Assembly: GCF_900112105.1 (NCBI RefSeq) | Contig: NZ_FOKV01000009.1 | Span: 62,001-126,000 of the forward strand | Source of the DNA: Zunongwangia mangrovi | GTDB taxonomy: Bacteria; Bacteroidota; Bacteroidia; Flavobacteriales; Flavobacteriaceae | DNA length: 64,000 nucleotides | Direction: 5' to 3' | Shown here: piece after piece, positions 1 to 64,000 of the stretch | Layout: each line of letters begins with the position of its first letter | How positions within the stretch are numbered: the first letter of the stretch is position 1 | Notes under the pieces: generated by a model | The model's input: the letters and a program-made list of their open reading frames with translations, nothing else | Told to the model about the DNA's origin: nothing | Databases searched by the model: none | Position numbers and translations under genes: made by a program

Positions 1-311
1 TTAAGGAAGTGGTTTTCAAAACTAAATAATCTAATTAACCAGTTTGGATAGGTTGGTTATGATTATAATAAACAACATAATTTAAATTCGAAAAGGATAA
101 TTAATGGTGTGAACTCTAATAAATCCTTCTCATAGCAATTTTCTCCAAAGGTCTTGATATTTCTTGGTTTCGGGTTTGTATAAAACGGATATAAACTGGT
201 ATAAATAAGTCAATTCAGGTTAAATATCTGTTAAAGCAAATGTGTAGAATTAACTAGAATCTAACAGCAATTTGAAACAATTGCCTTTACCTTTAATAGA
301 AAATATATAAA
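1..311. other. AT-rich non-coding left edge
   Basis: I find no convincing reading frame in this 311-base stretch; all frames are interrupted often. It presumably holds the promoter of the isomerase gene that follows. A weak box resembling the Bacteroidota -7 element, TACCTTTA at 288-295, lies about 17 bases before the ATG, but the match is imperfect and its upstream TTTG (271-274) is too close. Nothing else is recognised. Confidence 0.5.
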
Positions 312-1136
312 ATGAATAAGCTAGGAATTTGTTCCTGGACCTTGGGAATATCGGATATTAGAGTCTTAATGGAAAAAGTAAAAACTTTAGGACTTGATGG
401 CGTTCAGTTTAGCGGCGACTGGCGAGATTTTAATGCAGAAGAAGTAAGAGAAGCTGCAGATCTTTTTGATTTAGAAATTTTTGCAATAGATCCTTTTAAT
501 TGCGAACCAGCAAATCCAGAGCAGGCAAATGCAACTGCTGCTATAGAATTTTATAAAAATATTATTGATTTTGCGGTAGAAACCAATACGCCATGGGTTA
601 CGTTGCAGGGTTTACCAAAATGGACGGCTAATTGTAGCACTAATGAGGAATGTTGGGAAATGCTAGTGCATTGCTGTAAAACTTTGGATGCTTACGCTCA
701 GCTAAAAAAGGTTAAGATTGCTTACGAATGTGTAAATAGATATGAATCCTCGATGATTCATACTGCTGAAAAAGCTAGAGAACTCATAGAAGCTGTAGGG
801 CACCATAATTTTGGACTGATCCTGGATAGTTTTCATATGCATATTGAAGAACCAGATCCTATTGAAGCACTTAAATATTCTAAGGATTTTCTGTTCAGCT
901 ATCATATTTCAGATTCTAATAGATCTGGAATAGGTAGGGGGCAGGTAGATTTTGTAAAACATCATGCTGTTTTAGAAGAAATAGGATTTGAGGGTACTAT
1001 AATGATCGAAGTGGTGCTACCAGAACTAGTACCTACATCTACGCCTAAGAATGATTTGGAAAGAGAACGTTTAGATGAAGAGATTCGCCGAAGCGTAAGA
1101 GTTTGGCGAAATCTAAAAGAGAAAAAACATTTATAA
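312..1136 (+). CDS. sugar phosphate isomerase/epimerase (TIM barrel)
   Basis: The 274-residue protein belongs to the xylose isomerase-like TIM-barrel family (AP endonuclease 2 fold), which interconverts keto-sugars or their phosphates using a divalent metal. The N-terminal beta strand (LGICSWTLG) and the spaced acidic/histidine residues Glu139 (in YECVN), Asp172 (in LDSFHM), His198 (in YHISD) and Glu233 (in MIEVV) match the usual metal ligands. There is no signal peptide, so it is cytoplasmic. It stands alone, convergent with the deaminase gene, and a shared hairpin separates the two. The family is seen directly; the substrate is not predictable, and D-psicose/tagatose epimerase or an inositol-pathway enzyme are both possible. 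Confidence 0.8.
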   Translation: MNKLGICSWTLGISDIRVLMEKVKTLGLDGVQFSGDWRDFNAEEVREAADLFDLEIFAIDPFNCEPANPEQANATAAIEFYKNIIDFAVETNTPWVTLQGLPKWTANCSTNEECWEMLVHCCKTLDAYAQLKKVKIAYECVNRYESSMIHTAEKARELIEAVGHHNFGLILDSFHMHIEEPDPIEALKYSKDFLFSYHISDSNRSGIGRGQVDFVKHHAVLEEIGFEGTIMIEVVLPELVPTSTPKNDLERERLDEEIRRSVRVWRNLKEKKHL

Positions 1137-1141
1137 AGAAA

Positions 1142-1172
1142 AAAACCGAATCTTAGTAATCGATTCGGTTTT
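1142..1172. terminator. bidirectional hairpin terminator
   Basis: The inverted repeat AAAACCGAATC / GATTCGGTTTT (1142-1152 and 1162-1172) is flanked by A-rich sequence on the left and T-rich on the right, so it can end transcripts from both sides. It overlaps the last codons and stop of the guanine deaminase gene. Confidence 0.75.
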
Positions 1173-1635
1173 CTTTTTGATCCCATTTTTCAAATACGGG
1201 TAAGCCTTCTTCTCGCAAAATATTAACAAAAGGCACTTTTCTATTATCAATATCCTTATCTAATTCTTCGTATATAAATTGATCGTCAAATCCTATTTTT
1301 GCGGCATCACTATGCTTTAAAGCATAATAAACTTTTTTAGGACGTGCCCAGTAAATAGCACCCAAACACATAGGGCATGGTTCGCAACTGGTGTAAAGAA
1401 TACAGTCTTCTAATTGAAAGGTATTTAGATTTTCACAGGCTCTTCTTATAGCAGTGATCTCGGCATGCGCTGTTGGATCGTTACTGGAAGTTACAATGTT
1501 CCATCCTTCAGCAATAACTTCACCGTCTTTAACAACTACGGCCCCAAAAGGCCCTCCGGCACCGGTACTCATTCCTTCTTCTGCTAGCGCAATAGCTCTG
1601 CGCATAAACTTTTTGTCATCTTCTGTCATGATCAT
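1153..1635 (-). CDS. guaD: guanine deaminase
   Basis: This is a 160-residue cytidine-deaminase-fold enzyme that hydrolyses guanine to xanthine and ammonia in purine salvage. Zinc ligands are visible as HAE (His57, catalytic Glu59) and CxxC (Cys87, Cys90, in CEPCPMC). The blocks GGPFGAVVVKDG, NDPTAHAE and AIYWARP closely resemble the small guanine deaminase of Bacillus subtilis, as does the domain-swap tail after GFDDQFIYEE. This separates it from the related tRNA adenosine deaminase TadA. Two ATG codons (1635 and 1629) are possible starts; a -7 box at 1652-1659 would leave only a very short leader for either. Confidence 0.88.
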   Translation of the reverse strand: MIMTEDDKKFMRRAIALAEEGMSTGAGGPFGAVVVKDGEVIAEGWNIVTSSNDPTAHAEITAIRRACENLNTFQLEDCILYTSCEPCPMCLGAIYWARPKKVYYALKHSDAAKIGFDDQFIYEELDKDIDNRKVPFVNILREEGLPVFEKWDQKENRIDY

Positions 1636-1651
1636 TTTTTTTCTATACGAT

Positions 1652-1659
1652 CAAAACTA
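1652..1659 (-). promoter_or_regulatory. probable promoter -7 box for guaD
   Basis: On the minus strand this reads TAGTTTTG, a full match to the Bacteroidota -7 consensus TAnnTTTG, placed 17-23 bases before the two candidate guaD start codons. No clean -33 TTG is seen at ideal spacing. Confidence 0.45.
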
Positions 1660-1797
1660 AATAAAAAAGTAGAGTAAAAACTGTACAATTTCGATCTTAT
1701 GATTATTATAACTTTAAATGATTAGCAGAGATTTTATAAGCATTGATTATTTTAAGTTTAAAATAGCATCTCAGAAAGTATGAGATACGTGTTACTT

Positions 1798-2208
1798 TTA
1801 CATAAAATTTTTAGCGATAGAACCAAAATTTGCTGGTAAATTGGCTCCATCGTTTAAAGGAATAATACGAGATAATTGCTCCTGTTGATCTAGAATTAAG
1901 AGATATTCTCCGATCAACTGCGCTAAAAGCGTTCTATGCGATTTGCTAAGATGTGCCGTGTTAATTAATATGTAATCATCTTTTGCTCTTAAGAATCTAC
2001 TACCAATAGGATTCCAAAACCCTTTAACATCTACCTCTCTATCCAGGGATCTAAGCTCTCTCAAAAAAACAGATGATCTATCTTCATCGTAATTTTGTTG
2101 AAGGTATTTCTCTATTTCGATAAAATAAAAACTACTTAATAATATTTCATTGGCACGTTTAACAACTCGGGAAAGCTTACGGTTTCCACCATTGTAAATT
2201 AATTTCAT
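1798..2208 (-). CDS. hypothetical protein, 136 aa
   Basis: I do not recognise this protein. It is 136 residues, with no signal peptide, no clear membrane segment and a basic N-terminus (KLIYNGGNRKLSRVVKR). The middle is charged and predicted helical, and it has no cysteine or obvious catalytic motif. It is transcribed alone from the opposite strand to pyrR, with a 325-base AT-rich gap between the two start codons. The continuous open frame, a start codon at the expected place and ordinary codon use support a real gene. It could be a small lineage-specific regulator or structural protein, but nothing visible decides this. Confidence 0.6.
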   Translation of the reverse strand: MKLIYNGGNRKLSRVVKRANEILLSSFYFIEIEKYLQQNYDEDRSSVFLRELRSLDREVDVKGFWNPIGSRFLRAKDDYILINTAHLSKSHRTLLAQLIGEYLLILDQQEQLSRIIPLNDGANLPANFGSIAKNFM

Positions 2209-2469
2209 TTTTGATTTTTTTTGTTAGGATCTATGTTTGGTTTTTTGGTCGAATTATTTTTTTAGTAAAATGAAATAACTGTGTTTAATGTTAAGTAATT
2301 TGTAGGGGGGCTTTACTTACTAAAATTACTTTATATCTTTCTGAATATCAAATAAATATTCATTTGTACATAAGAATTGTATTTTCAGTATTTTTTGCTA
2401 TTATTTATTTTAATAAAGCGATAAAATGATGGTGTAATATTTATTTTTTTGATAAAATCTATGATCTTA
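2209..2469. other. AT-rich divergent intergenic region
   Basis: This region separates the orphan gene from pyrR. No reading frame is credible. It contains a run of six Gs (about 2305-2310) inside an imperfect hairpin (AAGTAA ... TTACTT), whose meaning is unclear. It probably carries the orphan gene's promoter, but I do not find a clean -7 box for it. Confidence 0.4.
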
Positions 2470-2504
2470 TTTGATTAGAAGAATCAAAAAATACCTTATT
2501 TTTG
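2470..2504 (+). promoter_or_regulatory. pyrR-pyrB promoter
   Basis: TTTG at 2470-2473 and TATTTTTG at 2497-2504 (consensus TAnnTTTG), spaced 23 bases, form a good Bacteroidota sigma-A promoter. Transcription should start near 2510, about 25 bases before the ATG at 2534. This placement argues against the upstream TTG at 2471 as a translation start, because that codon lies inside the promoter. Confidence 0.7.
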
Positions 2505-2533
2505 CTCTCCGAACCTTCATTTCAACCCAGTAT

Positions 2534-3073
2534 ATGAGTCAAAAAGTGCTACTTACCGCTAAAGAAGTACAAATAATTTTGCAACGACTGGCTTGCCAGC
2601 TTGTAGAAAATCACTCTGACTTTTCTAATACTGTTCTTATAGGGATACAGCCTAGAGGAATATTTTTACTGAATAGACTTCAGGAAATTCTCGAAAAAGA
2701 ATACCAGATAAACGACCTTAAAACCGGCCAATTGGACATTACTTTTTACCGGGACGATTTCCGTAGAAGTGATAAACCTTTAGAGGCTAATAAAACCAAG
2801 ATCGATTTTGTGGTAGAAGATAAGCGCGTAGTTTTTATAGATGATGTTTTGTATACAGGTAGAAGCATACGTGCAGCGCTTACAGCAATTCAATCTTTTG
2901 GAAGACCTAAGGAAATTGAGTTATTAAGTTTTATCGATCGTCGTTTTAGCAGACATTTACCTATTCAGCCGGATTACAATGGTAGGCAGGTAGACGCCAT
3001 AAACGAAGAAAAAGTAAAAGTAAACTGGAAAGAAAACGAAGGTGAAGATATTGTTTACCTTATTTCAAAATAA
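2534..3073 (+). CDS. pyrR: PyrR-type uracil phosphoribosyltransferase / pyr regulator
   Basis: The product is a type I phosphoribosyltransferase, 179 residues from the chosen ATG, the usual PyrR length. The PRPP-binding loop VVFIDDVLYTGRS is clear, as is the N-terminal block QPRGIFLLNRL. PyrR proteins convert uracil plus PRPP to UMP, and in Firmicutes they also bind pyr mRNA leaders. The reading frame stays open to a TTG at 2471, but that falls within the promoter, and the family N-terminus begins at MSQKVLL. Eight bases separate its stop from pyrB, so the two are co-transcribed. The leader is too short to hold an attenuator, so RNA-based control here is doubtful. Confidence 0.88.
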   Translation: MSQKVLLTAKEVQIILQRLACQLVENHSDFSNTVLIGIQPRGIFLLNRLQEILEKEYQINDLKTGQLDITFYRDDFRRSDKPLEANKTKIDFVVEDKRVVFIDDVLYTGRSIRAALTAIQSFGRPKEIELLSFIDRRFSRHLPIQPDYNGRQVDAINEEKVKVNWKENEGEDIVYLISK

Positions 3074-3081
3074 TTAGCGTA

Positions 3082-4011
3082 ATGAGCGAATTAAGTGTTA
3101 ACCACTTACTGGGAATTAAGTATCTGCAAAAATCAGATATCGACTTAATTTTTAATACTGCAGATCATTTTAAAGAAGTTATTAACCGGCCTATTAAAAA
3201 AGTTCCTTCATTACGAGATATTACGATTGCCAATCTTTTTTTCGAGAACAGTACGCGTACCCGCCTTTCTTTCGAACTTGCCGAAAAGAGGTTAAGTGCA
3301 GATACGATAAATTTTTCAGCAGCATCCTCTTCAGTAAAAAAAGGGGAAACGCTTATCGATACGGTAAATAATATCTTATCGATGAAAGTTGATATGGTGG
3401 TAATGAGGCATCCAAATCCGGGAGCCGGAATTTTTCTTTCTAAACATGTAAAAGCGAGTATCGTAAATGCAGGTGATGGAGCACACGAACATCCAACTCA
3501 GGCTTTACTGGATTCGTATTCTATACGTGAGCGTTTAGGTGAAGTAGCCGGTAAAAATGTAGTAATTGTAGGGGATATTCTGCATAGCCGTGTAGCACTT
3601 TCTAACATCTTTGCACTGAAGCTTCAGGGCGCTAATGTAAAAGTTTGCGGCCCAAAAACATTAATTCCAAAATATATCGATTCTTTAGATGTAGAGGTCG
3701 AAACCAACCTTATCAAAGCATTGGAGTGGTGTGATGTGGCAAATATGCTTCGAGTACAGAATGAAAGAATGGATATAAGCTATTTCCCTTCAACTAGAGA
3801 GTACACTCAACAATTTGGTTTGAATAAGAAGATTCTAAATAGCCTTAATAAAGAGATCATCGTAATGCATCCCGGACCAATTAATCGCGGCGTAGAAATT
3901 ACAAGTGACGTTGCAGACAGCGATCAGGCGATCATTTTAGACCAGGTGCAAAACGGTGTGGCGATACGAATGGCTGCGATTTATTTGCTTGCATCTAAAA
4001 TTAAGCAATAG
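3082..4011 (+). CDS. pyrB: aspartate carbamoyltransferase catalytic subunit
   Basis: This 309-residue enzyme condenses carbamoyl phosphate with L-aspartate to N-carbamoyl-aspartate, the first committed step of pyrimidine synthesis in the cytoplasm. The carbamoyl-phosphate loop STRTR (residues 57-61) within FFENSTRTRLSFE, the motif HEHPTQALLD and the C-terminal HPGPINRGVE identify it as aspartate rather than ornithine carbamoyltransferase. Its length is normal. It follows pyrR after eight bases. No regulatory subunit gene (pyrI) is present nearby. Confidence 0.95.
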   Translation: MSELSVNHLLGIKYLQKSDIDLIFNTADHFKEVINRPIKKVPSLRDITIANLFFENSTRTRLSFELAEKRLSADTINFSAASSSVKKGETLIDTVNNILSMKVDMVVMRHPNPGAGIFLSKHVKASIVNAGDGAHEHPTQALLDSYSIRERLGEVAGKNVVIVGDILHSRVALSNIFALKLQGANVKVCGPKTLIPKYIDSLDVEVETNLIKALEWCDVANMLRVQNERMDISYFPSTREYTQQFGLNKKILNSLNKEIIVMHPGPINRGVEITSDVADSDQAIILDQVQNGVAIRMAAIYLLASKIKQ

Positions 4012-4052
4012 ATTTTTATTAAATTAGTACATCCCATTTCAAAAAGAGGCTA

Positions 4053-4385
4053 ATGAATATTGAAAAGAGAGAAAAATATCTTTTGATTACCGATGATAAA
4101 GATTCTATAACCGATTTTACTTCAAGATTAACAACAAATCATCACCAGTTCGAGACTGAAAATGTGGTTGTTGATATCCTAAAATATGGCGCTTTAGAAT
4201 TAGAGGAGCTTTTAGGGTTCTTAGAACTTTCTACAGTTCATCGTGCCAACAAAAAATCTTTTGTGATCGCTAACGATGCCATTAATATCGATAAGATCCC
4301 AGAAGAATTGGTAGTCGTACCAACGTTAAGAGAGGCAGAAGATATTATACAAATGGAAGAACTGGAACGAGAGCTTGGCTTTTAA
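4053..4385 (+). CDS. conserved small protein between pyrB and rnz
   Basis: This is an unrecognised 110-residue acidic cytoplasmic protein without signal peptide or membrane helix. It has mixed alpha/beta character: an N-terminal strand (KYLLITDD), a central helical part, then strand-like FVIAND and VVVPTLREAEDII before an acidic C-terminus. The layout recalls small STAS- or ferredoxin-like folds, but no signature motif is visible. It sits 41 bases after pyrB and 44 bases before rnz on the same strand, with an AAGAGG-like ribosome-binding site, so it is probably part of that operon. A role linked to RNase Z is only a guess from position. Confidence 0.75.
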   Translation: MNIEKREKYLLITDDKDSITDFTSRLTTNHHQFETENVVVDILKYGALELEELLGFLELSTVHRANKKSFVIANDAINIDKIPEELVVVPTLREAEDIIQMEELERELGF

Positions 4386-4429
4386 ATTCTTAATTAAATA
4401 TTCTCTATTTTCTTCCAAAATCGATTTTA

Positions 4430-5335
4430 ATGAAGCTTGATATTTTAGGCTGTTATGCTGCTACTCCACGTTCTCTAACCAATCCTACTTCCCAGGTTCT
4501 AACCATGCAAAATCAAATGTTTTTGATTGATTGTGGTGAAGGGACTCAGGTACAGCTTCGAAAAAATAAGATCAAATTCGGTAAAATTGAGCATATTTTT
4601 ATTTCTCATTTGCACGGCGATCATTTCTATGGATTAATTGGACTTATCTCGACTTTCATGTTGCTTAATCGAGAAAAGGAGCTTCATGTTTACGGCCCAA
4701 AAGGAATAAAGGAAGTTATTTTACTTCAGCTAAAACTTTCTAATGCCTGGACGCCTTATCCATTATATTTTCATGAGTTAACTTCAAATAAAGCAGAGAA
4801 AATTTACGAGAACGAGAAGCTTTCCGTAGAAACAATTCCGCTTAAACACAGGGTGTATACCAACGGGTTTTTATTCAGAGAAAAAGAAGGGGATCGCAAA
4901 TTATTGATCGATGAAGCACAAAAATATAAAATCGACGTAGCACTTTTCAAAAGTCTTAAAAAGGGAAAGGATGTAGTTTCTGAAGATGGTAAATTAATAA
5001 AGAACGACTTGGTCACAGCACCAGGTGAAGCACCAAAAAGTTATGCGTTTTGTAGTGATACTGTTTTTTCTGAAGAAATTATCCCACAATTAGCCAATAT
5101 CGACGTTTTGTATCACGAGTCTACTTTTTTACAGGAACAGCTTAAATTAACAGATCCTACCAAACATAGCACCGCAATGCAGGCAGCAACGATTGCTAAA
5201 AAAGCGAACGTCAAACAGCTAATTTTGGGGCATTATTCTACTCGTTATCCAGACATTCGATTATTTAAGACTGAAGCTGAAGAGGTTTTTCCTAATGTCG
5301 CGTTGGCTGAGGATGGAAAGAGCTTCGAATTTTAA
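4430..5335 (+). CDS. rnz: ribonuclease Z
   Basis: This short-form (301-residue) tRNase Z removes 3' trailers from tRNA precursors. It has the metallo-beta-lactamase zinc motif HLHGDH at residues 60-65, preceded by the family N-terminus LGCYAATPR and LIDCGEGTQ. Further ligands are Asp in FCSDT and His in HSTA and LGHYSTRY near the C-terminus. The flexible-arm region is present around residues 160-190, and the overall length matches bacterial RNase Z. It is the last gene of the pyrR-pyrB-small protein run; about 200 non-coding bases follow before pdxH. Confidence 0.93.
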   Translation: MKLDILGCYAATPRSLTNPTSQVLTMQNQMFLIDCGEGTQVQLRKNKIKFGKIEHIFISHLHGDHFYGLIGLISTFMLLNREKELHVYGPKGIKEVILLQLKLSNAWTPYPLYFHELTSNKAEKIYENEKLSVETIPLKHRVYTNGFLFREKEGDRKLLIDEAQKYKIDVALFKSLKKGKDVVSEDGKLIKNDLVTAPGEAPKSYAFCSDTVFSEEIIPQLANIDVLYHESTFLQEQLKLTDPTKHSTAMQAATIAKKANVKQLILGHYSTRYPDIRLFKTEAEEVFPNVALAEDGKSFEF

Positions 5336-5538
5336 TATTTTCAGATCCTTTTTCTGAATTCTTCAAAACCAGTTTATCAAATAAGAAAGCTTGGTTTAAA
5401 TTTTACTTAAATCCTCATATTGCTCGATTAAAATTTTCGGCTTTATTACTAAAACTCGTAAATTGCAGTAGGCTATTGCTGTGAAGTGCGGTAATAAGCT
5501 ACAAATGATTACTTGTAGAAAAGCTGAAATATAAAGCG

Positions 5539-6183
5539 ATGAGTAAAGATCTTCAGGATTACAGACAATCTTACGAAAAAAGTGAATTATTAGAAAGTAG
5601 TATTTCTAGTGATCCTTTTGAATTATTTGAACAATGGTTTAACGAAACCGAAGCCGAAGGCGGTTCAGGAGAAGTTAATGCGATGACCATGTCCACGATT
5701 GGTCTCGATGGTTTTCCAAAATCCAGAGTAGTGCTTTTAAAATCTTATAGCGCAGATGGATTTGTTTTTTATACCAATTTTAATTCTGAAAAAGGAAAAG
5801 CTATTGCTCAAAATCCACATGTTTGTTTATCATTTTTCTGGCCTTCTACAGAGCGACAGGTAATCATAAAAGGTCTGGTAGAAAAAGTAGATGAAAAAAT
5901 AGCAACGAAATATTACCATTCTCGCCCGCGTGGAAGTCAGCTTGGTGCCTGGGCATCACCACAAAGCACTGAAATTGCCAGCCGTGAAGTATTAGAAAAT
6001 AATCTTGCCGAAGTCGAAGAGAAATATGAAGGGCAGGAAGTGCCAAAACCAGCGCATTGGGGAGGTTATATTGTTAAACCGGTTAGTTTGGAGTTTTGGC
6101 AGGGAAGACAAAATAGATTACACGATCGTATTGCCTATATAAGGGAAGATGCTAAATGGAATTCTAAACGTTTGGCACCATAA
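5539..6183 (+). CDS. pdxH: pyridoxamine 5'-phosphate oxidase
   Basis: This 214-residue FMN enzyme oxidises pyridoxine or pyridoxamine 5'-phosphate to pyridoxal 5'-phosphate. Signatures include SRVVLLKSY, FVFYTNFNSEKGK, the RQVIIKG strand, the segment RPRGSQLGAWAS and the C-terminal PLP/FMN-contact block VSLEFWQGRQNRLHDR ending in RLAP. Full length and typical of the family. It heads a tightly packed plus-strand run: the histidine phosphatase starts two bases after its stop, followed by ppk1 and ppx. No promoter match was found in the 200 bases upstream. Confidence 0.94.
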   Translation: MSKDLQDYRQSYEKSELLESSISSDPFELFEQWFNETEAEGGSGEVNAMTMSTIGLDGFPKSRVVLLKSYSADGFVFYTNFNSEKGKAIAQNPHVCLSFFWPSTERQVIIKGLVEKVDEKIATKYYHSRPRGSQLGAWASPQSTEIASREVLENNLAEVEEKYEGQEVPKPAHWGGYIVKPVSLEFWQGRQNRLHDRIAYIREDAKWNSKRLAP

Positions 6184-6185
6184 TT

Positions 6186-6680
6186 ATGAAGCGATTAGTT
6201 GTTGTAAGGCATGGTAAATCTTCTTGGAAATATGATGTTCCAGATCACGAAAGACCTTTAAAGAAAAGAGCTAAAAAGGATGCTAAAGCTGTTTTGGGTG
6301 TTTTTAAAGCTTTTTATCTTCAAAATATAGAAAGCGCAACATTTTGGAGTAGTTACGCTGTTAGGGCACATGAGACCGCTAAGATCTTTAAAAAAGAATT
6401 AGAGATAAAAGATAAGGATTTTGAGGTTAAAAAAGCCTTGTATACATTTAGTAGCGGCGATTTAAAAAATATAATTCGAAAGGCGCCAGATTCTATAGAA
6501 ACCCTGGTTATTTTTTCTCACAATCCTGGCATTACCGGTCTGGTAAATCATTCAGGAGATCAAAAGTTTCATAACATTCCAACTACCGGATTGTGCGTTA
6601 TAGAGTTCGAAGAAGATCATTGGGATTCTATAAGTACAGGTAAAACTTTACTAAGCCTTTTTCCAAAGAATTTACGTTAA
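6186..6680 (+). CDS. SixA-like histidine phosphatase
   Basis: This 164-residue member of the branch-1 histidine phosphatase superfamily has the catalytic N-terminal RHGKSSW (His9), a second conserved His in FSHNPGI and the Arg-His context SYAVRAHETA. Such small proteins remove phosphate from phosphohistidine proteins or small metabolites. It sits two bases after pdxH and two bases before ppk1, so it is certainly co-transcribed with the polyphosphate genes. A role in polyphosphate or phosphohistidine turnover is plausible but is inference from the neighbourhood; the substrate is unknown. Confidence 0.85.
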   Translation: MKRLVVVRHGKSSWKYDVPDHERPLKKRAKKDAKAVLGVFKAFYLQNIESATFWSSYAVRAHETAKIFKKELEIKDKDFEVKKALYTFSSGDLKNIIRKAPDSIETLVIFSHNPGITGLVNHSGDQKFHNIPTTGLCVIEFEEDHWDSISTGKTLLSLFPKNLR

Positions 6681-6682
6681 GC

Positions 6683-8791
6683 ATGCAGGAAAATAAATAT
6701 ATAAACAGAGAATTAAGCTGGCTTCAATTTAACACCCGAGTTTTACAGGAAGCTGAAGATGAAACGGTCCCCTTAATAGAAAGACTTCGATTTTTAGGGA
6801 TTTTCAGTAATAATTTAGATGAATTTTTTAAGGTGAGATACGCAACCGTAAAGCGTATCGATCTTGCAGGTAAGGCGGGTAAAAGTGCACTAGGCGGAAT
6901 GAAAGCAAGTAAGCTTTTAGAAGATATCACCAAAGTGGTGATAAAACAACAATCTGAAAGTTTAAAGATCTTAGATAAGATTCAGCAACGACTTCGCGAC
7001 GAACACGGTATCTGTGTGATCAATGAAAAAGAAGTATCTGAGTCTCAACAAAAATTTGTAAAAGATTATTTTCTATCTCATGTTAGCCCTGCTTTAGTAA
7101 CTATTGTTCTTAACGATTTAGAAGAGTTACCGAGTTTAAAAGATAGTGCCGCTTATTTGGCTGTAACTATGGAAATGAAACCTGTAAAGCCTTCAGGGAA
7201 AATTTCTAAACTGGTTAAGGGTGAGAAAAAAGAGCGTAAATATGTACTTATTGAAATTCCAAGAAGTATAGAGCGATTTGTTGTGCTGCCATCAGATAAT
7301 GAGAAGCAGTATATCATAATTCTGGATGATCTTATCAGGTATAATTTGAATAGTATCTTCAATATTTTTGAATATGAAACTATTTCGGCTCACATGATAA
7401 AAATCACCAGGGATGCCGAACTAGATATTGACAGCGACTTGAGTAAAAGTTTTATTGAAAAGATTTCTGAAAGTGTAAAAGACCGAATAAAAGGTGATCC
7501 TGTAAGATTTGTCTACGATAAGAATATTGATAAAGAAACGCTTACTTATTTGATGAATAAAATGGGAATCGATCATGCCGATAGTATTATTCCTGGTGGG
7601 CGTTACCATAATCGTCGAGATTATATGGGGTTTCCACGATTAGGAAGCAAAGAGCTTCTTTATGATACTAAAGAGGCATTGCCAATTCCCGGGCTTGCTT
7701 TGCAAACCAGTTTGATCCAGGGAACCGGCAAAAAGGATCATATGCTTTATGCACCATATCAAAGTTTTTCTTATGTCGTAAAATTCTTAAGGGAAGCAGC
7801 TTTAGACCCTAAAGTAAAAACGATAAAAATTACTATTTATAGACTGGCAAAGATCTCTCACATCGCCAGTTCTTTGATCAATGCGGTGAAAAATGGTAAG
7901 AAAGTACTGGTGCAGATAGAACTAAGAGCGCGGTTTGATGAAGCTGCAAATATTAAGTATGCCGAACAGATGCAGCGTGAAGGCGTAAAATTGATCTTTG
8001 GTGTTCCGGGATTAAAAGTGCACTGTAAAACCTGTGTAATCGAGCGTGAAGAAAACAATGGTAAATTAAAGAAATATGGCTTTATAAGTACCGGAAATTT
8101 TAATGAGTCGACTTCAAAGATCTATACCGATTATACCCTTTTTACCGCCAATCAGGAGATACTAAAAGAGGTAAATAAGGTATTCGATTTTTTTGAGACC
8201 AATTATAAGGTGAGTAAATACAGGCATTTAATTGTTTCGCCGCATTATACAAGGGCAGCTTTAACCAAGTTGATTCAAAATGAAATTGAAAACCAATTAG
8301 AAGGAAAACCTGCTGGTATCAAATTAAAACTGAATAGTCTTTCAGATTATCCAATGATTGATAAGTTGTACCAGACGAGTAGAGCAGGGGTAAAAGTCAA
8401 ATTGATCGTTAGGGGAATCAATTGTTTAATTCCGGGAGTACCGGGAATGAGCGAGAATATAGAATCTATTAGTGTTGTCGATAAATTTCTGGAACATCCC
8501 CGAGTATTTATTTTTGAAAACGCAGGAAATCCTAAGGTTTATATATCTTCAGCAGATCTAATGTCCAGAAACCTGGATAATCGAGTAGAAATTGCCTGCC
8601 CAATTTACGATAACGACATCAAACAAGAAGTGATCGATGGTTTTGAAATTAGCTGGAGCGATAATGTAAAAGCGCGTGTTTTTTCAGAAAAACAAAATAA
8701 TGCCTATCGCAAGAAAACGAAACCAAGAGTGCGTTCACAAGAAGCACTTTACGATTATTATTTAAATAAGAACGAAAATTTTAAGCAGTGA
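6683..8791 (+). CDS. ppk1: polyphosphate kinase 1
   Basis: This 702-residue enzyme reversibly transfers the gamma phosphate of ATP onto polyphosphate chains. It has the N-terminal domain opening YINRELSWLQFN, the head domain, and two phospholipase-D-like C-terminal domains. The autophosphorylated histidine is His447 in LKVHCKTC, near His435 of the Escherichia coli enzyme, and the second motif SADLMSRNLDNRVE is intact. Length is normal. The 3' end overlaps the ppx start by four bases (GTGA), implying translational coupling of polymer synthesis and breakdown. Confidence 0.95.
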   Translation: MQENKYINRELSWLQFNTRVLQEAEDETVPLIERLRFLGIFSNNLDEFFKVRYATVKRIDLAGKAGKSALGGMKASKLLEDITKVVIKQQSESLKILDKIQQRLRDEHGICVINEKEVSESQQKFVKDYFLSHVSPALVTIVLNDLEELPSLKDSAAYLAVTMEMKPVKPSGKISKLVKGEKKERKYVLIEIPRSIERFVVLPSDNEKQYIIILDDLIRYNLNSIFNIFEYETISAHMIKITRDAELDIDSDLSKSFIEKISESVKDRIKGDPVRFVYDKNIDKETLTYLMNKMGIDHADSIIPGGRYHNRRDYMGFPRLGSKELLYDTKEALPIPGLALQTSLIQGTGKKDHMLYAPYQSFSYVVKFLREAALDPKVKTIKITIYRLAKISHIASSLINAVKNGKKVLVQIELRARFDEAANIKYAEQMQREGVKLIFGVPGLKVHCKTCVIEREENNGKLKKYGFISTGNFNESTSKIYTDYTLFTANQEILKEVNKVFDFFETNYKVSKYRHLIVSPHYTRAALTKLIQNEIENQLEGKPAGIKLKLNSLSDYPMIDKLYQTSRAGVKVKLIVRGINCLIPGVPGMSENIESISVVDKFLEHPRVFIFENAGNPKVYISSADLMSRNLDNRVEIACPIYDNDIKQEVIDGFEISWSDNVKARVFSEKQNNAYRKKTKPRVRSQEALYDYYLNKNENFKQ

Positions 8792-9675
8792 TAGTACAAA
8801 AGAAATATGCAGCAATAGATATTGGTTCTAATGCCATAAGGTTACTGGTATCTACAATTACTGAAAAAGAAGGAATGGAAACTAATTTTAGAAAAACATC
8901 CTTAGTGCGTGTGCCTATTAGATTAGGAGCCGATGTTTTTTTAAAACAAAATATCTCTAAAAATAACCAGGATCGTATGATAGATGCGATGCATGCATTT
9001 AGTCTTTTAATGAAGGCACATGGGGTTGAAAAATATAAAGCCTGTGCAACTTCAGCAATGCGAGAAGCCAAAAATGGCGATGCAGTTACAGATGTGATTA
9101 AGGATAAAACAGGGATTGAAATTGAGATCATTGATGGTACGCACGAGGCTGCCATCATTGCTGCTACAGATTTACATGCTTTAATCCAGGATGATCATAA
9201 CTATTTATACGTTGATGTTGGTGGTGGTAGTACAGAATATACACTTTATAGTAATGGAGAATCTATAGCTTCAAGATCTTTTAAAGTTGGTACCGTAAGA
9301 TTATTGAACGACCTGGTAGAGAACAAAACCTGGCGCGAAATGGAAGCCTGGGTAAAAGAAAATACAAAAGGCTACGAGGATATTAGCTTAATAGGTTCTG
9401 GTGGAAATATTAATAATATCTTTAAAACCAGTGGTAAAAAGGATGGCAAACCTTTAAGCCTTTCTTACTTGAAAAAGTATGATGAATTATTAAATAGCTA
9501 TACCTACGAGGAAAGAATTACTGAGCTGGATTTAAAAAATGACCGTGCAGATGTTATTATTCCGGCATCAAGAATTTATTTGAATTCGATGAAATGGGCT
9601 AAAGCTAGCCAGATCTATGTGCCAAAAATTGGATTGGCAGATGGTATAATCAAGTCACTTTATCATTCTAATTAA
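8788..9675 (+). CDS. ppx: Ppx/GppA family exopolyphosphatase
   Basis: This 295-residue ASKHA-fold phosphatase releases phosphate from polyphosphate ends or from pppGpp. The phosphate-1 loop AAIDIGSNAIRLLVS is at the N-terminus and the second glycine-rich loop YVDVGGGSTEY lies about residue 148. It has only the two N-terminal ASKHA domains; the C-terminal HD-like region of long Ppx proteins is missing, as is common in Bacteroidota. The start is a GTG overlapping the ppk1 stop. The operon ends at a strong hairpin just downstream. Confidence 0.88.
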   Translation: MIVQKKYAAIDIGSNAIRLLVSTITEKEGMETNFRKTSLVRVPIRLGADVFLKQNISKNNQDRMIDAMHAFSLLMKAHGVEKYKACATSAMREAKNGDAVTDVIKDKTGIEIEIIDGTHEAAIIAATDLHALIQDDHNYLYVDVGGGSTEYTLYSNGESIASRSFKVGTVRLLNDLVENKTWREMEAWVKENTKGYEDISLIGSGGNINNIFKTSGKKDGKPLSLSYLKKYDELLNSYTYEERITELDLKNDRADVIIPASRIYLNSMKWAKASQIYVPKIGLADGIIKSLYHSN

Positions 9676-9696
9676 GATCTCATCTTAGATTTAAAA

Positions 9697-9730
9697 ACAA
9701 ATAAAGCGGGCATTTGCCCGCTTTATTTGT
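9697..9730. terminator. strong bidirectional terminator
   Basis: A perfect inverted repeat with a 16-base-pair stem (arm ACAAATAAAGCGGGCA) and a two-base loop, with an A/T-rich outer stem. It lies between the convergent ppx and miaE genes and should terminate both transcripts. Confidence 0.85.
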
Positions 9731-9759
9731 TTATTCATTGACCTTTCTTACTGCTTTTT

Positions 9760-10341
9760 TTAACCGTGAATCGTTTCCTTATTTCCTAATCCCTGTATCA
9801 TTTTTCCTTCAAATTCTAAGAGATCATTCCATTTTTTATCGACCACTTCACGGTCACCATACTTTCTGGCGAATTTTAGGAACATGGTATAATGATTAGC
9901 TTCACTTATCATCAGGTTTTTATAAAATTCTGCCAGCTCTTTATCTTCAAGTTTTTCGCTAAGTAATCGAAAACGCTCACAACTTCTTGCTTCTATGAGT
10001 CCGGCAATTAATAAGCGGTGAACAAGTTGAGTTTTTCGGCTCCCTCCTTTTGGAAAAAACTTTAAAAGCTGAACAACATATTCATCTTTACGATCCCATC
10101 CCATCTCAATACCACGAGCTAAGATTTTATCGTGCACCATTTTAAAGTGCCCCATTTCTTCGCGAGATAATGCGATCATCGCTGTAACCAATTCTGGGTA
10201 TTCAGGATAATTTACGATCAGAGAAATAGCCGTTGATGCTGCCTTTTGCTCACACCACGCATGATCGATCAAAATTTCTTCAATATTTTTATTGGCAATA
10301 TCTGCCCATCTGGGATCTGTAGGAAGTTTTAAACCAAGCAT
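9760..10341 (-). CDS. miaE: tRNA-(ms2io6A37) hydroxylase
   Basis: This 193-residue non-haem diiron enzyme of the ferritin-like fold hydroxylates the isopentenyl group of ms2i6A at position 37 of tRNA. The diiron ligands are visible as EExxH-type motifs in REEMGHF and EANHY plus acidic residues in helix one (EEILIDHAWCEQKAA). Length agrees with MiaE. The start is two bases after the dnaX stop, so the two are co-transcribed, and the gene ends before the hairpin shared with ppx. The family assignment is firm; the exact modification is known from Salmonella MiaE and inferred here. Confidence 0.88.
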   Translation of the reverse strand: MLGLKLPTDPRWADIANKNIEEILIDHAWCEQKAASTAISLIVNYPEYPELVTAMIALSREEMGHFKMVHDKILARGIEMGWDRKDEYVVQLLKFFPKGGSRKTQLVHRLLIAGLIEARSCERFRLLSEKLEDKELAEFYKNLMISEANHYTMFLKFARKYGDREVVDKKWNDLLEFEGKMIQGLGNKETIHG

Positions 10342-10343
10342 AA

Positions 10344-12203
10344 TTATACATCTAGATCAAAAGTTGTTCGTAATTTATCCAAAAGCGGATTTTTCTCTTT
10401 CAGCTTATTATATTTTTCTATAGGTGTAAAAACAAATTTTTTCGCTGTCGTTTCATTAACATCGATCACCAATGTGATGGTCGTATTTTTCAATCTGGCT
10501 TTTAGAAATCCCATTAATTTATGCTGACCTCTTTCCAGATCAAGCTTCATAGATTCTGCAGGTAATTCCAGATGAATTTCGTTATCATTTTTTAATGTAG
10601 GAAGATCTGTTTCTAATATTGAAGCAAGGATTTTTTCTCCCCGTTTTTTCAATTTGTGAACATAGTCGTCCCAGGCGGCTTGTAACTGAGTTTCAGTAAA
10701 CTTGCCAGTCATCACTGCTTCACGTTCTGGAGCCTTATCTTTTACCTGGGCTTCCAGTTGTTTTTTCTTACGAATACTAGCTAAAGAAAGTCCGGATACT
10801 CTTTCTGTTTTAGTATCGGTCTCAGCAACTGGATTTGTTTTAGTGGATTCGTTTTGCTGAGGTTGAGGTTGAACTTCTTTTGCCGGTTCTTCTTTAATTT
10901 TATCTTCGGAAGTATTCGGCACTTCTTTACTAAAATACTCCTGATTTGCAGTTGTAGTTTCAGTAGCACAGGTGTCATTTTCTGTACGATTTTCAGCTGA
11001 AGGTTGTTGCGCTTCTTTAGGAGCAGTATTGTTTTGCCCATATTCGTTATTCCTGATGATCGATTTTTCTTCTTTCGAGATCGATTTTGCAGGCTGTTCG
11101 AAGTGAGAAGCAGGAACTATTTTAGGACTGCTGTTTTTTTTTTCTCCGTCGAAAGTGACAGAGGCAATTTGCATTAAGCAGAGTTCAACTAAAAGCCGTT
11201 GATTTCGGCTGGTCTTGTATTTTAAATCACATTCATTAGCAAGGTCGATTGCCTGAAGCAAAAATTGTTGCGAAGTCTTTTGAGATTGTTCAAAATACTT
11301 GGTTTTTGTTTGTTCTCCAACTTCTAAAAGCTGAATGGTTCGTTGATCTTTACAAACCAGCAAATCTCTAAAATGTGAAGCTAAACCAGCCACAAAATGA
11401 TGACCATCAAATCCATTAGAAAGGATGTCGTTAAACAATACCAGTAGTTGCGGAATGTTATTATCCAGAAGTAAATCTGTTACCTGCATGTAGGTATCGT
11501 AATCTAAGACATTCAGGTTTTCTGTAACCGCCTGTCGTGTTAAATCTTTTCCACTAAAACTTACTACACGATCGTAGATAGAAAGGGCATCACGCATGGC
11601 ACCATCTGCCTTTTGTGCAATGATCTGCAGGGCATCCTCTTCAGCATTAACACCTTCCTGTTCCGCAATATATTTTAAATATTCTTTTGCATCAGTTACG
11701 GTAATCCTTTTAAAATCAAATATCTGGCAACGCGAAAGAATGGTAGGAATGATCTTGTGTTTTTCGGTCGTAGCAAGGATGAAAATCGCATGTTTTGGTG
11801 GCTCTTCTAAGGTTTTAAGAAACGCATTAAAAGCCGAAGTCGATAACATGTGAACCTCGTCAATAATATAGACCTTATAAGTTCCAACTTGTGGAGGAAT
11901 TCTTACCTGATCGATAAGATTACGAATATCATCAACCGAGTTGTTAGAAGCGGCATCAAGCTCAAAAATATTAAAAGCAAAATCTTCATCTGGACTTTGA
12001 GTACCGTCCTGGTTGATCATTTTTGCCAAAATACGGGCACAGGTAGTTTTCCCCACTCCACGGGGACCGGTAAATAAAAGCGCCTGAGCAAGATGATTAT
12101 GAGCAATAGCATTAGCCAAAGTATTGGTAATTGCTTGCTGCCCAACAACATCCTTAAAGGTTTGTGGCCTGTATTTACGCGCCGAAACTACAAAATGCTC
12201 CAT
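10344..12203 (-). CDS. dnaX: DNA polymerase III subunit tau/gamma
   Basis: This clamp-loader ATPase has 619 residues. The AAA+ core carries Walker A GPRGVGKT (46-53), Walker B IIDEVH (113-118) and the sensor region ILATTEKHKIIPTILSRCQ; domain III runs to about residue 350. The usual four-cysteine zinc module between Walker A and ELDAASN is absent and replaced by a short Asp/Glu-rich linker. A low-complexity Glu/Gln/Thr/Lys linker (about 360-490) leads to a C-terminal tau domain. A run of ten As at codons 353-356 is a likely slippage site that would give a gamma form of about 360 residues. It is co-transcribed with miaE. Confidence 0.95.
   Translation of the reverse strand: MEHFVVSARKYRPQTFKDVVGQQAITNTLANAIAHNHLAQALLFTGPRGVGKTTCARILAKMINQDGTQSPDEDFAFNIFELDAASNNSVDDIRNLIDQVRIPPQVGTYKVYIIDEVHMLSTSAFNAFLKTLEEPPKHAIFILATTEKHKIIPTILSRCQIFDFKRITVTDAKEYLKYIAEQEGVNAEEDALQIIAQKADGAMRDALSIYDRVVSFSGKDLTRQAVTENLNVLDYDTYMQVTDLLLDNNIPQLLVLFNDILSNGFDGHHFVAGLASHFRDLLVCKDQRTIQLLEVGEQTKTKYFEQSQKTSQQFLLQAIDLANECDLKYKTSRNQRLLVELCLMQIASVTFDGEKKNSSPKIVPASHFEQPAKSISKEEKSIIRNNEYGQNNTAPKEAQQPSAENRTENDTCATETTTANQEYFSKEVPNTSEDKIKEEPAKEVQPQPQQNESTKTNPVAETDTKTERVSGLSLASIRKKKQLEAQVKDKAPEREAVMTGKFTETQLQAAWDDYVHKLKKRGEKILASILETDLPTLKNDNEIHLELPAESMKLDLERGQHKLMGFLKARLKNTTITLVIDVNETTAKKFVFTPIEKYNKLKEKNPLLDKLRTTFDLDV
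11134..11143 (-). promoter_or_regulatory. A10 slippage site within dnaX
   Basis: On the coding strand a run of ten adenines spans the codons GAA AAA AAA AAC (Glu-Lys-Lys-Asn, about residues 353-356), at the end of domain III. One added A, or a -1 ribosomal shift, gives CAG CAG TCC TAA and stops after three codons. One lost A gives a TAG after five codons. Both alternative frames therefore end at once. By analogy with the A-runs of Thermus and E. coli dnaX, this should produce a short gamma subunit alongside tau. Confidence 0.6.
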
Positions 12204-12220
12204 CTAACAAGTTTGAACGA

Positions 12221-12228
12221 CAAATATA
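12221..12228 (-). promoter_or_regulatory. probable dnaX promoter -7 box
   Basis: The minus strand reads TATATTTG, matching TAnnTTTG, 18 bases before the dnaX ATG. No clear -33 TTG is seen at the usual distance, so only the -7 half is supported. Confidence 0.5.
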
Positions 12229-12344
12229 AAAATAGCCAGCTTAACTTCGAAAATATGAACTAGTATTTATAAACAAATCATCAATTTTATAAAGATGAAA
12301 TCAAAGCGAATATGCTTCATATTGAATTATATTTGGAAATGTGC

Positions 12345-12459
12345 TAATTTTAAAATTATCTTCTAAACTAAAGGCTAAGATTATTAACTTTCGAGATATT
12401 TTTGTAACAGCTAAAAGCTTAAACTTTTTCTGTGGACCGTAAACTGTAAACTGATCACT
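12345..12459 (+). repeat. degenerate direct repeat, copy 1
   Basis: This segment and 12483-12612 share the order of blocks AAAATTATCTTCTAAACTAA, GCTAAGATT, CTAAAAGCTTAAAC, TTTTTCTGT and CCGTAAACTG. Within it, short units such as GTAAACT recur in tandem. It lies in the 447-base gap between dnaX and rnpB, which contains no credible reading frame. Similar degenerate short-unit intergenic repeats are familiar in flavobacterial genomes. Confidence 0.7.
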
Positions 12460-12482
12460 TAATAATTAATTTGTTGATACGT

Positions 12483-12612
12483 TAATTTGAAAATTATCTT
12501 CTAAACTAAATGCTAAGATTGTAGGTTTTCAGGGTGTTTTTTTAAGCTGAATGCTGATGTCTAAAAGCTTAAACCTTTTCTGTAAGCCGTAAACTGAGAA
12601 CTGTAAACTTTT
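12483..12612 (+). repeat. degenerate direct repeat, copy 2
   Basis: Second copy of the repeat at 12345-12459, with an extra internal segment containing AGCTGAATGCTGA-like units. It ends about 26 bases before the rnpB -7 box. No coding potential is seen. Confidence 0.7.
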
Positions 12613-12637
12613 CCCTAAACTTTCAATTAAAATTAGA

Positions 12638-12645
12638 TACATTTG
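12638..12645 (+). promoter_or_regulatory. rnpB promoter -7 box
   Basis: TACATTTG matches TAnnTTTG exactly and lies five bases before the first paired base of RNase P RNA (12651), the expected distance to a transcription start. No good -33 TTG is seen. Confidence 0.65.
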
Positions 12646-12650
12646 CAGCC

Positions 12651-12966
12651 AAGCAGGTCGGCCCTATCGCTAAGCTCATATTTGCGGCTTGGAGGAAAGT
12701 CCGGACACCGTAGAGCAGCATAGTGGGTAACGCCCACCGGTCGTGAGGCCAGGACAAGTGCAACAGAAAGAATGTACAGGTAATGCTGTAGTGAAACCAG
12801 GTAAACTCTATGCGGTGCAATGCCATGTAAACCAACATTATCAAATTGCTCGTTTGTTGTTGGAGGGTAGGCAGCTAAAGGGCTTTGGTAACAAAGTTCT
12901 CAGATAAATGACAAGGGCATCCTGATGTATTTCAGGGTGAACAGAATCCGGCTTACAGACCTGCTT
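12651..12966 (+). ncRNA. rnpB: RNase P RNA (type A)
   Basis: The catalytic RNA of RNase P, which removes 5' leaders from tRNA precursors. Conserved segments are GGAGGAAAGTCCGGAC (from 12691), GGGTAACGCCC (about 12725-12735), AAGTGCAACAGAAAG (about 12756) and the 3' ATCCGGCTTA (about 12946). The ends pair: AAGCAGGTC at 12651-12659 is complementary to GACCTGCTT at 12958-12966, forming helix P1, and a T-run follows. The 3' end overlaps the last codons of the GH16 gene on the other strand by about 14 bases. Confidence 0.93.
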
Positions 12967-13804
12967 TTTTATATACTCTTACATAATCGATCAAATATTC
13001 CTGCGGAAATATAGCATCATCGATGTCTCCCGCCCATTTACCACCAAGTGCTAGGTTGATAATTAGGAAAAATGGCTTTTTAAAAGGATTGTTTTTAGTA
13101 TCTGCGTCCTCGATCTTAAAGGTGTAATACACATGATCGTCGAACGAAAATTGAATTTTTTCTGAATCCCAGTTCATTCCGTAAACATGAAAATCTTCAG
13201 TAGGCGAGGGGTCTAAACTTAACTGCCCGCCTTCGCTTTTTATAGTTGATCCTTTACCTTGCGGATAATGTACCGTAGCATGAATGGTATATGGATCTTT
13301 CCCCACGAATTCTAAAATATCGATTTCTCCGCTATAAGGCCATTCGATGTCGTGAAAATTAGATCCTAACATCCAAATGGCTGGCCATACGCCTTTTCCC
13401 TGCGGAAGTTTAGCACGTACCTCAATTTTACCAAAATTTAGATCGAATTTTTTATGCGTATGTAGACTGGCTGAAGTGTAAAAGGCCTTTTCTGTATTAT
13501 AACGATAGTTCTGAATATCTGGATCGTATTTCTTATTTCGATATTCTTCTTTTCTGGCAATGATTTTTAGAACATCATCTTTAACGATTGCATTTTTTTT
13601 ACGTTTCGTATAATATTGCTCTTCCAGATTCCGAATAAATCATAGTTCATGAGTCCATTTATCTTTATCGGGTTTGCCGCGATAATCAAACTCGTCATTC
13701 CAAATTAATTCGTATTCCTGAGCATTTATACTCATAGGTAAGAAAGCTAAAATTGTAATTAAAAAATAAAGAATATTAGCTTCAGTATTTTTATTCTTCT
13801 TCAC
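12953..13804 (-). pseudogene. GH16 beta-glucanase (laminarinase-like), interrupted by TGA
   Basis: This secreted family 16 glycoside hydrolase, of the type that cuts beta-1,3-glucans, would have 283 residues. The N-terminus is a signal peptide ending SINAQ, followed by YELIWNDEFDY. The catalytic motif GEIDILE (ExDxxE) and the strand GKIEVRAKLPQGKGVWPAIW are intact. A single in-frame TGA at 13640-13642 follows KWTHEL; the frame then resumes with FIRNLEEQYYT, where the family has Gly, so GGA to TGA is likely. The best start is a GTG at 13804, overlapping the rsmD stop. It is a recent nonsense pseudogene unless the base is an error; no shift is needed. Confidence 0.85.
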
Positions 13805-14342
13805 TGGTTTCGTAAAAAAATGAAAAAACAGAACCTCCATATCCTCGCTTCTCTACAAAATTTGGGCCACTAGATAGATCGGTATGTTTTCCAGATTCTA
13901 TAATAAGCATTCCGTCTTCGCTAAGAAGATTATTTTCAAATACGAGCTCGGCTATTTTCAAAAAGTCTTCCGTAGAAAAATCATAAGGAGGATCAGCAAA
14001 AATTACATCTGCCTTAATCGGTGCTCGTTCAAGGTATTTAAAAACGTCACTTTTTATCGCTGTTATCGAATAATCTAGTTCGCTTGCGGTTTTTTTGATA
14101 AATTTTATACATTCAAAATTACCATCTACAGCTGTGATCGCTTCTGCACCGCGAGAAGCAAATTCGTAAGCGATATTACCGGTACCAGAAAATAGATCTA
14201 AAACGCGTAAAGCACTAAAATGATAATGGTTATTAAGGATGTTAAACAATCCTTCTTTTGCCATATCTGTAGTTGGCCTAACGGGTAATTTTTTTGGGGC
14301 AATAATTCTTTTGCCTTTGTTACTTCCTGAGATTATTCGCAT
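13791..14342 (-). CDS. rsmD: 16S rRNA (guanine-966-N2) methyltransferase
   Basis: This 183-residue SAM-dependent methyltransferase modifies G966 of 16S rRNA. The family N-terminus MRIISGSNKGKRI is followed by RPTTDMAKEGLFNIL, the SAM-binding loop VLDLFSGTGN (about residue 47) and the catalytic ADPPYDF (about 116), a variant of NPPY. Length is typical. The start is adjacent to the stop of the DUF3822 gene, and its 3' end overlaps the GTG of the GH16 gene, so the four minus-strand genes from 15.8 kb to 12.95 kb form one run. Confidence 0.93.
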   Translation of the reverse strand: MRIISGSNKGKRIIAPKKLPVRPTTDMAKEGLFNILNNHYHFSALRVLDLFSGTGNIAYEFASRGAEAITAVDGNFECIKFIKKTASELDYSITAIKSDVFKYLERAPIKADVIFADPPYDFSTEDFLKIAELVFENNLLSEDGMLIIESGKHTDLSSGPNFVEKRGYGGSVFSFFYETSEEE

Positions 14343-15155
14343 TTAAAGCGTGTTTAAAAGTATGTATTCTTCAGATCTATTAATATTCCAGCCTTCTTCT
14401 ATTTCGTGTTCTGTTTCTGAAGATAAAAAAGAAATATGCTCAACGTATTCCTGAAGTAATTTGTATATTTCATTCTCTTTGTGAATTTCACCACCAAGAT
14501 AAAGCCTGAATTTTTTAGGATCTAATTCTAACTGTTCTGCAGCGAAAAGCAGATAATAAAGATAATCTTCTTTGCTAAAGAACGTAAAGCTATTACATAA
14601 CAATAATTTCCCGTCTTCAATAATAAATAAATCTAATCGATTTTTGCTATTATGAGTATATACTTTGATGCCTTTAGCATCTTCAAAAGAAAGAAATTTA
14701 TTTAGCAGAATCGATAAATGGTGAGAATATTCAAATTCACCATATTTTTCAAAAAAGTAGTTGATGATGTTAGTGTAAGGAATATAGATATTCACCATCT
14801 CCTTAGTTTCAATTTCATCTACAGCAACAAAATCTGTTTTAAGGATTTTGGTATTAAATTTTAGATAAGAAGCAGCGGCTTCTTCCTTAAACCATTTTTT
14901 GGGCACCAGCGTAAAAAGAGTATTGCAAAAGCACAATTTTACCTCATTTACTGGCGATTTAAGTTGTGGTTGTGTGTTATATTCTTCTTCTATCTTTTGA
15001 AGAAGATTTACTGGATCCAGTTCTTTTTCAAAGACTTTTTTATGATAATAAACTACTGTATTTGTTTTTGTATTTAGGGTACAAAAAGAAAGTCCATTCA
15101 GGCTAACCTGAATGGACAGTTTCAAAAAAGTATTTTCTGGATTATTGGTCACCAT
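14343..15155 (-). CDS. DUF3822 family protein
   Basis: This 270-residue cytoplasmic protein lacks a signal peptide and membrane helix. I place the start at ATG 15155 (MVTNNPENTFLKLSIQ); the frame is open further to 15206 but that lies within the preceding gene. It overlaps that gene's stop by 14 bases, suggesting coupled translation. Two strand-rich halves are visible, each beginning with a strand-turn-strand (LSIQVSLNGLSFCTLN and RLDLFIIEDGKLLLCNSFTF). This recalls the ASKHA fold of PilM/GspL-type proteins, but that is my inference; no ATP motif is obvious. The function of DUF3822 is not known to me. Confidence 0.75.
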   Translation of the reverse strand: MVTNNPENTFLKLSIQVSLNGLSFCTLNTKTNTVVYYHKKVFEKELDPVNLLQKIEEEYNTQPQLKSPVNEVKLCFCNTLFTLVPKKWFKEEAAASYLKFNTKILKTDFVAVDEIETKEMVNIYIPYTNIINYFFEKYGEFEYSHHLSILLNKFLSFEDAKGIKVYTHNSKNRLDLFIIEDGKLLLCNSFTFFSKEDYLYYLLFAAEQLELDPKKFRLYLGGEIHKENEIYKLLQEYVEHISFLSSETEHEIEEGWNINRSEEYILLNTL

Positions 15156-15792
15156 ATGTTTGTGGCCAGTTTCCGGTGGTTTTAATTTCATCCATAGAAC
15201 CAACACTTATGTAACGACCATTAACTTCTTCTACAGATTGTGCCTGGTTTTCCATGTTAATCATTTGTTTGTCTTGATCAAATAAAACTACACTTTTAGC
15301 AACTTTCGCTTCAAAAACAGGAATCTTATTATCTCCTTTTTGAATGCTACCAGCTTCTAACTCGATCTTAGCATCTGTCCCTTCAGTAGGAACATTAATC
15401 ATATTAGTGTAACGATCACGATCTCCTTTGTATAAAGAATCTTTTACAGATACGAAGTCTAGAGTATCGATAAGTACTTTTTCTATATACTCGTCGACAC
15501 CGTAAGTTGCTTTGTATTCTTCATCTAATACTGTAGTATCTCTACGTTGAGTAATAGCAAACTCTGCAGTATCAATAAATTGTACAAGTTTATCAAAATC
15601 ACCTTCAAAATCACCAACGATTTCTTTGTGAGCAAGCTCTGCTGCTCGTATATCTTTTAGGTGTTCAATTACTTTAGGGTAACGTTGTTCTTTAACCTTG
15701 TTAAATTGAATTGGTCGGTATACAGCATCAAAAGTTAACCAAGCCAGGAAAGCTATAACCGCCCACAATAGTAATTGAATTACAAGTCTCAT
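15142..15792 (-). CDS. membrane-anchored protein, pseudopilin-like layout
   Basis: This 216-residue protein has one N-terminal membrane helix (residues 3-22) and an outside domain. The region after the helix, RYPKVIEHLKDIRAAELAHK then GDFDKLVQFIDTAEF, has the layout of type II secretion pseudopilins (helix, then a short loop with a GxF-type turn), but the prepilin peptidase motif (G followed by FTLIE) is missing. It heads the run DUF3822-rsmD and has its own promoter (15832-15860). I do not know an assigned function; a membrane partner of the DUF3822 protein is a reasonable inference from coupling. Confidence 0.7.
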   Translation of the reverse strand: MRLVIQLLLWAVIAFLAWLTFDAVYRPIQFNKVKEQRYPKVIEHLKDIRAAELAHKEIVGDFEGDFDKLVQFIDTAEFAITQRRDTTVLDEEYKATYGVDEYIEKVLIDTLDFVSVKDSLYKGDRDRYTNMINVPTEGTDAKIELEAGSIQKGDNKIPVFEAKVAKSVVLFDQDKQMINMENQAQSVEEVNGRYISVGSMDEIKTTGNWPQTYGDQ

Positions 15793-15831
15793 GCTTCTAA
15801 GAAATTAATTTAAGTTATTAGAGTTATACGA

Positions 15832-15860
15832 CAAATCTACAATTTTTTTTTATTCGCAAA
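15832..15860 (-). promoter_or_regulatory. promoter for the 15.8-13 kb minus-strand operon
   Basis: On the minus strand TTTG (15860-15857) and TAGATTTG (15839-15832) are separated by 17 bases and fit the Bacteroidota -33/-7 pattern. Transcription would begin near 15825, about 33 bases before the ATG at 15792. Confidence 0.65.
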
Positions 15861-15866
15861 AGTTTC

Positions 15867-15893
15867 TTGCCTAAAAATCCATGATTATCTTTG
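15867..15893 (+). promoter_or_regulatory. promoter for RecD-like helicase
   Basis: TTG at 15867-15869 and TATCTTTG at 15886-15893 are spaced 16 bases, slightly short of ideal. The start of transcription would be near 15900, giving a short leader before the ATG at 15913. It is divergent from, and overlaps the upstream region of, the minus-strand promoter at 15832-15860. Confidence 0.55.
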
Positions 15894-15912
15894 GTTTTTT
15901 AAGGATTCAGCT

Positions 15913-17352
15913 ATGGAAAAACCGAATGTTTCAGCATTCTATAAAATATTGATTAATGATTTAGGTTTCCAACCCCGTGCAAAACAGAATATTGCCTTAC
16001 AGCAGTTAGCCCAGTTTGCGGTAGAGGGAACTAATGACGATCTTTTTTTGTTAAAGGGCTTTGCAGGAACTGGAAAAACCACAATTATTAGTGCTTTTGT
16101 TAAAAACCTATGGAAAATTCGGAAATCTGGCGTTTTAATGGCGCCAACCGGGCGTGCTGCAAAGGTAATTGCTAATTATTCGAAAAGAGAAGCTTTTACG
16201 ATCCATAAGAAAATCTATTTTCCGAAGAAATCTGGGGCAAGCGGAATTCATTTTGTTTTACAACCTAATAAGCATAAGAATACCATTTTTATTGTAGACG
16301 AAGCTTCTATGATCGCCGATCATCCAGGTGATTCCAAAAATTTTGATAATGGATCTTTGCTGGATGATCTAATGGAATATGTTTATAGTGGCCATAAATG
16401 TCAGTTGATTTTCATTGGAGATACGGCGCAGCTTCCACCGGTAAAAATGGATATGAGTCCGGCCTTAGATCAGGATAAATTACGCACCGGATTTTTTAAG
16501 GAAGTTGGTCATATTCAGTTAGATGAAGTGGTAAGGCAAAGTGAAGAGAGTGATATTTTGCATAACGCAACTTTAATCAGGGAGGCTATTCGTGAAGAAT
16601 TTTACGAAAGCTTCAAGTTTGAGCTTGGTCCAAAAGCAGATGTTATAAGGCTGGTAGACGGTTACGAGATTATGGAAGCGATCCAGGATGCTTATCATAC
16701 TTTAGGGAACGAAGAAACCAGTATTATCGTAAGATCGAATAAACGAGCCAATCAATATAATCAGCAAATTAGATCCCGAATTCTGTTTCAGGAGGAAGAA
16801 ATTTCTGCCGGGGATTATTTAATGGTGGTTAAGAATAATTATTTCTGGGTAAAACCAACTTCAGAAGCTGGTTTTATTGCGAATGGAGATATTGTAAAGG
16901 TTTTGGAAATTTTTGCGATAAAAGAACTTTATGGTTTTCGTTTTGCTGAAGTTTCTGTCCAGATGGTCGATTATCCAAAAATGCGTCCATTCGAAACGGT
17001 GGTGATGTTAGATACGCTAACCAGTAACACTCCATCACTTACTTTTGAAGAGTCCAATCAACTCTACCAGGAGGTAATGAAGGATTATGAAGACGAAACG
17101 GCCAAATACAAGAAGTTTTTAAAAGTAAAGAACAACAAATATTTTAATGCGTTACAGGTTAAATTCTCGTATGCTATTACCTGCCATAAAAGTCAGGGTG
17201 GTCAATGGAACACCGTTTTTATAGAACAACCTTATTTGCCTAATGGCGTGGGGAAAGAATACCTTCGCTGGTTATACACAGCGGTAACGCGTGCAACCGA
17301 TAAATTATATTTAATTGGTTTTAAGGATGATTTCTTTGTTGCAGAGGATTAA
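15913..17352 (+). CDS. RecD-like superfamily 1B DNA helicase
   Basis: This 479-residue ATP-dependent DNA helicase is related to RecD2/Dda. Walker A is GFAGTGKTT (49-57), motif II FIVDEASMI, motif III FIGDTAQLPPV, and the C-terminal UvrD_C_2 block has YAITCHKSQGGQW and WLYTAVTRATDKLYL (motifs V-VI). There is no N-terminal RecB-interaction domain or long RecD2 extension, so it is probably a stand-alone helicase acting at replication or repair intermediates, not part of RecBCD. It has its own promoter, divergent from the pseudopilin-like gene; kdsB follows after about 60 bases. Confidence 0.88.
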   Translation: MEKPNVSAFYKILINDLGFQPRAKQNIALQQLAQFAVEGTNDDLFLLKGFAGTGKTTIISAFVKNLWKIRKSGVLMAPTGRAAKVIANYSKREAFTIHKKIYFPKKSGASGIHFVLQPNKHKNTIFIVDEASMIADHPGDSKNFDNGSLLDDLMEYVYSGHKCQLIFIGDTAQLPPVKMDMSPALDQDKLRTGFFKEVGHIQLDEVVRQSEESDILHNATLIREAIREEFYESFKFELGPKADVIRLVDGYEIMEAIQDAYHTLGNEETSIIVRSNKRANQYNQQIRSRILFQEEEISAGDYLMVVKNNYFWVKPTSEAGFIANGDIVKVLEIFAIKELYGFRFAEVSVQMVDYPKMRPFETVVMLDTLTSNTPSLTFEESNQLYQEVMKDYEDETAKYKKFLKVKNNKYFNALQVKFSYAITCHKSQGGQWNTVFIEQPYLPNGVGKEYLRWLYTAVTRATDKLYLIGFKDDFFVAED

Positions 17353-17416
17353 CTAAATTTAAACAGACTGACTGTCTTTAAAAGCTTATTTTAGAAAAAA
17401 CTAATCAATATTTTTG

Positions 17417-18169
17417 ATGAAAGAAAAACTTAAGATCGTCGCGATGATTCCGGCAAGATATGAAGCTTCTCGATTTCCGGGGAAATTAATGCAGGATCTA
17501 AACGGAAAACCAGTAATTCAAAGAACTTACGAAGCTGCTAAAAATACCGGACTTTTTGACCAGGTGTATATCGTGACCGATAGTGATCAAATATTTCTTG
17601 CTGCTTCTAAATTTGGCGGTAAAGTTATAAGAAGTAAAAAAGAACATGACTGCGGAAGCGACCGTCTTGCAGAGGCCGTTCATGATATGGATGTAGATAT
17701 TGTTGTGAATGTGCAAGGTGATGAGCCATTTATCGATAAATTAAGCTTAGAGCGATTACTGAATGTTTTTCAGGATGATGATGCGGCAAGTATCGATCTT
17801 GCTTCATTAAAAGTAGCAATACAGGATAGCGACGAAATTACCAATCCTAACAATGTAAAGGTAATTACAGATCATAATGATTATGCGTTGTATTTTTCCA
17901 GATTTCCTGTTCCTTATCCCAGAAATACAGATATCAAGGTGATTTATTACAAACACATTGGTATTTATGCGTTTAGAAAACAAGCACTTTTGGATTTCTA
18001 TAATTTGCCGATGCTGCAATTAGAGAATGCTGAAAAAATTGAGTGTATTCGTTATTTAGAATATGGTAAGAATATAAAAATGGTAGAGACTGAAATGCAA
18101 ACCATTGGGATAGACACTCCTGAAGATTTAGAGCGAGCAAAAAAATATCATCAATCTTTAGAAAATTAG
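17417..18169 (+). CDS. kdsB: CMP-KDO synthetase
   Basis: 3-deoxy-manno-octulosonate cytidylyltransferase, 250 residues, activates KDO with CTP for lipopolysaccharide inner core synthesis. The nucleotide-binding N-terminus [25 protein letters not shown] (about residue 95-105) and the C-terminal [11 protein letters not shown] are diagnostic. I choose the ATG at 17417; an in-frame TTG directly before it (17414) is a less likely start. kdsC lies in this window at 30.5 kb, on the opposite strand and not linked. A hairpin terminator follows. Confidence 0.95.
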
Positions 18170-18204
18170 ATTTAAGCTGAAAAAAATAGAAGCTAAAATT
18201 CTAT

Positions 18205-18240
18205 AAAAACGGCCAGTATTTTAGAATACTAGCCGTTTTT
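18205..18240. terminator. bidirectional terminator between kdsB and photolyase
   Basis: AAAAACGGC...AGTATT pairs with AATACT...GCCGTTTTT with one internal mismatch and a four-base loop, flanked by A- and T-runs. It sits between convergent genes and serves both. Confidence 0.8.
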
Positions 18241-18274
18241 CTTTGGCAATACAGAACATATTACTAACTAACAA

Positions 18275-19588
18275 TTAATTGTTGCTCACTGCTGCTTTGT
18301 AAGTAGAAAGGGCACGTTCTCTGGCTTCTTTATGATCTACCATTTTTTCAGGATAATCGTCGGTGCCAAATTCTTCAACCCATTCTTTTATATATTTTTT
18401 TTCTTTATCAAATTTATCGATTTGTGTCGTAGGATTAAAAATTCTAAAATAAGGAACCGCATCTACACCGCTTCCGGCAACCCATTGCCAGTTTCCTACG
18501 TTGGAGGACATTTCGTAATCCAGAAGTTTTTCAGCAAAATAAGCTTCTCCCCAACGCCAATCGATTAGCAAATGCTTGCACAAAAAGCTTCCTACCAACA
18601 TTCTAACCCTATTGTGCATAAAACCAGATTTATTTAATTGGCGCATACCAGCATCTACAAGTGGAAAACCTGTTTTCCCTGCTTTCCATTTTTCAAACTC
18701 ATCTTTATTATTTCTCCATTTTATATTGTCGTATTTGCTTTTAAATGCATCGGTAACGGTAGAAGGATTGTGATAAAGAACCTGCATAAAAAACTCTCGC
18801 CAAACTAGTTCTTGTAAGAAGGTCTTGTTACTTTCATTATTAGCTTTCTTAACCATTTTTCTAACGCTCACAGTACCAAATCTAAGATGCGGACCTAATC
18901 GGCTTGTGCCATCTTTTGCAGGGATATTTCTGGTACCTTCATATTCCTGAATAAGCGTTGGCGTAGTATCGAAATTGGGCACTTTCAATGAAGATTTTTT
19001 AAATCCAATATCGCTTAAACTTAAGTTTGGTAGCCGGGTGTTTTTGATAAGATTATCTAAATACTGACTAGTATAGTGTATTTTGAGATCGATATCTTTA
19101 AAATGTTGCATCCAGGTTTTCATGTAGGGTGTATACACTACATAAGGATCGCCATCACCTTTTACAACCTCGTCTTTTTCAAAAATAACCTGATCTTTAA
19201 AAGTCTCAAATTCAGCATCATTTTCTTTCAATAATTTCTGAATTTTTTCATCACGGTCTTTAGCGTAAGGCTCGTAATCGCGATTGGTAAATACTTTACC
19301 AACATAATAATCTTTAAATAACTCTTTGAAGACTTCTTCAGGTTTACCATGATACATAGCCAGAGATGAACTATGATTATCCTGAAGCTCACTTCTCATA
19401 TCCTGTAGCGTTTCAAAAATAAAGGTCACTCTTGCATCATCTTCAGGTAAGCTATCTAAAATTTCAGGATCAAATATAAAAATTGGTAAAACCGGATGAT
19501 TTTCTTTCAAGGCAGCCAAAAAACCTACATTGTCGTCTAATCTTAAATCTCTACGAAACCAAAATATATTTATTTTGTCTTTACTCAT
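18275..19588 (-). CDS. phrB: deoxyribodipyrimidine photolyase
   Basis: This 437-residue FAD enzyme repairs UV cyclobutane pyrimidine dimers using blue light. It has the antenna-domain start INIFWFRRDLRLDDN, the FAD/DNA region TSRLGPHLRFGTVS, the block LVWREFFMQVL and the C-terminal GFPLVDAGMRQL, HNRVRM and WQWVAGSGVDA signatures. I use the ATG at 19588; the frame runs open to 19648 but that part is inside the upstream SDR gene. Its start overlaps the SDR stop by one base (TAATG), so the SRPBCC-SDR-photolyase genes are translated from one message. Class I CPD photolyase is likely; a cryptochrome role is not excluded. Confidence 0.92.
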   Translation of the reverse strand: MSKDKINIFWFRRDLRLDDNVGFLAALKENHPVLPIFIFDPEILDSLPEDDARVTFIFETLQDMRSELQDNHSSSLAMYHGKPEEVFKELFKDYYVGKVFTNRDYEPYAKDRDEKIQKLLKENDAEFETFKDQVIFEKDEVVKGDGDPYVVYTPYMKTWMQHFKDIDLKIHYTSQYLDNLIKNTRLPNLSLSDIGFKKSSLKVPNFDTTPTLIQEYEGTRNIPAKDGTSRLGPHLRFGTVSVRKMVKKANNESNKTFLQELVWREFFMQVLYHNPSTVTDAFKSKYDNIKWRNNKDEFEKWKAGKTGFPLVDAGMRQLNKSGFMHNRVRMLVGSFLCKHLLIDWRWGEAYFAEKLLDYEMSSNVGNWQWVAGSGVDAVPYFRIFNPTTQIDKFDKEKKYIKEWVEEFGTDDYPEKMVDHKEARERALSTYKAAVSNN

Positions 19589-20286
19589 TACGAAATGTTT
19601 AGTGTTGAAAGTCCGCCGTCTACACCAAGAATTTGTCCTGTGATCCAACTACTTTCTTCACTTAATAAAAATGCGGAAATATTTGCAATATCGGCTGTAG
19701 TTCCTACACGTTTTAGTGGGTGACGCTGATCCATCTTTTCCTTTTTCTTTTCGTTATTCAGAAGCTTTTCAGCAAGTGGAGTATCTGTTAAAGAAGGGGA
19801 AACTACGTTAACTCTTAAACTAGGGGCATACTCGGCTGCCAATGATTTAGCGAAACCTTCTATAGCACCTTTTGCTGCCGCCACACTAGTATGAAATGGC
19901 ATACCTACTTTTACCGCCACACTACTAAAAAATACCAGGCTAGCCTGATCTGCCGATTTTAATTTCGGCATTAAAGCATTTACAACGTTAATTAAACCAA
20001 AGAAATTGAGTTGCATTTCCTCTTCAAAATCTTTCGGTTTAAGCATTTTAAAAGGTTTAAGATTTATACTTCCCGGGCAGTAAACGAGTCCGTCTAATTT
20101 TTCAGGAAGATCAAGAGAAGAAATATCATCTTTCAATACATCGAATTCAAAATGTGTAATATCTAGTTCTCCAAGATCAGCTTTATTCCTTGAAGCCACA
20201 TAAATATTATGCTCTTGGTAAAGTTTTTTAGCAATTTCGAATCCAATTCCGGTAGAACCTCCAATAAGTAGAATATTCTTTTCCAT
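19588..20286 (-). CDS. SDR family oxidoreductase lacking the usual catalytic Tyr
   Basis: This 232-residue short-chain dehydrogenase-like protein has the Rossmann motif GGSTGIG (9-15), NFFG near 94, the active-site Ser region VFFSSVAV (about 121) and a C-terminal DGG motif (GVDGGLST). The catalytic YxxxK motif is not normal: Lys139 is kept within SVAAAKG, but the position four residues earlier is Val135, not Tyr. Related proteins of this subgroup keep an SxAxAKGA sequence, so it is a family trait more than a mutation. It lies between SRPBCC and photolyase genes and probably has a role in the same light or UV response; the substrate is unknown. Confidence 0.82.
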   Translation of the reverse strand: MEKNILLIGGSTGIGFEIAKKLYQEHNIYVASRNKADLGELDITHFEFDVLKDDISSLDLPEKLDGLVYCPGSINLKPFKMLKPKDFEEEMQLNFFGLINVVNALMPKLKSADQASLVFFSSVAVKVGMPFHTSVAAAKGAIEGFAKSLAAEYAPSLRVNVVSPSLTDTPLAEKLLNNEKKKEKMDQRHPLKRVGTTADIANISAFLLSEESSWITGQILGVDGGLSTLNIS

Positions 20287-20287
20287 A

Positions 20288-20794
20288 TTAGTTTAATATA
20301 TCTTGTTTAAGTGTAGCATCTTTATTTTGTTGTGGTGCTTTATATTCTCCAAAGAGCTCGACCAATTTCTTTTTACGATACGCAAATATTTCTTCAAGTT
20401 TAGGTTTCACCATAAAAGGATGCGCCAAATTTCCCAATTTCCCCATAGGTAGTTTGTAATCTACAATGTCTTCCATCTCTACACCGCCTTCGATTTCTTT
20501 AATAAAATGTTTGTGATGCCATAAAGTATAAGGTCCAAATCGCTGTTCGTCCACAAAATATTCGCCTTCTTTTACATGAGTTATTTCGGTTACCCATTTC
20601 GTTTTAATACCGGCAATTGGTGTCACGATATATTGAATGATCTGACCTTCGAACATTGGGCGATCGCCACCCGAAGTGATATCAAATCCCATATAATCTG
20701 GAGTAATAGTTTTAAGATTTTTAGGATCAGACAGAAAATCCCAAGCCTGTTTTTTAGAAATAGGAAGTTTTTGGAACGTATGAATTTGGTACAT
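20288..20794 (-). CDS. SRPBCC family protein
   Basis: This 168-residue START/Bet v1-like ligand-binding fold protein begins YQIHTFQKLPISKKQAWDFL (strand, then the helix over the cavity) and contains the strand pairs WVTEITHVKEGEYFVDEQ and GPYTLWHHKHFI. Proteins of this subgroup are often annotated as cell-division inhibitors without good proof. It is the first gene of the SRPBCC-SDR-photolyase operon, one base from the SDR start. The ligand is unknown. No clear promoter was found in the 180 bases upstream. Confidence 0.82.
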   Translation of the reverse strand: MYQIHTFQKLPISKKQAWDFLSDPKNLKTITPDYMGFDITSGGDRPMFEGQIIQYIVTPIAGIKTKWVTEITHVKEGEYFVDEQRFGPYTLWHHKHFIKEIEGGVEMEDIVDYKLPMGKLGNLAHPFMVKPKLEEIFAYRKKKLVELFGEYKAPQQNKDATLKQDILN

Positions 20795-20974
20795 TTAGTA
20801 TCGTTTTAAGATTTGAATAAAATTACGATTCAAAATGTTTAATTAAAAATTATATTAGTTAAACAAATTGTAAATGATAATAGTTCATTACTATTTTTCG
20901 GTCATAAAATGGAATCTAAATTAATTTTCAATGCTAATGTTGCTATCTTTAACAAAACTTAATCTTACGCAATA

Positions 20975-21814
20975 ATGAAAAAACTACTACAATTATTTAT
21001 TTTAATTTTAGGTATATCTGTATCTGCACAAATACAGGCACCGCAACCAAGTCCGTCTGCAAAAGTAGAGCAGGTGGTAGGTTTAACAACTGTAACATTA
21101 GATTATTCTCGTCCTGCTATGCGAGGTAGAACAATCTTTGGGGACTTAGTACCATTCGGTGAAATTTGGAGAACAGGAGCTAACGAAAACACGGTTATCG
21201 GTTTTTCTGATGATGTAGAAATCCAGGGACAAACTTTAAAAGCTGGAAAATACGCTATTTATACGATTCCAAATAAAGATAGCTGGGATGTAATGTTCTA
21301 TAAATCGACCAACAACTGGGGGAATCCTCAAAACTGGGATGATAATATGGTTGCTTTAAAAGCAAAAGCTGAGGTTGTTGAAATGCCAATGGAAATGCAA
21401 AGCTTTACTATTCTTATCGATGAGCTTGCAAACGACGGCGCAAACTTAAATTTCTTATGGGAAAATACGGTAGCTTACCTTCAATTTTCAGTACCTACAG
21501 ATGCTAAAACTATGGCTAGTATCGATAGAGTAATGAGCGGTCCTGGAGCAGGCGATTTTTACGCTGCGGCGGCTTATTATCATGATGCCGATAAAGATTT
21601 GAACAAAGCTTGGGATTGGATCAATAAAGCTATTGAAGCTAATCCAAATGCTTACTGGATGCTAAGAAAGAAATCATTGATCGCGGCAGATCTTGGTAAA
21701 AAAGATGAAGCGATTGCAGCTGCAAAAAAATCTTTAGCTGCTGCTGAAAAAGCCGGCAATAAAGATTACGTAAAAATGAACAAAGATTCATTAGCAGAAT
21801 GGGGAGCTAAATAA
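20975..21814 (+). CDS. secreted DUF2911 protein with TPR-like tail
   Basis: This 279-residue exported protein has a signal peptide ending SVSAQ (about residue 18), followed by a DUF2911 domain (about 25-175, with GRTIFGDLVPFGEIWRTGAN and KAGKYAIYTIP) and a helical repeat segment (about 190-279) of TPR type. DUF2911 proteins are common in Bacteroidota and are periplasmic or surface exposed; the function is unknown. A box TATCTTTA about 22 bases upstream may be a -7 element. The gene is followed by a perfect hairpin terminator and then a palindromic repeat element. Confidence 0.85.
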   Translation: MKKLLQLFILILGISVSAQIQAPQPSPSAKVEQVVGLTTVTLDYSRPAMRGRTIFGDLVPFGEIWRTGANENTVIGFSDDVEIQGQTLKAGKYAIYTIPNKDSWDVMFYKSTNNWGNPQNWDDNMVALKAKAEVVEMPMEMQSFTILIDELANDGANLNFLWENTVAYLQFSVPTDAKTMASIDRVMSGPGAGDFYAAAAYYHDADKDLNKAWDWINKAIEANPNAYWMLRKKSLIAADLGKKDEAIAAAKKSLAAAEKAGNKDYVKMNKDSLAEWGAK

Positions 21815-21840
21815 TTAAACTCTAAAACATACAATATCAA

Positions 21841-21870
21841 AAAAAAGCTGTTCGGGAGAACAGCTTTTTT
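21841..21870 (+). terminator. hairpin terminator after DUF2911 gene
   Basis: AAAAAAGCTGTTC / GAACAGCTTTTTT with a GGGA loop: a perfect 13-base-pair stem with terminal T-run. It may also serve the convergent Gfo/Idh operon. Confidence 0.85.
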
Positions 21871-21875
21871 GATTT

Positions 21876-21929
21876 ATTGGCACCGCCAAATGGTATAATA
21901 CTACGAGGCTTGCCCCGAGGTAGTTTACT
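21876..21929 (+). repeat. REP/MITE-like element, short copy
   Basis: This intergenic element begins ATTGGCACCGCCAAA and ends CCCGAGGTAGTTTACT, the same ends as the 99-base copy at 35083-35181, but it lacks the 45-base middle. The junction is at GGCTTGCC, a sequence present twice in the long copy. It lies between convergent DUF2911 and Gfo/Idh genes. Confidence 0.8.
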
Positions 21930-21944
21930 ATAGTGTCGATATTA

Positions 21945-22916
21945 TCAATATTCTAAACCAATTTTTTTCCGAACGCTATCCAGCATTTCGATGAGTTCTA
22001 AACTTTTAGCAAAAGTCATTTCTGTACTTTCTTTTCTGCCTTCCAATAACATTTGACCTACATGTTCGGCTTCAAAATTATATCCATTTGATGCAACACC
22101 AAATTCCTTTGTGAAACTTTCATTTTCAGTAGTGATCACGACCGAGCTTGGCTGGTGAAATCTTGGCTTTATATAAATTTCAGCCTTTTCTAATTTTATG
22201 GTAGCTGAGACTTCAGTAGTCTTATCTACAGAACTATAAAGCTCGGCTTTTACATTTTCAGGGTATATAAATGTAGCGTGGCATCGAGCATCAACATCGG
22301 TTTTGGTCATTTTAGCCGTAGCTTCGATTTTTTCTGGCTTCCCTAAAAAGCTTAGCGCAGCGAAAATGGGATAAATTCCTATGTCCAGTAGACTACCGCC
22401 TCCTAAAGATTTGTTGTAGATCCTACTTTCAGCATTAAAAGGTGCATCGAATCCAAAATCGGCTTCCATCGAAAGAACTTTACCGTATTTCCCAGATTTG
22501 ATAATTTCAGTAGTATATTTAAAATGAGGAAGAAAATGAGTCCACATAGCTTCCATTAAAAATATATCCTGTTTTTGTGCAAAATCGATCATTTCTTTTA
22601 CCTGATCTTTATTCATGGCAAAAGGTTTTTCACACAAAACAGCCTTCTTATGCTTCAGGCAAAGCAGCGTATGCTCGTGATGAAAGACATGAGGAGTCGC
22701 AATATAAATTGCATCTACTTTAGGATCATTAAGCATTTCGGTATAACTTCCGTAGGCTTTATCGGCGCCCATTTCTTCCGAAAAAACCCTGGCTTTTTCT
22801 AAAGAACGGCTGGCTGCTGCATACAAATTAGCATTCTCAACATGCTCTAATCCTAAAGCAAATTTTTTGGCGATCTTTCCCGGTCCTAAGATGCCCCAGT
22901 TTATTTTTTTACTCAT
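21945..22916 (-). CDS. Gfo/Idh/MocA family oxidoreductase
   Basis: This 323-residue NAD(P)-dependent oxidoreductase acts on sugars or polyols. It has the N-terminal Rossmann loop WGILGPGKIAKKF, DAIYIATPHVFHH and the hallmark EKP in LCEKPFAMN (about residue 97), then a C-terminal alpha/beta domain with GGGSLLDIGIYP. No Tat signal is present, so it is cytoplasmic. It is the last gene of an operon with an SSS transporter, a 36-residue membrane protein and a secreted PIG-L deacetylase, which suggests that it oxidises a sugar made available by those proteins (inference). Confidence 0.88.
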   Translation of the reverse strand: MSKKINWGILGPGKIAKKFALGLEHVENANLYAAASRSLEKARVFSEEMGADKAYGSYTEMLNDPKVDAIYIATPHVFHHEHTLLCLKHKKAVLCEKPFAMNKDQVKEMIDFAQKQDIFLMEAMWTHFLPHFKYTTEIIKSGKYGKVLSMEADFGFDAPFNAESRIYNKSLGGGSLLDIGIYPIFAALSFLGKPEKIEATAKMTKTDVDARCHATFIYPENVKAELYSSVDKTTEVSATIKLEKAEIYIKPRFHQPSSVVITTENESFTKEFGVASNGYNFEAEHVGQMLLEGRKESTEMTFAKSLELIEMLDSVRKKIGLEY

Positions 22917-22917
22917 T

Positions 22918-24612
22918 TTATGCGTTTTTAGGTTGAATTCTGGTCATTTGCAGTAGCAATGCAATACTAATTACTAAAAGACAGCCCAGAACGTTTAACC
23001 ATAGGTAAGGTAGAATATCGAAAAAATAAACTGCGATTACAATTATTTGGGTAATTATTGCTGAAATAAAAACAGCATTACTTTTAACGAATTTGATAAA
23101 AAAGGCAAGTAAAAATATACCCAGAACGTTGCCGTAAAAAATAGAACCAATAATATTGACAAGCTGAATTAAATTATCAAAAAGATCGGCCACGCTGGCA
23201 AAAATTATCGCCAAAGCGCCCCACATTAGCGTAAACCATTTTGATGCTTTTAAATAATGATTTTCATCTTTATCTTCTTTAATATTTCTGCGATAAATGT
23301 CCATTGTGGTGGTCGAAGCCAACGCATTAAGTTCTGATGCGGTTGAGGACATTGCAGCACATAAAATTACCGCCAGTAAAAGACCAATAGCACCTCGCGG
23401 CAGATTATTCAGTATAAAATGGATAAACACATAATCTTTATCATTGCTCTCGGCATTGGTTTTTGCCGCGTCGATAAACATTTTTGCTTTTTCTCGATTT
23501 TCAAACTCCTTATTTGTTAATGCTGACAATTGATCTTTAAATTGCTGATTTTCGGTTTCAGAAATATTATCGAGTTTATCAGCATAATTTAAAGTCAGTT
23601 TTTGCTTTTGCTCCTGAAGTTCACGGTGTGTTATCATTAGATCTTCGTACTGCTGGGCATAATCTGAATTTAAAACCGCCTCAGTTGCTGCTGGATTGAA
23701 GTTTAGCGGAGTATCATTAAATTGATAGAAAACAAAGACCATTACCCCAACAAGTAAAATGAAGAATTGTAATGGCACTTTCAGGAATCCGTTAAAGATC
23801 ATTCCAAGCTGACTCTCCCTTACGCTTCGTCCAGAAAGATAGCGCTGTACCTGGCTTTGATCTGTACCAAAGTAAGAAAGGGATAAAAATGTTCCACCAA
23901 TAATTCCGCTCCAAAAAGTATAGCGATTATTAAAATCGAAGGAAAAATCCAATACATTCATTTTGCCTTCGCTTCCGGCAATTTCTAAGGCTTTAGTAAA
24001 AGTTATATTTTCAGGGAGATAATATAGTATGATAAAAAAAGTAGCGATCATTCCTGTTAAGATCACCGCCATTTGTTGTTTGTGCGTTACACTAACAGCT
24101 TTTGTTCCTCCAGAAACCGTATAGATAATTACCAGTACGCCTATCAATAATGTAAGTGTAGTAAGATCCCAACCTAAAACTGCAGAAAGGATAATCGCCG
24201 GTGCGAAAATTGTAAGTCCTGCCGCCAATCCGCGCTGAATTAAAAACAATAAAGCGGTTAAAACTCGTGTTTTCTGGTCGAATCTGGATTCTAAATACTC
24301 GTAAGCGGTGTAAACTTTTAATCGGTGATAAATAGGAATAAAAACGATACAGATAATAACAATAGCGATAGGCAGCCCAAAGTAAAACTGAACAAATCCC
24401 ATCCCGTCATTAAAAGCCTGTCCCGGTGTAGATAAGAATGTTATAGCACTGGCTTGTGTTGCCATAACAGATAATCCAATTGTCCACCATTGGGCATCGT
24501 TACCACCTTTTATAAAATCCTGTACGTTTTTACTACCACGGGATTTGTAAACACCATACCAAACAATCGAACTTATGGTAACTATTAAAATTATCCAGTC
24601 AATTAATTGCAT
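22918..24612 (-). CDS. sodium:solute symporter (SSS family)
   Basis: This 564-residue inner-membrane transporter couples solute uptake to sodium. It opens with helix IDWIILIVTISSIVWYGVY, then WWTIGLSVMATQASAITFLSTPG (TM2, sodium-site region) and about 13 helices in all. An unusual hydrophilic, helical, charge-rich segment covers about residues 299-395 between two membrane helices, without hydrophobic stretches. The substrate is not visible; the neighbours suggest a sugar or deacetylated amino sugar. It begins one base after the stop of the 36-residue gene and is followed by the oxidoreductase after one base. Confidence 0.88.
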   Translation of the reverse strand: MQLIDWIILIVTISSIVWYGVYKSRGSKNVQDFIKGGNDAQWWTIGLSVMATQASAITFLSTPGQAFNDGMGFVQFYFGLPIAIVIICIVFIPIYHRLKVYTAYEYLESRFDQKTRVLTALLFLIQRGLAAGLTIFAPAIILSAVLGWDLTTLTLLIGVLVIIYTVSGGTKAVSVTHKQQMAVILTGMIATFFIILYYLPENITFTKALEIAGSEGKMNVLDFSFDFNNRYTFWSGIIGGTFLSLSYFGTDQSQVQRYLSGRSVRESQLGMIFNGFLKVPLQFFILLVGVMVFVFYQFNDTPLNFNPAATEAVLNSDYAQQYEDLMITHRELQEQKQKLTLNYADKLDNISETENQQFKDQLSALTNKEFENREKAKMFIDAAKTNAESNDKDYVFIHFILNNLPRGAIGLLLAVILCAAMSSTASELNALASTTTMDIYRRNIKEDKDENHYLKASKWFTLMWGALAIIFASVADLFDNLIQLVNIIGSIFYGNVLGIFLLAFFIKFVKSNAVFISAIITQIIVIAVYFFDILPYLWLNVLGCLLVISIALLLQMTRIQPKNA

Positions 24613-24613
24613 G

Positions 24614-24724
24614 TTAGGCGAAAGATTTCATTATAAAATAAAAGGCAATAATATAGATAGCGTTAGCAATAAGCACTGCGGTGTAACGCATTTTCCATTC
24701 GTATTTCTCTGGCTTTTCTTCCAT
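24614..24724 (-). CDS. 36-residue single-helix membrane protein
   Basis: This short gene encodes a 36-residue protein with a charged N-terminus (MEEKPEKYEWKMR) and one hydrophobic helix (about residues 14-32, YTAVLIANAIYIIAFYFIM). Its ATG overlaps the PIG-L stop as TAATG and its stop lies one base before the ATG of the symporter gene, exactly the spacing expected of a translated operon member. No other frame explains this gap. The topology suggests a small subunit or stabiliser of the symporter; this is inferred, with no known family recognised. Confidence 0.75.
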   Translation of the reverse strand: MEEKPEKYEWKMRYTAVLIANAIYIIAFYFIMKSFA

Positions 24725-27216
24725 TATTTTCCTAAAGAAAGCAAGTTAGCAAAAAGGCGATACGATCCTGCAACTCCAGCAGGAAATTGTCTAAAGAAAC
24801 TTAACCCGGTATACACATAATATCCTTTGCCATATTTAGTCACTAAAAGACTACCTTCTGTAGATCCTTCATTTTTATCGTGCATCGATAGAACAGTGCT
24901 GTAATTTACGTCCCAGGTGTGCGGAAAATACAATCCGCGTTCTTGCACCCAGCCCTCAAAATCGCTTTTGGTGATTTTATTTGGCGAATTTAAAACAGGA
25001 GAATCTGGAGCTACAAAATTAACTTCAGCATCTTCTTCAGTCACACGATCATAAGATAATTTGAACGGAAAAGGTCCAATTTGGCTTACCGTAATTCCGC
25101 GATCTTTATTGTATTGAGAAACCAACGTTCCGCCATTTTCAACATATTTCAATAATTCGTCATTCTTATAGCGAAGTTCTTCTAAAACATTATAGGCTCT
25201 AACTCCGGTAACCACAGCATCATAATTTGCTAGAGATTCCGCAGTGATCGTTGCGGGGTTAAGCACACTTACCGTATATCCAATTTGGCGTAAACTTTCT
25301 GGAACTACATCACCTGCACCAGCAATATATCCAATATTTTCTCCTTTTTTCTGAATATCGATCTTTGCCAATTTCAGTTTAGAAGGCACTACTAAAGTTT
25401 GTGTCGGGATATGAGGATAATCGATCGTGATAACTTCATCTTGGTATGTTTCTCCTGAAGTTTCAAAAACTGGATTCACCCATATTTCACTTTGTGCTGA
25501 AGGTGGCGTAATTTTAAAAGTATAGGTAATACTGCTTCCTTTCTGCGGAAGATTTACTGCTTCAGATCTTGGTGATGTTTGCCATCCTGAAGGTAAATTT
25601 AATTTTAGTGTTCCCTTGGTATTATCTTTTTCAGCAGTAACTTTTATCCTGATGTTTTTACTTTCCTGATTAGGGAAAAGAATCACATCGTCAAGAAATC
25701 CAACAGATACCGGCGGAATAATCTCAAAATTCTCGTAATTCTCACCTGTTACATTATCATTGTATTTATAAACGATCTCTTTTTCAAACGGAATAGAAGT
25801 ACCGGTAATATTGATCTTAAATGTTACGCTGCTGGTATGCGGAGTTTCTGGTTTCCCAATGAGTTTACGGTCGTCTACACGATACATTCCCACGGTTCCT
25901 TCTTTATTTAACCAATAAGGCGAAGTATAAGAAGCATCTTTAGGAACTTTATATTCAAAAGATTTTTTCCAGTCTTCATTATTGCGAAGAACAGTAGCGA
26001 TCTCTTCAATACGATTTTGCGGATTTAGAGCGATAGATTTTAATTCAACTTCAGCATTACTACGATTTATAGCTTCAAGATTGAGACGTATATGATCACC
26101 CGGAGAAACAAATTCTGAATTTGATACCGCTTCAAGATAAAGCCCGGCACAAGCTTCGATGATCGATTTTATTTCTTCAGATTTAATGCTTTTCCAGTGC
26201 TCGTCTTCTAATTCCTGAATTAAACTATAAGCTTCTAAAAGCTGCGGTAAACTTGAAGAAGGATTGGTAAAGTCGAAATTCTGCTGTACATCACCCAAAA
26301 TTTCACCAATTTCAGCTCCCCCTTCAACACGTGTCCAGCTGGTGTTTATTCCCGAAAAAACATCTTCTCTTGAAGCTGGTTGAGAACCTTTAACAAGCTC
26401 TAAAAATTCCATTTCACTACCACGAGAACCGGTGCTTCCAAATCCTTGTGATTGATGCTGACTACGACTTAGCGAGGCAATTTCAGGATTAGAAAGTCCT
26501 TTTAAAGGAAAATACACTCCGGTGTCAAAAGTCAGGTATTTTTCATCTTTAGTCGCTTCTCTAAACGCCTGCTGATTGCTAAAAAACCACGAGGAAGTAT
26601 TAAAGAACATTCGCTCTGGTTGCCAGGTGCTGGTATATTTTAGTTGATCTGGATAAATAGATTTGTCTTTGGTAATATCGAAAGCTTCAACACTTAAAAT
26701 AGCCGAAGACGTATGGTGACCATGCGTGGTTCCCGGCGTACGATGGTCAAAACGATTAATAATTACATCGGGTTTAAAATTTCTTATAACCCAAACCACA
26801 TCGCTTAAAACTTCGTCTTTATTCCATGTTTTTAAGGTTTCATCAGGATTTTTAGAATATCCAAAATCATTGGCTCGGCTAAAAAATTGTTGTCCGCCAT
26901 CAATACGACGCGCAGCAAGAAGCTCCTGAGTTCTAATTAAACCTAATTGCTCTCTAATTTCCGGGCCAATAAGATTTTGGCCACCATCACCTCTTGTTAA
27001 AGAAAGATAAGCCGTTCTTGCATGTTTTTGGTTCGAAAAATAAGAGATTAGTCGAGTATTTTCATCGTCTGGATGTGCTGCCAGATATAAAACCGAACCT
27101 AAGAAATTCAGTTTTTCGATCTTTTCGTAAATCTCTGATGCACTTAGCTTTTGGGGTGCCTGTGCGTTTATGTTAGTTGATAAGAATAATAATAAAAAGG
27201 GTAGGATTTTGCGCAT
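24724..27216 (-). CDS. secreted PIG-L family deacetylase, multidomain
   Basis: This 830-residue exported protein has a signal peptide ending NINAQ (about residue 19), followed by a PIG-L/LmbE metal-dependent deacetylase domain with AHPDDE at 47-52 and the further zinc His region GTTHGHHTS (about 165). The middle part is beta-rich, with Ig-like sandwich features about residues 370-640. The C-terminal part (about 650-830) resembles a class-I glutamine-amidotransferase fold (YIAGAGDVVPE ... YDAVVTGVRAYNV ... YVENGGTLVSQY). It probably removes N-acyl groups from a sugar in the periplasm or outside. It is the first gene of the operon. Confidence 0.85.
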   Translation of the reverse strand: MRKILPFLLLFLSTNINAQAPQKLSASEIYEKIEKLNFLGSVLYLAAHPDDENTRLISYFSNQKHARTAYLSLTRGDGGQNLIGPEIREQLGLIRTQELLAARRIDGGQQFFSRANDFGYSKNPDETLKTWNKDEVLSDVVWVIRNFKPDVIINRFDHRTPGTTHGHHTSSAILSVEAFDITKDKSIYPDQLKYTSTWQPERMFFNTSSWFFSNQQAFREATKDEKYLTFDTGVYFPLKGLSNPEIASLSRSQHQSQGFGSTGSRGSEMEFLELVKGSQPASREDVFSGINTSWTRVEGGAEIGEILGDVQQNFDFTNPSSSLPQLLEAYSLIQELEDEHWKSIKSEEIKSIIEACAGLYLEAVSNSEFVSPGDHIRLNLEAINRSNAEVELKSIALNPQNRIEEIATVLRNNEDWKKSFEYKVPKDASYTSPYWLNKEGTVGMYRVDDRKLIGKPETPHTSSVTFKINITGTSIPFEKEIVYKYNDNVTGENYENFEIIPPVSVGFLDDVILFPNQESKNIRIKVTAEKDNTKGTLKLNLPSGWQTSPRSEAVNLPQKGSSITYTFKITPPSAQSEIWVNPVFETSGETYQDEVITIDYPHIPTQTLVVPSKLKLAKIDIQKKGENIGYIAGAGDVVPESLRQIGYTVSVLNPATITAESLANYDAVVTGVRAYNVLEELRYKNDELLKYVENGGTLVSQYNKDRGITVSQIGPFPFKLSYDRVTEEDAEVNFVAPDSPVLNSPNKITKSDFEGWVQERGLYFPHTWDVNYSTVLSMHDKNEGSTEGSLLVTKYGKGYYVYTGLSFFRQFPAGVAGSYRLFANLLSLGK

Positions 27217-27241
27217 TTTTATGCCGTATTTTAAACAAATC

Positions 27242-27249
27242 CAAATATA
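27242..27249 (-). promoter_or_regulatory. probable promoter -7 box for PIG-L operon
   Basis: The minus strand reads TATATTTG, a full TAnnTTTG match, 25 bases before the PIG-L ATG. No TTG at the usual -33 spacing was seen. Confidence 0.5.
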
Positions 27250-27311
27250 AAGTTTTTACCGTGCTAATGGTAGTGTTTTATACCGAATTCTATAAAATAG
27301 CAAGTTAAAAC

Positions 27312-27851
27312 TTATAGCGCATTTTTGCCTTCGTCCAAAAAAACATCTTTTTGTACTAAAGAAACTGCTTTTTGTAAAATAAGGTTATTCGGGTAGGTGA
27401 TAAGTTCGCCATCGTCTGTTCTTAAATGAAGATGGAAAGCTTTAATATCCTCAATAAGGGCTTCAATTGGCATATCTTTATCATGAATTCTAATTTTGTC
27501 ACCAATTTTATAAGGGAAGTTAAAGAACATGATTATTCCTGAAGTAATATTGCTAAGGATCGACCAAATTGCAAATAGCGCAACGCCAATAACCGCAAAT
27601 ACCGAAGAGAAAATTAAGGCCAGATCGCCAAGATCCATTCCCCAAACAATGGCCAGTAAAAATATAGCGATAATTACGATTAAAATATTAATGTATCGAA
27701 ACATTAATCGAATCCTTGTAATATGAATTTCGCCTTTGTCTCCAATACGTTTGGCTGTTTTTTTAAGAATGATATTGATAACCAGTAACACAATTAGCGT
27801 AAGAATTGTGTAGAATAATTGGTAGGTGTAGGTTAGTTCCAGAATCTTCAT
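27312..27851 (-). CDS. small MscS-type mechanosensitive channel
   Basis: This 179-residue inner-membrane protein of the MscS family has three hydrophobic helices (about 8-30, 50-72 and the pore helix region 76-110, with VFAVIGVALFAIWSILSNITSGI), followed by the beta domain (YKIGDKIRIHD ... TDDGELITYPNNLI). It stops after the beta domain and lacks the C-terminal alpha/beta cage of E. coli MscS (286 residues), a form common in Bacteroidota. Such channels open under membrane tension to release solutes. Its start overlaps the upstream lipoprotein gene by four bases (ATGA). Confidence 0.85.
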   Translation of the reverse strand: MKILELTYTYQLFYTILTLIVLLVINIILKKTAKRIGDKGEIHITRIRLMFRYINILIVIIAIFLLAIVWGMDLGDLALIFSSVFAVIGVALFAIWSILSNITSGIIMFFNFPYKIGDKIRIHDKDMPIEALIEDIKAFHLHLRTDDGELITYPNNLILQKAVSLVQKDVFLDEGKNAL

Positions 27852-28743
27852 TTTTCCAATCCTAATTTTTCGCGCAAAGATAGGTCATTCTTACCATTTT
27901 TATTCCAATAATCGATCTTTAGGCGCTTATTTTTTATAGCTTTTGTAGTAAGCATTTTAGCATTTTCTCCGCTGCCAGAGGGAGTGATCTCTTCCCACTT
28001 TTCGATCTCGAATGGAAAATCTTTCTGATAAAATATCTTTAAAGTTCGGTTTAGATCAGGATAACTTAATGTGTATGTAGAAAGTGAATCTTCGGTAGCT
28101 TTTTTTGCTGAAACCTTATAAGCTTTTGCTTCCCGATGATTTAGTTTTAGAAATTCAAAAGAGGGGATCATATCTATTTTCCCGGTTGGTAATTCCGCCG
28201 GATCGATGCGTATTAAATTCCAAATTTCGTTTTCTAAATGCGCTTTTGGAAGGTTGAATTGTTTATCGGCTTCACCTTCAAAATAAGAATGAGAATTCAT
28301 TTCGAAATGAGTGCGATTGTTTAGCTGAATAAACTGTTGCCCGCACCATTCCTGGATCGAAGCTGAAACTTTTGTAGCGTGACCTCTTCTTTATGTAGCG
28401 GAAAAAAACTGCTCTCCATTATCGAATATGGATAAATACCGGTAATAAATTCTTTGGTGCTATTCAGTTTTAAAACCGGGAAAGTTCTTTCTGAAGTTTC
28501 ATTGGCTTTTACCTGCTCTTCAGGAAGAAAATCTTCTTTTACAAAGATCTTTATGGCGGTTCCTTGACGCATTTCGCCATAACGCGCCTGTTCCAGGTCG
28601 TAAGAGGTAATTTCAGCAGTACCATCAAACCAATATTCTTTAAATTCCGAAGATAATTTTCGGTCTTTTGGTGGATCCGGGATTTTATCACATCCAATAA
28701 AAATCAAGAAGAGTATTAAGGCGAATTTGGATATTTTAAGTAT
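27848..28743 (-). pseudogene. lipoprotein gene, frameshifted and without start codon
   Basis: Two frames together encode one conserved-looking lipoprotein. The upstream part has a hydrophobic signal sequence and lipobox FIGC, then about 110 residues to LHKEEVTLQ. The downstream part continues in another frame as VSASIQEWCGQQFIQLNNR through to LREKLGLEK. A missing base in a run of four Ts at 28370-28373 (five would restore the frame) explains the break. The natural signal-peptide start also lacks ATG/GTG/TTG: the codon at the expected place (28743) is ATA. The only TTG (28707) would remove most of the signal peptide. The family is unknown. Sequencing error at the T-run is possible. Confidence 0.7.
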
Positions 28744-28812
28744 CTTTTTTTTCTTTTAAAAATAAACAACTTTAATATTCATTTTCAGCTTTTTAAAAGC
28801 GAAACAAGTTTT

Positions 28813-28910
28813 ATTAGCACCTTTAAAAGGTATAAAACACTGAAGCCTGCCTAGAAATTAAAAATTTGATTCCAATGAATGTTTCAGCGCTTGGCCCGAG
28901 GTAGTTTACT
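28813..28910 (+). repeat. REP/MITE-like element, degenerate full-length copy
   Basis: This 98-base copy matches the one at 35083-35181 along its length with many substitutions: it starts ATTAGCACC, keeps AAATT/GAAT blocks in the middle and ends CCCGAGGTAGTTTACT exactly. The left hairpin arm is eroded (GAAGCCTGCCTAG). It occupies the 210-base gap between maf and the decayed lipoprotein gene. Confidence 0.75.
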
Positions 28911-28956
28911 CAAGATAAACTTCAGATTATTGAAATTCAGTAATCGCGTAAAAGTT

Positions 28957-29556
28957 TTAAATAGAAGCCAGTTTAGTTAGAGTTTCATAAACCAAATGCG
29001 TTGGTAGGCCAACCACGTTAAAATAACTCCCTTCGATATGCGTGATTCCAATAAAACCAATCCATTCCTGAATGGCGTAAGCGCCAGCTTTATCAAAAGG
29101 TTTGTAATTAGAAACATAAAAATCGATCTCTTCTTCGGTAAGATCTTTAAAGGTTACTTTGGTTGAAGAATGAACAATTTCCTGAACTTTTTCCTTGTTT
29201 TTTAAAGTCGTAAAACAAACCGAAGTTTCAACGCTATGTGTTTTTCCAGAAAGCGATGCGATCATTTTTTTTGCTTCTGCTGCATCTTTAGGCTTCCCCA
29301 TCGCAACACCATCGTTACTCACAATCGTGTCGCTGGTAATTAAGATTTGATCTTTGCTAAGATCATCAAAAGCTTCAGCCTTTAGTTTTGCAAGATAATC
29401 GGTGATTTCTGTACCTTTTAAATGTTCTGGGTAAACTTCATTTACCGGCCTAACATCAGCAATAAAAGGGATATGTAAATCTTTAAAAAACTCTTGTCTT
29501 CGCGGAGAACCCGAAGCCAAAATGATCTGTTTATTTTTTAAAATTTCATTCAGCAT
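28957..29556 (-). CDS. maf: Maf-like nucleoside triphosphate pyrophosphatase
   Basis: This 199-residue cytoplasmic enzyme hydrolyses dTTP/UTP or modified nucleotides to the monophosphate, as a house-cleaning function. The P-loop-like LASGSPRRQEF (about 13-23) and the acidic ITSDTIVSNDG (about 75) and GKPKDAAEAKKM are the family motifs, with the C-terminal GAYAIQEWIG-IEGSYFNVVGLP. The SxxR features fit the YhdE (dTTP/UTP) type. It follows the prenyltransferase gene by seven bases and is the last gene of DUF2520-kdsC-ubiA-maf. Confidence 0.9.
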   Translation of the reverse strand: MLNEILKNKQIILASGSPRRQEFFKDLHIPFIADVRPVNEVYPEHLKGTEITDYLAKLKAEAFDDLSKDQILITSDTIVSNDGVAMGKPKDAAEAKKMIASLSGKTHSVETSVCFTTLKNKEKVQEIVHSSTKVTFKDLTEEEIDFYVSNYKPFDKAGAYAIQEWIGFIGITHIEGSYFNVVGLPTHLVYETLTKLASI

Positions 29557-29563
29557 AAAAAAA

Positions 29564-30475
29564 TCAGGACATTAAATATTCTGGAAATCCTAAAGAGAGC
29601 AATCCAAAAAATAGCATGCATTTTAAAATAAGACTAAATTTTGAATAATCTTTTTTAGAATTTGCTTTTAAAATTCCGGCGACTAAAGCAAGTAGGGGAG
29701 CAATGATAAATACCAGTGCATAAACTACGGCTTTTGTATTACTGTAAAGGTCTTCGCCTAAAAAAATGATACTAAAAATTAATAAAATAAGGCAAAAGAT
29801 AAAAACGAACATATTGGTTCTCTTTTGCCCAATAAGCAGTGGTAAGGTATTGCTTTGCGTTTTGTAATCGCCATTAATGTCTTCCTGGTCTTTTATGATC
29901 TCTCGTACAAAATTCAGCAACATTGCATAAAGTGAATAATAGACTAAAATATTAAATAATAAGCGCTGATTTTGGATGTTTTGGGAAGTGATTTCTGGAT
30001 AAAGATCAAAGATAACTGGTAGTAAAACCACCAGACCAACCAGGAAACTAATCACTAAATTCCCTACAATTGCAATATGTTTTAAATATGTGGCATAAAG
30101 GTAGAGGAGGGCAGAAGTGAAAATAAAAATCGCAGAAAATGCCGGCGATTCGATAATGTTGGCGATATAAAAACCAATCCCCACACCAATAATATTGAGT
30201 GCAAAAAACAGGTTATAAGCCGATTTTTCACTAATCTTTTCTCGTATCACCAGTCGCTTGGGAGCGTTAATACGATCTGCCTCGTAATCAAGAATATTAT
30301 TAATAACATAACCCGATGCTGCGATGCAAACGACTGCAATGATCAGCAAAATAAATTGGGTATTACTTAGCGCTGTACTGGCATCGAACTGGTTAAAAAA
30401 ACCAAACCGAATAAGCAATAGACACAAAGCTATAAACAGCAAATTGCCATATCGTATCAGTTTTAAATATGGCAT
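29564..30475 (-). CDS. UbiA-family prenyltransferase
   Basis: This 303-residue integral membrane enzyme has about eight or nine helices. The first aspartate-rich motif is NNILDYEADRIN (about 66-77) followed by the family's P/R pair APKRLVI; the second is DQEDINGDYKTQ (about 205). UbiA enzymes transfer polyprenyl chains; Bacteroidota members of this type are often annotated as geranylgeranylglycerol-phosphate geranylgeranyltransferase, but the actual substrate cannot be read from the sequence. It lies between kdsC and maf in the operon. Confidence 0.8.
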   Translation of the reverse strand: MPYLKLIRYGNLLFIALCLLLIRFGFFNQFDASTALSNTQFILLIIAVVCIAASGYVINNILDYEADRINAPKRLVIREKISEKSAYNLFFALNIIGVGIGFYIANIIESPAFSAIFIFTSALLYLYATYLKHIAIVGNLVISFLVGLVVLLPVIFDLYPEITSQNIQNQRLLFNILVYYSLYAMLLNFVREIIKDQEDINGDYKTQSNTLPLLIGQKRTNMFVFIFCLILLIFSIIFLGEDLYSNTKAVVYALVFIIAPLLALVAGILKANSKKDYSKFSLILKCMLFFGLLSLGFPEYLMS

Positions 30476-30500
30476 AAAATATCTTTAACGTTGTTTAGAT

Positions 30501-31010
30501 TTATTGTTCTATCCATTTACCCTGTACTTTCATCACCTGTTCTATCACATCGCGAGCGCAACCATCGCCACCATTTTTGTGAGAAATATATTTAGAAACT
30601 TCTTTAACCTCTGGCACAGCATCTTGCGGGCAGGTTGGTAAAGCAATCAATTTCATGGGATACATATCTGGAATGTCATCGCCCATATAAAGTACATTTT
30701 CTGCCTTAATATCGTAAATATCAAAAAACTCGTCTAGTTGTTCTACTTTATCATCGATGCCAAGATAAATATCAGTAACTCCCAATTCTCCTAATCTGGT
30801 ACGCACACCTTCATTTTTTCCTCCAGAAATGATACATACGGTATAACCTGCTTTTACTGCCTGTTTAAGTGCATATCCATCTTTAACGCTCATGGTTCGT
30901 ATTAAATCGCCTTCTGTGGTTACTTGTACAGATCCATTGGTTAACACGCCGTCTACATCAAAAACAAAAGTAGTGATGTCGTTTAGATATTCTTTATAAC
31001 TCTTTTCCAT
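30501..31010 (-). CDS. kdsC: KDO-8-phosphate phosphatase, HAD family
   Basis: This 169-residue cap-less HAD phosphatase removes phosphate from 3-deoxy-manno-octulosonate 8-phosphate. The nucleophile motif FDVDGVLTNG has Asp18 and Asp20, motif II is CIISGGKNEG and motif IV is YMGDDIPDM (about 110). Its size and the tetramer-type sequence (DVDGVLT...KDGYALK) fit KdsC. The ATG overlaps the DUF2520 gene's 3' end by 17 bases. It complements kdsB at 17.4 kb in LPS core synthesis. Confidence 0.9.
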   Translation of the reverse strand: MEKSYKEYLNDITTFVFDVDGVLTNGSVQVTTEGDLIRTMSVKDGYALKQAVKAGYTVCIISGGKNEGVRTRLGELGVTDIYLGIDDKVEQLDEFFDIYDIKAENVLYMGDDIPDMYPMKLIALPTCPQDAVPEVKEVSKYISHKNGGDGCARDVIEQVMKVQGKWIEQ

Positions 31011-31755
31011 AGCTTTTTAGTATTGCTTCAGATATTGTTTTATATAATTTTTGTTGGTCTTCTTCTAAATATTGTAAATGCGCTGCCATTGTTTCTTTAT
31101 CGTTTCTTCGGGCAGGGCCAGTTTGTGCTTTTTTAGGAGAAACTTTCTCGATCTTCTGAAAAGTTTCTGCTATTAAAGGTTTTAAAATATCAAATGGGAT
31201 TTGATGCTTCTCGCAAATTTCAGAAGCCGTTGCGAACATAAAATTACTGAAGTTATTTGCAAAAACCGCGGCTACATGCGATATTCTACGTTGTTCAGAT
31301 GAAATTTTATAAACCGAAGCTGAAATTTGTAACGCCAGCTGTTTAATCTTCTCTAAGTTTTCTTCGGAATTTGCCTCAATGCAAATCGGAATTTGTTGAA
31401 AACCGACTTTTTTTTCTCTGGAAAAGCTCTGTAGAGGATAAAAAACACCAAAATTGTGATGTTCAGCTAAAACATTAATATCTATAGCGCCTGAAGTATG
31501 CAGAACGATTCCGTTTTTTGGTTTTAATTTTGAAGAAACTTCAGCAATAGCATCGTCTTTTACCGATATTAGATAAAAATCGGCCTCTTTTATTTCAGCA
31601 ATCAAAGTGGTGGTAGCAACTTTATCTGCAAAATCGGTCAATTTTTCCTGGCGATGATTAAAAACCTGGACGATTTCTACAGCTGTACTGGCTTTAAAAA
31701 CCCTAAACAGGTGATAAGCAAGGTTTCCGGCGCCAAGAAGTACGACTTTCATCAT
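30994..31755 (-). CDS. Rossmann and DUF2520 domain protein
   Basis: This 253-residue protein has an N-terminal NAD(P)-type Rossmann domain (VVLLGAGNLAYHLFRVF at 4-20) and a C-terminal helical DUF2520 domain (about 130-250, with RRISHVAAVFANNFSNFM). This layout resembles 6-phosphogluconate/pyrroline-carboxylate type dehydrogenases, but the function is not established. It is the first gene of the operon DUF2520-kdsC-ubiA-maf, divergent from ccsBA. A -7 box (31786-31793) stands about 30 bases upstream. Confidence 0.85.
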   Translation of the reverse strand: MMKVVLLGAGNLAYHLFRVFKASTAVEIVQVFNHRQEKLTDFADKVATTTLIAEIKEADFYLISVKDDAIAEVSSKLKPKNGIVLHTSGAIDINVLAEHHNFGVFYPLQSFSREKKVGFQQIPICIEANSEENLEKIKQLALQISASVYKISSEQRRISHVAAVFANNFSNFMFATASEICEKHQIPFDILKPLIAETFQKIEKVSPKKAQTGPARRNDKETMAAHLQYLEEDQQKLYKTISEAILKSYGKEL

Positions 31756-31785
31756 TTCGCTAAATTATTAAAAAAATAACTCAGG

Positions 31786-31793
31786 CAAAATTA
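31786..31793 (-). promoter_or_regulatory. probable promoter -7 box for DUF2520 operon
   Basis: The minus strand reads TAATTTTG (TAnnTTTG) 31 bases before the ATG at 31755. No -33 element of good quality is seen. Confidence 0.45.
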
Positions 31794-31849
31794 ACATTTG
31801 AAACCAGATATTGCTTGGATTTAAGACTTATTAACTAATACAAAATCCT

Positions 31850-31857
31850 TAAATTTG
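31850..31857 (+). promoter_or_regulatory. promoter -7 box for ccsBA
   Basis: TAAATTTG matches TAnnTTTG; transcription should begin near 31863, 20 bases before the ATG at 31883. A -33 TTG at proper distance is not present. Confidence 0.5.
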
Positions 31858-31882
31858 CAGCCATTTCAAAGATTATTTCTTC

Positions 31883-34800
31883 ATGCAGAAAAAAATTGCT
31901 TCTGTCATATTTTCCACACGTATCATGGCAGTGTTGTTCGTCGTTTTTGCAATTGCAATGGCGTTAGGAACATTTATCGAAAACTGGTATAGCATAGAAA
32001 CAGCTCGTTTAATGATTTATAATACCTGGTGGTTTGAAGCCATAATGGTGTTTTTTCTTATCAATTTTTTAGGAAATATTAAACGATACAATCTACACAA
32101 AAAAGAAAAGTGGTCATCACTATTATTACACCTTTCTTTTATCCTTATTTTAATTGGTGCTTTTGTAACACGATATATTAGTTACGAAGGTGTAATGCCA
32201 ATTCAGGAAGGCGAAACCACGAATAAATTTCTTTCAGAAAAGACTTTTTTTACCTTTTTTCTTGATGGGGAAATAAATGGCGAACCAAGACGTAGAGTCC
32301 TTCAGGAACCGGTTTTATTTGGGCCTGAGTACGACAACGAATATGTGTTGAATACCGATTATAATGGCCAGCCGGTAAAGTTTGAACTTACTAATTTTAT
32401 CTACGGAGCTGAAGAAAAACTGATTGAAAATCCTAACGGCGATAATTATCTAAAAATAGTTGAAGCTGGGGGAGGTTCACGTCACGATCATTATTTAAAA
32501 GAAGGAGAAGTAAGTAGTATCCATAATGTTTTATTTTCTCTGAATAATAAGACTGAAGGGGCTATAAATATTCAGCTGACTAATGATGGTGAGTATTTGA
32601 TCGAATCTCCTTTCGAAGCCGATTATATGCGAATGGCAGACCAAAAGCAGGGGAATCTGGTAGCAGATTCTATTCAGCCATTAATGCTAAGGTCACTTTA
32701 CACAATGGGGAATATGCAGTTTGTAATTCCAGATCCTGTAGTAAAAGGAAGTTACGATGTAGTAGCTACCCCTCAGAAAGAAAAGAATCAGCCAGATGCG
32801 GTAAGTCTAAAAATAAGCAGTAATGGCGAAACAGAAAATGTGACCTTAATGGGCGCAAAAGGTCTTGCCACAGAGCCAAAAAAAGTAAATGTGGGAGGAT
32901 TAGATATTTATCTTAATTATGGTTCTAAAGAAATGGAACTCCCATTTTCCTTAAAACTGAACGATTTTATTGCTGAAAAATATCCCGGAACAGAGAATAG
33001 TTATTCTTCTTTTAAAAGTAAGATCGAAATTATCGAAGAAGGAAAAGAACCAAGACCTTACGAGATCTATATGAACCATGTATTGGATTTAGAAGGATAT
33101 CGTTTTTTCCAGTCTAGTTTTATGCCAGATGAAAGCGGAACGGTACTTTCTGTAAATCACGATTTTTGGGGAACCTGGATCACCTATATTGGTTATTTCT
33201 TATTATATATTGGTTTAATGTGGATCATGTTCGCTAAAGGTTCGCGATTTGGAAATATAAAAGTAATGCTGGATAAAGTAAAAGCTAAGCAAAAAACTTT
33301 AGGGCTAATTTTAGCGATTTTCGGGACTACTTTTGGCGCTTTTGCTCAGGAAACTCAAGATGATCATTCGCATATACAAACTACACAGGAGCAACTGGAT
33401 TCTGTAATCATGGCAAATGCTGTAAGCAAAGAACATGCAGCTAAATTTGGAAGATTAATCATTCAGGATGCCGGTGGGCGAATGAAACCTGCCAATACTT
33501 TTTCTTCGGAATTATTAAGAAAGCTAAGTAAAAAAGACGATTATAACGGACTGAATTCAGATCAGGTTTTCTTATCGATGACCGAGAGTCCGTTTTACTG
33601 GTACGACATTCCACTTATTTATGTGAAAAAATACAATGATAGTATTCGTCACATTGCAGGAGTGCCAGAAGAGAAAAAATATTTGAGTCTGCTCGACTTT
33701 ATGGACGATGAGGGGAGTTATAAACTATCACCCTATTTGCAGGAAGCGTACAGAGCACCGGTACCAAACCAGTTCCAAAAAGATTTTATAGAAGCAGATA
33801 AGCGTGTAAATCTTTTATGGCAGGCTTTAGATGGGAATATTCTAAGAGTTTTTCCTGTACCGGGAGACGAGAATAACAAATGGGTTTCTCATAAAGAGGC
33901 TCAGGATTCTGGGATGCTAAAAGGAATGGATTCGGTTTATACAAAGCAAATCATTCCACTTTACATGAATGCTTTAAAATTGGCAAGACAAACAGGTGAT
34001 TACGAGCAAGCCAATAAATATTTACAAAGCATAAAAGATTACCAGAAGAAGTTTGGAGAAGAGGTAATGCCTACAGATAAAAAAGTAGAGGCTGAAATTT
34101 TATATAATAGATACGATATTTTTAGAAACCTGTTTTGGATGTATATGCTAGCAGGTTTAGTAATGTTGGTGTTCGTGGTAGCACAAATCTTAAAAGATCG
34201 TAAGGGCATTAGAATGATAATCAATGTCTGTACAGTAGCCATTATTATCTTATTTATTTTACATACCGCAGGATTAGGTTTTAGATGGTATATTTCTGGT
34301 CACGCACCCTGGAGTGATGCTTACGAATCTATGATCTACGTTGGTTGGGCGACCATGTTTTTTGGATTAGCCTTTGGTAGACAAAGTAAATTAACGATTG
34401 CTTCTACAGCATTCGTGGCTTCGATGATCTTAATGGTAGCGCATTGGAACTGGATGGATCCTGCAATTGCCAACCTTCAACCCGTTTTGGATTCTTATTG
34501 GTTAATGATCCACGTATCGGTTATTGTAGGAAGTTACGGGCCGTTTACTCTAGGAATGATTTTAGGAGTAGTTTCCCTGCTTTTAATGATCATGACTACA
34601 GAAAAGAACAAAAAGCGTATAGAACTAAGTATTCGAGAAATTACCATAGTGACAGAAATGGCATTAACAGTAGGATTGGTAATGCTTACTATTGGTAACT
34701 TTTTGGGTGGCCAGTGGGCTAACGAGAGTTGGGGACGTTATTGGGGCTGGGATCCAAAAGAAACCTGGGCGTTAATTAGTATTATGGTCTATGCTTTTGT

Positions 34801-35083
34801 AATTCACATGCGTTTGGTGCCAGGTTTAAGAGGTCGATGGACTTTCAACTTTATGGCTGTTGTTGCGTATGCTTCGATTATGATGACGTATTTTGGTGTG
34901 AACTTTTACCTTACAGGATTGCATTCTTATGCCAGTGGTGATAAAGTAATTACCCCAACATTTGTTTATTATGCAGTGCTTGTAGTTGCAATATTAGGTG
35001 CAGTTTCTTATTGGAGATATAGCGTTCATTACAAGAAGAAAGCTAAGAAAGAGATCAAAGAGAAAAAAGAAGAACGAATTTAA
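31883..35083 (+). CDS. ccsA: CcsBA-type cytochrome c biogenesis protein (fusion)
   Basis: This 1066-residue membrane protein carries both halves of the system II cytochrome c synthase. The N-terminal ResB/CcsB-like part has helices near 12-35, 45-65 and 75-95, and an outside region about 100-430 before a helix near 435-455. The long middle (about 480-750) lies outside. The C-terminal CcsA part has about eight helices and the haem-handling WWD region GRYWGWDPKETWALIS near residues 948-962, with conserved His residues nearby (IHVS, IHMR). It moves haem across the membrane and attaches it to apocytochrome c. Fusion in one chain is known in Bacteroidota and epsilonproteobacteria. Confidence 0.9.
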   Translation: MQKKIASVIFSTRIMAVLFVVFAIAMALGTFIENWYSIETARLMIYNTWWFEAIMVFFLINFLGNIKRYNLHKKEKWSSLLLHLSFILILIGAFVTRYISYEGVMPIQEGETTNKFLSEKTFFTFFLDGEINGEPRRRVLQEPVLFGPEYDNEYVLNTDYNGQPVKFELTNFIYGAEEKLIENPNGDNYLKIVEAGGGSRHDHYLKEGEVSSIHNVLFSLNNKTEGAINIQLTNDGEYLIESPFEADYMRMADQKQGNLVADSIQPLMLRSLYTMGNMQFVIPDPVVKGSYDVVATPQKEKNQPDAVSLKISSNGETENVTLMGAKGLATEPKKVNVGGLDIYLNYGSKEMELPFSLKLNDFIAEKYPGTENSYSSFKSKIEIIEEGKEPRPYEIYMNHVLDLEGYRFFQSSFMPDESGTVLSVNHDFWGTWITYIGYFLLYIGLMWIMFAKGSRFGNIKVMLDKVKAKQKTLGLILAIFGTTFGAFAQETQDDHSHIQTTQEQLDSVIMANAVSKEHAAKFGRLIIQDAGGRMKPANTFSSELLRKLSKKDDYNGLNSDQVFLSMTESPFYWYDIPLIYVKKYNDSIRHIAGVPEEKKYLSLLDFMDDEGSYKLSPYLQEAYRAPVPNQFQKDFIEADKRVNLLWQALDGNILRVFPVPGDENNKWVSHKEAQDSGMLKGMDSVYTKQIIPLYMNALKLARQTGDYEQANKYLQSIKDYQKKFGEEVMPTDKKVEAEILYNRYDIFRNLFWMYMLAGLVMLVFVVAQILKDRKGIRMIINVCTVAIIILFILHTAGLGFRWYISGHAPWSDAYESMIYVGWATMFFGLAFGRQSKLTIASTAFVASMILMVAHWNWMDPAIANLQPVLDSYWLMIHVSVIVGSYGPFTLGMILGVVSLLLMIMTTEKNKKRIELSIREITIVTEMALTVGLVMLTIGNFLGGQWANESWGRYWGWDPKETWALISIMVYAFVIHMRLVPGLRGRWTFNFMAVVAYASIMMTYFGVNFYLTGLHSYASGDKVITPTFVYYAVLVVAILGAVSYWRYSVHYKKKAKKEIKEKKEERI

Positions 35084-35181
35084 TTGGCACCGCCAAAGGC
35101 TATTATACTCCGAGGCTTGCCTCGAAATTGAAAAATTGTTTCTAGTGAATGCCTCGTGGGCTTGCCCCGAGGTAGTTTACT
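35083..35181 (+). repeat. REP/MITE-like element, full-length copy
   Basis: This 99-base palindromic intergenic element begins at the last base of the ccsBA stop. It carries two hairpins: CGAGGC-TT-GCCTCG (35111-35124), and CCTCG...CGAGG (35152-35172) around GGGCTTGCCC. The right end reads CCCGAGGTAGTTTACT as in the other two copies at 21876 and 28813. No reading frame is involved. Confidence 0.85.
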
Positions 35182-35211
35182 TAATCATTATTTCTACAGA
35201 ATTGAATATAA

Positions 35212-35240
35212 AAAAGGCTGTCTAATTTAGACAGCCTTTT
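35212..35240. terminator. bidirectional terminator between ccsBA and fumC
   Basis: AAAAGGCTGTCTA / TAGACAGCCTTTT: a perfect 13-base-pair stem with a three-base loop, serving both convergent genes. Confidence 0.85.
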
Positions 35241-35276
35241 GATTTTGTATAAAATTGAAGCTAATTTTATAAAAGC

Positions 35277-36674
35277 TTATTTTAAGCTACCAACCATATC
35301 TTTTGGTTGAACCCACTCATCAAATTCATCTTCAGTAAGATATCCAAGATTTACAGCTTCTTCTTTTAGCGTTGTACCATTCTTGTGTGCAGTTCCGGCA
35401 ATTTCAGCAGCTTTGTAATATCCAATTTTGGTATTTAGAGCAGTGACCAACATTAAAGAGTTATTTAAATGCTCCTGAATTCTTGAATGGTTTGGCTCGA
35501 TTCCCTGAGCACAATTTACATCAAAAGAAACGCAGGCATCACCAATAAGTTCTGCACTTTGTAATAAGTTAGCAGCCATTACAGGTTTAAAGACGTTAAG
35601 TTCAAATTGTCCTTGCATTCCGCCGGCGCTAATAGCTACATCGTTGCCAATTACCTGAGCGCAAACCATTGTTAAGGCTTCACACTGTGTTGGATTAACC
35701 TTTCCAGGCATAATAGAAGAACCAGGTTCGTTAGCAGGAATATTAATTTCTCCAATTCCGCATCGAGGTCCACTGGCGATCATTCTAATATCATTACCAA
35801 TCTTATTTAAAGAAACGGCTATTTGTTTTAAAGCAGAATGAGTTTCTACTAATGCATCGTGAGCCGCAAGAGCTTCAAATTTATTAGCTGCAGAGGTAAA
35901 AGGTAGGCTGGTAAATTCAGCGATCTTTTCTGCAACTTTTACTGCATAACCTTCAGGAGTGTTAAGTCCGGTTCCAACAGCCGTTCCACCTAGAGCTAAT
36001 TCTCCTAGGTGAGGTAATGTATTTTCTAAGGCTTTTATTCCGTAGTCTAACTGCGCAGCATATCCACTAAATTCCTGCCCTAGGGTAAGCGGAGTAGCAT
36101 CCATAAAGTGGGTACGACCAATTTTTACTACTTCTTTAAATTCTTCAGATTTTTTCTTTAAAGTATCTCTAAGTTGTTTTACTCCCGGAAGAGTAACCTC
36201 GATCACTTTCTTATAAGCAGCGATATGCATTCCGGTAGGGAAGGTATCGTTAGATGATTGTGATTTATTTACATCGTCATTTGGCTGAAGAGTTTTATCA
36301 CCTTCTCCAATAGTTTTACCTGCGATTTGGTGGGCACGGTTTGCGATTACCTCATTAACATTCATGTTAGATTGTGTACCACTACCAGTTTGCCAGATAA
36401 CCAAAGGAAATTGATCGTCGTGCTTTCCTTCTAAGATTTCGTCACAAACTTTACCAATTAGATCTCTTTTCTCTTCAGCTAGAACACCTAATTCGCAATT
36501 GGTATAAGCAGCAGCCTTTTTAAGATAAGCAAAACCATAAACGATCTCTAAAGGCATGCTAGCCGCAGGACCAATTTTAAAATTATTACGAGAGCGCTCG
36601 GTTTGTGCACCCCATAATTTATCTGAAGGAACTTTAACTTCCCCCATGGTATCTTTTTCTATTCTAAAGTCCAT
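35277..36674 (-). CDS. fumC: fumarate hydratase class II
   Basis: This 465-residue iron-independent fumarase of the TCA cycle interconverts fumarate and L-malate. The superfamily signature [16 protein letters not shown] (about 317-332) contains the catalytic serine loop, and the substrate region has [12 protein letters not shown] and [13 protein letters not shown]. Length matches E. coli FumC (467). It is transcribed alone from a -7 box at 36697-36704 and ends at the hairpin shared with ccsBA. Confidence 0.96.
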
Positions 36675-36696
36675 AATTTAAATATTGATTGTTACA

Positions 36697-36704
36697 CAAA
36701 TTTA
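36697..36704 (-). promoter_or_regulatory. fumC promoter -7 box
   Basis: The minus strand reads TAAATTTG, 22 bases before the fumC ATG. The -33 element is not clear. Confidence 0.5.
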
Positions 36705-36805
36705 AGGTATCACGCACTTTTACGGTATAAAAAAGCTTTAAAATTGGTTGAAAATGAATGATATTATTTATTGTTAATAGGATTGTTCAAAAATTCGTAA
36801 TTTAA

Positions 36806-36837
36806 TTGTGATAGCCATTTTATAAATTTTATCTTTG
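36806..36837 (+). promoter_or_regulatory. promoter of the 60-residue membrane protein gene
   Basis: TTG at 36806-36808 and TATCTTTG at 36830-36837 with 21 bases between them fit the Bacteroidota promoter well. Transcription would start near 36843, about 15 bases before the coding start. Confidence 0.65.
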
Positions 36838-36857
36838 TAATCCAAATACTGAAAATT

Positions 36858-37040
36858 ATGATGTTCGAATTCGATCAATTTCTGGGTTTTTTGGCGTTTT
36901 TAACGATCCTTACTATGGGATTTTGGTTAATGATCTTCCTTACAGCGGTGATCGTGCCGTATTGGTTAGGAGGTTCGATCATGGATCTTATTAAAGAGAA
37001 GAAAGCTAAACGAAAAGCTGCCAAAGAACAAAAAGCATAA
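36858..37040 (+). CDS. small membrane protein, 60 aa
   Basis: This 60-residue protein has one long or two short hydrophobic segments (about residues 8-43, FLAFLTILTMGFWLMIFLTA and VIVPYWLGGSIM) and a lysine-rich C-terminal tail (KEKKAKRKAAKEQKA) that should face the cytoplasm. Two ATG codons (36858 and 36861) are both possible starts. It has its own promoter and, directly after the stop, a perfect terminator hairpin, so it is a monocistronic unit of about 230 bases. No family is recognised. Confidence 0.75.
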   Translation: MMFEFDQFLGFLAFLTILTMGFWLMIFLTAVIVPYWLGGSIMDLIKEKKAKRKAAKEQKA

Positions 37041-37068
37041 AAAAAGGGACTTTTAAAAGTCCCTTTTT
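37041..37068. terminator. hairpin terminator after the small membrane protein gene
   Basis: A perfect self-complementary 28-base sequence, arm AAAAAGGGACTTTT, begins immediately after the stop codon and runs into a T-tract. Confidence 0.85.
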
Positions 37069-37156
37069 TTATGTCCTGTTTTTTCTCGATATAAAGTCGA
37101 TTTGCGATTGATCGAGATAGTTTCCTGAAAACCAAACACAGGAAAAATGAAGGAGA

Positions 37157-39685
37157 TTAAAAATCTCCTTCCATATCATCATCATTCATATCTCTATTCT
37201 CTCTTCTTTGCTGATTCTTTTGTTGGTTGAATCTGTAGATCAAAGATACGTTGATTTGGCGTTGTCTCCACTGAAACTCGCTATACTGGGTAAACATATC
37301 TGTAGTTGTAGTTCCCTGTCTTTTTCTTGAATTTAAAAGGTCACTTACGTTTGCAGATATTGTAGCGTTGTCGTTAAAGATATCTTTACTAAGTGCAAGA
37401 TCGATAGATAGCATTCCATCTCTTTGTCCCTGGATCTCGTCTGATGGTCCCATGTAAAACGCATTTGTTTGCCATTCGATACCAAGTGGTAAACTTACTT
37501 TAGAGCTAAATCTACCAAACCAGCTATTGTTTTCCTGGCTATAGCTTTGTCCTTCGTATTCCCCATCAATGTTAAACTGGAAGAAATTAAAACTACCGTT
37601 TAAACGTAACCAGTCTGCTGGGTTATAAAGCAAACCAAATTCAGCTCCAATTCTATCATTTGTACCAAGGTTAATAGGTAATGTTCTAATTACTTCAACC
37701 TCTGTATTATTAGGTCCTGAAATCGTGATGTTATCCTGAACTCTTTGGAAAGCATCAGTCTCTCTCTGGAAATATACAGAAGAAGTAAGTGTTAGTTTTT
37801 CCCATCTTTTTAGATATCCAAGATCGAATGCATTAGAAAATGCAGGTTGTAAATTAGGATTTCCCTGGAAGATGTTAGTTCTACTATTTCTTGAAGGGAA
37901 AGGATTAATAAACCATCCACGTGGGCGATTGATCCTTCTGTTATATCCTAAAGTAATATTTTCCTGTTCCCCTAATTCGTATATAATGTTTACGGTAGGA
38001 AAGAGACCTAGATAGTTATTATCAAAATCTGTATTAATCTGAAAACCGAATTCTTCACGTAATTCTGCTTCGGTTAATTCTGAATCGATGTTTCCCTTAA
38101 GATTGGTGTTCTCTAAACGTAAACCTAAAAGAAAGCTGAAATCACCGAATTTTGAACCATACTGAGTGTATAATGCTTGAACATTTTCAGTATAATCAAA
38201 AATATTTGTTTGATTTTCATTGATAGCAAGAACTCCATTATCGTTCTCCTGGCGCAATTCGTAATCTGTTACCGTGTTTTCAAAGTTACCGCGATATCCA
38301 GCTTCAAATTGAGAATTCTCACCAAGTGGCAAAACATAATCTGCCTGAAGTAAATATTCTCTTTGTTCTTCTAAAGTATTGGTTTCTTCTCGAGGAACAT
38401 TAATTTCATCTCGACCAGTATTATTATTATCTACAAGCTCGTTGATAAAAGCTGCCTGCTCTTCATTATCGATGTCATATTGGAAATCTGCAGTTAGCTG
38501 GTGACCTTCGTCGTTAAATTTATTGATATAATTTACAGCAAACTGGTAACTCTCATCTTCTTCGGTCTCTAACTCGGTTCTTGTAGTCCCTAATCGCTCT
38601 TCACCATTCAGAAAATAATCGTTGATGTTTGTAGTAAGATCTTCATCATCACCATTTCTATAGAAAATAGAACCTGTGATCGATGATTGATCGTTAATGT
38701 AATATTCTAAACCTAAATTAGTATTGAAACCTTTGTTTTCACGATCCATATCTCGATCTTCGATGTTACGGTCGTAATTTATATCTTCTAAAAGAGGAAT
38801 TTCTCTTTCTTCAAAATATTCAGTTTCGTTATATCCATTTCCAGGGCTTTCTCTGTAACGGTATCCTGTGGTATTAAAAAGGTTGAACTTTTCTGTACGA
38901 TAGTTGATGTTTGCAGAAGCTCCGGCATTTGCAGGATCACCACCAGTTAAGGTAAGGGAACCATTAAAACCTAATGTTTTGTCTTTTCTAAGAATGATGT
39001 TAAGGATACCGGCAGTACCTTCAGCATCGTATCGTGCAGAAGGAGACGTAATTACTTCTACACGCTCGATCGCATCTGCAGGAAGCTGACTTAATACATC
39101 TGTAGAACCAAAACCAGCCATTGCTGAAGGTTTCCCATTAATTAAGATTCTAACATTTTCGTTACCTCTTAAACTAATTCCTCCTTCTACATCTACAGAA
39201 ACAGATGGTACGTTATTTAAAGCGTCACTAACTGTCCCACCGGCAGTAGTAAGATCTTTACCAATATTGTATATTTTTTTATCTAATCTTACATCAACCT
39301 GGGTGGTTTCTGCACGAACAACAACTTCATCAAGACTCGCTGAACTTACTCCTAAGGCAATGGTGCCAAGATTTAGATCTGAGTTTACTGTTCTATTTTT
39401 AAAGATTTTACTTTCGTAGGAGATAAATTCTACTTCAATATTGTAGGTCCCTTTTGCAACTTCGATGGCAAAGTTACCATCGATATCTGTAACTCCTCCG
39501 GTTACTTTGCTTGGATCATTGACGTCTGTTATACTTACCGTAGCATATTCTAGCGGAACTTCAAGATCATTATCAATTACTTTACCCGATATGGTATAAT
39601 CTGCACTCTGCGCAAAAAGAGTGATGTTTAGGCTTAGGAAAAATAAAAGCGCTAAACTTTGTCTAAAATTAAATTTGGCGGTCAT
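37157..39685 (-). CDS. TonB-dependent receptor-type outer-membrane protein
   Basis: This 842-residue outer-membrane protein has a signal peptide ending LFAQ (about 25), then a carboxypeptidase-like regulatory domain (30-115, ISGKVIDNDLEVPLEYATVS), a plug domain (about 125-230, with GGTVSDALNNVPSVSVD and IERVEVITSPSARYDAEG) and a beta barrel of the Bacteroidota outer-membrane type. It ends with a long charged tail QRRENRDMNDDDMEGDF. No SusD-like partner is next to it, so a role in glycan uptake is not supported; iron, peptide or signalling functions are equally possible. Confidence 0.88.
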   Translation of the reverse strand: MTAKFNFRQSLALLFFLSLNITLFAQSADYTISGKVIDNDLEVPLEYATVSITDVNDPSKVTGGVTDIDGNFAIEVAKGTYNIEVEFISYESKIFKNRTVNSDLNLGTIALGVSSASLDEVVVRAETTQVDVRLDKKIYNIGKDLTTAGGTVSDALNNVPSVSVDVEGGISLRGNENVRILINGKPSAMAGFGSTDVLSQLPADAIERVEVITSPSARYDAEGTAGILNIILRKDKTLGFNGSLTLTGGDPANAGASANINYRTEKFNLFNTTGYRYRESPGNGYNETEYFEEREIPLLEDINYDRNIEDRDMDRENKGFNTNLGLEYYINDQSSITGSIFYRNGDDEDLTTNINDYFLNGEERLGTTRTELETEEDESYQFAVNYINKFNDEGHQLTADFQYDIDNEEQAAFINELVDNNNTGRDEINVPREETNTLEEQREYLLQADYVLPLGENSQFEAGYRGNFENTVTDYELRQENDNGVLAINENQTNIFDYTENVQALYTQYGSKFGDFSFLLGLRLENTNLKGNIDSELTEAELREEFGFQINTDFDNNYLGLFPTVNIIYELGEQENITLGYNRRINRPRGWFINPFPSRNSRTNIFQGNPNLQPAFSNAFDLGYLKRWEKLTLTSSVYFQRETDAFQRVQDNITISGPNNTEVEVIRTLPINLGTNDRIGAEFGLLYNPADWLRLNGSFNFFQFNIDGEYEGQSYSQENNSWFGRFSSKVSLPLGIEWQTNAFYMGPSDEIQGQRDGMLSIDLALSKDIFNDNATISANVSDLLNSRKRQGTTTTDMFTQYSEFQWRQRQINVSLIYRFNQQKNQQRRENRDMNDDDMEGDF

Positions 39686-39806
39686 TAAAACTTTTTCTTG
39701 TATGACCGCCTATAATCAAAAAGGTTTAAAGCCTATTGGTTAAACTTGCGTTAAAGAAGCCCGTAAAACCTGTTAAATAGGTGCTTTAGTGGTTGAACCT
39801 CAAAGC

Positions 39807-40181
39807 CTAAGATTTTTTTCGAATTTCTTTATTTATGTTAAGATATTTCTCGAACTGTTCTTTAGATAAAAGCTTCCCTAAATTGCGGTGTTCTGCTTTC
39901 TGGATACCTTTAAGCTTTCTCACCTGTGCAATAGGATTCATACTACTATTAATGATCTCGTTCTTCTTGATCGTATATTCGATAATTAGATCTTCCATTT
40001 TAGAAGTTTGTTTTTCATCTAAAAATAAACGGTCTTTCCATAATAAGGCAAGCTCTTCAGCGATGTCCTTTATTTCTTCCCGGCTTTTTTTGTTCATATA
40101 GATCTGTGAAGCTACAAATCCTGCAACAAGCATTCCTGCCAGGCTTATTAATGATATTCTTTGGTTAAGTGTAAGTTTCAT
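39807..40181 (-). CDS. membrane-anchored small helical protein (Spy/CpxP-like layout)
   Basis: This 124-residue protein has an N-terminal membrane helix (about 9-28) and a helical, highly charged outside part. The sequence RKLKGIQKAEHRNLGKLLSKEQFEKYL resembles the helical hairpin of periplasmic Spy/CpxP-type sensors, where a helix ends at L(S/T)xEQ, but the LTxxQ motif pair is not both present. It follows prfB and ArsC-like genes on the same strand and precedes the TonB receptor gene by 120 bases. Function unknown. Confidence 0.65.
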   Translation of the reverse strand: MKLTLNQRISLISLAGMLVAGFVASQIYMNKKSREEIKDIAEELALLWKDRLFLDEKQTSKMEDLIIEYTIKKNEIINSSMNPIAQVRKLKGIQKAEHRNLGKLLSKEQFEKYLNINKEIRKKS

Positions 40182-40211
40182 GCTTTAGGTTTTTAATTAG
40201 GAGTTGCTCAG

Positions 40212-40553
40212 TTAGACTATTTTCTTAATATCTTCTGGAGGTCTTCCTACAACAGCTTCGGTTTCATTTTCTACGATTGGCCGTTCTATTAATTTAGGGT
40301 TTTCCACCATAATTCGTACCAATTCGTTTTCACTAAGATCTTTATCTTTAAAGTTCTCTTTCCAAATCTTCTCGTTTTTTCTAACTAACTGAATCGCAGT
40401 CATATTCAGTTTGATTAGTAAGGCTTTTAATTCGTCTTCAGATAGAGGCTCTTTTAAATATTCTCTTACCTGAAATTCTTTGCCCGAATTTTCTACAATT
40501 TCTAACCCCTCTCTGGATTTTTTACATCGGGTATTATGATAAATTGTAACCAT
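40212..40553 (-). CDS. ArsC/Spx-like thioredoxin-fold protein
   Basis: This 113-residue protein of the ArsC (glutaredoxin-dependent arsenate reductase) family has the N-terminal YHNTRCKKSREG with the catalytic Cys10 and the conserved VREYLKEPLSEDEL. The C-terminal block PKLIERPIVENETEAVVGRPPE contains the Arg in ERPI that binds the oxyanion in ArsC, plus the family ending GRPPE. Many such proteins in Bacteroidota are not proven arsenate reductases, and there is no arsenical pump here, so a general redox role is possible. It lies 30 bases before the small helical gene on the same strand. Confidence 0.82.
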   Translation of the reverse strand: MVTIYHNTRCKKSREGLEIVENSGKEFQVREYLKEPLSEDELKALLIKLNMTAIQLVRKNEKIWKENFKDKDLSENELVRIMVENPKLIERPIVENETEAVVGRPPEDIKKIV

Positions 40554-40655
40554 ATTTATTTCTTTTATTTAAAATAAACAATTTTAATTTTAGTCTGTAT
40601 TATGATGAAAAACTAACGTATTTGCTATATAAAATACTATTATTTTTTAACAAAA

Positions 40656-41753
40656 TCAATCTTCATCCTTTTGTCCCATCATCATTAGATAAGCTTTTAA
40701 GAATTGATCTAAATTTCCATCCATTACACTATCTACATTTCCGGTTTCTTCAGCCGTTCTAACATCTTTTATTAGTTTATAAGGATGCATTACATAATTT
40801 CTAATTTGCGATCCCCATTCTATCTTCTTTTTACTGGCTTCAATATCTTCTCGTTGCTCGCGTTGCTTTTCAAGCTCTATTTCGTAAAGCTGTGATCTAA
40901 GCATTTGCATGGCACGATCGCGGTTGTCGTGTTGTGATCTTGTTTCTGAACAGGAAATTTGAATTCCGGTAGGGTGGTGAACCAATTGAACCTTTGTCTC
41001 AACCTTATTTACATTTTGGCCACCGGCACCACTGGATCTTGCTGTTGTGATCTCGATATCTGCCGGATTAATTTCAATTTCTATCCTATCGTCTACCAAA
41101 GGATATACATAAACAGAAGCAAATGACGTATGCCTTTTCGCATTACTATCAAATGGCGAAATACGAACTAATCGATGTACACCATTTTCACCTTTAAGCC
41201 AGCCAAAAGCATAATCGCCTTCAATTTCCAGCGTTACGGTCTTTATTCCTGCCACATCACCTTCCTGGTAGTTAAGCTCTTTTATTTTAAAGCCCTGCTT
41301 TTCTGCCCACATTAGGTACATACGCATTAGCATTTGTGCCCAGTCACAACTTTCAGTTCCGCCTGCTCCTGCGGTTATTTGCAATACTGCACTTAGATCG
41401 TCACCTTCTTCAGAAAGCATGTTTTTAAACTCCAGTTCTTCAATGATATTCAGTATTTTCTCGTATTGTTTTACAACATCTTCTTCTTCAGCTTCATCTT
41501 CATTATAGAACTCTAGCAAAACCTGTAATTCTTCTAATCCACTTTTAGCAGACCTGTAATCATTCACCCATTTTTTCTTCCCTTTTAGGGTTTTCATGAA
41601 TTCTTCAGCTTCAGACGGATTGTCCCAAAAACTGGGATCGAAAGTTTTTTCTTCTTCATTCTGAATTTCAATGAGCTTTTGTTCAATATTTAAATGAACT
41701 TTTAATTTATCTATTCGTGTTGCTATATCTTTTACCTGATCGGTAGTTATCAT
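40656..41753 (-). CDS. prfB: peptide chain release factor 2, no programmed frameshift
   Basis: This 365-residue release factor reads UGA/UAA stop codons. The tripeptide SPF (199-201) and the catalytic GGQ (244-246) are intact, matching E. coli positions 205-207 and 250-252. The N-terminal domain is encoded in the same frame from ATG 41753 onwards; the region equivalent to the E. coli frameshift site at codon 26 has no in-frame stop and no CTT TGA. The autoregulatory frameshift is therefore absent. The gene is single, transcribed on the minus strand; the transglutaminase operon ends about 60 bases upstream. Confidence 0.95.
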
Positions 41754-41816
41754 ATATCTGAATTTAGTGCAGTATAATTCTTTTTGAGTAATTTAAATTT
41801 GAAGAATTTGTTAATT

Positions 41817-42680
41817 CTATTGCTGGGCATTTTGTTGTGCGTGCACTTCTACACTATACTTCGTGTGATTTTTTCCTGAAGTATAAACAATTCCTTTAAT
41901 GGGGGGGCAATCTGAATAATCCTTACCATCTGCCACTTTAATATGATTCTCTGCAGCAATGAGGTTATTAGTTGGATCGAAGCCAACCCATCCACAACCT
42001 GGTATAAACGCTTCTGCCCAGGCATGCATTTGGGAATCGCCAAAATAGCCATTTCCCTGATGTAAATATCCTGAAATATATCGTGTAGGAATACGATATG
42101 AACGTGCGATTGCGCAAAATAAATGCGTGAAATCCTGGCAAACGCCTTGTTTTTCTTCTAAGATCATATCAAGGTCGGTATCTACATCGGTAACATCGGT
42201 CTTAAAACTAAAAATATCAAAGATCCAATTGTTTAGATTTTTCAGGTTTTCAAAAATGGATACCTCTTCATCGTAAACAAAGTCTATTTCGTGGGATACA
42301 GGAAGTTTAGTAAGTGTAGTAGACTTTAGAAATGCTGAATGTTCTACCTTAAAATTTAAGGAATTAAGTTCTGAAATTTCTTCCTCGATACTAAGATCAC
42401 TCGTTTTTTCGAATGGATTGAACTGATCTTTTATTACATGAAATTCAGCCTCAAAATCGATAGATTTAAAGCGTTTTTTTGGATGAACTCTAAAGGTTTC
42501 AAATCCGTATCCATTAATAGATTTTTCTACCGGAATATGCAGGGAATTCTTAAACTCTGAACTAATGACCTGCTGAGATTTAGCATTTAAAGGGGCAATT
42601 AAAAATTGCCATAAGGCCTCGTCTACAAAATTCTCGTAGGTATTGGTTGCTGCATATTTTATGACGTAGTTTAGTGCCAT
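41817..42680 (-). CDS. transglutaminase-like cysteine protease family protein
   Basis: This 287-residue cytoplasmic protein has the transglutaminase/protease fold. The N-terminal beta domain (about 1-150) is followed by the catalytic triad Cys181 (GVCQDF), His219 (MHAWAEAF) and Asp235 (FDPTNN). It belongs to the bacterial transglutaminase subgroup regularly encoded with alpha-E and circularly permuted ATP-grasp genes; all three are adjacent here in the same direction (ATP-grasp first, this last). A role as a peptidase or peptide cross-linking enzyme acting on the ligase product is the published type of prediction, not proof. Confidence 0.88.
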   Translation of the reverse strand: MALNYVIKYAATNTYENFVDEALWQFLIAPLNAKSQQVISSEFKNSLHIPVEKSINGYGFETFRVHPKKRFKSIDFEAEFHVIKDQFNPFEKTSDLSIEEEISELNSLNFKVEHSAFLKSTTLTKLPVSHEIDFVYDEEVSIFENLKNLNNWIFDIFSFKTDVTDVDTDLDMILEEKQGVCQDFTHLFCAIARSYRIPTRYISGYLHQGNGYFGDSQMHAWAEAFIPGCGWVGFDPTNNLIAAENHIKVADGKDYSDCPPIKGIVYTSGKNHTKYSVEVHAQQNAQQ

Positions 42681-42725
42681 GTTATAAAAATGAATGCGAA
42701 TTTAAAGATTCTGGGCCTTATTCAT

Positions 42726-43670
42726 TCATAAAAAATACTCAATTTCTATTTTTTTTGCAATGTCATTTAAGGTGTTTAGTATTTTTTCGATAAAGCCTTG
42801 CAGATCCTCTTCTATTTCTTCGATCAATTTAAACTCATATTCTGCGCGTACTTTTCCCACAAGAAATTCAGCCGAGTTCTTATCTGGAGTTTTCGATTTT
42901 GATAGATCGCTTATATGCCTGCTTACCTGATTTAAGCTATTCATTATCGATCTTGGACAATTTGGATTCAGAATTAAAAATTCTAAAGTGATTAAACTAC
43001 GAGGTGCTTTTTTATAATATCGCCTCATCATATCATACGATTCGGCACATTTTAGCAGAGTTGTCCACTCATAGCTATTCTTTAAATGATCACCGTAACT
43101 GCCGCCGGCTAGATTCGCGTCGTTATATTTTGCGTTGATGATCCTAATGATTTGTGTTGCACGTTCGATATTTATGCCCAGCATAATAATACTGTAAACA
43201 TCATCGTGTAAAAGCGTCCCTCTAATTTTTCCTCTTAAAATAGAAGTAGATTCGGCTACATGAACAGTAAATTCATACAGGCCGCTTTTCATAAATTTTT
43301 CAGGGGAATAATTTAGCGTGTAATGGTAAAACTTATTTAGAGATTCGTATAATTCCGTAGAAATTAGATCCCTGGCGCTATTGGCATTTTCCCTGGCATA
43401 TTGTAGGTAATTGATTATAGAATCTGGCTTTTCTTTATTAAGGGCAATATCAAACAAAACCTGACCCTCATCAAGTTCGATATTAGGATCTGTTACAGGA
43501 TCGCTTGCCATAAAAAGCATAGATCTAAGTACAAATTGTCGAGATTGTGAAAGCTCGTTTGGAGCATCCAGAGACGAAAAGTAGTTTACATTTAAATATC
43601 GCGCTACATGTTCAGATCTTTCTATATAGCGCCCCATCCAGAAGAGGTTATTGGCAACTCTTGCTAACAT
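42726..43670 (-). CDS. alpha-E domain protein
   Basis: This 314-residue, all-helical, cytoplasmic protein of the alpha-E family begins with the motif LARVANNLFWMGRYIERSEHVAR, in which the E and R residues are conserved, and has RGTLLHDDVYSIIMLGINIERA near residue 150. It follows the ATP-grasp gene by nine bases and precedes the transglutaminase by 45 bases. The three genes form a widely conserved cluster of unknown biological role, predicted to make or modify peptides; alpha-E may act as substrate carrier or second ligase-like domain. Confidence 0.88.
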   Translation of the reverse strand: MLARVANNLFWMGRYIERSEHVARYLNVNYFSSLDAPNELSQSRQFVLRSMLFMASDPVTDPNIELDEGQVLFDIALNKEKPDSIINYLQYARENANSARDLISTELYESLNKFYHYTLNYSPEKFMKSGLYEFTVHVAESTSILRGKIRGTLLHDDVYSIIMLGINIERATQIIRIINAKYNDANLAGGSYGDHLKNSYEWTTLLKCAESYDMMRRYYKKAPRSLITLEFLILNPNCPRSIMNSLNQVSRHISDLSKSKTPDKNSAEFLVGKVRAEYEFKLIEEIEEDLQGFIEKILNTLNDIAKKIEIEYFL

Positions 43671-43679
43671 AAATTTTGT

Positions 43680-45146
43680 TTATTTTTTTAATACCCAGGT
43701 ATCTTTAGAACCACCACCTTGTGATGAATTAACGATAAGATTCCCTTTTTTAAGTGCCACGCGGGTTAAACCGCCTTTTAAAACAAAGCTTTTATCTTTT
43801 CCTAGCAGGCAGAAGGTTCTAAGATCTACGTGCCTTGGTTCAAAACTTTGACTGTCTTCTATGTAGGTTGCATGTACAGAAAGAGACATGATAGGTTGGG
43901 CAATGTATTTTCTGGGGTTTTCTTTTATAACCGCTTTTACTTTTTCGATTTCGGCTTTGGTTAGTTTATTTCCAATCGAAATTCCGTATCCTCCAGCTTC
44001 GTCTACCGGTTTAACAACCAGCTTGTCGATATTTTCTAAAACATATTTTAATTCATCTGGGCGATTACAATGGTAGGTGTGAACATTATTCAAAATTGGC
44101 TCTTCTCCAAGATAATATTTTATGATCTGCGGCATGTATGTGTAAATAGCCTTGTCATCTGCGACACCAGTTCCGGGTGCATTTACTAGGCAAACATTAC
44201 CCAGTTTATAAGCTGCAAGTAGGCCGGGAACGCCTAGTGTAGAATCTGGTCTAAATTCTAACGGATCCATAAAAATATCGTCGATCCTTCTATAAATAAC
44301 ATCTACTTTTTGTGGACCGTTGATCGTTCGCATATACACAAAATCGTTTTCTACAAAAAGATCGCGACCTTCAACAAGTTCAACTCCCATTGCTTTGGCC
44401 AAGTAAGAATGCTCGTAATAAGCCGAATTGTAAATTCCCGGAGTAATAACCACACAAGTTGGATTATCCACACCCTGAGGTTTTACAGATTCCATGATTT
44501 CTAAAAGATTTTCAGCATAATCTGTAACCGTATGTGTTTGGTAATGATTAAAAACTCCGAATAACGCACGTTTTAAAGCAGTACGATTACAGATCACATA
44601 ACTTACTCCAGAGGGGCATCTAATATTATCTTCTAAAACATAATAATTTCCATCTGAATGTTTAATTAGATCTGTTCCACTAATATGGTTGTAAATTCCT
44701 CCAGGCGGATTTAAACCCTGCATCTGGTCTAAATAGTTAGCCGAAGAATTAATAAGATCTAAAGGAACAATTCCCTGCTTTAAGATCTTCTTGTCGTGAT
44801 AAATGTCCCAAAGAAAATGATTTAGTGCTTTGCTTCGCTGTAAAACACCTTTTTCAATATGGCTCCATTCTTTATGATCTATAATTCTGGGGAATAGATC
44901 GAACGGAAAGATCTTCTCTTTGGTTTCATGTTCACCATAGACCTGAAAAGTAATTCCCTGATTAAAAAAAGAGGCTTTTGCTTTTTCATTCAATCTTGCG
45001 TAATCCTGGATGGAATGTTCGCTATAAAGATTTAGAAGCGTTTTGTAAACTTCTTTTACTTCATCGTTTTTGGTAAAAATTTCGTCGAATAAATGATTAT
45101 CTCTTTTATAAGACGAAAAGCTTGGTTGGTTAGTGTTAAGCTTCAT
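43680..45146 (-). CDS. circularly permuted type 2 ATP-grasp protein
   Basis: This 488-residue predicted amide ligase has an ATP-grasp domain of the permuted subgroup. Motifs include HRGSD-like substitutes FPFDLFPRII, the segment GGIYNHISGTDLIKHSDGNYYVLEDNIRCPSGVSYV (in parts), RRIDDIFMDP, the nucleotide-binding KLVVKPVDEAGGYGI and ARVDLRTF-like PRHVDLRTFCLL. It is the first gene of the ATP-grasp, alpha-E, transglutaminase operon. The protein probably joins an amino group to a carboxylate using ATP; the substrate is not known. No promoter consensus was found in the 200 bases before its ATG. Confidence 0.87.
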   Translation of the reverse strand: MKLNTNQPSFSSYKRDNHLFDEIFTKNDEVKEVYKTLLNLYSEHSIQDYARLNEKAKASFFNQGITFQVYGEHETKEKIFPFDLFPRIIDHKEWSHIEKGVLQRSKALNHFLWDIYHDKKILKQGIVPLDLINSSANYLDQMQGLNPPGGIYNHISGTDLIKHSDGNYYVLEDNIRCPSGVSYVICNRTALKRALFGVFNHYQTHTVTDYAENLLEIMESVKPQGVDNPTCVVITPGIYNSAYYEHSYLAKAMGVELVEGRDLFVENDFVYMRTINGPQKVDVIYRRIDDIFMDPLEFRPDSTLGVPGLLAAYKLGNVCLVNAPGTGVADDKAIYTYMPQIIKYYLGEEPILNNVHTYHCNRPDELKYVLENIDKLVVKPVDEAGGYGISIGNKLTKAEIEKVKAVIKENPRKYIAQPIMSLSVHATYIEDSQSFEPRHVDLRTFCLLGKDKSFVLKGGLTRVALKKGNLIVNSSQGGGSKDTWVLKK

Positions 45147-45317
45147 AAGAACTTATTTTCATTTAAAATACAGAAAATCTTTAGTTTAGGCTGTAAATAT
45201 TTAATATTAATAAGCTTGCTGAAGTTTCATTTTCGTAAAAATAGCAGGACTTTTAAATTGAATTATTAGAAATAGGCTTACCAGACTAAAAATCCTTTTT
45301 AATCGATCTAAAAAAAT

Positions 45318-45325
45318 TAAATTTG
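45318..45325 (+). promoter_or_regulatory. probable promoter -7 box for the zinc metalloprotease
   Basis: TAAATTTG (TAnnTTTG) lies 21 bases before the ATG at 45346. No good -33 TTG is present. Confidence 0.45.
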
Positions 45326-45345
45326 AAAACATCTAAACTACCCTT

Positions 45346-47745
45346 ATGAAAAAATTACTACTACTTGTATTACTGTTTTCACAGAATATATTCTGTCAAT
45401 TCCTAGATAAAAAAGAAGATCTAAAGAAATACGAAGGTTATTTTGATTTCTATTACGATGCTAAAACCGACGAGATCTACCTTGAAGTAGATAAATTAGA
45501 TAGTTTGTTTTTGTACAATCACGCATTGAGAAGCGGAGTAGGAAGTAACGATATAGGATTAGATCGTGGTCAATTAGGAGGCGCTTCAGTAGTGAAATTT
45601 CAACGTGCCGGTGATAAATTATTATTGGTTGAACCTAACCAAAGATATCGTGCAGTAACCGATAACGAACTGGAAAAGCAAAGTATCGAAGAAGCTTTTG
45701 CAAAATCTGTGATCTATGGTTTTGACATTAAAGAGGAAAAAGATGATACGTTTATTATCGATCTTACGCCTTTTATTATGGAAGACGCACATGGTGTTGC
45801 AGAGCGTTTAAAACGTGGTAACTACGGAAGTTATAAAGTAAGTAAAAATAAAAGCGCCTTACAATTAGATAGAACCAAAGCATTTCCTAAGAATGTTGAG
45901 TTTGAAAGTTTACTGACGTTTGAAGGTTCTCCACAAAGCGGAACAGTAAGAAGTGTTGTGCCAGATGCAGCTAATATTAGCGTTATTCAGCATTATTCTT
46001 TTGTAGAATTACCAGACGATAAATATGAAAAACGACTTTTTGATCCTCGTAGCGGAGTAAATTCAATTTCGTATTACGATTATGCATCACCGGTTTACGA
46101 ACCAATTTTAAAAAGATATGCTGTTCGTCACCGATTAGAAAAGAAAAACCCGGAAGCCGAAGTTAGTGAAGCAGTAGCGCCAATAATTTATTATTTAGAT
46201 CCTGGTACGCCAGAACCTGTTCGATCTGCGCTTTTAGAAGGAGCAAGTTGGTGGAACCAGGCTTACGAAAGTATAGGTTACAAAGATGCTTTTCAGGTAA
46301 AAATGTTACCGGCAGATGCAGATCCGCTAGACGTTCGTTATAACGTGATTCAATGGGTACACCGATCTACACGTGGTTGGAGTTATGGTGCCAGCGTTGT
46401 AGATCCAAGAACAGGAGAGATCATTAAAGGACACGTAAGTTTAGGAAGTTTAAGAATTCGCCAGGATTTTATGATCGCCCAGGCTTTGCTTAATAAACCT
46501 TTTGCTGAAAGTGACGAAAATCATGAGAAAATGATGGAAATGGCGATTGCAAGAATCCGCCAGCTCTCGGCTCACGAAGTTGGTCACACTTTAGGTTTTG
46601 CGCACAATTTTGCAGCCAGTGTAAGCGATAGAGCTTCAGTGATGGATTATCCACATCCGCAATTCAGCATTGAAAATGGAGAAATTACCACTGCAAATGC
46701 TTATGACACCAATATTGGAGAATGGGATAAATTGATCGTAAAATATGCATATTCTGATATTCCGAAGGAAACTTCAGAAAGAGCCTATTTAAATTCTGTT
46801 ATTCAGGAAGCTTACGATCAGGGAATTCAATTTATAAGTGATCGTGATGCCCGCCCGCAAAATGGAGCCCATGTAAACGCACATTTATGGGATAACGGAA
46901 AAGATGCTACGGCAGAATTAAATGACGTTCTTGAAATTCGTGAAAAAGCGATAGCAAATTTTTCTGAAGATAATTTTAGAACTAACGAACCATATTCGGT
47001 TTTAGAAGATGTTTTTGTGCCTTTATATTTCTTCCATCGTTATCAAACTGAAGCGGTAAGCAAATTAGTTGGTGGTTTAGATTATAATTTTGCCGTTAAA
47101 GGTGGTGCTGAAAAAGTGGTTGCAACTTTATCGCCAAAACGTCAAAAAGCAGCTTTAGATGCTTTAATCAAAACTTTAAAAGCAGAAACCTTAGCTATTC
47201 CGCAAGAAAAATTAGCGCTTTTCCCACCAAGAGCTTTTGGTTACGGGAGATCGCGCGAATCCTTCAAAAGTAATACGGGAGTGGCGTTCGATGCTTTGGG
47301 AGCACCGGCCACAGCAAGCGATATGACCTTAGGATTATTACTGAACCCGGAGCGTATGGCCAGATTGATTCAGCAAAAATCATTAGATAAAAAGCAACTA
47401 GGCTTAGAGGATCTACTTGAAAAATTAATCGCTGAAACTATCCAATATCAGCCTAAAGATTCTTATTTGCTTGCAGCACAATACACTATAAATTATAATG
47501 TGCTACAGCATTTATTTAACTTAGCCGCAAGTAAAAAGAGTACGCCATTGGTGAAAGCTGAGGTTAATTACCAGTTAGCCGAATTAGAAGACTGGTTAGA
47601 GGAGCAGGACGATGCCATTTATGAGCAAATGTTAGAAGAAATAGAACTGTTTTTTGATAAACCGGGAGAATTTGAACCAATGCCAGATGCACCTAAAATT
47701 CCAGATGGTTCGCCAATTGGGAGTTTTATGTGTACAGGATTATAG
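45346..47745 (+). CDS. secreted zinc-dependent metalloprotease
   Basis: This 799-residue exported protease has a signal peptide ending NIFCQ (about residue 18) and the metzincin-type zinc motif HEVGHTLGFAH at 410-420 (HExxHxxGxxH). The sequence SVMDYPHPQF downstream, with a Met after the zinc helix, fits the Met-turn. It matches the large Bacteroidota family with N-terminal DUF5117/DUF5118 and C-terminal DUF4953-type regions. It probably digests proteins outside the cell or in the periplasm. Threonine aldolase follows after 18 bases, but the two products are functionally different. Confidence 0.85.
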   Translation: MKKLLLLVLLFSQNIFCQFLDKKEDLKKYEGYFDFYYDAKTDEIYLEVDKLDSLFLYNHALRSGVGSNDIGLDRGQLGGASVVKFQRAGDKLLLVEPNQRYRAVTDNELEKQSIEEAFAKSVIYGFDIKEEKDDTFIIDLTPFIMEDAHGVAERLKRGNYGSYKVSKNKSALQLDRTKAFPKNVEFESLLTFEGSPQSGTVRSVVPDAANISVIQHYSFVELPDDKYEKRLFDPRSGVNSISYYDYASPVYEPILKRYAVRHRLEKKNPEAEVSEAVAPIIYYLDPGTPEPVRSALLEGASWWNQAYESIGYKDAFQVKMLPADADPLDVRYNVIQWVHRSTRGWSYGASVVDPRTGEIIKGHVSLGSLRIRQDFMIAQALLNKPFAESDENHEKMMEMAIARIRQLSAHEVGHTLGFAHNFAASVSDRASVMDYPHPQFSIENGEITTANAYDTNIGEWDKLIVKYAYSDIPKETSERAYLNSVIQEAYDQGIQFISDRDARPQNGAHVNAHLWDNGKDATAELNDVLEIREKAIANFSEDNFRTNEPYSVLEDVFVPLYFFHRYQTEAVSKLVGGLDYNFAVKGGAEKVVATLSPKRQKAALDALIKTLKAETLAIPQEKLALFPPRAFGYGRSRESFKSNTGVAFDALGAPATASDMTLGLLLNPERMARLIQQKSLDKKQLGLEDLLEKLIAETIQYQPKDSYLLAAQYTINYNVLQHLFNLAASKKSTPLVKAEVNYQLAELEDWLEEQDDAIYEQMLEEIELFFDKPGEFEPMPDAPKIPDGSPIGSFMCTGL

Positions 47746-47763
47746 AAAAACCACATAGATTTT

Positions 47764-48792
47764 ATGAGCGAAATAGATTTAAGAAGTGACACGGTAACAA
47801 AGCCAACCAAAGGAATGCTTAAGGCGATGATGAATGCCCAGGTTGGTGACGATGTTTACAAAGAAGATCCTTCGGTTAATGCATTAGAAGAAAAATTAGC
47901 CAAACTTTTCGGGAAAGATGAGGCTTTATTTTTTCCTACCGGAAGTATGGCCAACCAGGCAGCGATAAAGTTGCATACACAACCTGCCGATCAATTAATT
48001 TGTGATAAATGGGCGCATGTTTATAATTACGAAGGTGGTGGCGCTAGTTTTAATAGTGGCGTAAGTTGTAAACTTATAGATGGTCATCGTGGGATGATCA
48101 CTGCTGCGCAGGTAGAAGAAAATATAAATCCGCCAGATTTTTATCATAGTCCGCTTACTACTTTAGTTTGCTTAGAAAACACAACCAACAAAGGTGGTGG
48201 CGCTTGTTACGATATTGAGGAAATCAAAAAAATAAGAAAAGTTTGTAATTCGCATGGTCTTGGTTTGCATTTAGATGGCGCAAGATTATTTAATGCTTTG
48301 GTGGCAAAAGGAGAATCGCCAAAAGATTATGGGAAGCTTTTTGATACAATTTCGGTATGTCTTTCTAAAGGATTGGGAACGCCAATGGGATCTGTGTTAA
48401 TAGGCAACAAAGATGTTATGAAAAATGCGATGCGCGTTCGTAAAGTTTTAGGAGGCGGAATGCGCCAGGTAGGTTTTATGGCTGCAGCCGCAATTTATGC
48501 TTTAGATCATCATGTAGATCGTTTAGCCGAAGATCATAAAAGAGCTGCTGAAATTGCTGAAACCCTTAATGCACAATCTTATATTGGTGAAGTAGAGCCG
48601 GTTGAAACCAATATTATTATTTTTAGTTTGAAGAGTGCTTCCAATGAAGAGAAATTCAATAAAATACTTCAGGAAAATAATATCAGTATAAGTGCCTTAG
48701 GAAAAGGAAAGTTAAGAATCGTAACGCATTTAGACTATACTGAAGAGATGCACCAAAAATTCCTTTCGGTTTTAAAGAATATCAGCCTTTAG
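47764..48792 (+). CDS. ltaE: low-specificity L-threonine aldolase
   Basis: This 342-residue PLP fold-type I enzyme cleaves L-threonine or allo-threonine to glycine and acetaldehyde. The N-terminus IDLRSDTVTKPT, the DDVYKEDP block, GLHLDGARLFNA and the PLP lysine Lys202 in SVCLSKGLGTPMGSV are diagnostic. Length is normal. It starts 18 bases after the metalloprotease stop, so they may be co-transcribed; the peroxiredoxin-like gene follows after about 85 bases. Confidence 0.92.
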   Translation: MSEIDLRSDTVTKPTKGMLKAMMNAQVGDDVYKEDPSVNALEEKLAKLFGKDEALFFPTGSMANQAAIKLHTQPADQLICDKWAHVYNYEGGGASFNSGVSCKLIDGHRGMITAAQVEENINPPDFYHSPLTTLVCLENTTNKGGGACYDIEEIKKIRKVCNSHGLGLHLDGARLFNALVAKGESPKDYGKLFDTISVCLSKGLGTPMGSVLIGNKDVMKNAMRVRKVLGGGMRQVGFMAAAAIYALDHHVDRLAEDHKRAAEIAETLNAQSYIGEVEPVETNIIIFSLKSASNEEKFNKILQENNISISALGKGKLRIVTHLDYTEEMHQKFLSVLKNISL

Positions 48793-48877
48793 TTAATCTT
48801 AACGCAAGCTTACAAAGCTTTTAATACAATTTTCACTCATTAATTTTTAGCTTAGAAAAAACAAAAAGCTATTGATA

Positions 48878-49393
48878 ATGAAAAATGTATTGCCAAGAAA
48901 AGAAGCGCCGCAATTAAGAGTACAAACAACAAAAGGAGTAGAGTGGAATCTTAAAGACGAGAATCCTGAAAACTTTACAATGATTGTTTTTTATCGCGGA
49001 ATTCACTGCCCGGTTTGTAAGAAATATTTAACCGAGTTAAATTCTAAGATTTCTGAATTTCAGGAAAGAGGAGTAGATACTATTTGCATAAGCGCAAATA
49101 CTGAAGAATTAGCGAAAAAAACAGTAGAATCCTGGGATATCGATAAACTAAATATTGGTTATGGTTTATTAACTGAAGACGCCAGAAAGTGGGATCTTTA
49201 TATTTCTGAAGGGATAAATGATAAAGAACCAGATGCCTTTTTTGAGCCTGGATTATTCTTAATTAAGCCAGATAATTCGGTTTACGCAGCGAGCATACAA
49301 TCCATGCCATTTGCCAGGCCAGAGTTTGATGCAGTTTTGAAGGCTGTCGATTTTGTGCTGGATAAAAGTTATCCGGCTAGAGGGGAAGCCTAA
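48878..49393 (+). CDS. AhpC/TSA family peroxiredoxin-like protein
   Basis: This 171-residue thioredoxin-fold protein has a CPVC motif (Cys44, Cys47) in FYRGIHCPVCKKYL, which resembles both peroxiredoxin (F-P-x-x-T-x-x-C) and thioredoxin (CxxC) active sites. The peroxidatic Thr/Arg set of classic AhpC is not complete, so thiol-disulfide oxidoreductase activity is possible. I use the ATG at 48878; a TTG six bases upstream (48872) is weaker. A perfect terminator follows (49415-49450). Confidence 0.8.
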   Translation: MKNVLPRKEAPQLRVQTTKGVEWNLKDENPENFTMIVFYRGIHCPVCKKYLTELNSKISEFQERGVDTICISANTEELAKKTVESWDIDKLNIGYGLLTEDARKWDLYISEGINDKEPDAFFEPGLFLIKPDNSVYAASIQSMPFARPEFDAVLKAVDFVLDKSYPARGEA

Positions 49394-49414
49394 TTTTCTC
49401 AGAAAAAAAGAACT

Positions 49415-49450
49415 AAAAAAACCTGCAATATCAACATTGCAGGTTTTTTT
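49415..49450. terminator. bidirectional terminator
   Basis: AAAAACCTGCAAT / ATTGCAGGTTTTT with a six-base loop, flanked by A- and T-runs; located between the peroxiredoxin-like and YbaB genes, which are convergent. Confidence 0.85.
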
Positions 49451-49512
49451 ATATGATTTTTAAAAATGATCAAAAATCTAATATCTCAAATCTATTTTTA
49501 ATTTCAAAAATC

Positions 49513-49839
49513 TTACTTAAACATATCGCCAAGACCAGGAATATCTGGCATTCCGTCTTTTGCAGCTGCTCCAAGCTCTTTTTCATTAATATCTGAAGCT
49601 TTTGCGATAGCTTTGTTAAGTGTAAGCACTAAATAATCTTCTAGTTGCTCTTTATCTTCCAAAAGTTCATCAGCAATATCGATACTTTTCACTTCGCGTG
49701 CCGCAGAAACGGTTACTTTTAATAGTCCGTCGCTAGATTGCTCATCAATAAGCACTGTTTTTAGGCGTTCTTTTGTTTTTTCTACATTGTCCTGGGCTTC
49801 TTTGATCTTATTCATCATACCCATCATATCTCCAAACAT
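49513..49839 (-). CDS. YbaB/EbfC nucleoid-associated protein
   Basis: This 108-residue DNA-binding protein of the YbaB family forms tweezer-like dimers. It begins [16 protein letters not shown], has the central [19 protein letters not shown] and the helical acidic C-terminus. In many bacteria ybaB is next to recR or dnaX; here it stands alone, convergent with the peroxiredoxin-like gene. A -7 box lies at 49867-49874. Confidence 0.88.
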
Positions 49840-49866
49840 AGTCGGTTCCTTTTTTAGTTAGAATTA

Positions 49867-49874
49867 CAAAACTA
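49867..49874 (-). promoter_or_regulatory. probable promoter -7 box for ybaB
   Basis: The minus strand reads TAGTTTTG, 28 bases before the ATG of the YbaB gene; no clear -33. Confidence 0.45.
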
Positions 49875-49942
49875 GTAAAATCTAAGCTTAAGTTGTTCTA
49901 AGAAATTGTGAATCTGTGATTACAATTTTAGATTTGAAGCCT

Positions 49943-49950
49943 TACCTTTG
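49943..49950 (+). promoter_or_regulatory. promoter -7 box for oligopeptidase B
   Basis: TACCTTTG matches TAnnTTTG. Transcription should start near 49957, which supports a TTG start codon at 49970 or 49976 because no ATG is nearby. The -33 element is unclear. Confidence 0.5.
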
Positions 49951-49969
49951 CCAACATTAAAAAATTGAA

Positions 49970-52036
49970 TTGATTTTGAATAAAGAAGTGCAGCCACCAA
50001 AGGCTAGAAAAATACCTGCAGAATTAACGATTCACGAGGATATTAGAGTCGACAATTATTACTGGATGAACGATCGTGAAGATCCAGAGGTAATTGCTTA
50101 CTTAAATGCCGAAAATGAATATAATGAGAAGCAAACTGCGCACACCAAAGATTTCCAGGCAAGTTTGTTTGAAGAAATGAAGGCGAGGATCAAGGAAGAT
50201 GATCAATCTGTTCCTTATCGCTTAAATGGGTATTGGTATATCACGAGATTCGAAAAAGGTGGAGATTATCCAATATTTTCAAGAAAAAAAGGAACTCAGG
50301 AAGCGCCAGAAGAAGTGATGTTTAATGTAAACATCATGGCTGAAGGTTTTGAATATTATCGTTTAGGTGGTTTAAATGTGAGCCCCGATAATAGAATGGT
50401 CGCTTTTGGAACCGATACGGTAAGCCGTAGAAAATATACCATCCAGATCAAGAATTTGGAAACCGGGGAATTGTATCCGGAAAAAATAGAAAATACCACC
50501 GGTGGTTCTACCTGGGCTAACGACAATAAGACTTTATATTATACTAAGAAAGACGAGCAGACCTTGCGAAGCTTTCAGATCTATAAGCATATTCTAGGTA
50601 CAGATCCTGCAGAGGATGAATTGGTTTTTCAGGAAGATGATGAGACCTTTAATACTTATGTTTATAAGTCGAAGTCTAAAAAATATATCATCATTGGTTC
50701 GCATAGTACTTTAACTACGGAATACCGAGTTTTAGAAGCCGATAAACCTGAAGGTGAATTTAAAGTGATTCAACCAAGAGTACGCGGATTAGAATACAGT
50801 ATTTCACATTTTGGCGAGTATTTCTATATTCTAACCAATAAAGACGAAGCCCAGAATTTTAAGTTGATGAAAACATTAACTTCAGCTACAGAGATGGAAA
50901 ACTGGGAAGATGTGATCGCACATCGTGAAGATGTTCTTTTAGAGGATATCGATATTTTTAAAGATTTCCTGGTTATTGGTGAACGTAAAAACGGACTTAA
51001 TGAAATAAGAATTATTCGGTGGGACGAAAGTGAAGATTATTTTATTCCGTTCGATAACGAAACCTATACGGCTTATACTTCTATAAATCCAGATTTTGAT
51101 ACAGAGGTGCTTCGTTATACCTATAACTCGATGACTACGCCAACTTCAGTAGTAGATTTTAATATGGTTACTAAAGAAAAAACCGTGTTAAAAGAACAGG
51201 AAGTTTTAGGCGGAAAGTTTGATAAAGAAAATTATACTTCAGAACGTATTTGGGCCACAGCTGAAGATGGAACAAAAGTTCCTGTTTCGTTAGTTTATAG
51301 AAAAGGAATTAAAAAGGATGGAACTAATCCTTTACTTCAGTATGCGTATGGATCGTACGGTTCTACAATCGATCCTTACTTTTCAACAGTAAGATTAAGT
51401 TTATTGGATCGTGGTTTTGTGTACGCGATCGCGCATATTCGCGGCGGTGAATATTTGGGGCGAAATTGGTACGAAGACGGTAAACTTTTTACCAAACGAA
51501 ATACATTTACAGATTTTATAGACGTTTCTAAACATCTTATTGCAGAAAATTATACTTCCGAAGAAAATTTGTTCGCTATGGGAGGATCTGCAGGAGGTTT
51601 ATTAATGGGAGCGGTAATTAATATGGCGCCAAAACTTTACAAAGGAGTAATTGCTGCAGTTCCTTTTGTAGATGTAGTAACAACCATGTTAGATGATAGC
51701 ATTCCTTTAACCACTGGTGAATATGACGAGTGGGGAAATCCTAACGAAAAAGACTATTATGATTATATGCTATCCTATTCGCCATACGATAATGTAGTTG
51801 CTCAGGATTATCCTAATGTGTTGGTAACTACAGGTTTGCATGATTCGCAGGTACAATATTGGGAACCAGCAAAATGGGTAGCCAAATTACGCGAATTAAA
51901 GACAGATAATAATCTATTATTATTGCATACAAATATGGATACCGGTCATGGTGGGGCTTCAGGAAGGTTTGAAGCCTTAAAAGAAGTGGCAGAAGAATAT
52001 GCATTTTTATTCGATTTAGCCGGAATTAAGGAATAA
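49970..52036 (+). CDS. oligopeptidase B (S9A family)
   Basis: This 688-residue cytoplasmic serine peptidase cuts peptides after Arg or Lys. The beta-propeller domain (about 75-420) is followed by an alpha/beta-hydrolase domain with the nucleophile Ser540 in GGSAGGLLMG, GGEYLGRNWYEDGK before it, and the C-terminal His in TGHGGASGR. No signal peptide. Start: TTG at 49970 (or TTG at 49976); the frame has a stop at 49958 and no ATG, and the promoter fits. Length matches the E. coli enzyme (686). Confidence 0.9.
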   Translation: MILNKEVQPPKARKIPAELTIHEDIRVDNYYWMNDREDPEVIAYLNAENEYNEKQTAHTKDFQASLFEEMKARIKEDDQSVPYRLNGYWYITRFEKGGDYPIFSRKKGTQEAPEEVMFNVNIMAEGFEYYRLGGLNVSPDNRMVAFGTDTVSRRKYTIQIKNLETGELYPEKIENTTGGSTWANDNKTLYYTKKDEQTLRSFQIYKHILGTDPAEDELVFQEDDETFNTYVYKSKSKKYIIIGSHSTLTTEYRVLEADKPEGEFKVIQPRVRGLEYSISHFGEYFYILTNKDEAQNFKLMKTLTSATEMENWEDVIAHREDVLLEDIDIFKDFLVIGERKNGLNEIRIIRWDESEDYFIPFDNETYTAYTSINPDFDTEVLRYTYNSMTTPTSVVDFNMVTKEKTVLKEQEVLGGKFDKENYTSERIWATAEDGTKVPVSLVYRKGIKKDGTNPLLQYAYGSYGSTIDPYFSTVRLSLLDRGFVYAIAHIRGGEYLGRNWYEDGKLFTKRNTFTDFIDVSKHLIAENYTSEENLFAMGGSAGGLLMGAVINMAPKLYKGVIAAVPFVDVVTTMLDDSIPLTTGEYDEWGNPNEKDYYDYMLSYSPYDNVVAQDYPNVLVTTGLHDSQVQYWEPAKWVAKLRELKTDNNLLLLHTNMDTGHGGASGRFEALKEVAEEYAFLFDLAGIKE

Positions 52037-52052
52037 TTAAAAAAATTTGCCT

Positions 52053-52060
52053 TAACTTTG
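52053..52060 (+). promoter_or_regulatory. probable promoter -7 box of the cysteine-synthase-like gene
   Basis: TAACTTTG (TAnnTTTG) lies 66 bases before the ATG at 52126, implying a leader of about 60 bases. No good -33 is seen. Confidence 0.4.
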
Positions 52061-52125
52061 AACGGTTTTGAAACATTTTTCCCGGCTTTAAAAAAGCCAA
52101 CCTTAAAACGTAAAGAACTTCATTT

Positions 52126-53166
52126 ATGAAAGAAGATTTGCAGGTGTACGATAATGTTCTACAACTTATAGGAAAGACACCGCTAGTACAGCTTAATAAG
52201 ATCACTGAAGGTTTCAAAGGAGATTTCTACGCTAAAGTAGAAGCTTTTAACCCGGGGCACTCTTCTAAAGATCGAATTGCTTTATATATTATTGAAGAAG
52301 CAGAAAAAAAAGGAATATTAAAACCCGGAGATACCATTATCGAAACAACTTCTGGAAACACAGGATTTAGTATCGCAATGGTTAGCCAGGTTAAAGGTTA
52401 CGATTGTATTCTTGCCGTAAGTTCGAAGGCGTCGAAAGACAAGATCGACATGCTTAGAACGATGGGAGCAAAGGTTTATGTATGCCCAGCCCACGTAGCA
52501 GCAGACGATCCAAGATCTTATTACGAAGTTGCTAAAAGACTTCATAGAGAAATAAAAGGTTCTGTTTATATCAATCAATACTTCAACGATCTAAATACAG
52601 AAGCGCATTATAGATCAACCGGTCCAGAGATCTGGAACCAGACAGAAGGAAAGATCACTCACCTTATTGCTTGTAGTGGTACGGGAGGTACAATTTCTGG
52701 AACTGCAAGATATTTAAAGGAGCAAAATCCAAATGTAAATATTATTGGGATCGATGCTTATGGTTCAGTATTAAAAAAATACCACGAAACCAGAGAGTTT
52801 GATTCTGAAGAAATCTATCCATACAGAATCGAAGGTTTAGGGAAGAATTTAATTCCAACAGCTACAGATTTTGATGCAATAGATCGTTTTGTTAAAGTTA
52901 CTGATGAAGAAAGCGCGCATACCGCTAGAGAACTTGCAAAAACTGAAGGAATGTTTGTAGGTTATACGAGTGGAGCTGCAACACAGGGAGTAAAACAATT
53001 GGCTGATGAAGGCGAATTTGATGAAAACTCGAGAGTAGTTATTATGTTCCCAGATCACGGAAGTCGTTATATGAGTAAGATCTATAGCGATGATTGGATG
53101 GAAGAGCAAGGCTTTTTTGATACCAAAAATGAAGCTGAGGTTAAAGCAATAGAATTTATAAAATAA
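52126..53166 (+). CDS. cysteine/cystathionine synthase family PLP enzyme
   Basis: This 346-residue PLP fold-type II enzyme has Lys48 in HSSKDRIA as the Schiff base, the SGNTG substrate loop (76-80) and the glycine-rich PLP phosphate loop [11 protein letters not shown]. It resembles the catalytic core of cystathionine beta-synthase without the regulatory CBS domains. The chemistry is beta-replacement on (O-activated) serine. Just downstream is an alpha-oxoamine synthase, a pairing that fits a cysteate synthase plus cysteate-fatty acyltransferase for sulfonolipids; plain cysteine or cystathionine synthesis is equally possible. It has its own terminator. Confidence 0.85.
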
Positions 53167-53200
53167 TATTTTGCATTATTTTTTAAATAAATAATAATTT

Positions 53201-53226
53201 AAAGCATCCTTAGCTAAGGATGCTTT
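53201..53226 (+). terminator. hairpin between the cysteine-synthase-like and alpha-oxoamine synthase genes
   Basis: AAAGCATCCTTA-GC-TAAGGATGCTTT: a perfect 12-base-pair stem followed by a T-run; it separates two genes on the same strand. Confidence 0.75.
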
Positions 53227-53251
53227 GTTTTTTAAAAGCTATACAAAATAC

Positions 53252-53284
53252 TTTGTAGAATTGAACCGAATTTCAGTATTTTTG
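53252..53284 (+). promoter_or_regulatory. promoter of the alpha-oxoamine synthase gene
   Basis: TTTG at 53252-53255 and TATTTTTG at 53277-53284 with 21 bases between them form a strong Bacteroidota promoter; transcription would start near 53291, a short leader before the ATG at 53307. Confidence 0.7.
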
Positions 53285-53306
53285 CGGTTCGTATAAAAAA
53301 ATTTCA

Positions 53307-54572
53307 ATGAGAGATCTGTTTGATAAAATATACAAAGATAAAGGGCCATTAGGAAAATGGGCAGAGCAGGCAGAAGGATACTTTGTATTCCCAAAGCTGG
53401 AAGGACCTATTTCTAATAGAATGAAGTTTAGAGGGAGAGATGTGATCACGTGGAGTGTGAACGACTATTTAGGTCTTGCAAATCACCCAGAGGTAAGAAA
53501 GGTAGATGCCGAGGCTGCAGCCGAGTGGGGCTCTGCTTATCCAATGGGAGCAAGAATGATGAGTGGTCATACTAGTTTGCACGAAAAACTTCAGGACGAG
53601 CTGGCTTCTTTTGTACACAAGCAGGCTGCTTATCTTTTAAACTTTGGATATCAGGGAATGGTATCTACGATCGATGCACTAGTATCTAAGCAAGATGTTA
53701 TAGTATATGATGTAGATGCTCATGCTTGTATTATCGATGGTGTTCGTCTTCATTTAGGACAACGCTTTACCTACAAGCATAACGATATGGAAAGTATCGA
53801 AAAGAACTTGCAAAGAGCTACAAAAATTGCAGAACAAAGCGGTGGAGGAATTCTTTTGATTTCTGAAGGTGTTTTTGGAATGCGTGGTGAGCAGGGAAAA
53901 CTTAAGGAAATTGTAGAGCTTAAGAAGAAATATAAATTCCGTTTGTTCGTAGATGATGCTCATGGTTTTGGAACTTTAGGAAAAACAGGAGCAGGAGCAG
54001 GAGAAGAGCAGGGAGTGCAGGATGATATCGATGTGTACTTTGCTACTTTTGCTAAATCTATGGCAAGTACCGGTGCATTTATTGCTGGAGATAAAGAAAT
54101 TATCGACTATTTAAAATATAACCTAAGATCACAGATGTTCGCCAAATCACTGCAAATGCAGTTAGTAATTGGCGCACTTAAACGTCTTGAAATGCTTAGA
54201 ACAAGACCAGAGCTTAAAAATAAGTTATGGGAAAATGTGAACGCGCTTCAAAACGGATTAAAAGATCGTGGTTTTGATATTGGAACAACACAAAGTTGTG
54301 TAACTCCGGTTTACCTTAAGGGAAGTATTCCTGAAGCAATGGCGCTAGTAAAAGATCTTCGTGAAAATTACGGGGTATTCTGTTCTATAGTTGTATATCC
54401 GGTAATTCCAAAAGGATTAATATTATTAAGAATGATTCCTACGGCTTCTCATACTTTAGAGGATGTAGAAGAAACTTTAGTAGCTTTCTCTTCAATTAGA
54501 GAGCGTTTAGAGAATGGTACTTATAAAAGATTATCAGCTTCTGTAGCTGCCGCAATGGCAAATAAAGCTTAA
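53307..54572 (+). CDS. alpha-oxoamine synthase (serine/cysteate acyltransferase-like)
   Basis: This 421-residue PLP fold-type I enzyme joins an amino acid and an acyl thioester with loss of CO2. PLP contacts are Lys250 in TFAKSMASTGAF, DDAHGFGTLG and DVDAHACIIDG. The N-terminus WSVNDYLGLANHPEVR and the segment YPMGARMMSGHTSLHE are typical. The family includes KBL, serine palmitoyltransferase and the cysteate-fatty acyltransferase for capnine in Bacteroidota. A lipid-forming role is suggested by the neighbouring PLP beta-replacement enzyme, which could supply cysteate. Serine palmitoyltransferase is the main alternative. Confidence 0.8.
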   Translation: MRDLFDKIYKDKGPLGKWAEQAEGYFVFPKLEGPISNRMKFRGRDVITWSVNDYLGLANHPEVRKVDAEAAAEWGSAYPMGARMMSGHTSLHEKLQDELASFVHKQAAYLLNFGYQGMVSTIDALVSKQDVIVYDVDAHACIIDGVRLHLGQRFTYKHNDMESIEKNLQRATKIAEQSGGGILLISEGVFGMRGEQGKLKEIVELKKKYKFRLFVDDAHGFGTLGKTGAGAGEEQGVQDDIDVYFATFAKSMASTGAFIAGDKEIIDYLKYNLRSQMFAKSLQMQLVIGALKRLEMLRTRPELKNKLWENVNALQNGLKDRGFDIGTTQSCVTPVYLKGSIPEAMALVKDLRENYGVFCSIVVYPVIPKGLILLRMIPTASHTLEDVEETLVAFSSIRERLENGTYKRLSASVAAAMANKA

Positions 54573-54593
54573 ACAGAAATCTCAATATTATAT

Positions 54594-54625
54594 AAAAAAA
54601 CCGCTATTAAATAGCGGTTTTTTTT
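54594..54625. terminator. bidirectional terminator after the alpha-oxoamine synthase gene
   Basis: AAAAAACCGCTAT / ATAGCGGTTTTTT with a three- to four-base loop; sits between convergent genes. Confidence 0.85.
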
Positions 54626-54646
54626 ATGCTTTCATTTTATTGAATT

Positions 54647-55588
54647 TTAAAAATCATACTGTTGCTGCGTTCTGGCTTTTCTTTGATCCCCGTCTTTAGA
54701 AAGGTTTTTAAATTCGGTATCCTTATGGAAATTTAATCGTACAGATAATCCTGCCTGTACCTGCCATCTGGATGGCGTATTTTTTATATTGGTTAATCCT
54801 GCAACATCTATTTGTAAATAATCAGTTAGAAGATACGCACCGCCCGCTCTAAAAATATCATCAGCATAAAGATCACCAATAATCGCTTGATATTCCCCAA
54901 AAACTGCAAGTTTAGGGTTAAAGGCATGGGTTAGTGTACCTATGAACTCGTAATTAGAATAAGTTTCAGTAAACTTTTCTGCCGTGAAATTCATTACCCA
55001 AACCCATCTACCCCAGTTATGCTGAGTAATAAGTGTTACTTGCGGAGTATATTTATTTTCTCCTTCAAAACGATAAGGATTGTCTTCCTGTAAAGTAATG
55101 TTAGCTCCTCCATAAAGAGAGATCGCCGGAATTAATCTACGCCAGTCAAATCTTTGGTTAGCATCCCAACTTTTTAGATTAACTTCTCTGCGGTTATCTC
55201 CATTTTTATAAGGATCGTATAATAATAGTTTTGCACCAAAGGTGTTAAATGGAAAATTATTTCTTTCATAAACGCGATTTTGGCCTCCCTGAAAAATTGT
55301 TGTTTCTTCAGATTGATATCTACCCTGTATGCTTAATTCTAAAATATCGGTTAGAAGTCCGGCTCTAATCATGTAATTTGCACCATAAAGATCGGTATCT
55401 GTCTGTCTAAGCTCGTGCGTGTCGTTACCATAAAATCCACCTGCTTCTAATTGGTAAACTCCCGTTCCTACGGCAAAAGCTCCTTGCGATTGTCCTGGTC
55501 TATTAGAGTTAATAGTTTCGGTGAATTGCGCATTTGTAATCGCTGTACCAGCAAAAAAAGTAAGTGCCAGTGCCTTTAATTTATGCAT
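54647..55588 (-). CDS. outer-membrane beta-barrel protein (transporter/MetA-pathway-like)
   Basis: This 313-residue exported protein has a signal peptide ending AITNAQ (about residue 21), then SNRPGQSQGAFAVGTGVYQLEAGG, a start that matches the putative transporter family once named phenol-degradation MetA. The rest is amphipathic strands rich in aromatic residues, and it ends YDF, fitting an outer-membrane barrel. Real function unknown. It is single, on the minus strand, with a -7 box at 55609-55616. Confidence 0.75.
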   Translation of the reverse strand: MHKLKALALTFFAGTAITNAQFTETINSNRPGQSQGAFAVGTGVYQLEAGGFYGNDTHELRQTDTDLYGANYMIRAGLLTDILELSIQGRYQSEETTIFQGGQNRVYERNNFPFNTFGAKLLLYDPYKNGDNRREVNLKSWDANQRFDWRRLIPAISLYGGANITLQEDNPYRFEGENKYTPQVTLITQHNWGRWVWVMNFTAEKFTETYSNYEFIGTLTHAFNPKLAVFGEYQAIIGDLYADDIFRAGGAYLLTDYLQIDVAGLTNIKNTPSRWQVQAGLSVRLNFHKDTEFKNLSKDGDQRKARTQQQYDF

Positions 55589-55608
55589 AGATATTGGGTT
55601 TTTCTACT

Positions 55609-55616
55609 CAAATATA
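55609..55616 (-). promoter_or_regulatory. probable promoter -7 box for the outer-membrane protein
   Basis: The minus strand reads TATATTTG (TAnnTTTG) 20 bases before the ATG at 55588; no clear -33. Confidence 0.45.
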
Positions 55617-55671
55617 ATTGAATTTATTGTTTATTTAAGAACCTTAGATTCCAATTCTAAAGCTTAATTTC

Positions 55672-55679
55672 TATTTTTG
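55672..55679 (+). promoter_or_regulatory. promoter -7 box for the DUF4834-YfhO run
   Basis: TATTTTTG (TAnnTTTG) lies 16 bases before the ATG at 55696. The -33 element is not evident. Confidence 0.5.
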
Positions 55680-55695
55680 CTAAAATTAGAATTTT

Positions 55696-55992
55696 ATGTT
55701 TCATGCAGATTTTAGCGGAGTAATAAAAACGATACTTATTGTTTTGTTAGTATACTTCGGTTTTAAAATATTGCTTAAGTACTTTGGGCCAATCTTGCTT
55801 AAGTATGCGATGAAGAAGATGGGGAGAAAGTTTGAGCAGCAGTTTAGTCAGCAATTCAATGGAGCTCAGCAAAAAGCTCAAAATAAAAATACCAGCCAGG
55901 AGGGGAATTTTAGTATAAAAAAGAAGCCACGAAATCGTAGAAAATCAAACAAAGAGGTTGGTGAGTATATCGATTACGAAGAAATTGATTAA
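55696..55992 (+). CDS. DUF4834 family membrane protein
   Basis: This 98-residue protein has an N-terminal membrane helix (about 8-32, GVIKTILIVLLVYFGFKILL) and a basic, Gln/Lys-rich cytoplasmic tail ending in an acidic EYIDYEEID. This fits DUF4834, a Bacteroidota family of unknown function. It starts the run DUF4834-YfhO-glycosyltransferase-flippase, with 58 bases before YfhO. Confidence 0.8.
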   Translation: MFHADFSGVIKTILIVLLVYFGFKILLKYFGPILLKYAMKKMGRKFEQQFSQQFNGAQQKAQNKNTSQEGNFSIKKKPRNRRKSNKEVGEYIDYEEID

Positions 55993-56050
55993 TTTCGGGA
56001 TTCTTAAATATGTGCGTTTCCTTATTCAGGGAACAAAAAATAATCTGTAA

Positions 56051-58465
56051 ATGGCTAAATTAAAACAGTTTTTTCCTCATCTTCTGGTTTTACTGGGATT
56101 TGTGGTTATCGCTCTTTTTTATTTTAATCCGGTTTTAAAGGGAAAAGAAATCTTTCAAAGTGATATTGTTCAGTACATAGGGATGGCTAAAGAACAATCT
56201 GATTTTAGAGCAGAAACTGGCGAAGAACCATATTGGACAGATGCTGCTTTTGGTGGGATGCCAACCTATCAATTAGGAGCTTATTACCCACACAATTATA
56301 TTAAAAAATTAGATTCGGTTTTACGATTTTTACCAAGACCCGCAGATTATCTGTTTCTTTATTTTATAGGATTTTATATCCTGCTGTTATGTCTAAAAAT
56401 CGATTATAAATTAGCCTTTCTTGGTGCTATAGCTTTTGGGTTTTCGACTTATTTTATCATTATTCTTGGTGTAGGCCATAATGCAAAAGCACATGCTATT
56501 GCTTATATGCCAATGGTTTTAGGCGGAATTATCCTCACCTTTAGACAAAAACTAATAGGTGGTTTTAGTTTGCTTGCTACTGCGATGGCTTTAGAAATTC
56601 AGGCGAACCATTTTCAGATGACTTATTATTTGTTGTTGCTGGTTATCGTTCTTGGAATTGTTTATCTAATTGATGCTTTTAAAAAGAAAAAACTTCCGCA
56701 GTATTTTAAAGCTTTAGGTGTAATGATAGTTGCAGTTATCCTGGCGATAGGAACTAATGCAACTAATCTTATTGCGACACAAGAATATACAAGCCATAGT
56801 ACTCGTGGCGATACCGGTTTAACGATTAAACCAGATGGTAACGATAAACCTGAAGTTGGTTTAACCTATGATTATATTACCGAATATAGCTACGGAATAT
56901 CAGAGACTTTAGATCTTTTTATTCCTGGTTTTATGGGAGGAAGCGGTGCTGAAGATGTAGGCGAGGATTCTGAATTATATTCTGAATTGCAAAAAATGGG
57001 AGCATCTCCTATTCAGGCAAAGAATTTTACTCAAAATGCACCAACTTATTGGGGACAACAACCTATTGTCGCCGGCCCAGCATACATTGGTGCCACCATT
57101 ATATTTCTATTCGTTTTTGCGCTATTTTTAATTAGAGGGCGATTAAAATGGTGGGTTGTTGGCGGAACTATACTTACACTTTTACTTTCCTGGGGTAAGA
57201 ATCTTGGATTTTTTACTGAATTCTTTATCGATTATGTACCACTTTACAATAAGTTTAGAGCGGTTTCTTCGATTCAGGTGATCGTAGAACTTTGCGTTCC
57301 GTTATTAGCGATCGTTGGACTATCCTGCCTTTTTGCTAATAAACATACCAAAGAAGAAAAAATAGAAGCGCTTAAATGGAGTTCGATCGTAACTGCAGGA
57401 TTGGCTTTAGTTTTAATTCTTTTCAATTCGGTTTTATTTGATTTTAGTGGTCTTCGTGATGCACAATTACGTCAGCAATTAGGGATGGATCTAATGAATG
57501 CCCTAAAAGAAGATCGCCAGTCGATGCTTGTTGGTGACGCTATTCGAAGTTTTATTTTTGTCGCACTAAGTGTTTTTCTTATCTGGTTTTATCTTCAGGA
57601 AAAAATATCTAAAAAACTTATAATTGGAGGTTTTGCACTCCTATTTTTAGCCGATCTAGTTCCGGTGGCAAGACGCTATGTAAACGGAGACGATTTTGTA
57701 AGTGCTCGCAAAATGGAGCAACCTTATCAGCCAAATTCGGCCGACCAGCAAATTATGCAGGACACTTCAAGATATCGAGTTTTCGATCTTAGTGGTGATC
57801 CTTTAACCAGTTCCAGAGCTTCTTATTTTCACAATAGTATTGGTGGTTATCACGGTGCTAAACCGGGTAGATTACAGGATCTATACGATTTCTATATTTC
57901 ACAAAATAACATGAAGGTTTTAAACATGTTAAATGTGAAGTACTTTATTATCCCTACTGAAAATGGTGTTCAGGCACAGCAAAACCCGGGAGTTTACGGC
58001 AATGCATGGTTTGTTAGAGATGTAGAATGGGTAGACGATGCAAATGCTGAAATATTAGCCATTAAAGAAACAGATCTAAAAGATGCTGCCATTATCGATA
58101 AGCGTTTTAAAGGCGATATAAAAATGGACTTTGTTTACGATGAAGTTGGAACGATCGAACTGGTTAGTGAGCAACCAAACGAATTGGTTTATAAAACAAA
58201 AGCTTCTATCAGGCAATTAGCTGTTTTTTCTGAAATGTACTATCAACCAGGATGGCAGGCTTATATAGACGGTGAAAAAGTAGATCACGTTCGTGCAGAT
58301 TATGTACTTAGAGCGATGAATATTCCGCAGGGAGAGCATACGGTAACTTTTAAGTTTGAGCCAGAAGTAATTCAAACCGGGGGAACTATTGCTTTAGCAA
58401 GTACGCTTGTTTTGGTGATTCTTATCGTGGGCGGATTTGTTTTTGCCTATCGCAAAAAAGCCTAG
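56051..58465 (+). CDS. YfhO family membrane protein
   Basis: This 804-residue polytopic protein has about twelve membrane helices (first at 8-27; others e.g. 95-115, 120-140, 185-205, 217-235, 345-362, 370-386, 405-425 and the last at 782-800) and a C-terminal extracellular domain (about 560-770). The features GHNAKAHAIAYMP and YGAKPGRLQDLY-like YHGAKPGRLQDLYDF are typical of YfhO, which in Gram-positives adds sugars to lipoteichoic acid. The neighbours (glycosyltransferase and flippase) suggest a role in surface polysaccharide glycosylation. Function by homology is approximate. Confidence 0.85.
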   Translation: MAKLKQFFPHLLVLLGFVVIALFYFNPVLKGKEIFQSDIVQYIGMAKEQSDFRAETGEEPYWTDAAFGGMPTYQLGAYYPHNYIKKLDSVLRFLPRPADYLFLYFIGFYILLLCLKIDYKLAFLGAIAFGFSTYFIIILGVGHNAKAHAIAYMPMVLGGIILTFRQKLIGGFSLLATAMALEIQANHFQMTYYLLLLVIVLGIVYLIDAFKKKKLPQYFKALGVMIVAVILAIGTNATNLIATQEYTSHSTRGDTGLTIKPDGNDKPEVGLTYDYITEYSYGISETLDLFIPGFMGGSGAEDVGEDSELYSELQKMGASPIQAKNFTQNAPTYWGQQPIVAGPAYIGATIIFLFVFALFLIRGRLKWWVVGGTILTLLLSWGKNLGFFTEFFIDYVPLYNKFRAVSSIQVIVELCVPLLAIVGLSCLFANKHTKEEKIEALKWSSIVTAGLALVLILFNSVLFDFSGLRDAQLRQQLGMDLMNALKEDRQSMLVGDAIRSFIFVALSVFLIWFYLQEKISKKLIIGGFALLFLADLVPVARRYVNGDDFVSARKMEQPYQPNSADQQIMQDTSRYRVFDLSGDPLTSSRASYFHNSIGGYHGAKPGRLQDLYDFYISQNNMKVLNMLNVKYFIIPTENGVQAQQNPGVYGNAWFVRDVEWVDDANAEILAIKETDLKDAAIIDKRFKGDIKMDFVYDEVGTIELVSEQPNELVYKTKASIRQLAVFSEMYYQPGWQAYIDGEKVDHVRADYVLRAMNIPQGEHTVTFKFEPEVIQTGGTIALASTLVLVILIVGGFVFAYRKKA

Positions 58466-58468
58466 TTT

Positions 58469-59758
58469 ATGAAAAAAGTGCTGATCATTACCTATTACTG
58501 GCCGCCGGCTGGTGGTCCCGGTGTTCAGCGCTGGTTGAAATTCGTTAAATATCTTAGAGATTTTGGAATCGAGCCTGTGGTTTATATTCCTGATAATCCT
58601 AACTATCCTTTGGTAGATGAATCTTTTTTAAATGAAGTCCCGGAGGATATCGAGATCCTTAAGCAACCAATTTTTGAACCTTATAAATTAGCTTCTTTTT
58701 TATCCAAAAAGGATACGAAAACTATTAGCTCTGGAATTATAAAGCAGAAGGAAAAGCAAAGTTTTATGCAGAAACTTATGCTTTACATTCGGGGGAATTT
58801 TTTTATTCCGGATGCCAGAAACTTTTGGATAAAACCATCGGTCAAATTTTTAAAATCATACCTTAAATCGGCCAATATCGATACTTTGATCACAACAGGG
58901 CCGCCGCATAGTTTGCATCTTATTGGTTTAGGTTTAAAAAGAGAACTTCAACTGCAGTGGATAGCCGATTTTAGGGATCCGTGGACGCAAATTGGCTATC
59001 AAAAAGAGCTGAAACTCACTAAAAATTCTGCTGAAAAACATCAAAGATTAGAAAGCGAAGTTTTGAACTCGGCCGATAAGATCATCACCACGAGTTTTAC
59101 TACCAAAAAAGAATTTGCTTCAAAAACATCGAAAACCATTGAAGTTATCACTAATGGTTTTGATTCGAATTTAGATGAATCTACCGCATTATCGAAATTA
59201 GATGAAAACTTCAGTATTTCTCATATTGGTTCATTGCTTTCAGGAAGAAATCCTAGCTCACTTTGGAAGGTTTTAGCTGAAATTTCCGCAGAAAATAGAG
59301 ATTTCAGAAATGATTTTAAATTGAAGTTATACGGAGCGGTTAGTGATGAAGTGGTGCAAAGTATTACTAAAGCTGGTTTGGATAAGAATTTGCTTTTAGG
59401 AGGTTATATTAGTCATTCTGAAGCTTTAATGATTCAAAAATCATCTCAATTATTACTGTTAATTGAAATAAATTCCGAAGAAACTAAAGGTATTATCGCC
59501 GGGAAATTATTTGAATATTTGGCCGCAAAACGTCCAATATTGGCTTTAGGACCAGTAGAATGGGACGTAGCGAAGATCATAGAAGAAACAAGCTCAGGAG
59601 AAAGTTTTCTGTACCAGGAAGAATTGGCGCTAAAAGAATATATTTTAAGATCTTATCAAAAATATCGGGAAAACAAATTACTTTCGAATAGCAAAAATAT
59701 CGGGAATTATCACCGTAAAAACCTCACAAAAAAGTTAGCGGAATTGATCAAAAATTAG
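58469..59758 (+). CDS. glycosyltransferase family 4-like
   Basis: This 429-residue cytoplasmic GT-B enzyme begins VLIITYYWPPAGGPGVQRWLKFVKYL, a standard GT4 N-terminus, and continues to TGPPHSLHLIG and IADFRDPW; the C-terminal half has ITNGFD and the nucleotide-sugar region KLFEYLAAKRPILALGP. It starts three bases after YfhO and ends three bases before the flippase gene, so the three are co-transcribed. Sugar donor and acceptor are unknown; an exopolysaccharide or O-antigen repeat unit is likely. Confidence 0.85.
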   Translation: MKKVLIITYYWPPAGGPGVQRWLKFVKYLRDFGIEPVVYIPDNPNYPLVDESFLNEVPEDIEILKQPIFEPYKLASFLSKKDTKTISSGIIKQKEKQSFMQKLMLYIRGNFFIPDARNFWIKPSVKFLKSYLKSANIDTLITTGPPHSLHLIGLGLKRELQLQWIADFRDPWTQIGYQKELKLTKNSAEKHQRLESEVLNSADKIITTSFTTKKEFASKTSKTIEVITNGFDSNLDESTALSKLDENFSISHIGSLLSGRNPSSLWKVLAEISAENRDFRNDFKLKLYGAVSDEVVQSITKAGLDKNLLLGGYISHSEALMIQKSSQLLLLIEINSEETKGIIAGKLFEYLAAKRPILALGPVEWDVAKIIEETSSGESFLYQEELALKEYILRSYQKYRENKLLSNSKNIGNYHRKNLTKKLAELIKN

Positions 59759-59761
59759 TGT

Positions 59762-61222
59762 ATGGGCGTGATTATTAACCAGTCGGTCAAAAATATGATG
59801 ACCACCTATGCGGGTTTTGGGCTTGGTGCGTTAAATACGCTTTTTTTATATACTTATTTTCTAGATCAGCAGTATTATGGATTGGTAAGCTTTCTTCTTT
59901 CTGCTGCAAATTTAATTTGGCCATTTATGGCTTTTGGCGTTCATAGCACCATCGTAAAGTTTTTTTCCAGTTATAAAACAAAAGAAGAAAAGGATAAATT
60001 ACTGAATCTGGCGTTGATTTTGCCTTTGGCGATTTCACTTATTCTAGGTCTAATTGGTCATTTTACCTATGAATTTTTACTGGATTATTTTTCTGACGGA
60101 AATGAACTGGTAAAACCTTACGTGTGGCTTATTTATCTTTTGGCGCTTGCAACGGCGTATTTCGAGATCTTTTTTGCCTGGGCAAAGATTTATTACAAAA
60201 GCGTTTTTGGTAATTTTATGAAAGAAGTGGTGCACCGATTAGGGACTACGATTTTACTATTTCTAGTTTATTTTGAAGTGCTGGAAGCCGATAATTTTAT
60301 GTACGGGGTAGGAGTAGTGTTCTTTTTTCGATTACTGGTGATGGGCGCATACGCTTTTAAATTACACAGACCTTCTTTAAAATTTAGCTTTCCTTCTAAT
60401 TTAAGTAGAGTTTTAAAGTATACCGCTCTAATTCTAATCGCAGCATCGGTCGCAACTGCTTTACTGGATTTAGATAAGGTGATGATCGAATCTTATTTGC
60501 CTATCGAGAATGTGGCGATCTACGGAATAGGAATTTATATTGCTACTGTAATTTCGGTGCCGCAAAAAGCGATGCATCAAATCACTAATCCCATAACTGC
60601 AGAATATTTAAATACCCGGAATTTCAAAAAACTTGAAGATTTATATAAAAAAAGCTCGATCAATTTATCGATTATTAGCTCGCTTATTTTTATCCTTATT
60701 ATTACCAATGTGCATACGCTTTACGAACTAATTCCTGAAGAATATTCGCTAAGTATTTTGATCGTGCTTTTGATTTCCCTGGTAAAACTTTACGACAATA
60801 TTTTAGCGATAAATAATAGTATACTTTTTAATTCAGATTATTATAGATTGGTGTTGGCAATCGGAGTTTTGTTGGTGATTTTGGCCTTTTTACTGAACTT
60901 ATTTTTTATTCCAAGATTTGGAATAGAAGGTGCTGCGATGGCTACTTTTATCGCTTTTTTTATTTACAATACTTCAAAGATTATCCTGGTTCAGAAGAAA
61001 TTTAAAATGAATCCTTTTACGAAGCATAGCGTTCTGTTATTTGGTTTAAGCTTTGTTTTTACCCTTTTATTTTATTTTTGGGAGTTCCCGATTCATCCAA
61101 TTTTAAGTATAGCTTTAAAGGGCGGAATTACTTCAATTTTATATATTTCTGCTATTTACTTTTTAAATTTTTCCGAAGAAATAAATGCAATGCTAAAGTC
61201 GATTTTAGCTAAATTCAGATAA
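59762..61222 (+). CDS. polysaccharide flippase (Wzx/MATE-like)
   Basis: This 486-residue inner-membrane protein of the oligosaccharide flippase family has about twelve helices; N-terminal start GVIINQSVKNMMTTYAGFGLGALNTLF is characteristic of polysaccharide biosynthesis transporters, and the C-terminal helices around 360-385 and 420-470 complete the set. It probably moves lipid-linked oligosaccharide units to the periplasm. It is the last gene of this cluster, ending before a GC-rich terminator. Confidence 0.83.
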   Translation: MGVIINQSVKNMMTTYAGFGLGALNTLFLYTYFLDQQYYGLVSFLLSAANLIWPFMAFGVHSTIVKFFSSYKTKEEKDKLLNLALILPLAISLILGLIGHFTYEFLLDYFSDGNELVKPYVWLIYLLALATAYFEIFFAWAKIYYKSVFGNFMKEVVHRLGTTILLFLVYFEVLEADNFMYGVGVVFFFRLLVMGAYAFKLHRPSLKFSFPSNLSRVLKYTALILIAASVATALLDLDKVMIESYLPIENVAIYGIGIYIATVISVPQKAMHQITNPITAEYLNTRNFKKLEDLYKKSSINLSIISSLIFILIITNVHTLYELIPEEYSLSILIVLLISLVKLYDNILAINNSILFNSDYYRLVLAIGVLLVILAFLLNLFFIPRFGIEGAAMATFIAFFIYNTSKIILVQKKFKMNPFTKHSVLLFGLSFVFTLLFYFWEFPIHPILSIALKGGITSILYISAIYFLNFSEEINAMLKSILAKFR

Positions 61223-61258
61223 GATTTTTTTCAGTATAGATTCAAGAGTTCTAAAAAA

Positions 61259-61292
61259 GAAAACCCCCGGGCTTTCGCCGCTGGGGGTTTTC
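61259..61292. terminator. terminator after the flippase gene
   Basis: GAAAACCCCC / GGGGGTTTTC with a 14-base GC-rich loop that can pair further; A/T-rich outer ends. It should serve both the flippase gene and the minus-strand gene that follows. Confidence 0.8.
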
Positions 61293-61325
61293 CAACTAAC
61301 CAACCAAAAAATTAAATTATGAACT

Positions 61326-62567
61326 CTAATCTCTACTTCTCACATTTCGTGCCGAACTTTGAGAGCGTGTAGATTTTTTTATATTACTGTTTGATCTAGA
61401 GCTTCTTGCAGAGGTGTTTCGACTTCTGCTTTGTGTCGCTCTTTTCACTTGTTTTTTCTGAGTAGGACGCTGAGTATTTACTGATCTCTGCGTTCTGGCA
61501 TTATTTTTTGCTCTAGAATTTTGCACCGCTGCCTTTCTTTGATTTGCAGAAGTAGTATTTCTATTGCTAGCTGAAACTCTGTTTGTATTTGCTCTTTGCG
61601 TTCTATTATTGCTTGTAGTGGCTCTAGTATTTCTACTTTGCTCTACCGCTTTTCTATTCGATATTACCGCATTATTAGAAGATCTATTGTTTCTATTATT
61701 TATCGTTTTACTTCTATTATTAGCACTTCTATCGTTTCTAGCACCAATTACTACATTATCTCTTTTTCGAGAACTAGTTGCTCTATTTACGTTTCTTCTG
61801 CTATTTGATCTATTAGCATTTCGGGTTCTTGTTGCTACATTACTACGTCTGGCACTAGTGTGATTAGATCGTATTTCTCGTTTTTGTGCAACTCTTCTTC
61901 CACGGTTATAACTTCTCACTTTTTGCCCAGGTCTGTAAAAATTCTTGTAGGCTTTTTGGTGATGGTGTGTGTTATAATAGTTTACGTGGTTTACGTAAGT
62001 GATTCGGTTTGGTTGATAATAGGCTCTATAAGGTCTATTAAAAACAATACTAAATCTAGCTCGTGGTCTTCTATAATATCTGTGCCAAGGGCGATAAACA
62101 TAGTTACGATTGTATGAATTAATATAACCTCTATATCCAGCGATTCTATGATAAGGATCGTATCGAACAAATAGGTTTCCTACACTTACTACATATCCAT
62201 ATCTATCGTAATCGATGATGATATTACCAGCCTGTGTGATTCTACCGTAATAATCGTAATATATCGGAACTTCTTCAATCTGGATAACAGCACCGTAATC
62301 ATCGTACTGGATATATGGGTCGTAATTATAACCTGAGTTAAAACTTATGTTTACGTGAGGTACAGATATATTTACAACACTAGATCTTCTAAATGCGGGG
62401 TTATAATAGAAGTCAAATTCTCCATTTGGATAAACTGAAAATTCAACACCACCTTCGGTAAAAATGAAGGATTCATTATAGCCATATCTGCTCGCAGTTT
62501 CATCGGCTTTGGCAATACTTACCAGTCCTAGAAACAAAATCGAAAATATTAAGGAAAATTTTTTCAT
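61326..62567 (-). CDS. secreted Tyr-rich protein with Arg/Asn/Ser-rich tail
   Basis: This 413-residue exported protein has a signal peptide ending SIAKADE (about residue 20), a Tyr-rich domain (about 25-210, with repeats such as YDYYGRI and DYDRYGYVV) and a very basic, disordered tail (about 220-413) made nearly only of Arg, Asn, Ser, Thr, Ala, Lys and Gln. It has no cysteine. A composition of this kind suggests binding of negatively charged polymers, such as DNA or polysaccharides, at the surface; this is inference. No family is recognised. Low-complexity codon use (AGA/AAT/AGT) is seen. Confidence 0.75.
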   Translation of the reverse strand: MKKFSLIFSILFLGLVSIAKADETASRYGYNESFIFTEGGVEFSVYPNGEFDFYYNPAFRRSSVVNISVPHVNISFNSGYNYDPYIQYDDYGAVIQIEEVPIYYDYYGRITQAGNIIIDYDRYGYVVSVGNLFVRYDPYHRIAGYRGYINSYNRNYVYRPWHRYYRRPRARFSIVFNRPYRAYYQPNRITYVNHVNYYNTHHHQKAYKNFYRPGQKVRSYNRGRRVAQKREIRSNHTSARRSNVATRTRNANRSNSRRNVNRATSSRKRDNVVIGARNDRSANNRSKTINNRNNRSSNNAVISNRKAVEQSRNTRATTSNNRTQRANTNRVSASNRNTTSANQRKAAVQNSRAKNNARTQRSVNTQRPTQKKQVKRATQSRSRNTSARSSRSNSNIKKSTRSQSSARNVRSRD

Positions 62568-62645
62568 GGCTTTATTTTTAAATTAATATTGAAGTAGTAG
62601 CTATCTACATCTTAATAGAAACAAAGCGCATGCCAAAAAAGAAAA

Positions 62646-62666
62646 AGGAGCCTTTTAGAGGCTCCT
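62646..62666 (-). terminator. hairpin terminator of uvrA
   Basis: AGGAGCCT / AGGCTCCT with a five-base loop; read on the minus strand it is followed by a T-run, so it ends the uvrA transcript, whose stop is at 62739. Confidence 0.75.
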
Positions 62667-62738
62667 GTAAGTAAATTTATAAGATTTGCTAAAACGAGTT
62701 AATGTTTTGAACTCTAGTAATTTAAAAATTAAAGTAAA

Positions 62739-64000
62739 TTATTTTAGTTTAGGCTTTAGATAGGTCGCCGTATACGAATCTTTGCTCTTTACAATTTGCT
62801 CTGGTGTTCCCTGTGTAACCAGGTATCCACCGTTTTCACCACCTTCTGCACCTAGATCGATTACATAATCTGCACATTTTACCAAATCCATATTATGTTC
62901 GATCACGATCACGCTATGACCTTTATCGATCAAGGCATTAAAGGATTTTAATAATTTCTGAATATCATGAAAATGAAGTCCGGTTGTTGGCTCATCAAAT
63001 ATGAATAAGGCTTTATCTTTAGTATTACCTTTTACCAAAAATGAAGCTAATTTAATACGCTGCGCTTCACCACCAGAAAGTGTAGAAGAGCTTTGTCCTA
63101 ACTGAACATAACCCAAACCAACATCTTGTAAAGGCTGAAGTTTATTAGCAATTTTATTTTCATTATGCTCGTCGAAAAAGTCGATCGCATCGTCGATCGT
63201 CATATTCAGGATGTCATCAATATTCTTTTCTTTGAACTTAACTTCCAGAATCTCTTTCTTGAATCGTTTACCATCACAAGCTTCACATTGCAAATGAACA
63301 TCTGCCATAAACTGCATTTCGATGGTTACTTCGCCTTCACCTTTACAAACTTCACATCGCCCACCATCTACATTAAAAGAAAAATGTTTTGGCTTATATC
63401 CTCTAATTTTGGATAATTTCTGAGAAGAAAATAGATTTCTTATATCGTCATAAGCTTTGATGTAGGTTACGGGATTAGATCTGGAAGAACGACCAATAGG
63501 GTTTTGATCCACAAATTCAACCGAACCTAGATTTTTAAAGTCTCCTTTTATATCGCTAAACTGGCCAACTTTTTCGCCATAACCACCCAGTTGTTTTTGT
63601 ACAGCTGGATAAAGTAATTTTTTAACCAACGTACTTTTACCACTACCAGAAACTCCTGTGATCGCTGTAAATATTCCCAGTGGAAACATCACATCGATAT
63701 TTTTTAAGTTATTTTCTCTGGCACCAAGAATGTTTATTTCTTTTGTCCATTTTCGACGTTTACTAGGAACTTCAATACGTTTTCTATCGTTTAGATATTG
63801 CGAGGTAAGCGAATCTGATTTTAAAATCTCTTTTAAAGTTCCTGTCGCTACCACATGGCCGCCGTTAGTACCGGCTTCTGGACCAATATCTATTATTTCA
63901 TCTGCCTCTTTCATGATGTCTTCATCATGTTCTACCACAATTACGGTATTGCCAAGATCACGAAGATTTTTAAGTACGCCAATTAAGCGTTCTCCATCTC
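62739..64000 (-). CDS. uvrA: excinuclease ABC subunit A, C-terminal part (cut by window edge)
   Basis: The frame reads without interruption to base 64000 and beyond; the visible part is about 420 residues. UvrA locates DNA lesions for nucleotide excision repair. Seen are LGNTVIVVEHDEDIM (end of the first ATPase), the second Walker A GVSGSGKST, the zinc motif CEVC...CEAC, the ABC signature LSGGEAQRIKLA and FIFDEPTTGLH. The C-terminus YTATYLKPKLK is normal. The N-terminal half lies outside the window. An internal GTG at 63938 is not a start. Confidence 0.95.
   Translation of the reverse strand, partial: DGERLIGVLKNLRDLGNTVIVVEHDEDIMKEADEIIDIGPEAGTNGGHVVATGTLKEILKSDSLTSQYLNDRKRIEVPSKRRKWTKEINILGARENNLKNIDVMFPLGIFTAITGVSGSGKSTLVKKLLYPAVQKQLGGYGEKVGQFSDIKGDFKNLGSVEFVDQNPIGRSSRSNPVTYIKAYDDIRNLFSSQKLSKIRGYKPKHFSFNVDGGRCEVCKGEGEVTIEMQFMADVHLQCEACDGKRFKKEILEVKFKEKNIDDILNMTIDDAIDFFDEHNENKIANKLQPLQDVGLGYVQLGQSSSTLSGGEAQRIKLASFLVKGNTKDKALFIFDEPTTGLHFHDIQKLLKSFNALIDKGHSVIVIEHNMDLVKCADYVIDLGAEGGENGGYLVTQGTPEQIVKSKDSYTATYLKPKLK

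Follow-up and report, generated by a model that had tools for sequence, protein, structure and literature searches.

A conserved A10 run in dnaX of Zunongwangia mangrovi and its relatives as a probable programmed transcriptional slippage site

The dnaX gene of Zunongwangia mangrovi, found in the 64,000-nucleotide stretch of DNA that was analyzed (hereafter the window), carries ten consecutive adenines on its coding strand, directly after domain III and before the linker. With a probability of roughly 85%, we interpret this A10 run as a programmed transcriptional slippage site of the kind described for Thermus dnaX. A preceding sequence-only reading had proposed a probable tau/gamma slippage site at this position, and the proposal is supported by conservation of the run among relatives, by stops in both alternative frames and by the choice of the codons that create these stops.

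The run and the products predicted from dnaX

The features discussed below are as follows, in window coordinates.

10344..12203, minus strand: dnaX, for DNA polymerase III subunit gamma/tau, 619 codons with a zero-frame tau
11144..12203, minus strand: gamma part, AAA+ ATPase with lid and domain III (TIGR02397, Pfam gamma3)
11134..11143, minus strand: A10 run, candidate slippage site, codons 354-357 (gAA AAA AAA AAc, E K K N)
11122..11124, minus strand: TAA, met after one additional A or a -1 ribosomal shift (360-aa gamma)
11117..11119, minus strand: TAG, met after loss of one A (361 aa) or gain of two (362 aa)
10344..11133, minus strand: tau-only part, low-complexity linker and C-terminal domain

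The gene is a single uninterrupted frame of 619 codons with no two-ORF split, and the tau predicted from this zero frame has 619 aa and a mass of 70.0 kDa. PRK14971 (NCBIfam, DnaX gamma/tau) spans its full length (E 9.1e-219, 728 bits against a cut-off of 685), TIGR02397 (NCBIfam) matches residues 6-346 and the Pfam gamma-3 domain (gamma3) matches residues 222-349 with a score barely above its cut-off. The latter two matches end just before the run, in agreement with its initial placement at the boundary of domain III and the linker. No other gene in the 4.13-Mb genome scores above the TIGR02397 cut-off. By analogy with tau of E. coli, polymerase and helicase are the expected binding partners of the tau-only part.

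The coordinates first read for the run, 11134-11143 on the coding strand, are confirmed, and its codons, initially numbered 353-356, are in fact 354-357, one codon further on. One additional A, or a -1 ribosomal shift, leads through three codons (CAG CAG TCC) to TAA and a predicted product of 360 aa and 40.7 kDa; loss of one A leads through five codons to TAG and a product of 361 aa. Both stops had been described at these same distances. An RNase P RNA of class A (Rfam RF00010, 208 bits) lies just upstream of dnaX on the opposite strand (window 12650-12971, plus strand), and RNase P RNA likewise adjoins dnaX in one relative (L015). Scanning the window for tRNAs gave no hit.

Under the proposed mechanism, RNA polymerase would slip on the hybrid formed by the A-run RNA and the T-run template, giving dnaX mRNAs of several run lengths. 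Those of template length or with three additional adenines would yield tau. Those with one or two additional adenines, or with one fewer, would meet a stop within 3-5 codons and yield gamma of 360-362 aa, which would keep the ATPase and domain III and would be without the linker and the C-terminal domain. Both proteins would then enter the clamp loader, a step that we infer, as we do slippage itself and its rate.

Conservation of the run and of the stops around it

We gathered dnaX loci from the genus, family, order, class and phylum, with one genome per species, together with named records. The named set consisted of the best 80 of 593 and bears labels of Flavobacteriaceae and other Bacteroidota, the phylum being inferred from these labels. 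Removal of loci with identical sequence gave an untargeted sample of 339. A targeted follow-up, which contributes 78 of the final loci, covered four genera of the family, each with a member that needs one A less for tau, and a Chlorobia-like class (a further class of the phylum, its name being our guess; best 30 of 41 loci). With one locus that has no site (L375) and four duplicates (L357, L364, L404 and L408) left out, 417 distinct loci remained. The phylum sample is skewed toward closer matches, as it was drawn from part of the best matches among 292 matching genomes, and the loci share ancestry, so that counts are not independent events.

An alignment of relatives, proposed in the sequence-only reading as a check of conservation and carried out in part, places a run of A9 to A13 at the domain III/linker boundary in 374 of the 417 distinct loci of the phylum. 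A10 is by far the commonest length (292 loci), followed by A11 (39), A9 (36), A12 (5) and A13 (2), and 43 loci have no run of nine or more. All six members of the genus, the window species and five others, carry A10. By sample, the run is present in 166 of 168 loci from the family, 18 of 18 from the order, 33 of 37 from the class, 17 of 38 from the rest of the phylum and 62 of 78 from the named set; in the Chlorobia-like class it is found in 30 of 30 (the best 30 of 41). Its position is equally constant: a domain III motif was found in 160 of 166 family loci, and in 152 of these the run begins 12 codons past it.

Loci that lack the run tend to be higher in GC than those that carry it (mean 0.52 vs 0.38), with 23 of the 43 above 0.5, and in them gamma may be unnecessary or arise by another route. 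Ten run-less loci of the named set (L305, L314, L316, L321, L326, L333, L334, L346, L351 and L353) bear the labels Bacteroides, Bacteroidaceae, Prevotella and some Bacteroidales labels, and other Bacteroidales loci retain the run. Two loci of family f1 are also of note. In L175, dnaX is split at the same place without an A-run and has GGAAAAGTAA there instead, and in L182 the longest run is only A8. Another frameshift mechanism or solution may act in these two.

Stops in the alternative frames were scored in 295 run-bearing loci with one long frame, with pseudo-sites taken from the same linkers as a background. Both non-tau frames stop within 10 codons of the run in 281 of these 295 loci (95%), compared to 29% at the pseudo-sites of the same genes. 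When a single locus was kept per family label, both stops were close in 23 of 28, against 22% at pseudo-sites. The initial judgement that chance is an unlikely source of the run and its paired stops is thereby strengthened, given that nine or more adenines are retained in most loci and that both stops lie nearer than the same-gene null.

Codon choice around the run was assessed in 170 zero-frame loci of the family and named sets, with the background taken from the same genes; Fisher p values are nominal here, as the loci are related. An Ile-Ile pair lies within 12 codons of the run in 91 of 170 loci, and its first Ile is spelled ATA in 89 of these 91, compared to 108 of 611 Ile-Ile pairs at other positions of these genes (nominal p 3e-54). 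No other Ile codon makes a minus-frame stop when a second Ile follows. Similarly, AAT AGN is the spelling of Asn-Ser in 41 of 55 cases where the pair ends the run and in 73 of 400 where it lies elsewhere (nominal p 1e-16); this spelling places TAG, the plus-frame stop, directly after a run bearing one more A. By these counts, synonymous codons that create alternative-frame stops are preferred in both frames and the stops are kept by selection. In many loci of family f1 the tau linker starts with a (F/Y)IIP(A/P)S-like motif that is conserved for a linker, and part of this conservation may stem from the hidden minus-frame stop.

Frame of tau among relatives and the source of the frame change

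The frame in which tau continues after the run (its polarity) differs among relatives. Of the 339 untargeted loci, 215 have a zero-frame tau, 74 need one additional A (or two fewer) for it and 6 need one less (or two more); the remainder comprises 43 loci without a run and one truncated locus (L037), which has no polarity. This sample overweights the family, yet it is fairer for polarity than the full set. In all 417 loci, targeted ones included, 255 are zero-frame, 98 are of the +1 kind and 20 of the -1 kind, giving 118 split genes, and these counts are not a fair sample because 78 loci were targeted.

Polarity tends to be shared within genera. All 17 loci of one genus (g36) are of the +1 kind, as are 4 of 5 named Flavobacterium loci, the fifth having A9 and being of the -1 kind. 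The -1 kind prevails in g178 (14 of 19 loci, the other five zero-frame) and in g185 (2 of 2). It also occurs as a lone state in 1 of 3 loci of g244 and 1 of 30 of g37, and these two lone states may be assembly errors. Polarity was mapped onto a tree built with FastTree from the gamma part of 418 loci, the final 417 plus one duplicate, and a minimum of 51 changes was counted among 374 loci. Polarity still changes at least 28 times over 348 loci once 26 leaves of lone polarity are dropped as a guard against homopolymer assembly errors. The same tree contains a block of 22 loci with uniform polarity.

The split genes allow the fate of the tau-specific tail to be followed in its own frame. Differences among the tails of g36 at codon positions 1, 2 and 3 are 0.31, 0.25 and 0.51, with an amino-acid identity of 0.60, and those of the -1 set of 13 from g178 are 0.35, 0.24 and 0.59. 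Such a pattern is the one expected under purifying selection, and the split tails thus look selected in their own frame. Over the 200 codons that follow the run, the zero frame of the g36 loci contains 10-18 stops. We also considered, and rejected, an internal start for the tail: no ATG occurs among the first 10 tail codons in any of 121 split loci (3 of them duplicates), and the first in-frame ATG, the only start codon considered, lies at a median of 103 codons into the tail and within 30 codons in 13 of 121. Taken together, the selected tails, the lack of an early ATG and the zero-frame stops indicate that tau is very probably still produced in split genes, and solely via a change of frame.

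Two sources of such a change, slippage by the polymerase and a ribosomal -1 shift, had been left side by side in the sequence-only reading; the comparison among relatives speaks for the first and against the second. A ribosomal -1 frameshift of the E. coli dnaX type, acting on A_AAA_AAC inside the run, would also yield gamma, and we regard it as an unlikely source. The in-phase A_AAA_AAN heptamer on which it would depend is present in 295 of 295 loci, as is unavoidable in a run of nine or more, and takes the form A_AAA_AAC in the window gene. A -1 shift amounts to one more A and could in this way serve gamma in zero-frame genes and tau in the 98 loci of the +1 kind. It would not serve the 20 loci that need one A less for tau, where a -1 shift meets a stop a few codons on, and this class is common to loci within two genera (g178 and g185). 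A site of seven bases is enough for the ribosome, yet the longest run is A7 or A8 in only 3 of 417 loci. The minus-frame stop is likewise favored though useless to a -1 shift, a preference that makes sense only if mRNAs with one A less or two more exist.

Stimulators of ribosomal frameshifting were looked for on both sides of the run. A GGAG motif is found no more than 6 nt from the run in 110 of 166 family loci, but in only 7 of 67 loci from the order, class and phylum; it leaves no spacer and also encodes conserved residues. A Shine-Dalgarno (SD) core within 20 nt upstream was found in 19 of 295 loci (6%), compared to 5% of control windows, giving no average signal, and Bacteroidia ribosomes have been reported to be blind to SD sequences (PMC9976891). 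Downstream folding showed no average enrichment in the 295 loci (MFE -7.7 vs -8.4 in control windows, mean z -0.3, against a null of 20 mononucleotide shuffles per locus), and 21 of the 295 have strong folds with z below -2, slightly above the few per cent expected. Searches against Rfam gave three sub-threshold matches only in the dnaX region at a lax threshold, none of them across the run. At the gathering threshold, nothing covered the run in 10 run-bearing loci, with RNase P as the only match, in two, and no match was obtained in 20 of the 43 run-less loci. Polymerase slippage is favored because some lineages need one A less for tau and because no clear ribosomal stimulators are present.

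A second alternative, which we consider very unlikely, is that the run persists through drift or solely because the protein needs lysines at the domain boundary, and that no second product is made. The commonest peptide start over the run is indeed Glu-Lys-Lys, and AAA is the usual Lys codon of these genes (7767 of 10542 outside the run). The five codons across the run nevertheless encode 107 different peptides, and Lys-Lys pairs at other positions of these 215 zero-frame genes are spelled AAAAAA in 462 of 916 cases, with a run of nine or more adenines elsewhere in the ORF in only 5 of the 215. Furthermore, tau is out of frame in 118 of 417 loci and there would therefore be no tau in them unless the frame changes. 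Least probable of all is a contingency locus acting at the DNA level, through replication slippage and phase variation rather than programmed slippage in expression: long homopolymers mutate and the tree holds at least 28 polarity changes after lone cases are dropped, but large clades are uniform (17 of 17 in g36 and the 22-locus block) and an off state would cost a replication gene its tau or gamma.

A further-reaching view, on which we are evenly divided, is that RNA polymerase blurs the reading frame at this point of dnaX so strongly that the genomic frame is itself near neutral, with slippage rather than the encoded frame setting tau and gamma throughout the sampled Bacteroidota and the Chlorobia-like class. 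On the tree, the frame of the C-terminal domain changes at least 28 times, among all three states, and on this view selection would meanwhile keep the run and the stops of the other two frames. The order of zero-frame, +1 and -1 loci (215, 74 and 6 of 339) would then mirror the spectrum of mRNA lengths that is produced by the polymerase.

Known dnaX systems and other A-runs

In E. coli, dnaX undergoes -1 ribosomal frameshifting on A_AAA_AAG with the aid of an SD sequence and a stem-loop. The loci described here are alike in the gene, in the gamma/tau outcome and in the similar position of the site. They differ in having no average SD or stem-loop signal, in the homopolymer of A9-A13 and in the occurrence of both shift directions among relatives.

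A closer parallel is found in Thermus thermophilus, where transcriptional slippage on an A9 run in dnaX gives rise to gamma from mRNAs of altered length (PMC1088944, PMC5009743). That gene and the window gene share a tau encoded in one ORF, an A-run on the coding strand and close stops in both other frames, and they differ in run length (A9 there, A10 here) and in phylum. Heterogeneous mRNA and a 1:1 ratio are features of the Thermus case. Two-ORF dnaX genes have also been found by GeneTack, with A10 in nine of 17, and transcriptional realignment was proposed for the A10 members by likeness to Thermus (PMC3711429). The same authors took different directions of frameshifting among genes of the same function as a sign of transcriptional realignment (PMC3711429). 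These genes are the same gene with the same kind of A-run and match those relatives that need one more A. The window gene differs from them as a single ORF, 118 of 417 relatives being split. One frameshift direction is reported for dnaX in PMC3711429, and the second, one A less for tau, is present here in 20 of 417 loci. Some of the GeneTack A10 species may be Bacteroidota.

Slippage at A9 and two-ORF dnaX genes with A10 are thus already in print, and the window gene adds to them. In the literature covered, which took in PMC3711429 without its supplement, we found no report of a phylum-wide run, of codon selection for both stops or of the -1 polarity. The breadth of the run, the selection on both stops and the switching of frames are the points of most interest here. 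If our interpretation is correct, a replication gene across a wide range of bacteria depends on stuttering of RNA polymerase. The full-length protein would not lie in one frame in 80 of the 339 untargeted loci, about a quarter, and annotation would therefore split or truncate dnaX there. At efficiencies near 50%, a single nucleotide can swap the roles of the two products, for which a 2016 review gives dnaX as an example, and the purpose of gamma in E. coli has long been controversial (PMC5009743). The natural series of runs and polarities would offer a ready-made measure of slippage spectra and a probe of the purpose of gamma.

Few other long A-runs occur in the window and in the genome. The string AAAAAAAAA (A9) has 3 matches in the window, which make up two runs, against 20.7 expected from dinucleotide shuffles, and the sole further run of nine or more is an A9 at 15843-15851 (minus strand). 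Over the 4.13-Mb genome, runs of ten or more adenines occur at 10 distinct places on either strand (12 overlapping matches), and at only two of these, dnaX and L007, does the run lie within the body of an ORF. Four others (L001, L005, L006 and L441) have an ORF over the run only through a TTG start or on the opposite strand, the L006 run lying within a 63-aa TTG ORF and the L005 run opposite a 103-aa ORF; the remaining four have no ORF of 60 aa across the run.

The second ORF-borne run (L007, also recorded as L449; contig C17, 58232-58241, minus strand) is an A10 near codon 75 of a 200-aa orphan ORF. It was considered as a second slippage gene and rejected, with a relative in none of 12 other genomes searched. 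Two further runs, on contigs C8 and C25, can be placed in an ORF only by assuming a TTG start. In L001 an A11 abuts an ATG, and in L441 an A10 closely precedes the ATG of a SusD-like gene, whose product, judged by eye, we take to be a SusD-type lipoprotein. At these two places, slippage in leaders is possible.
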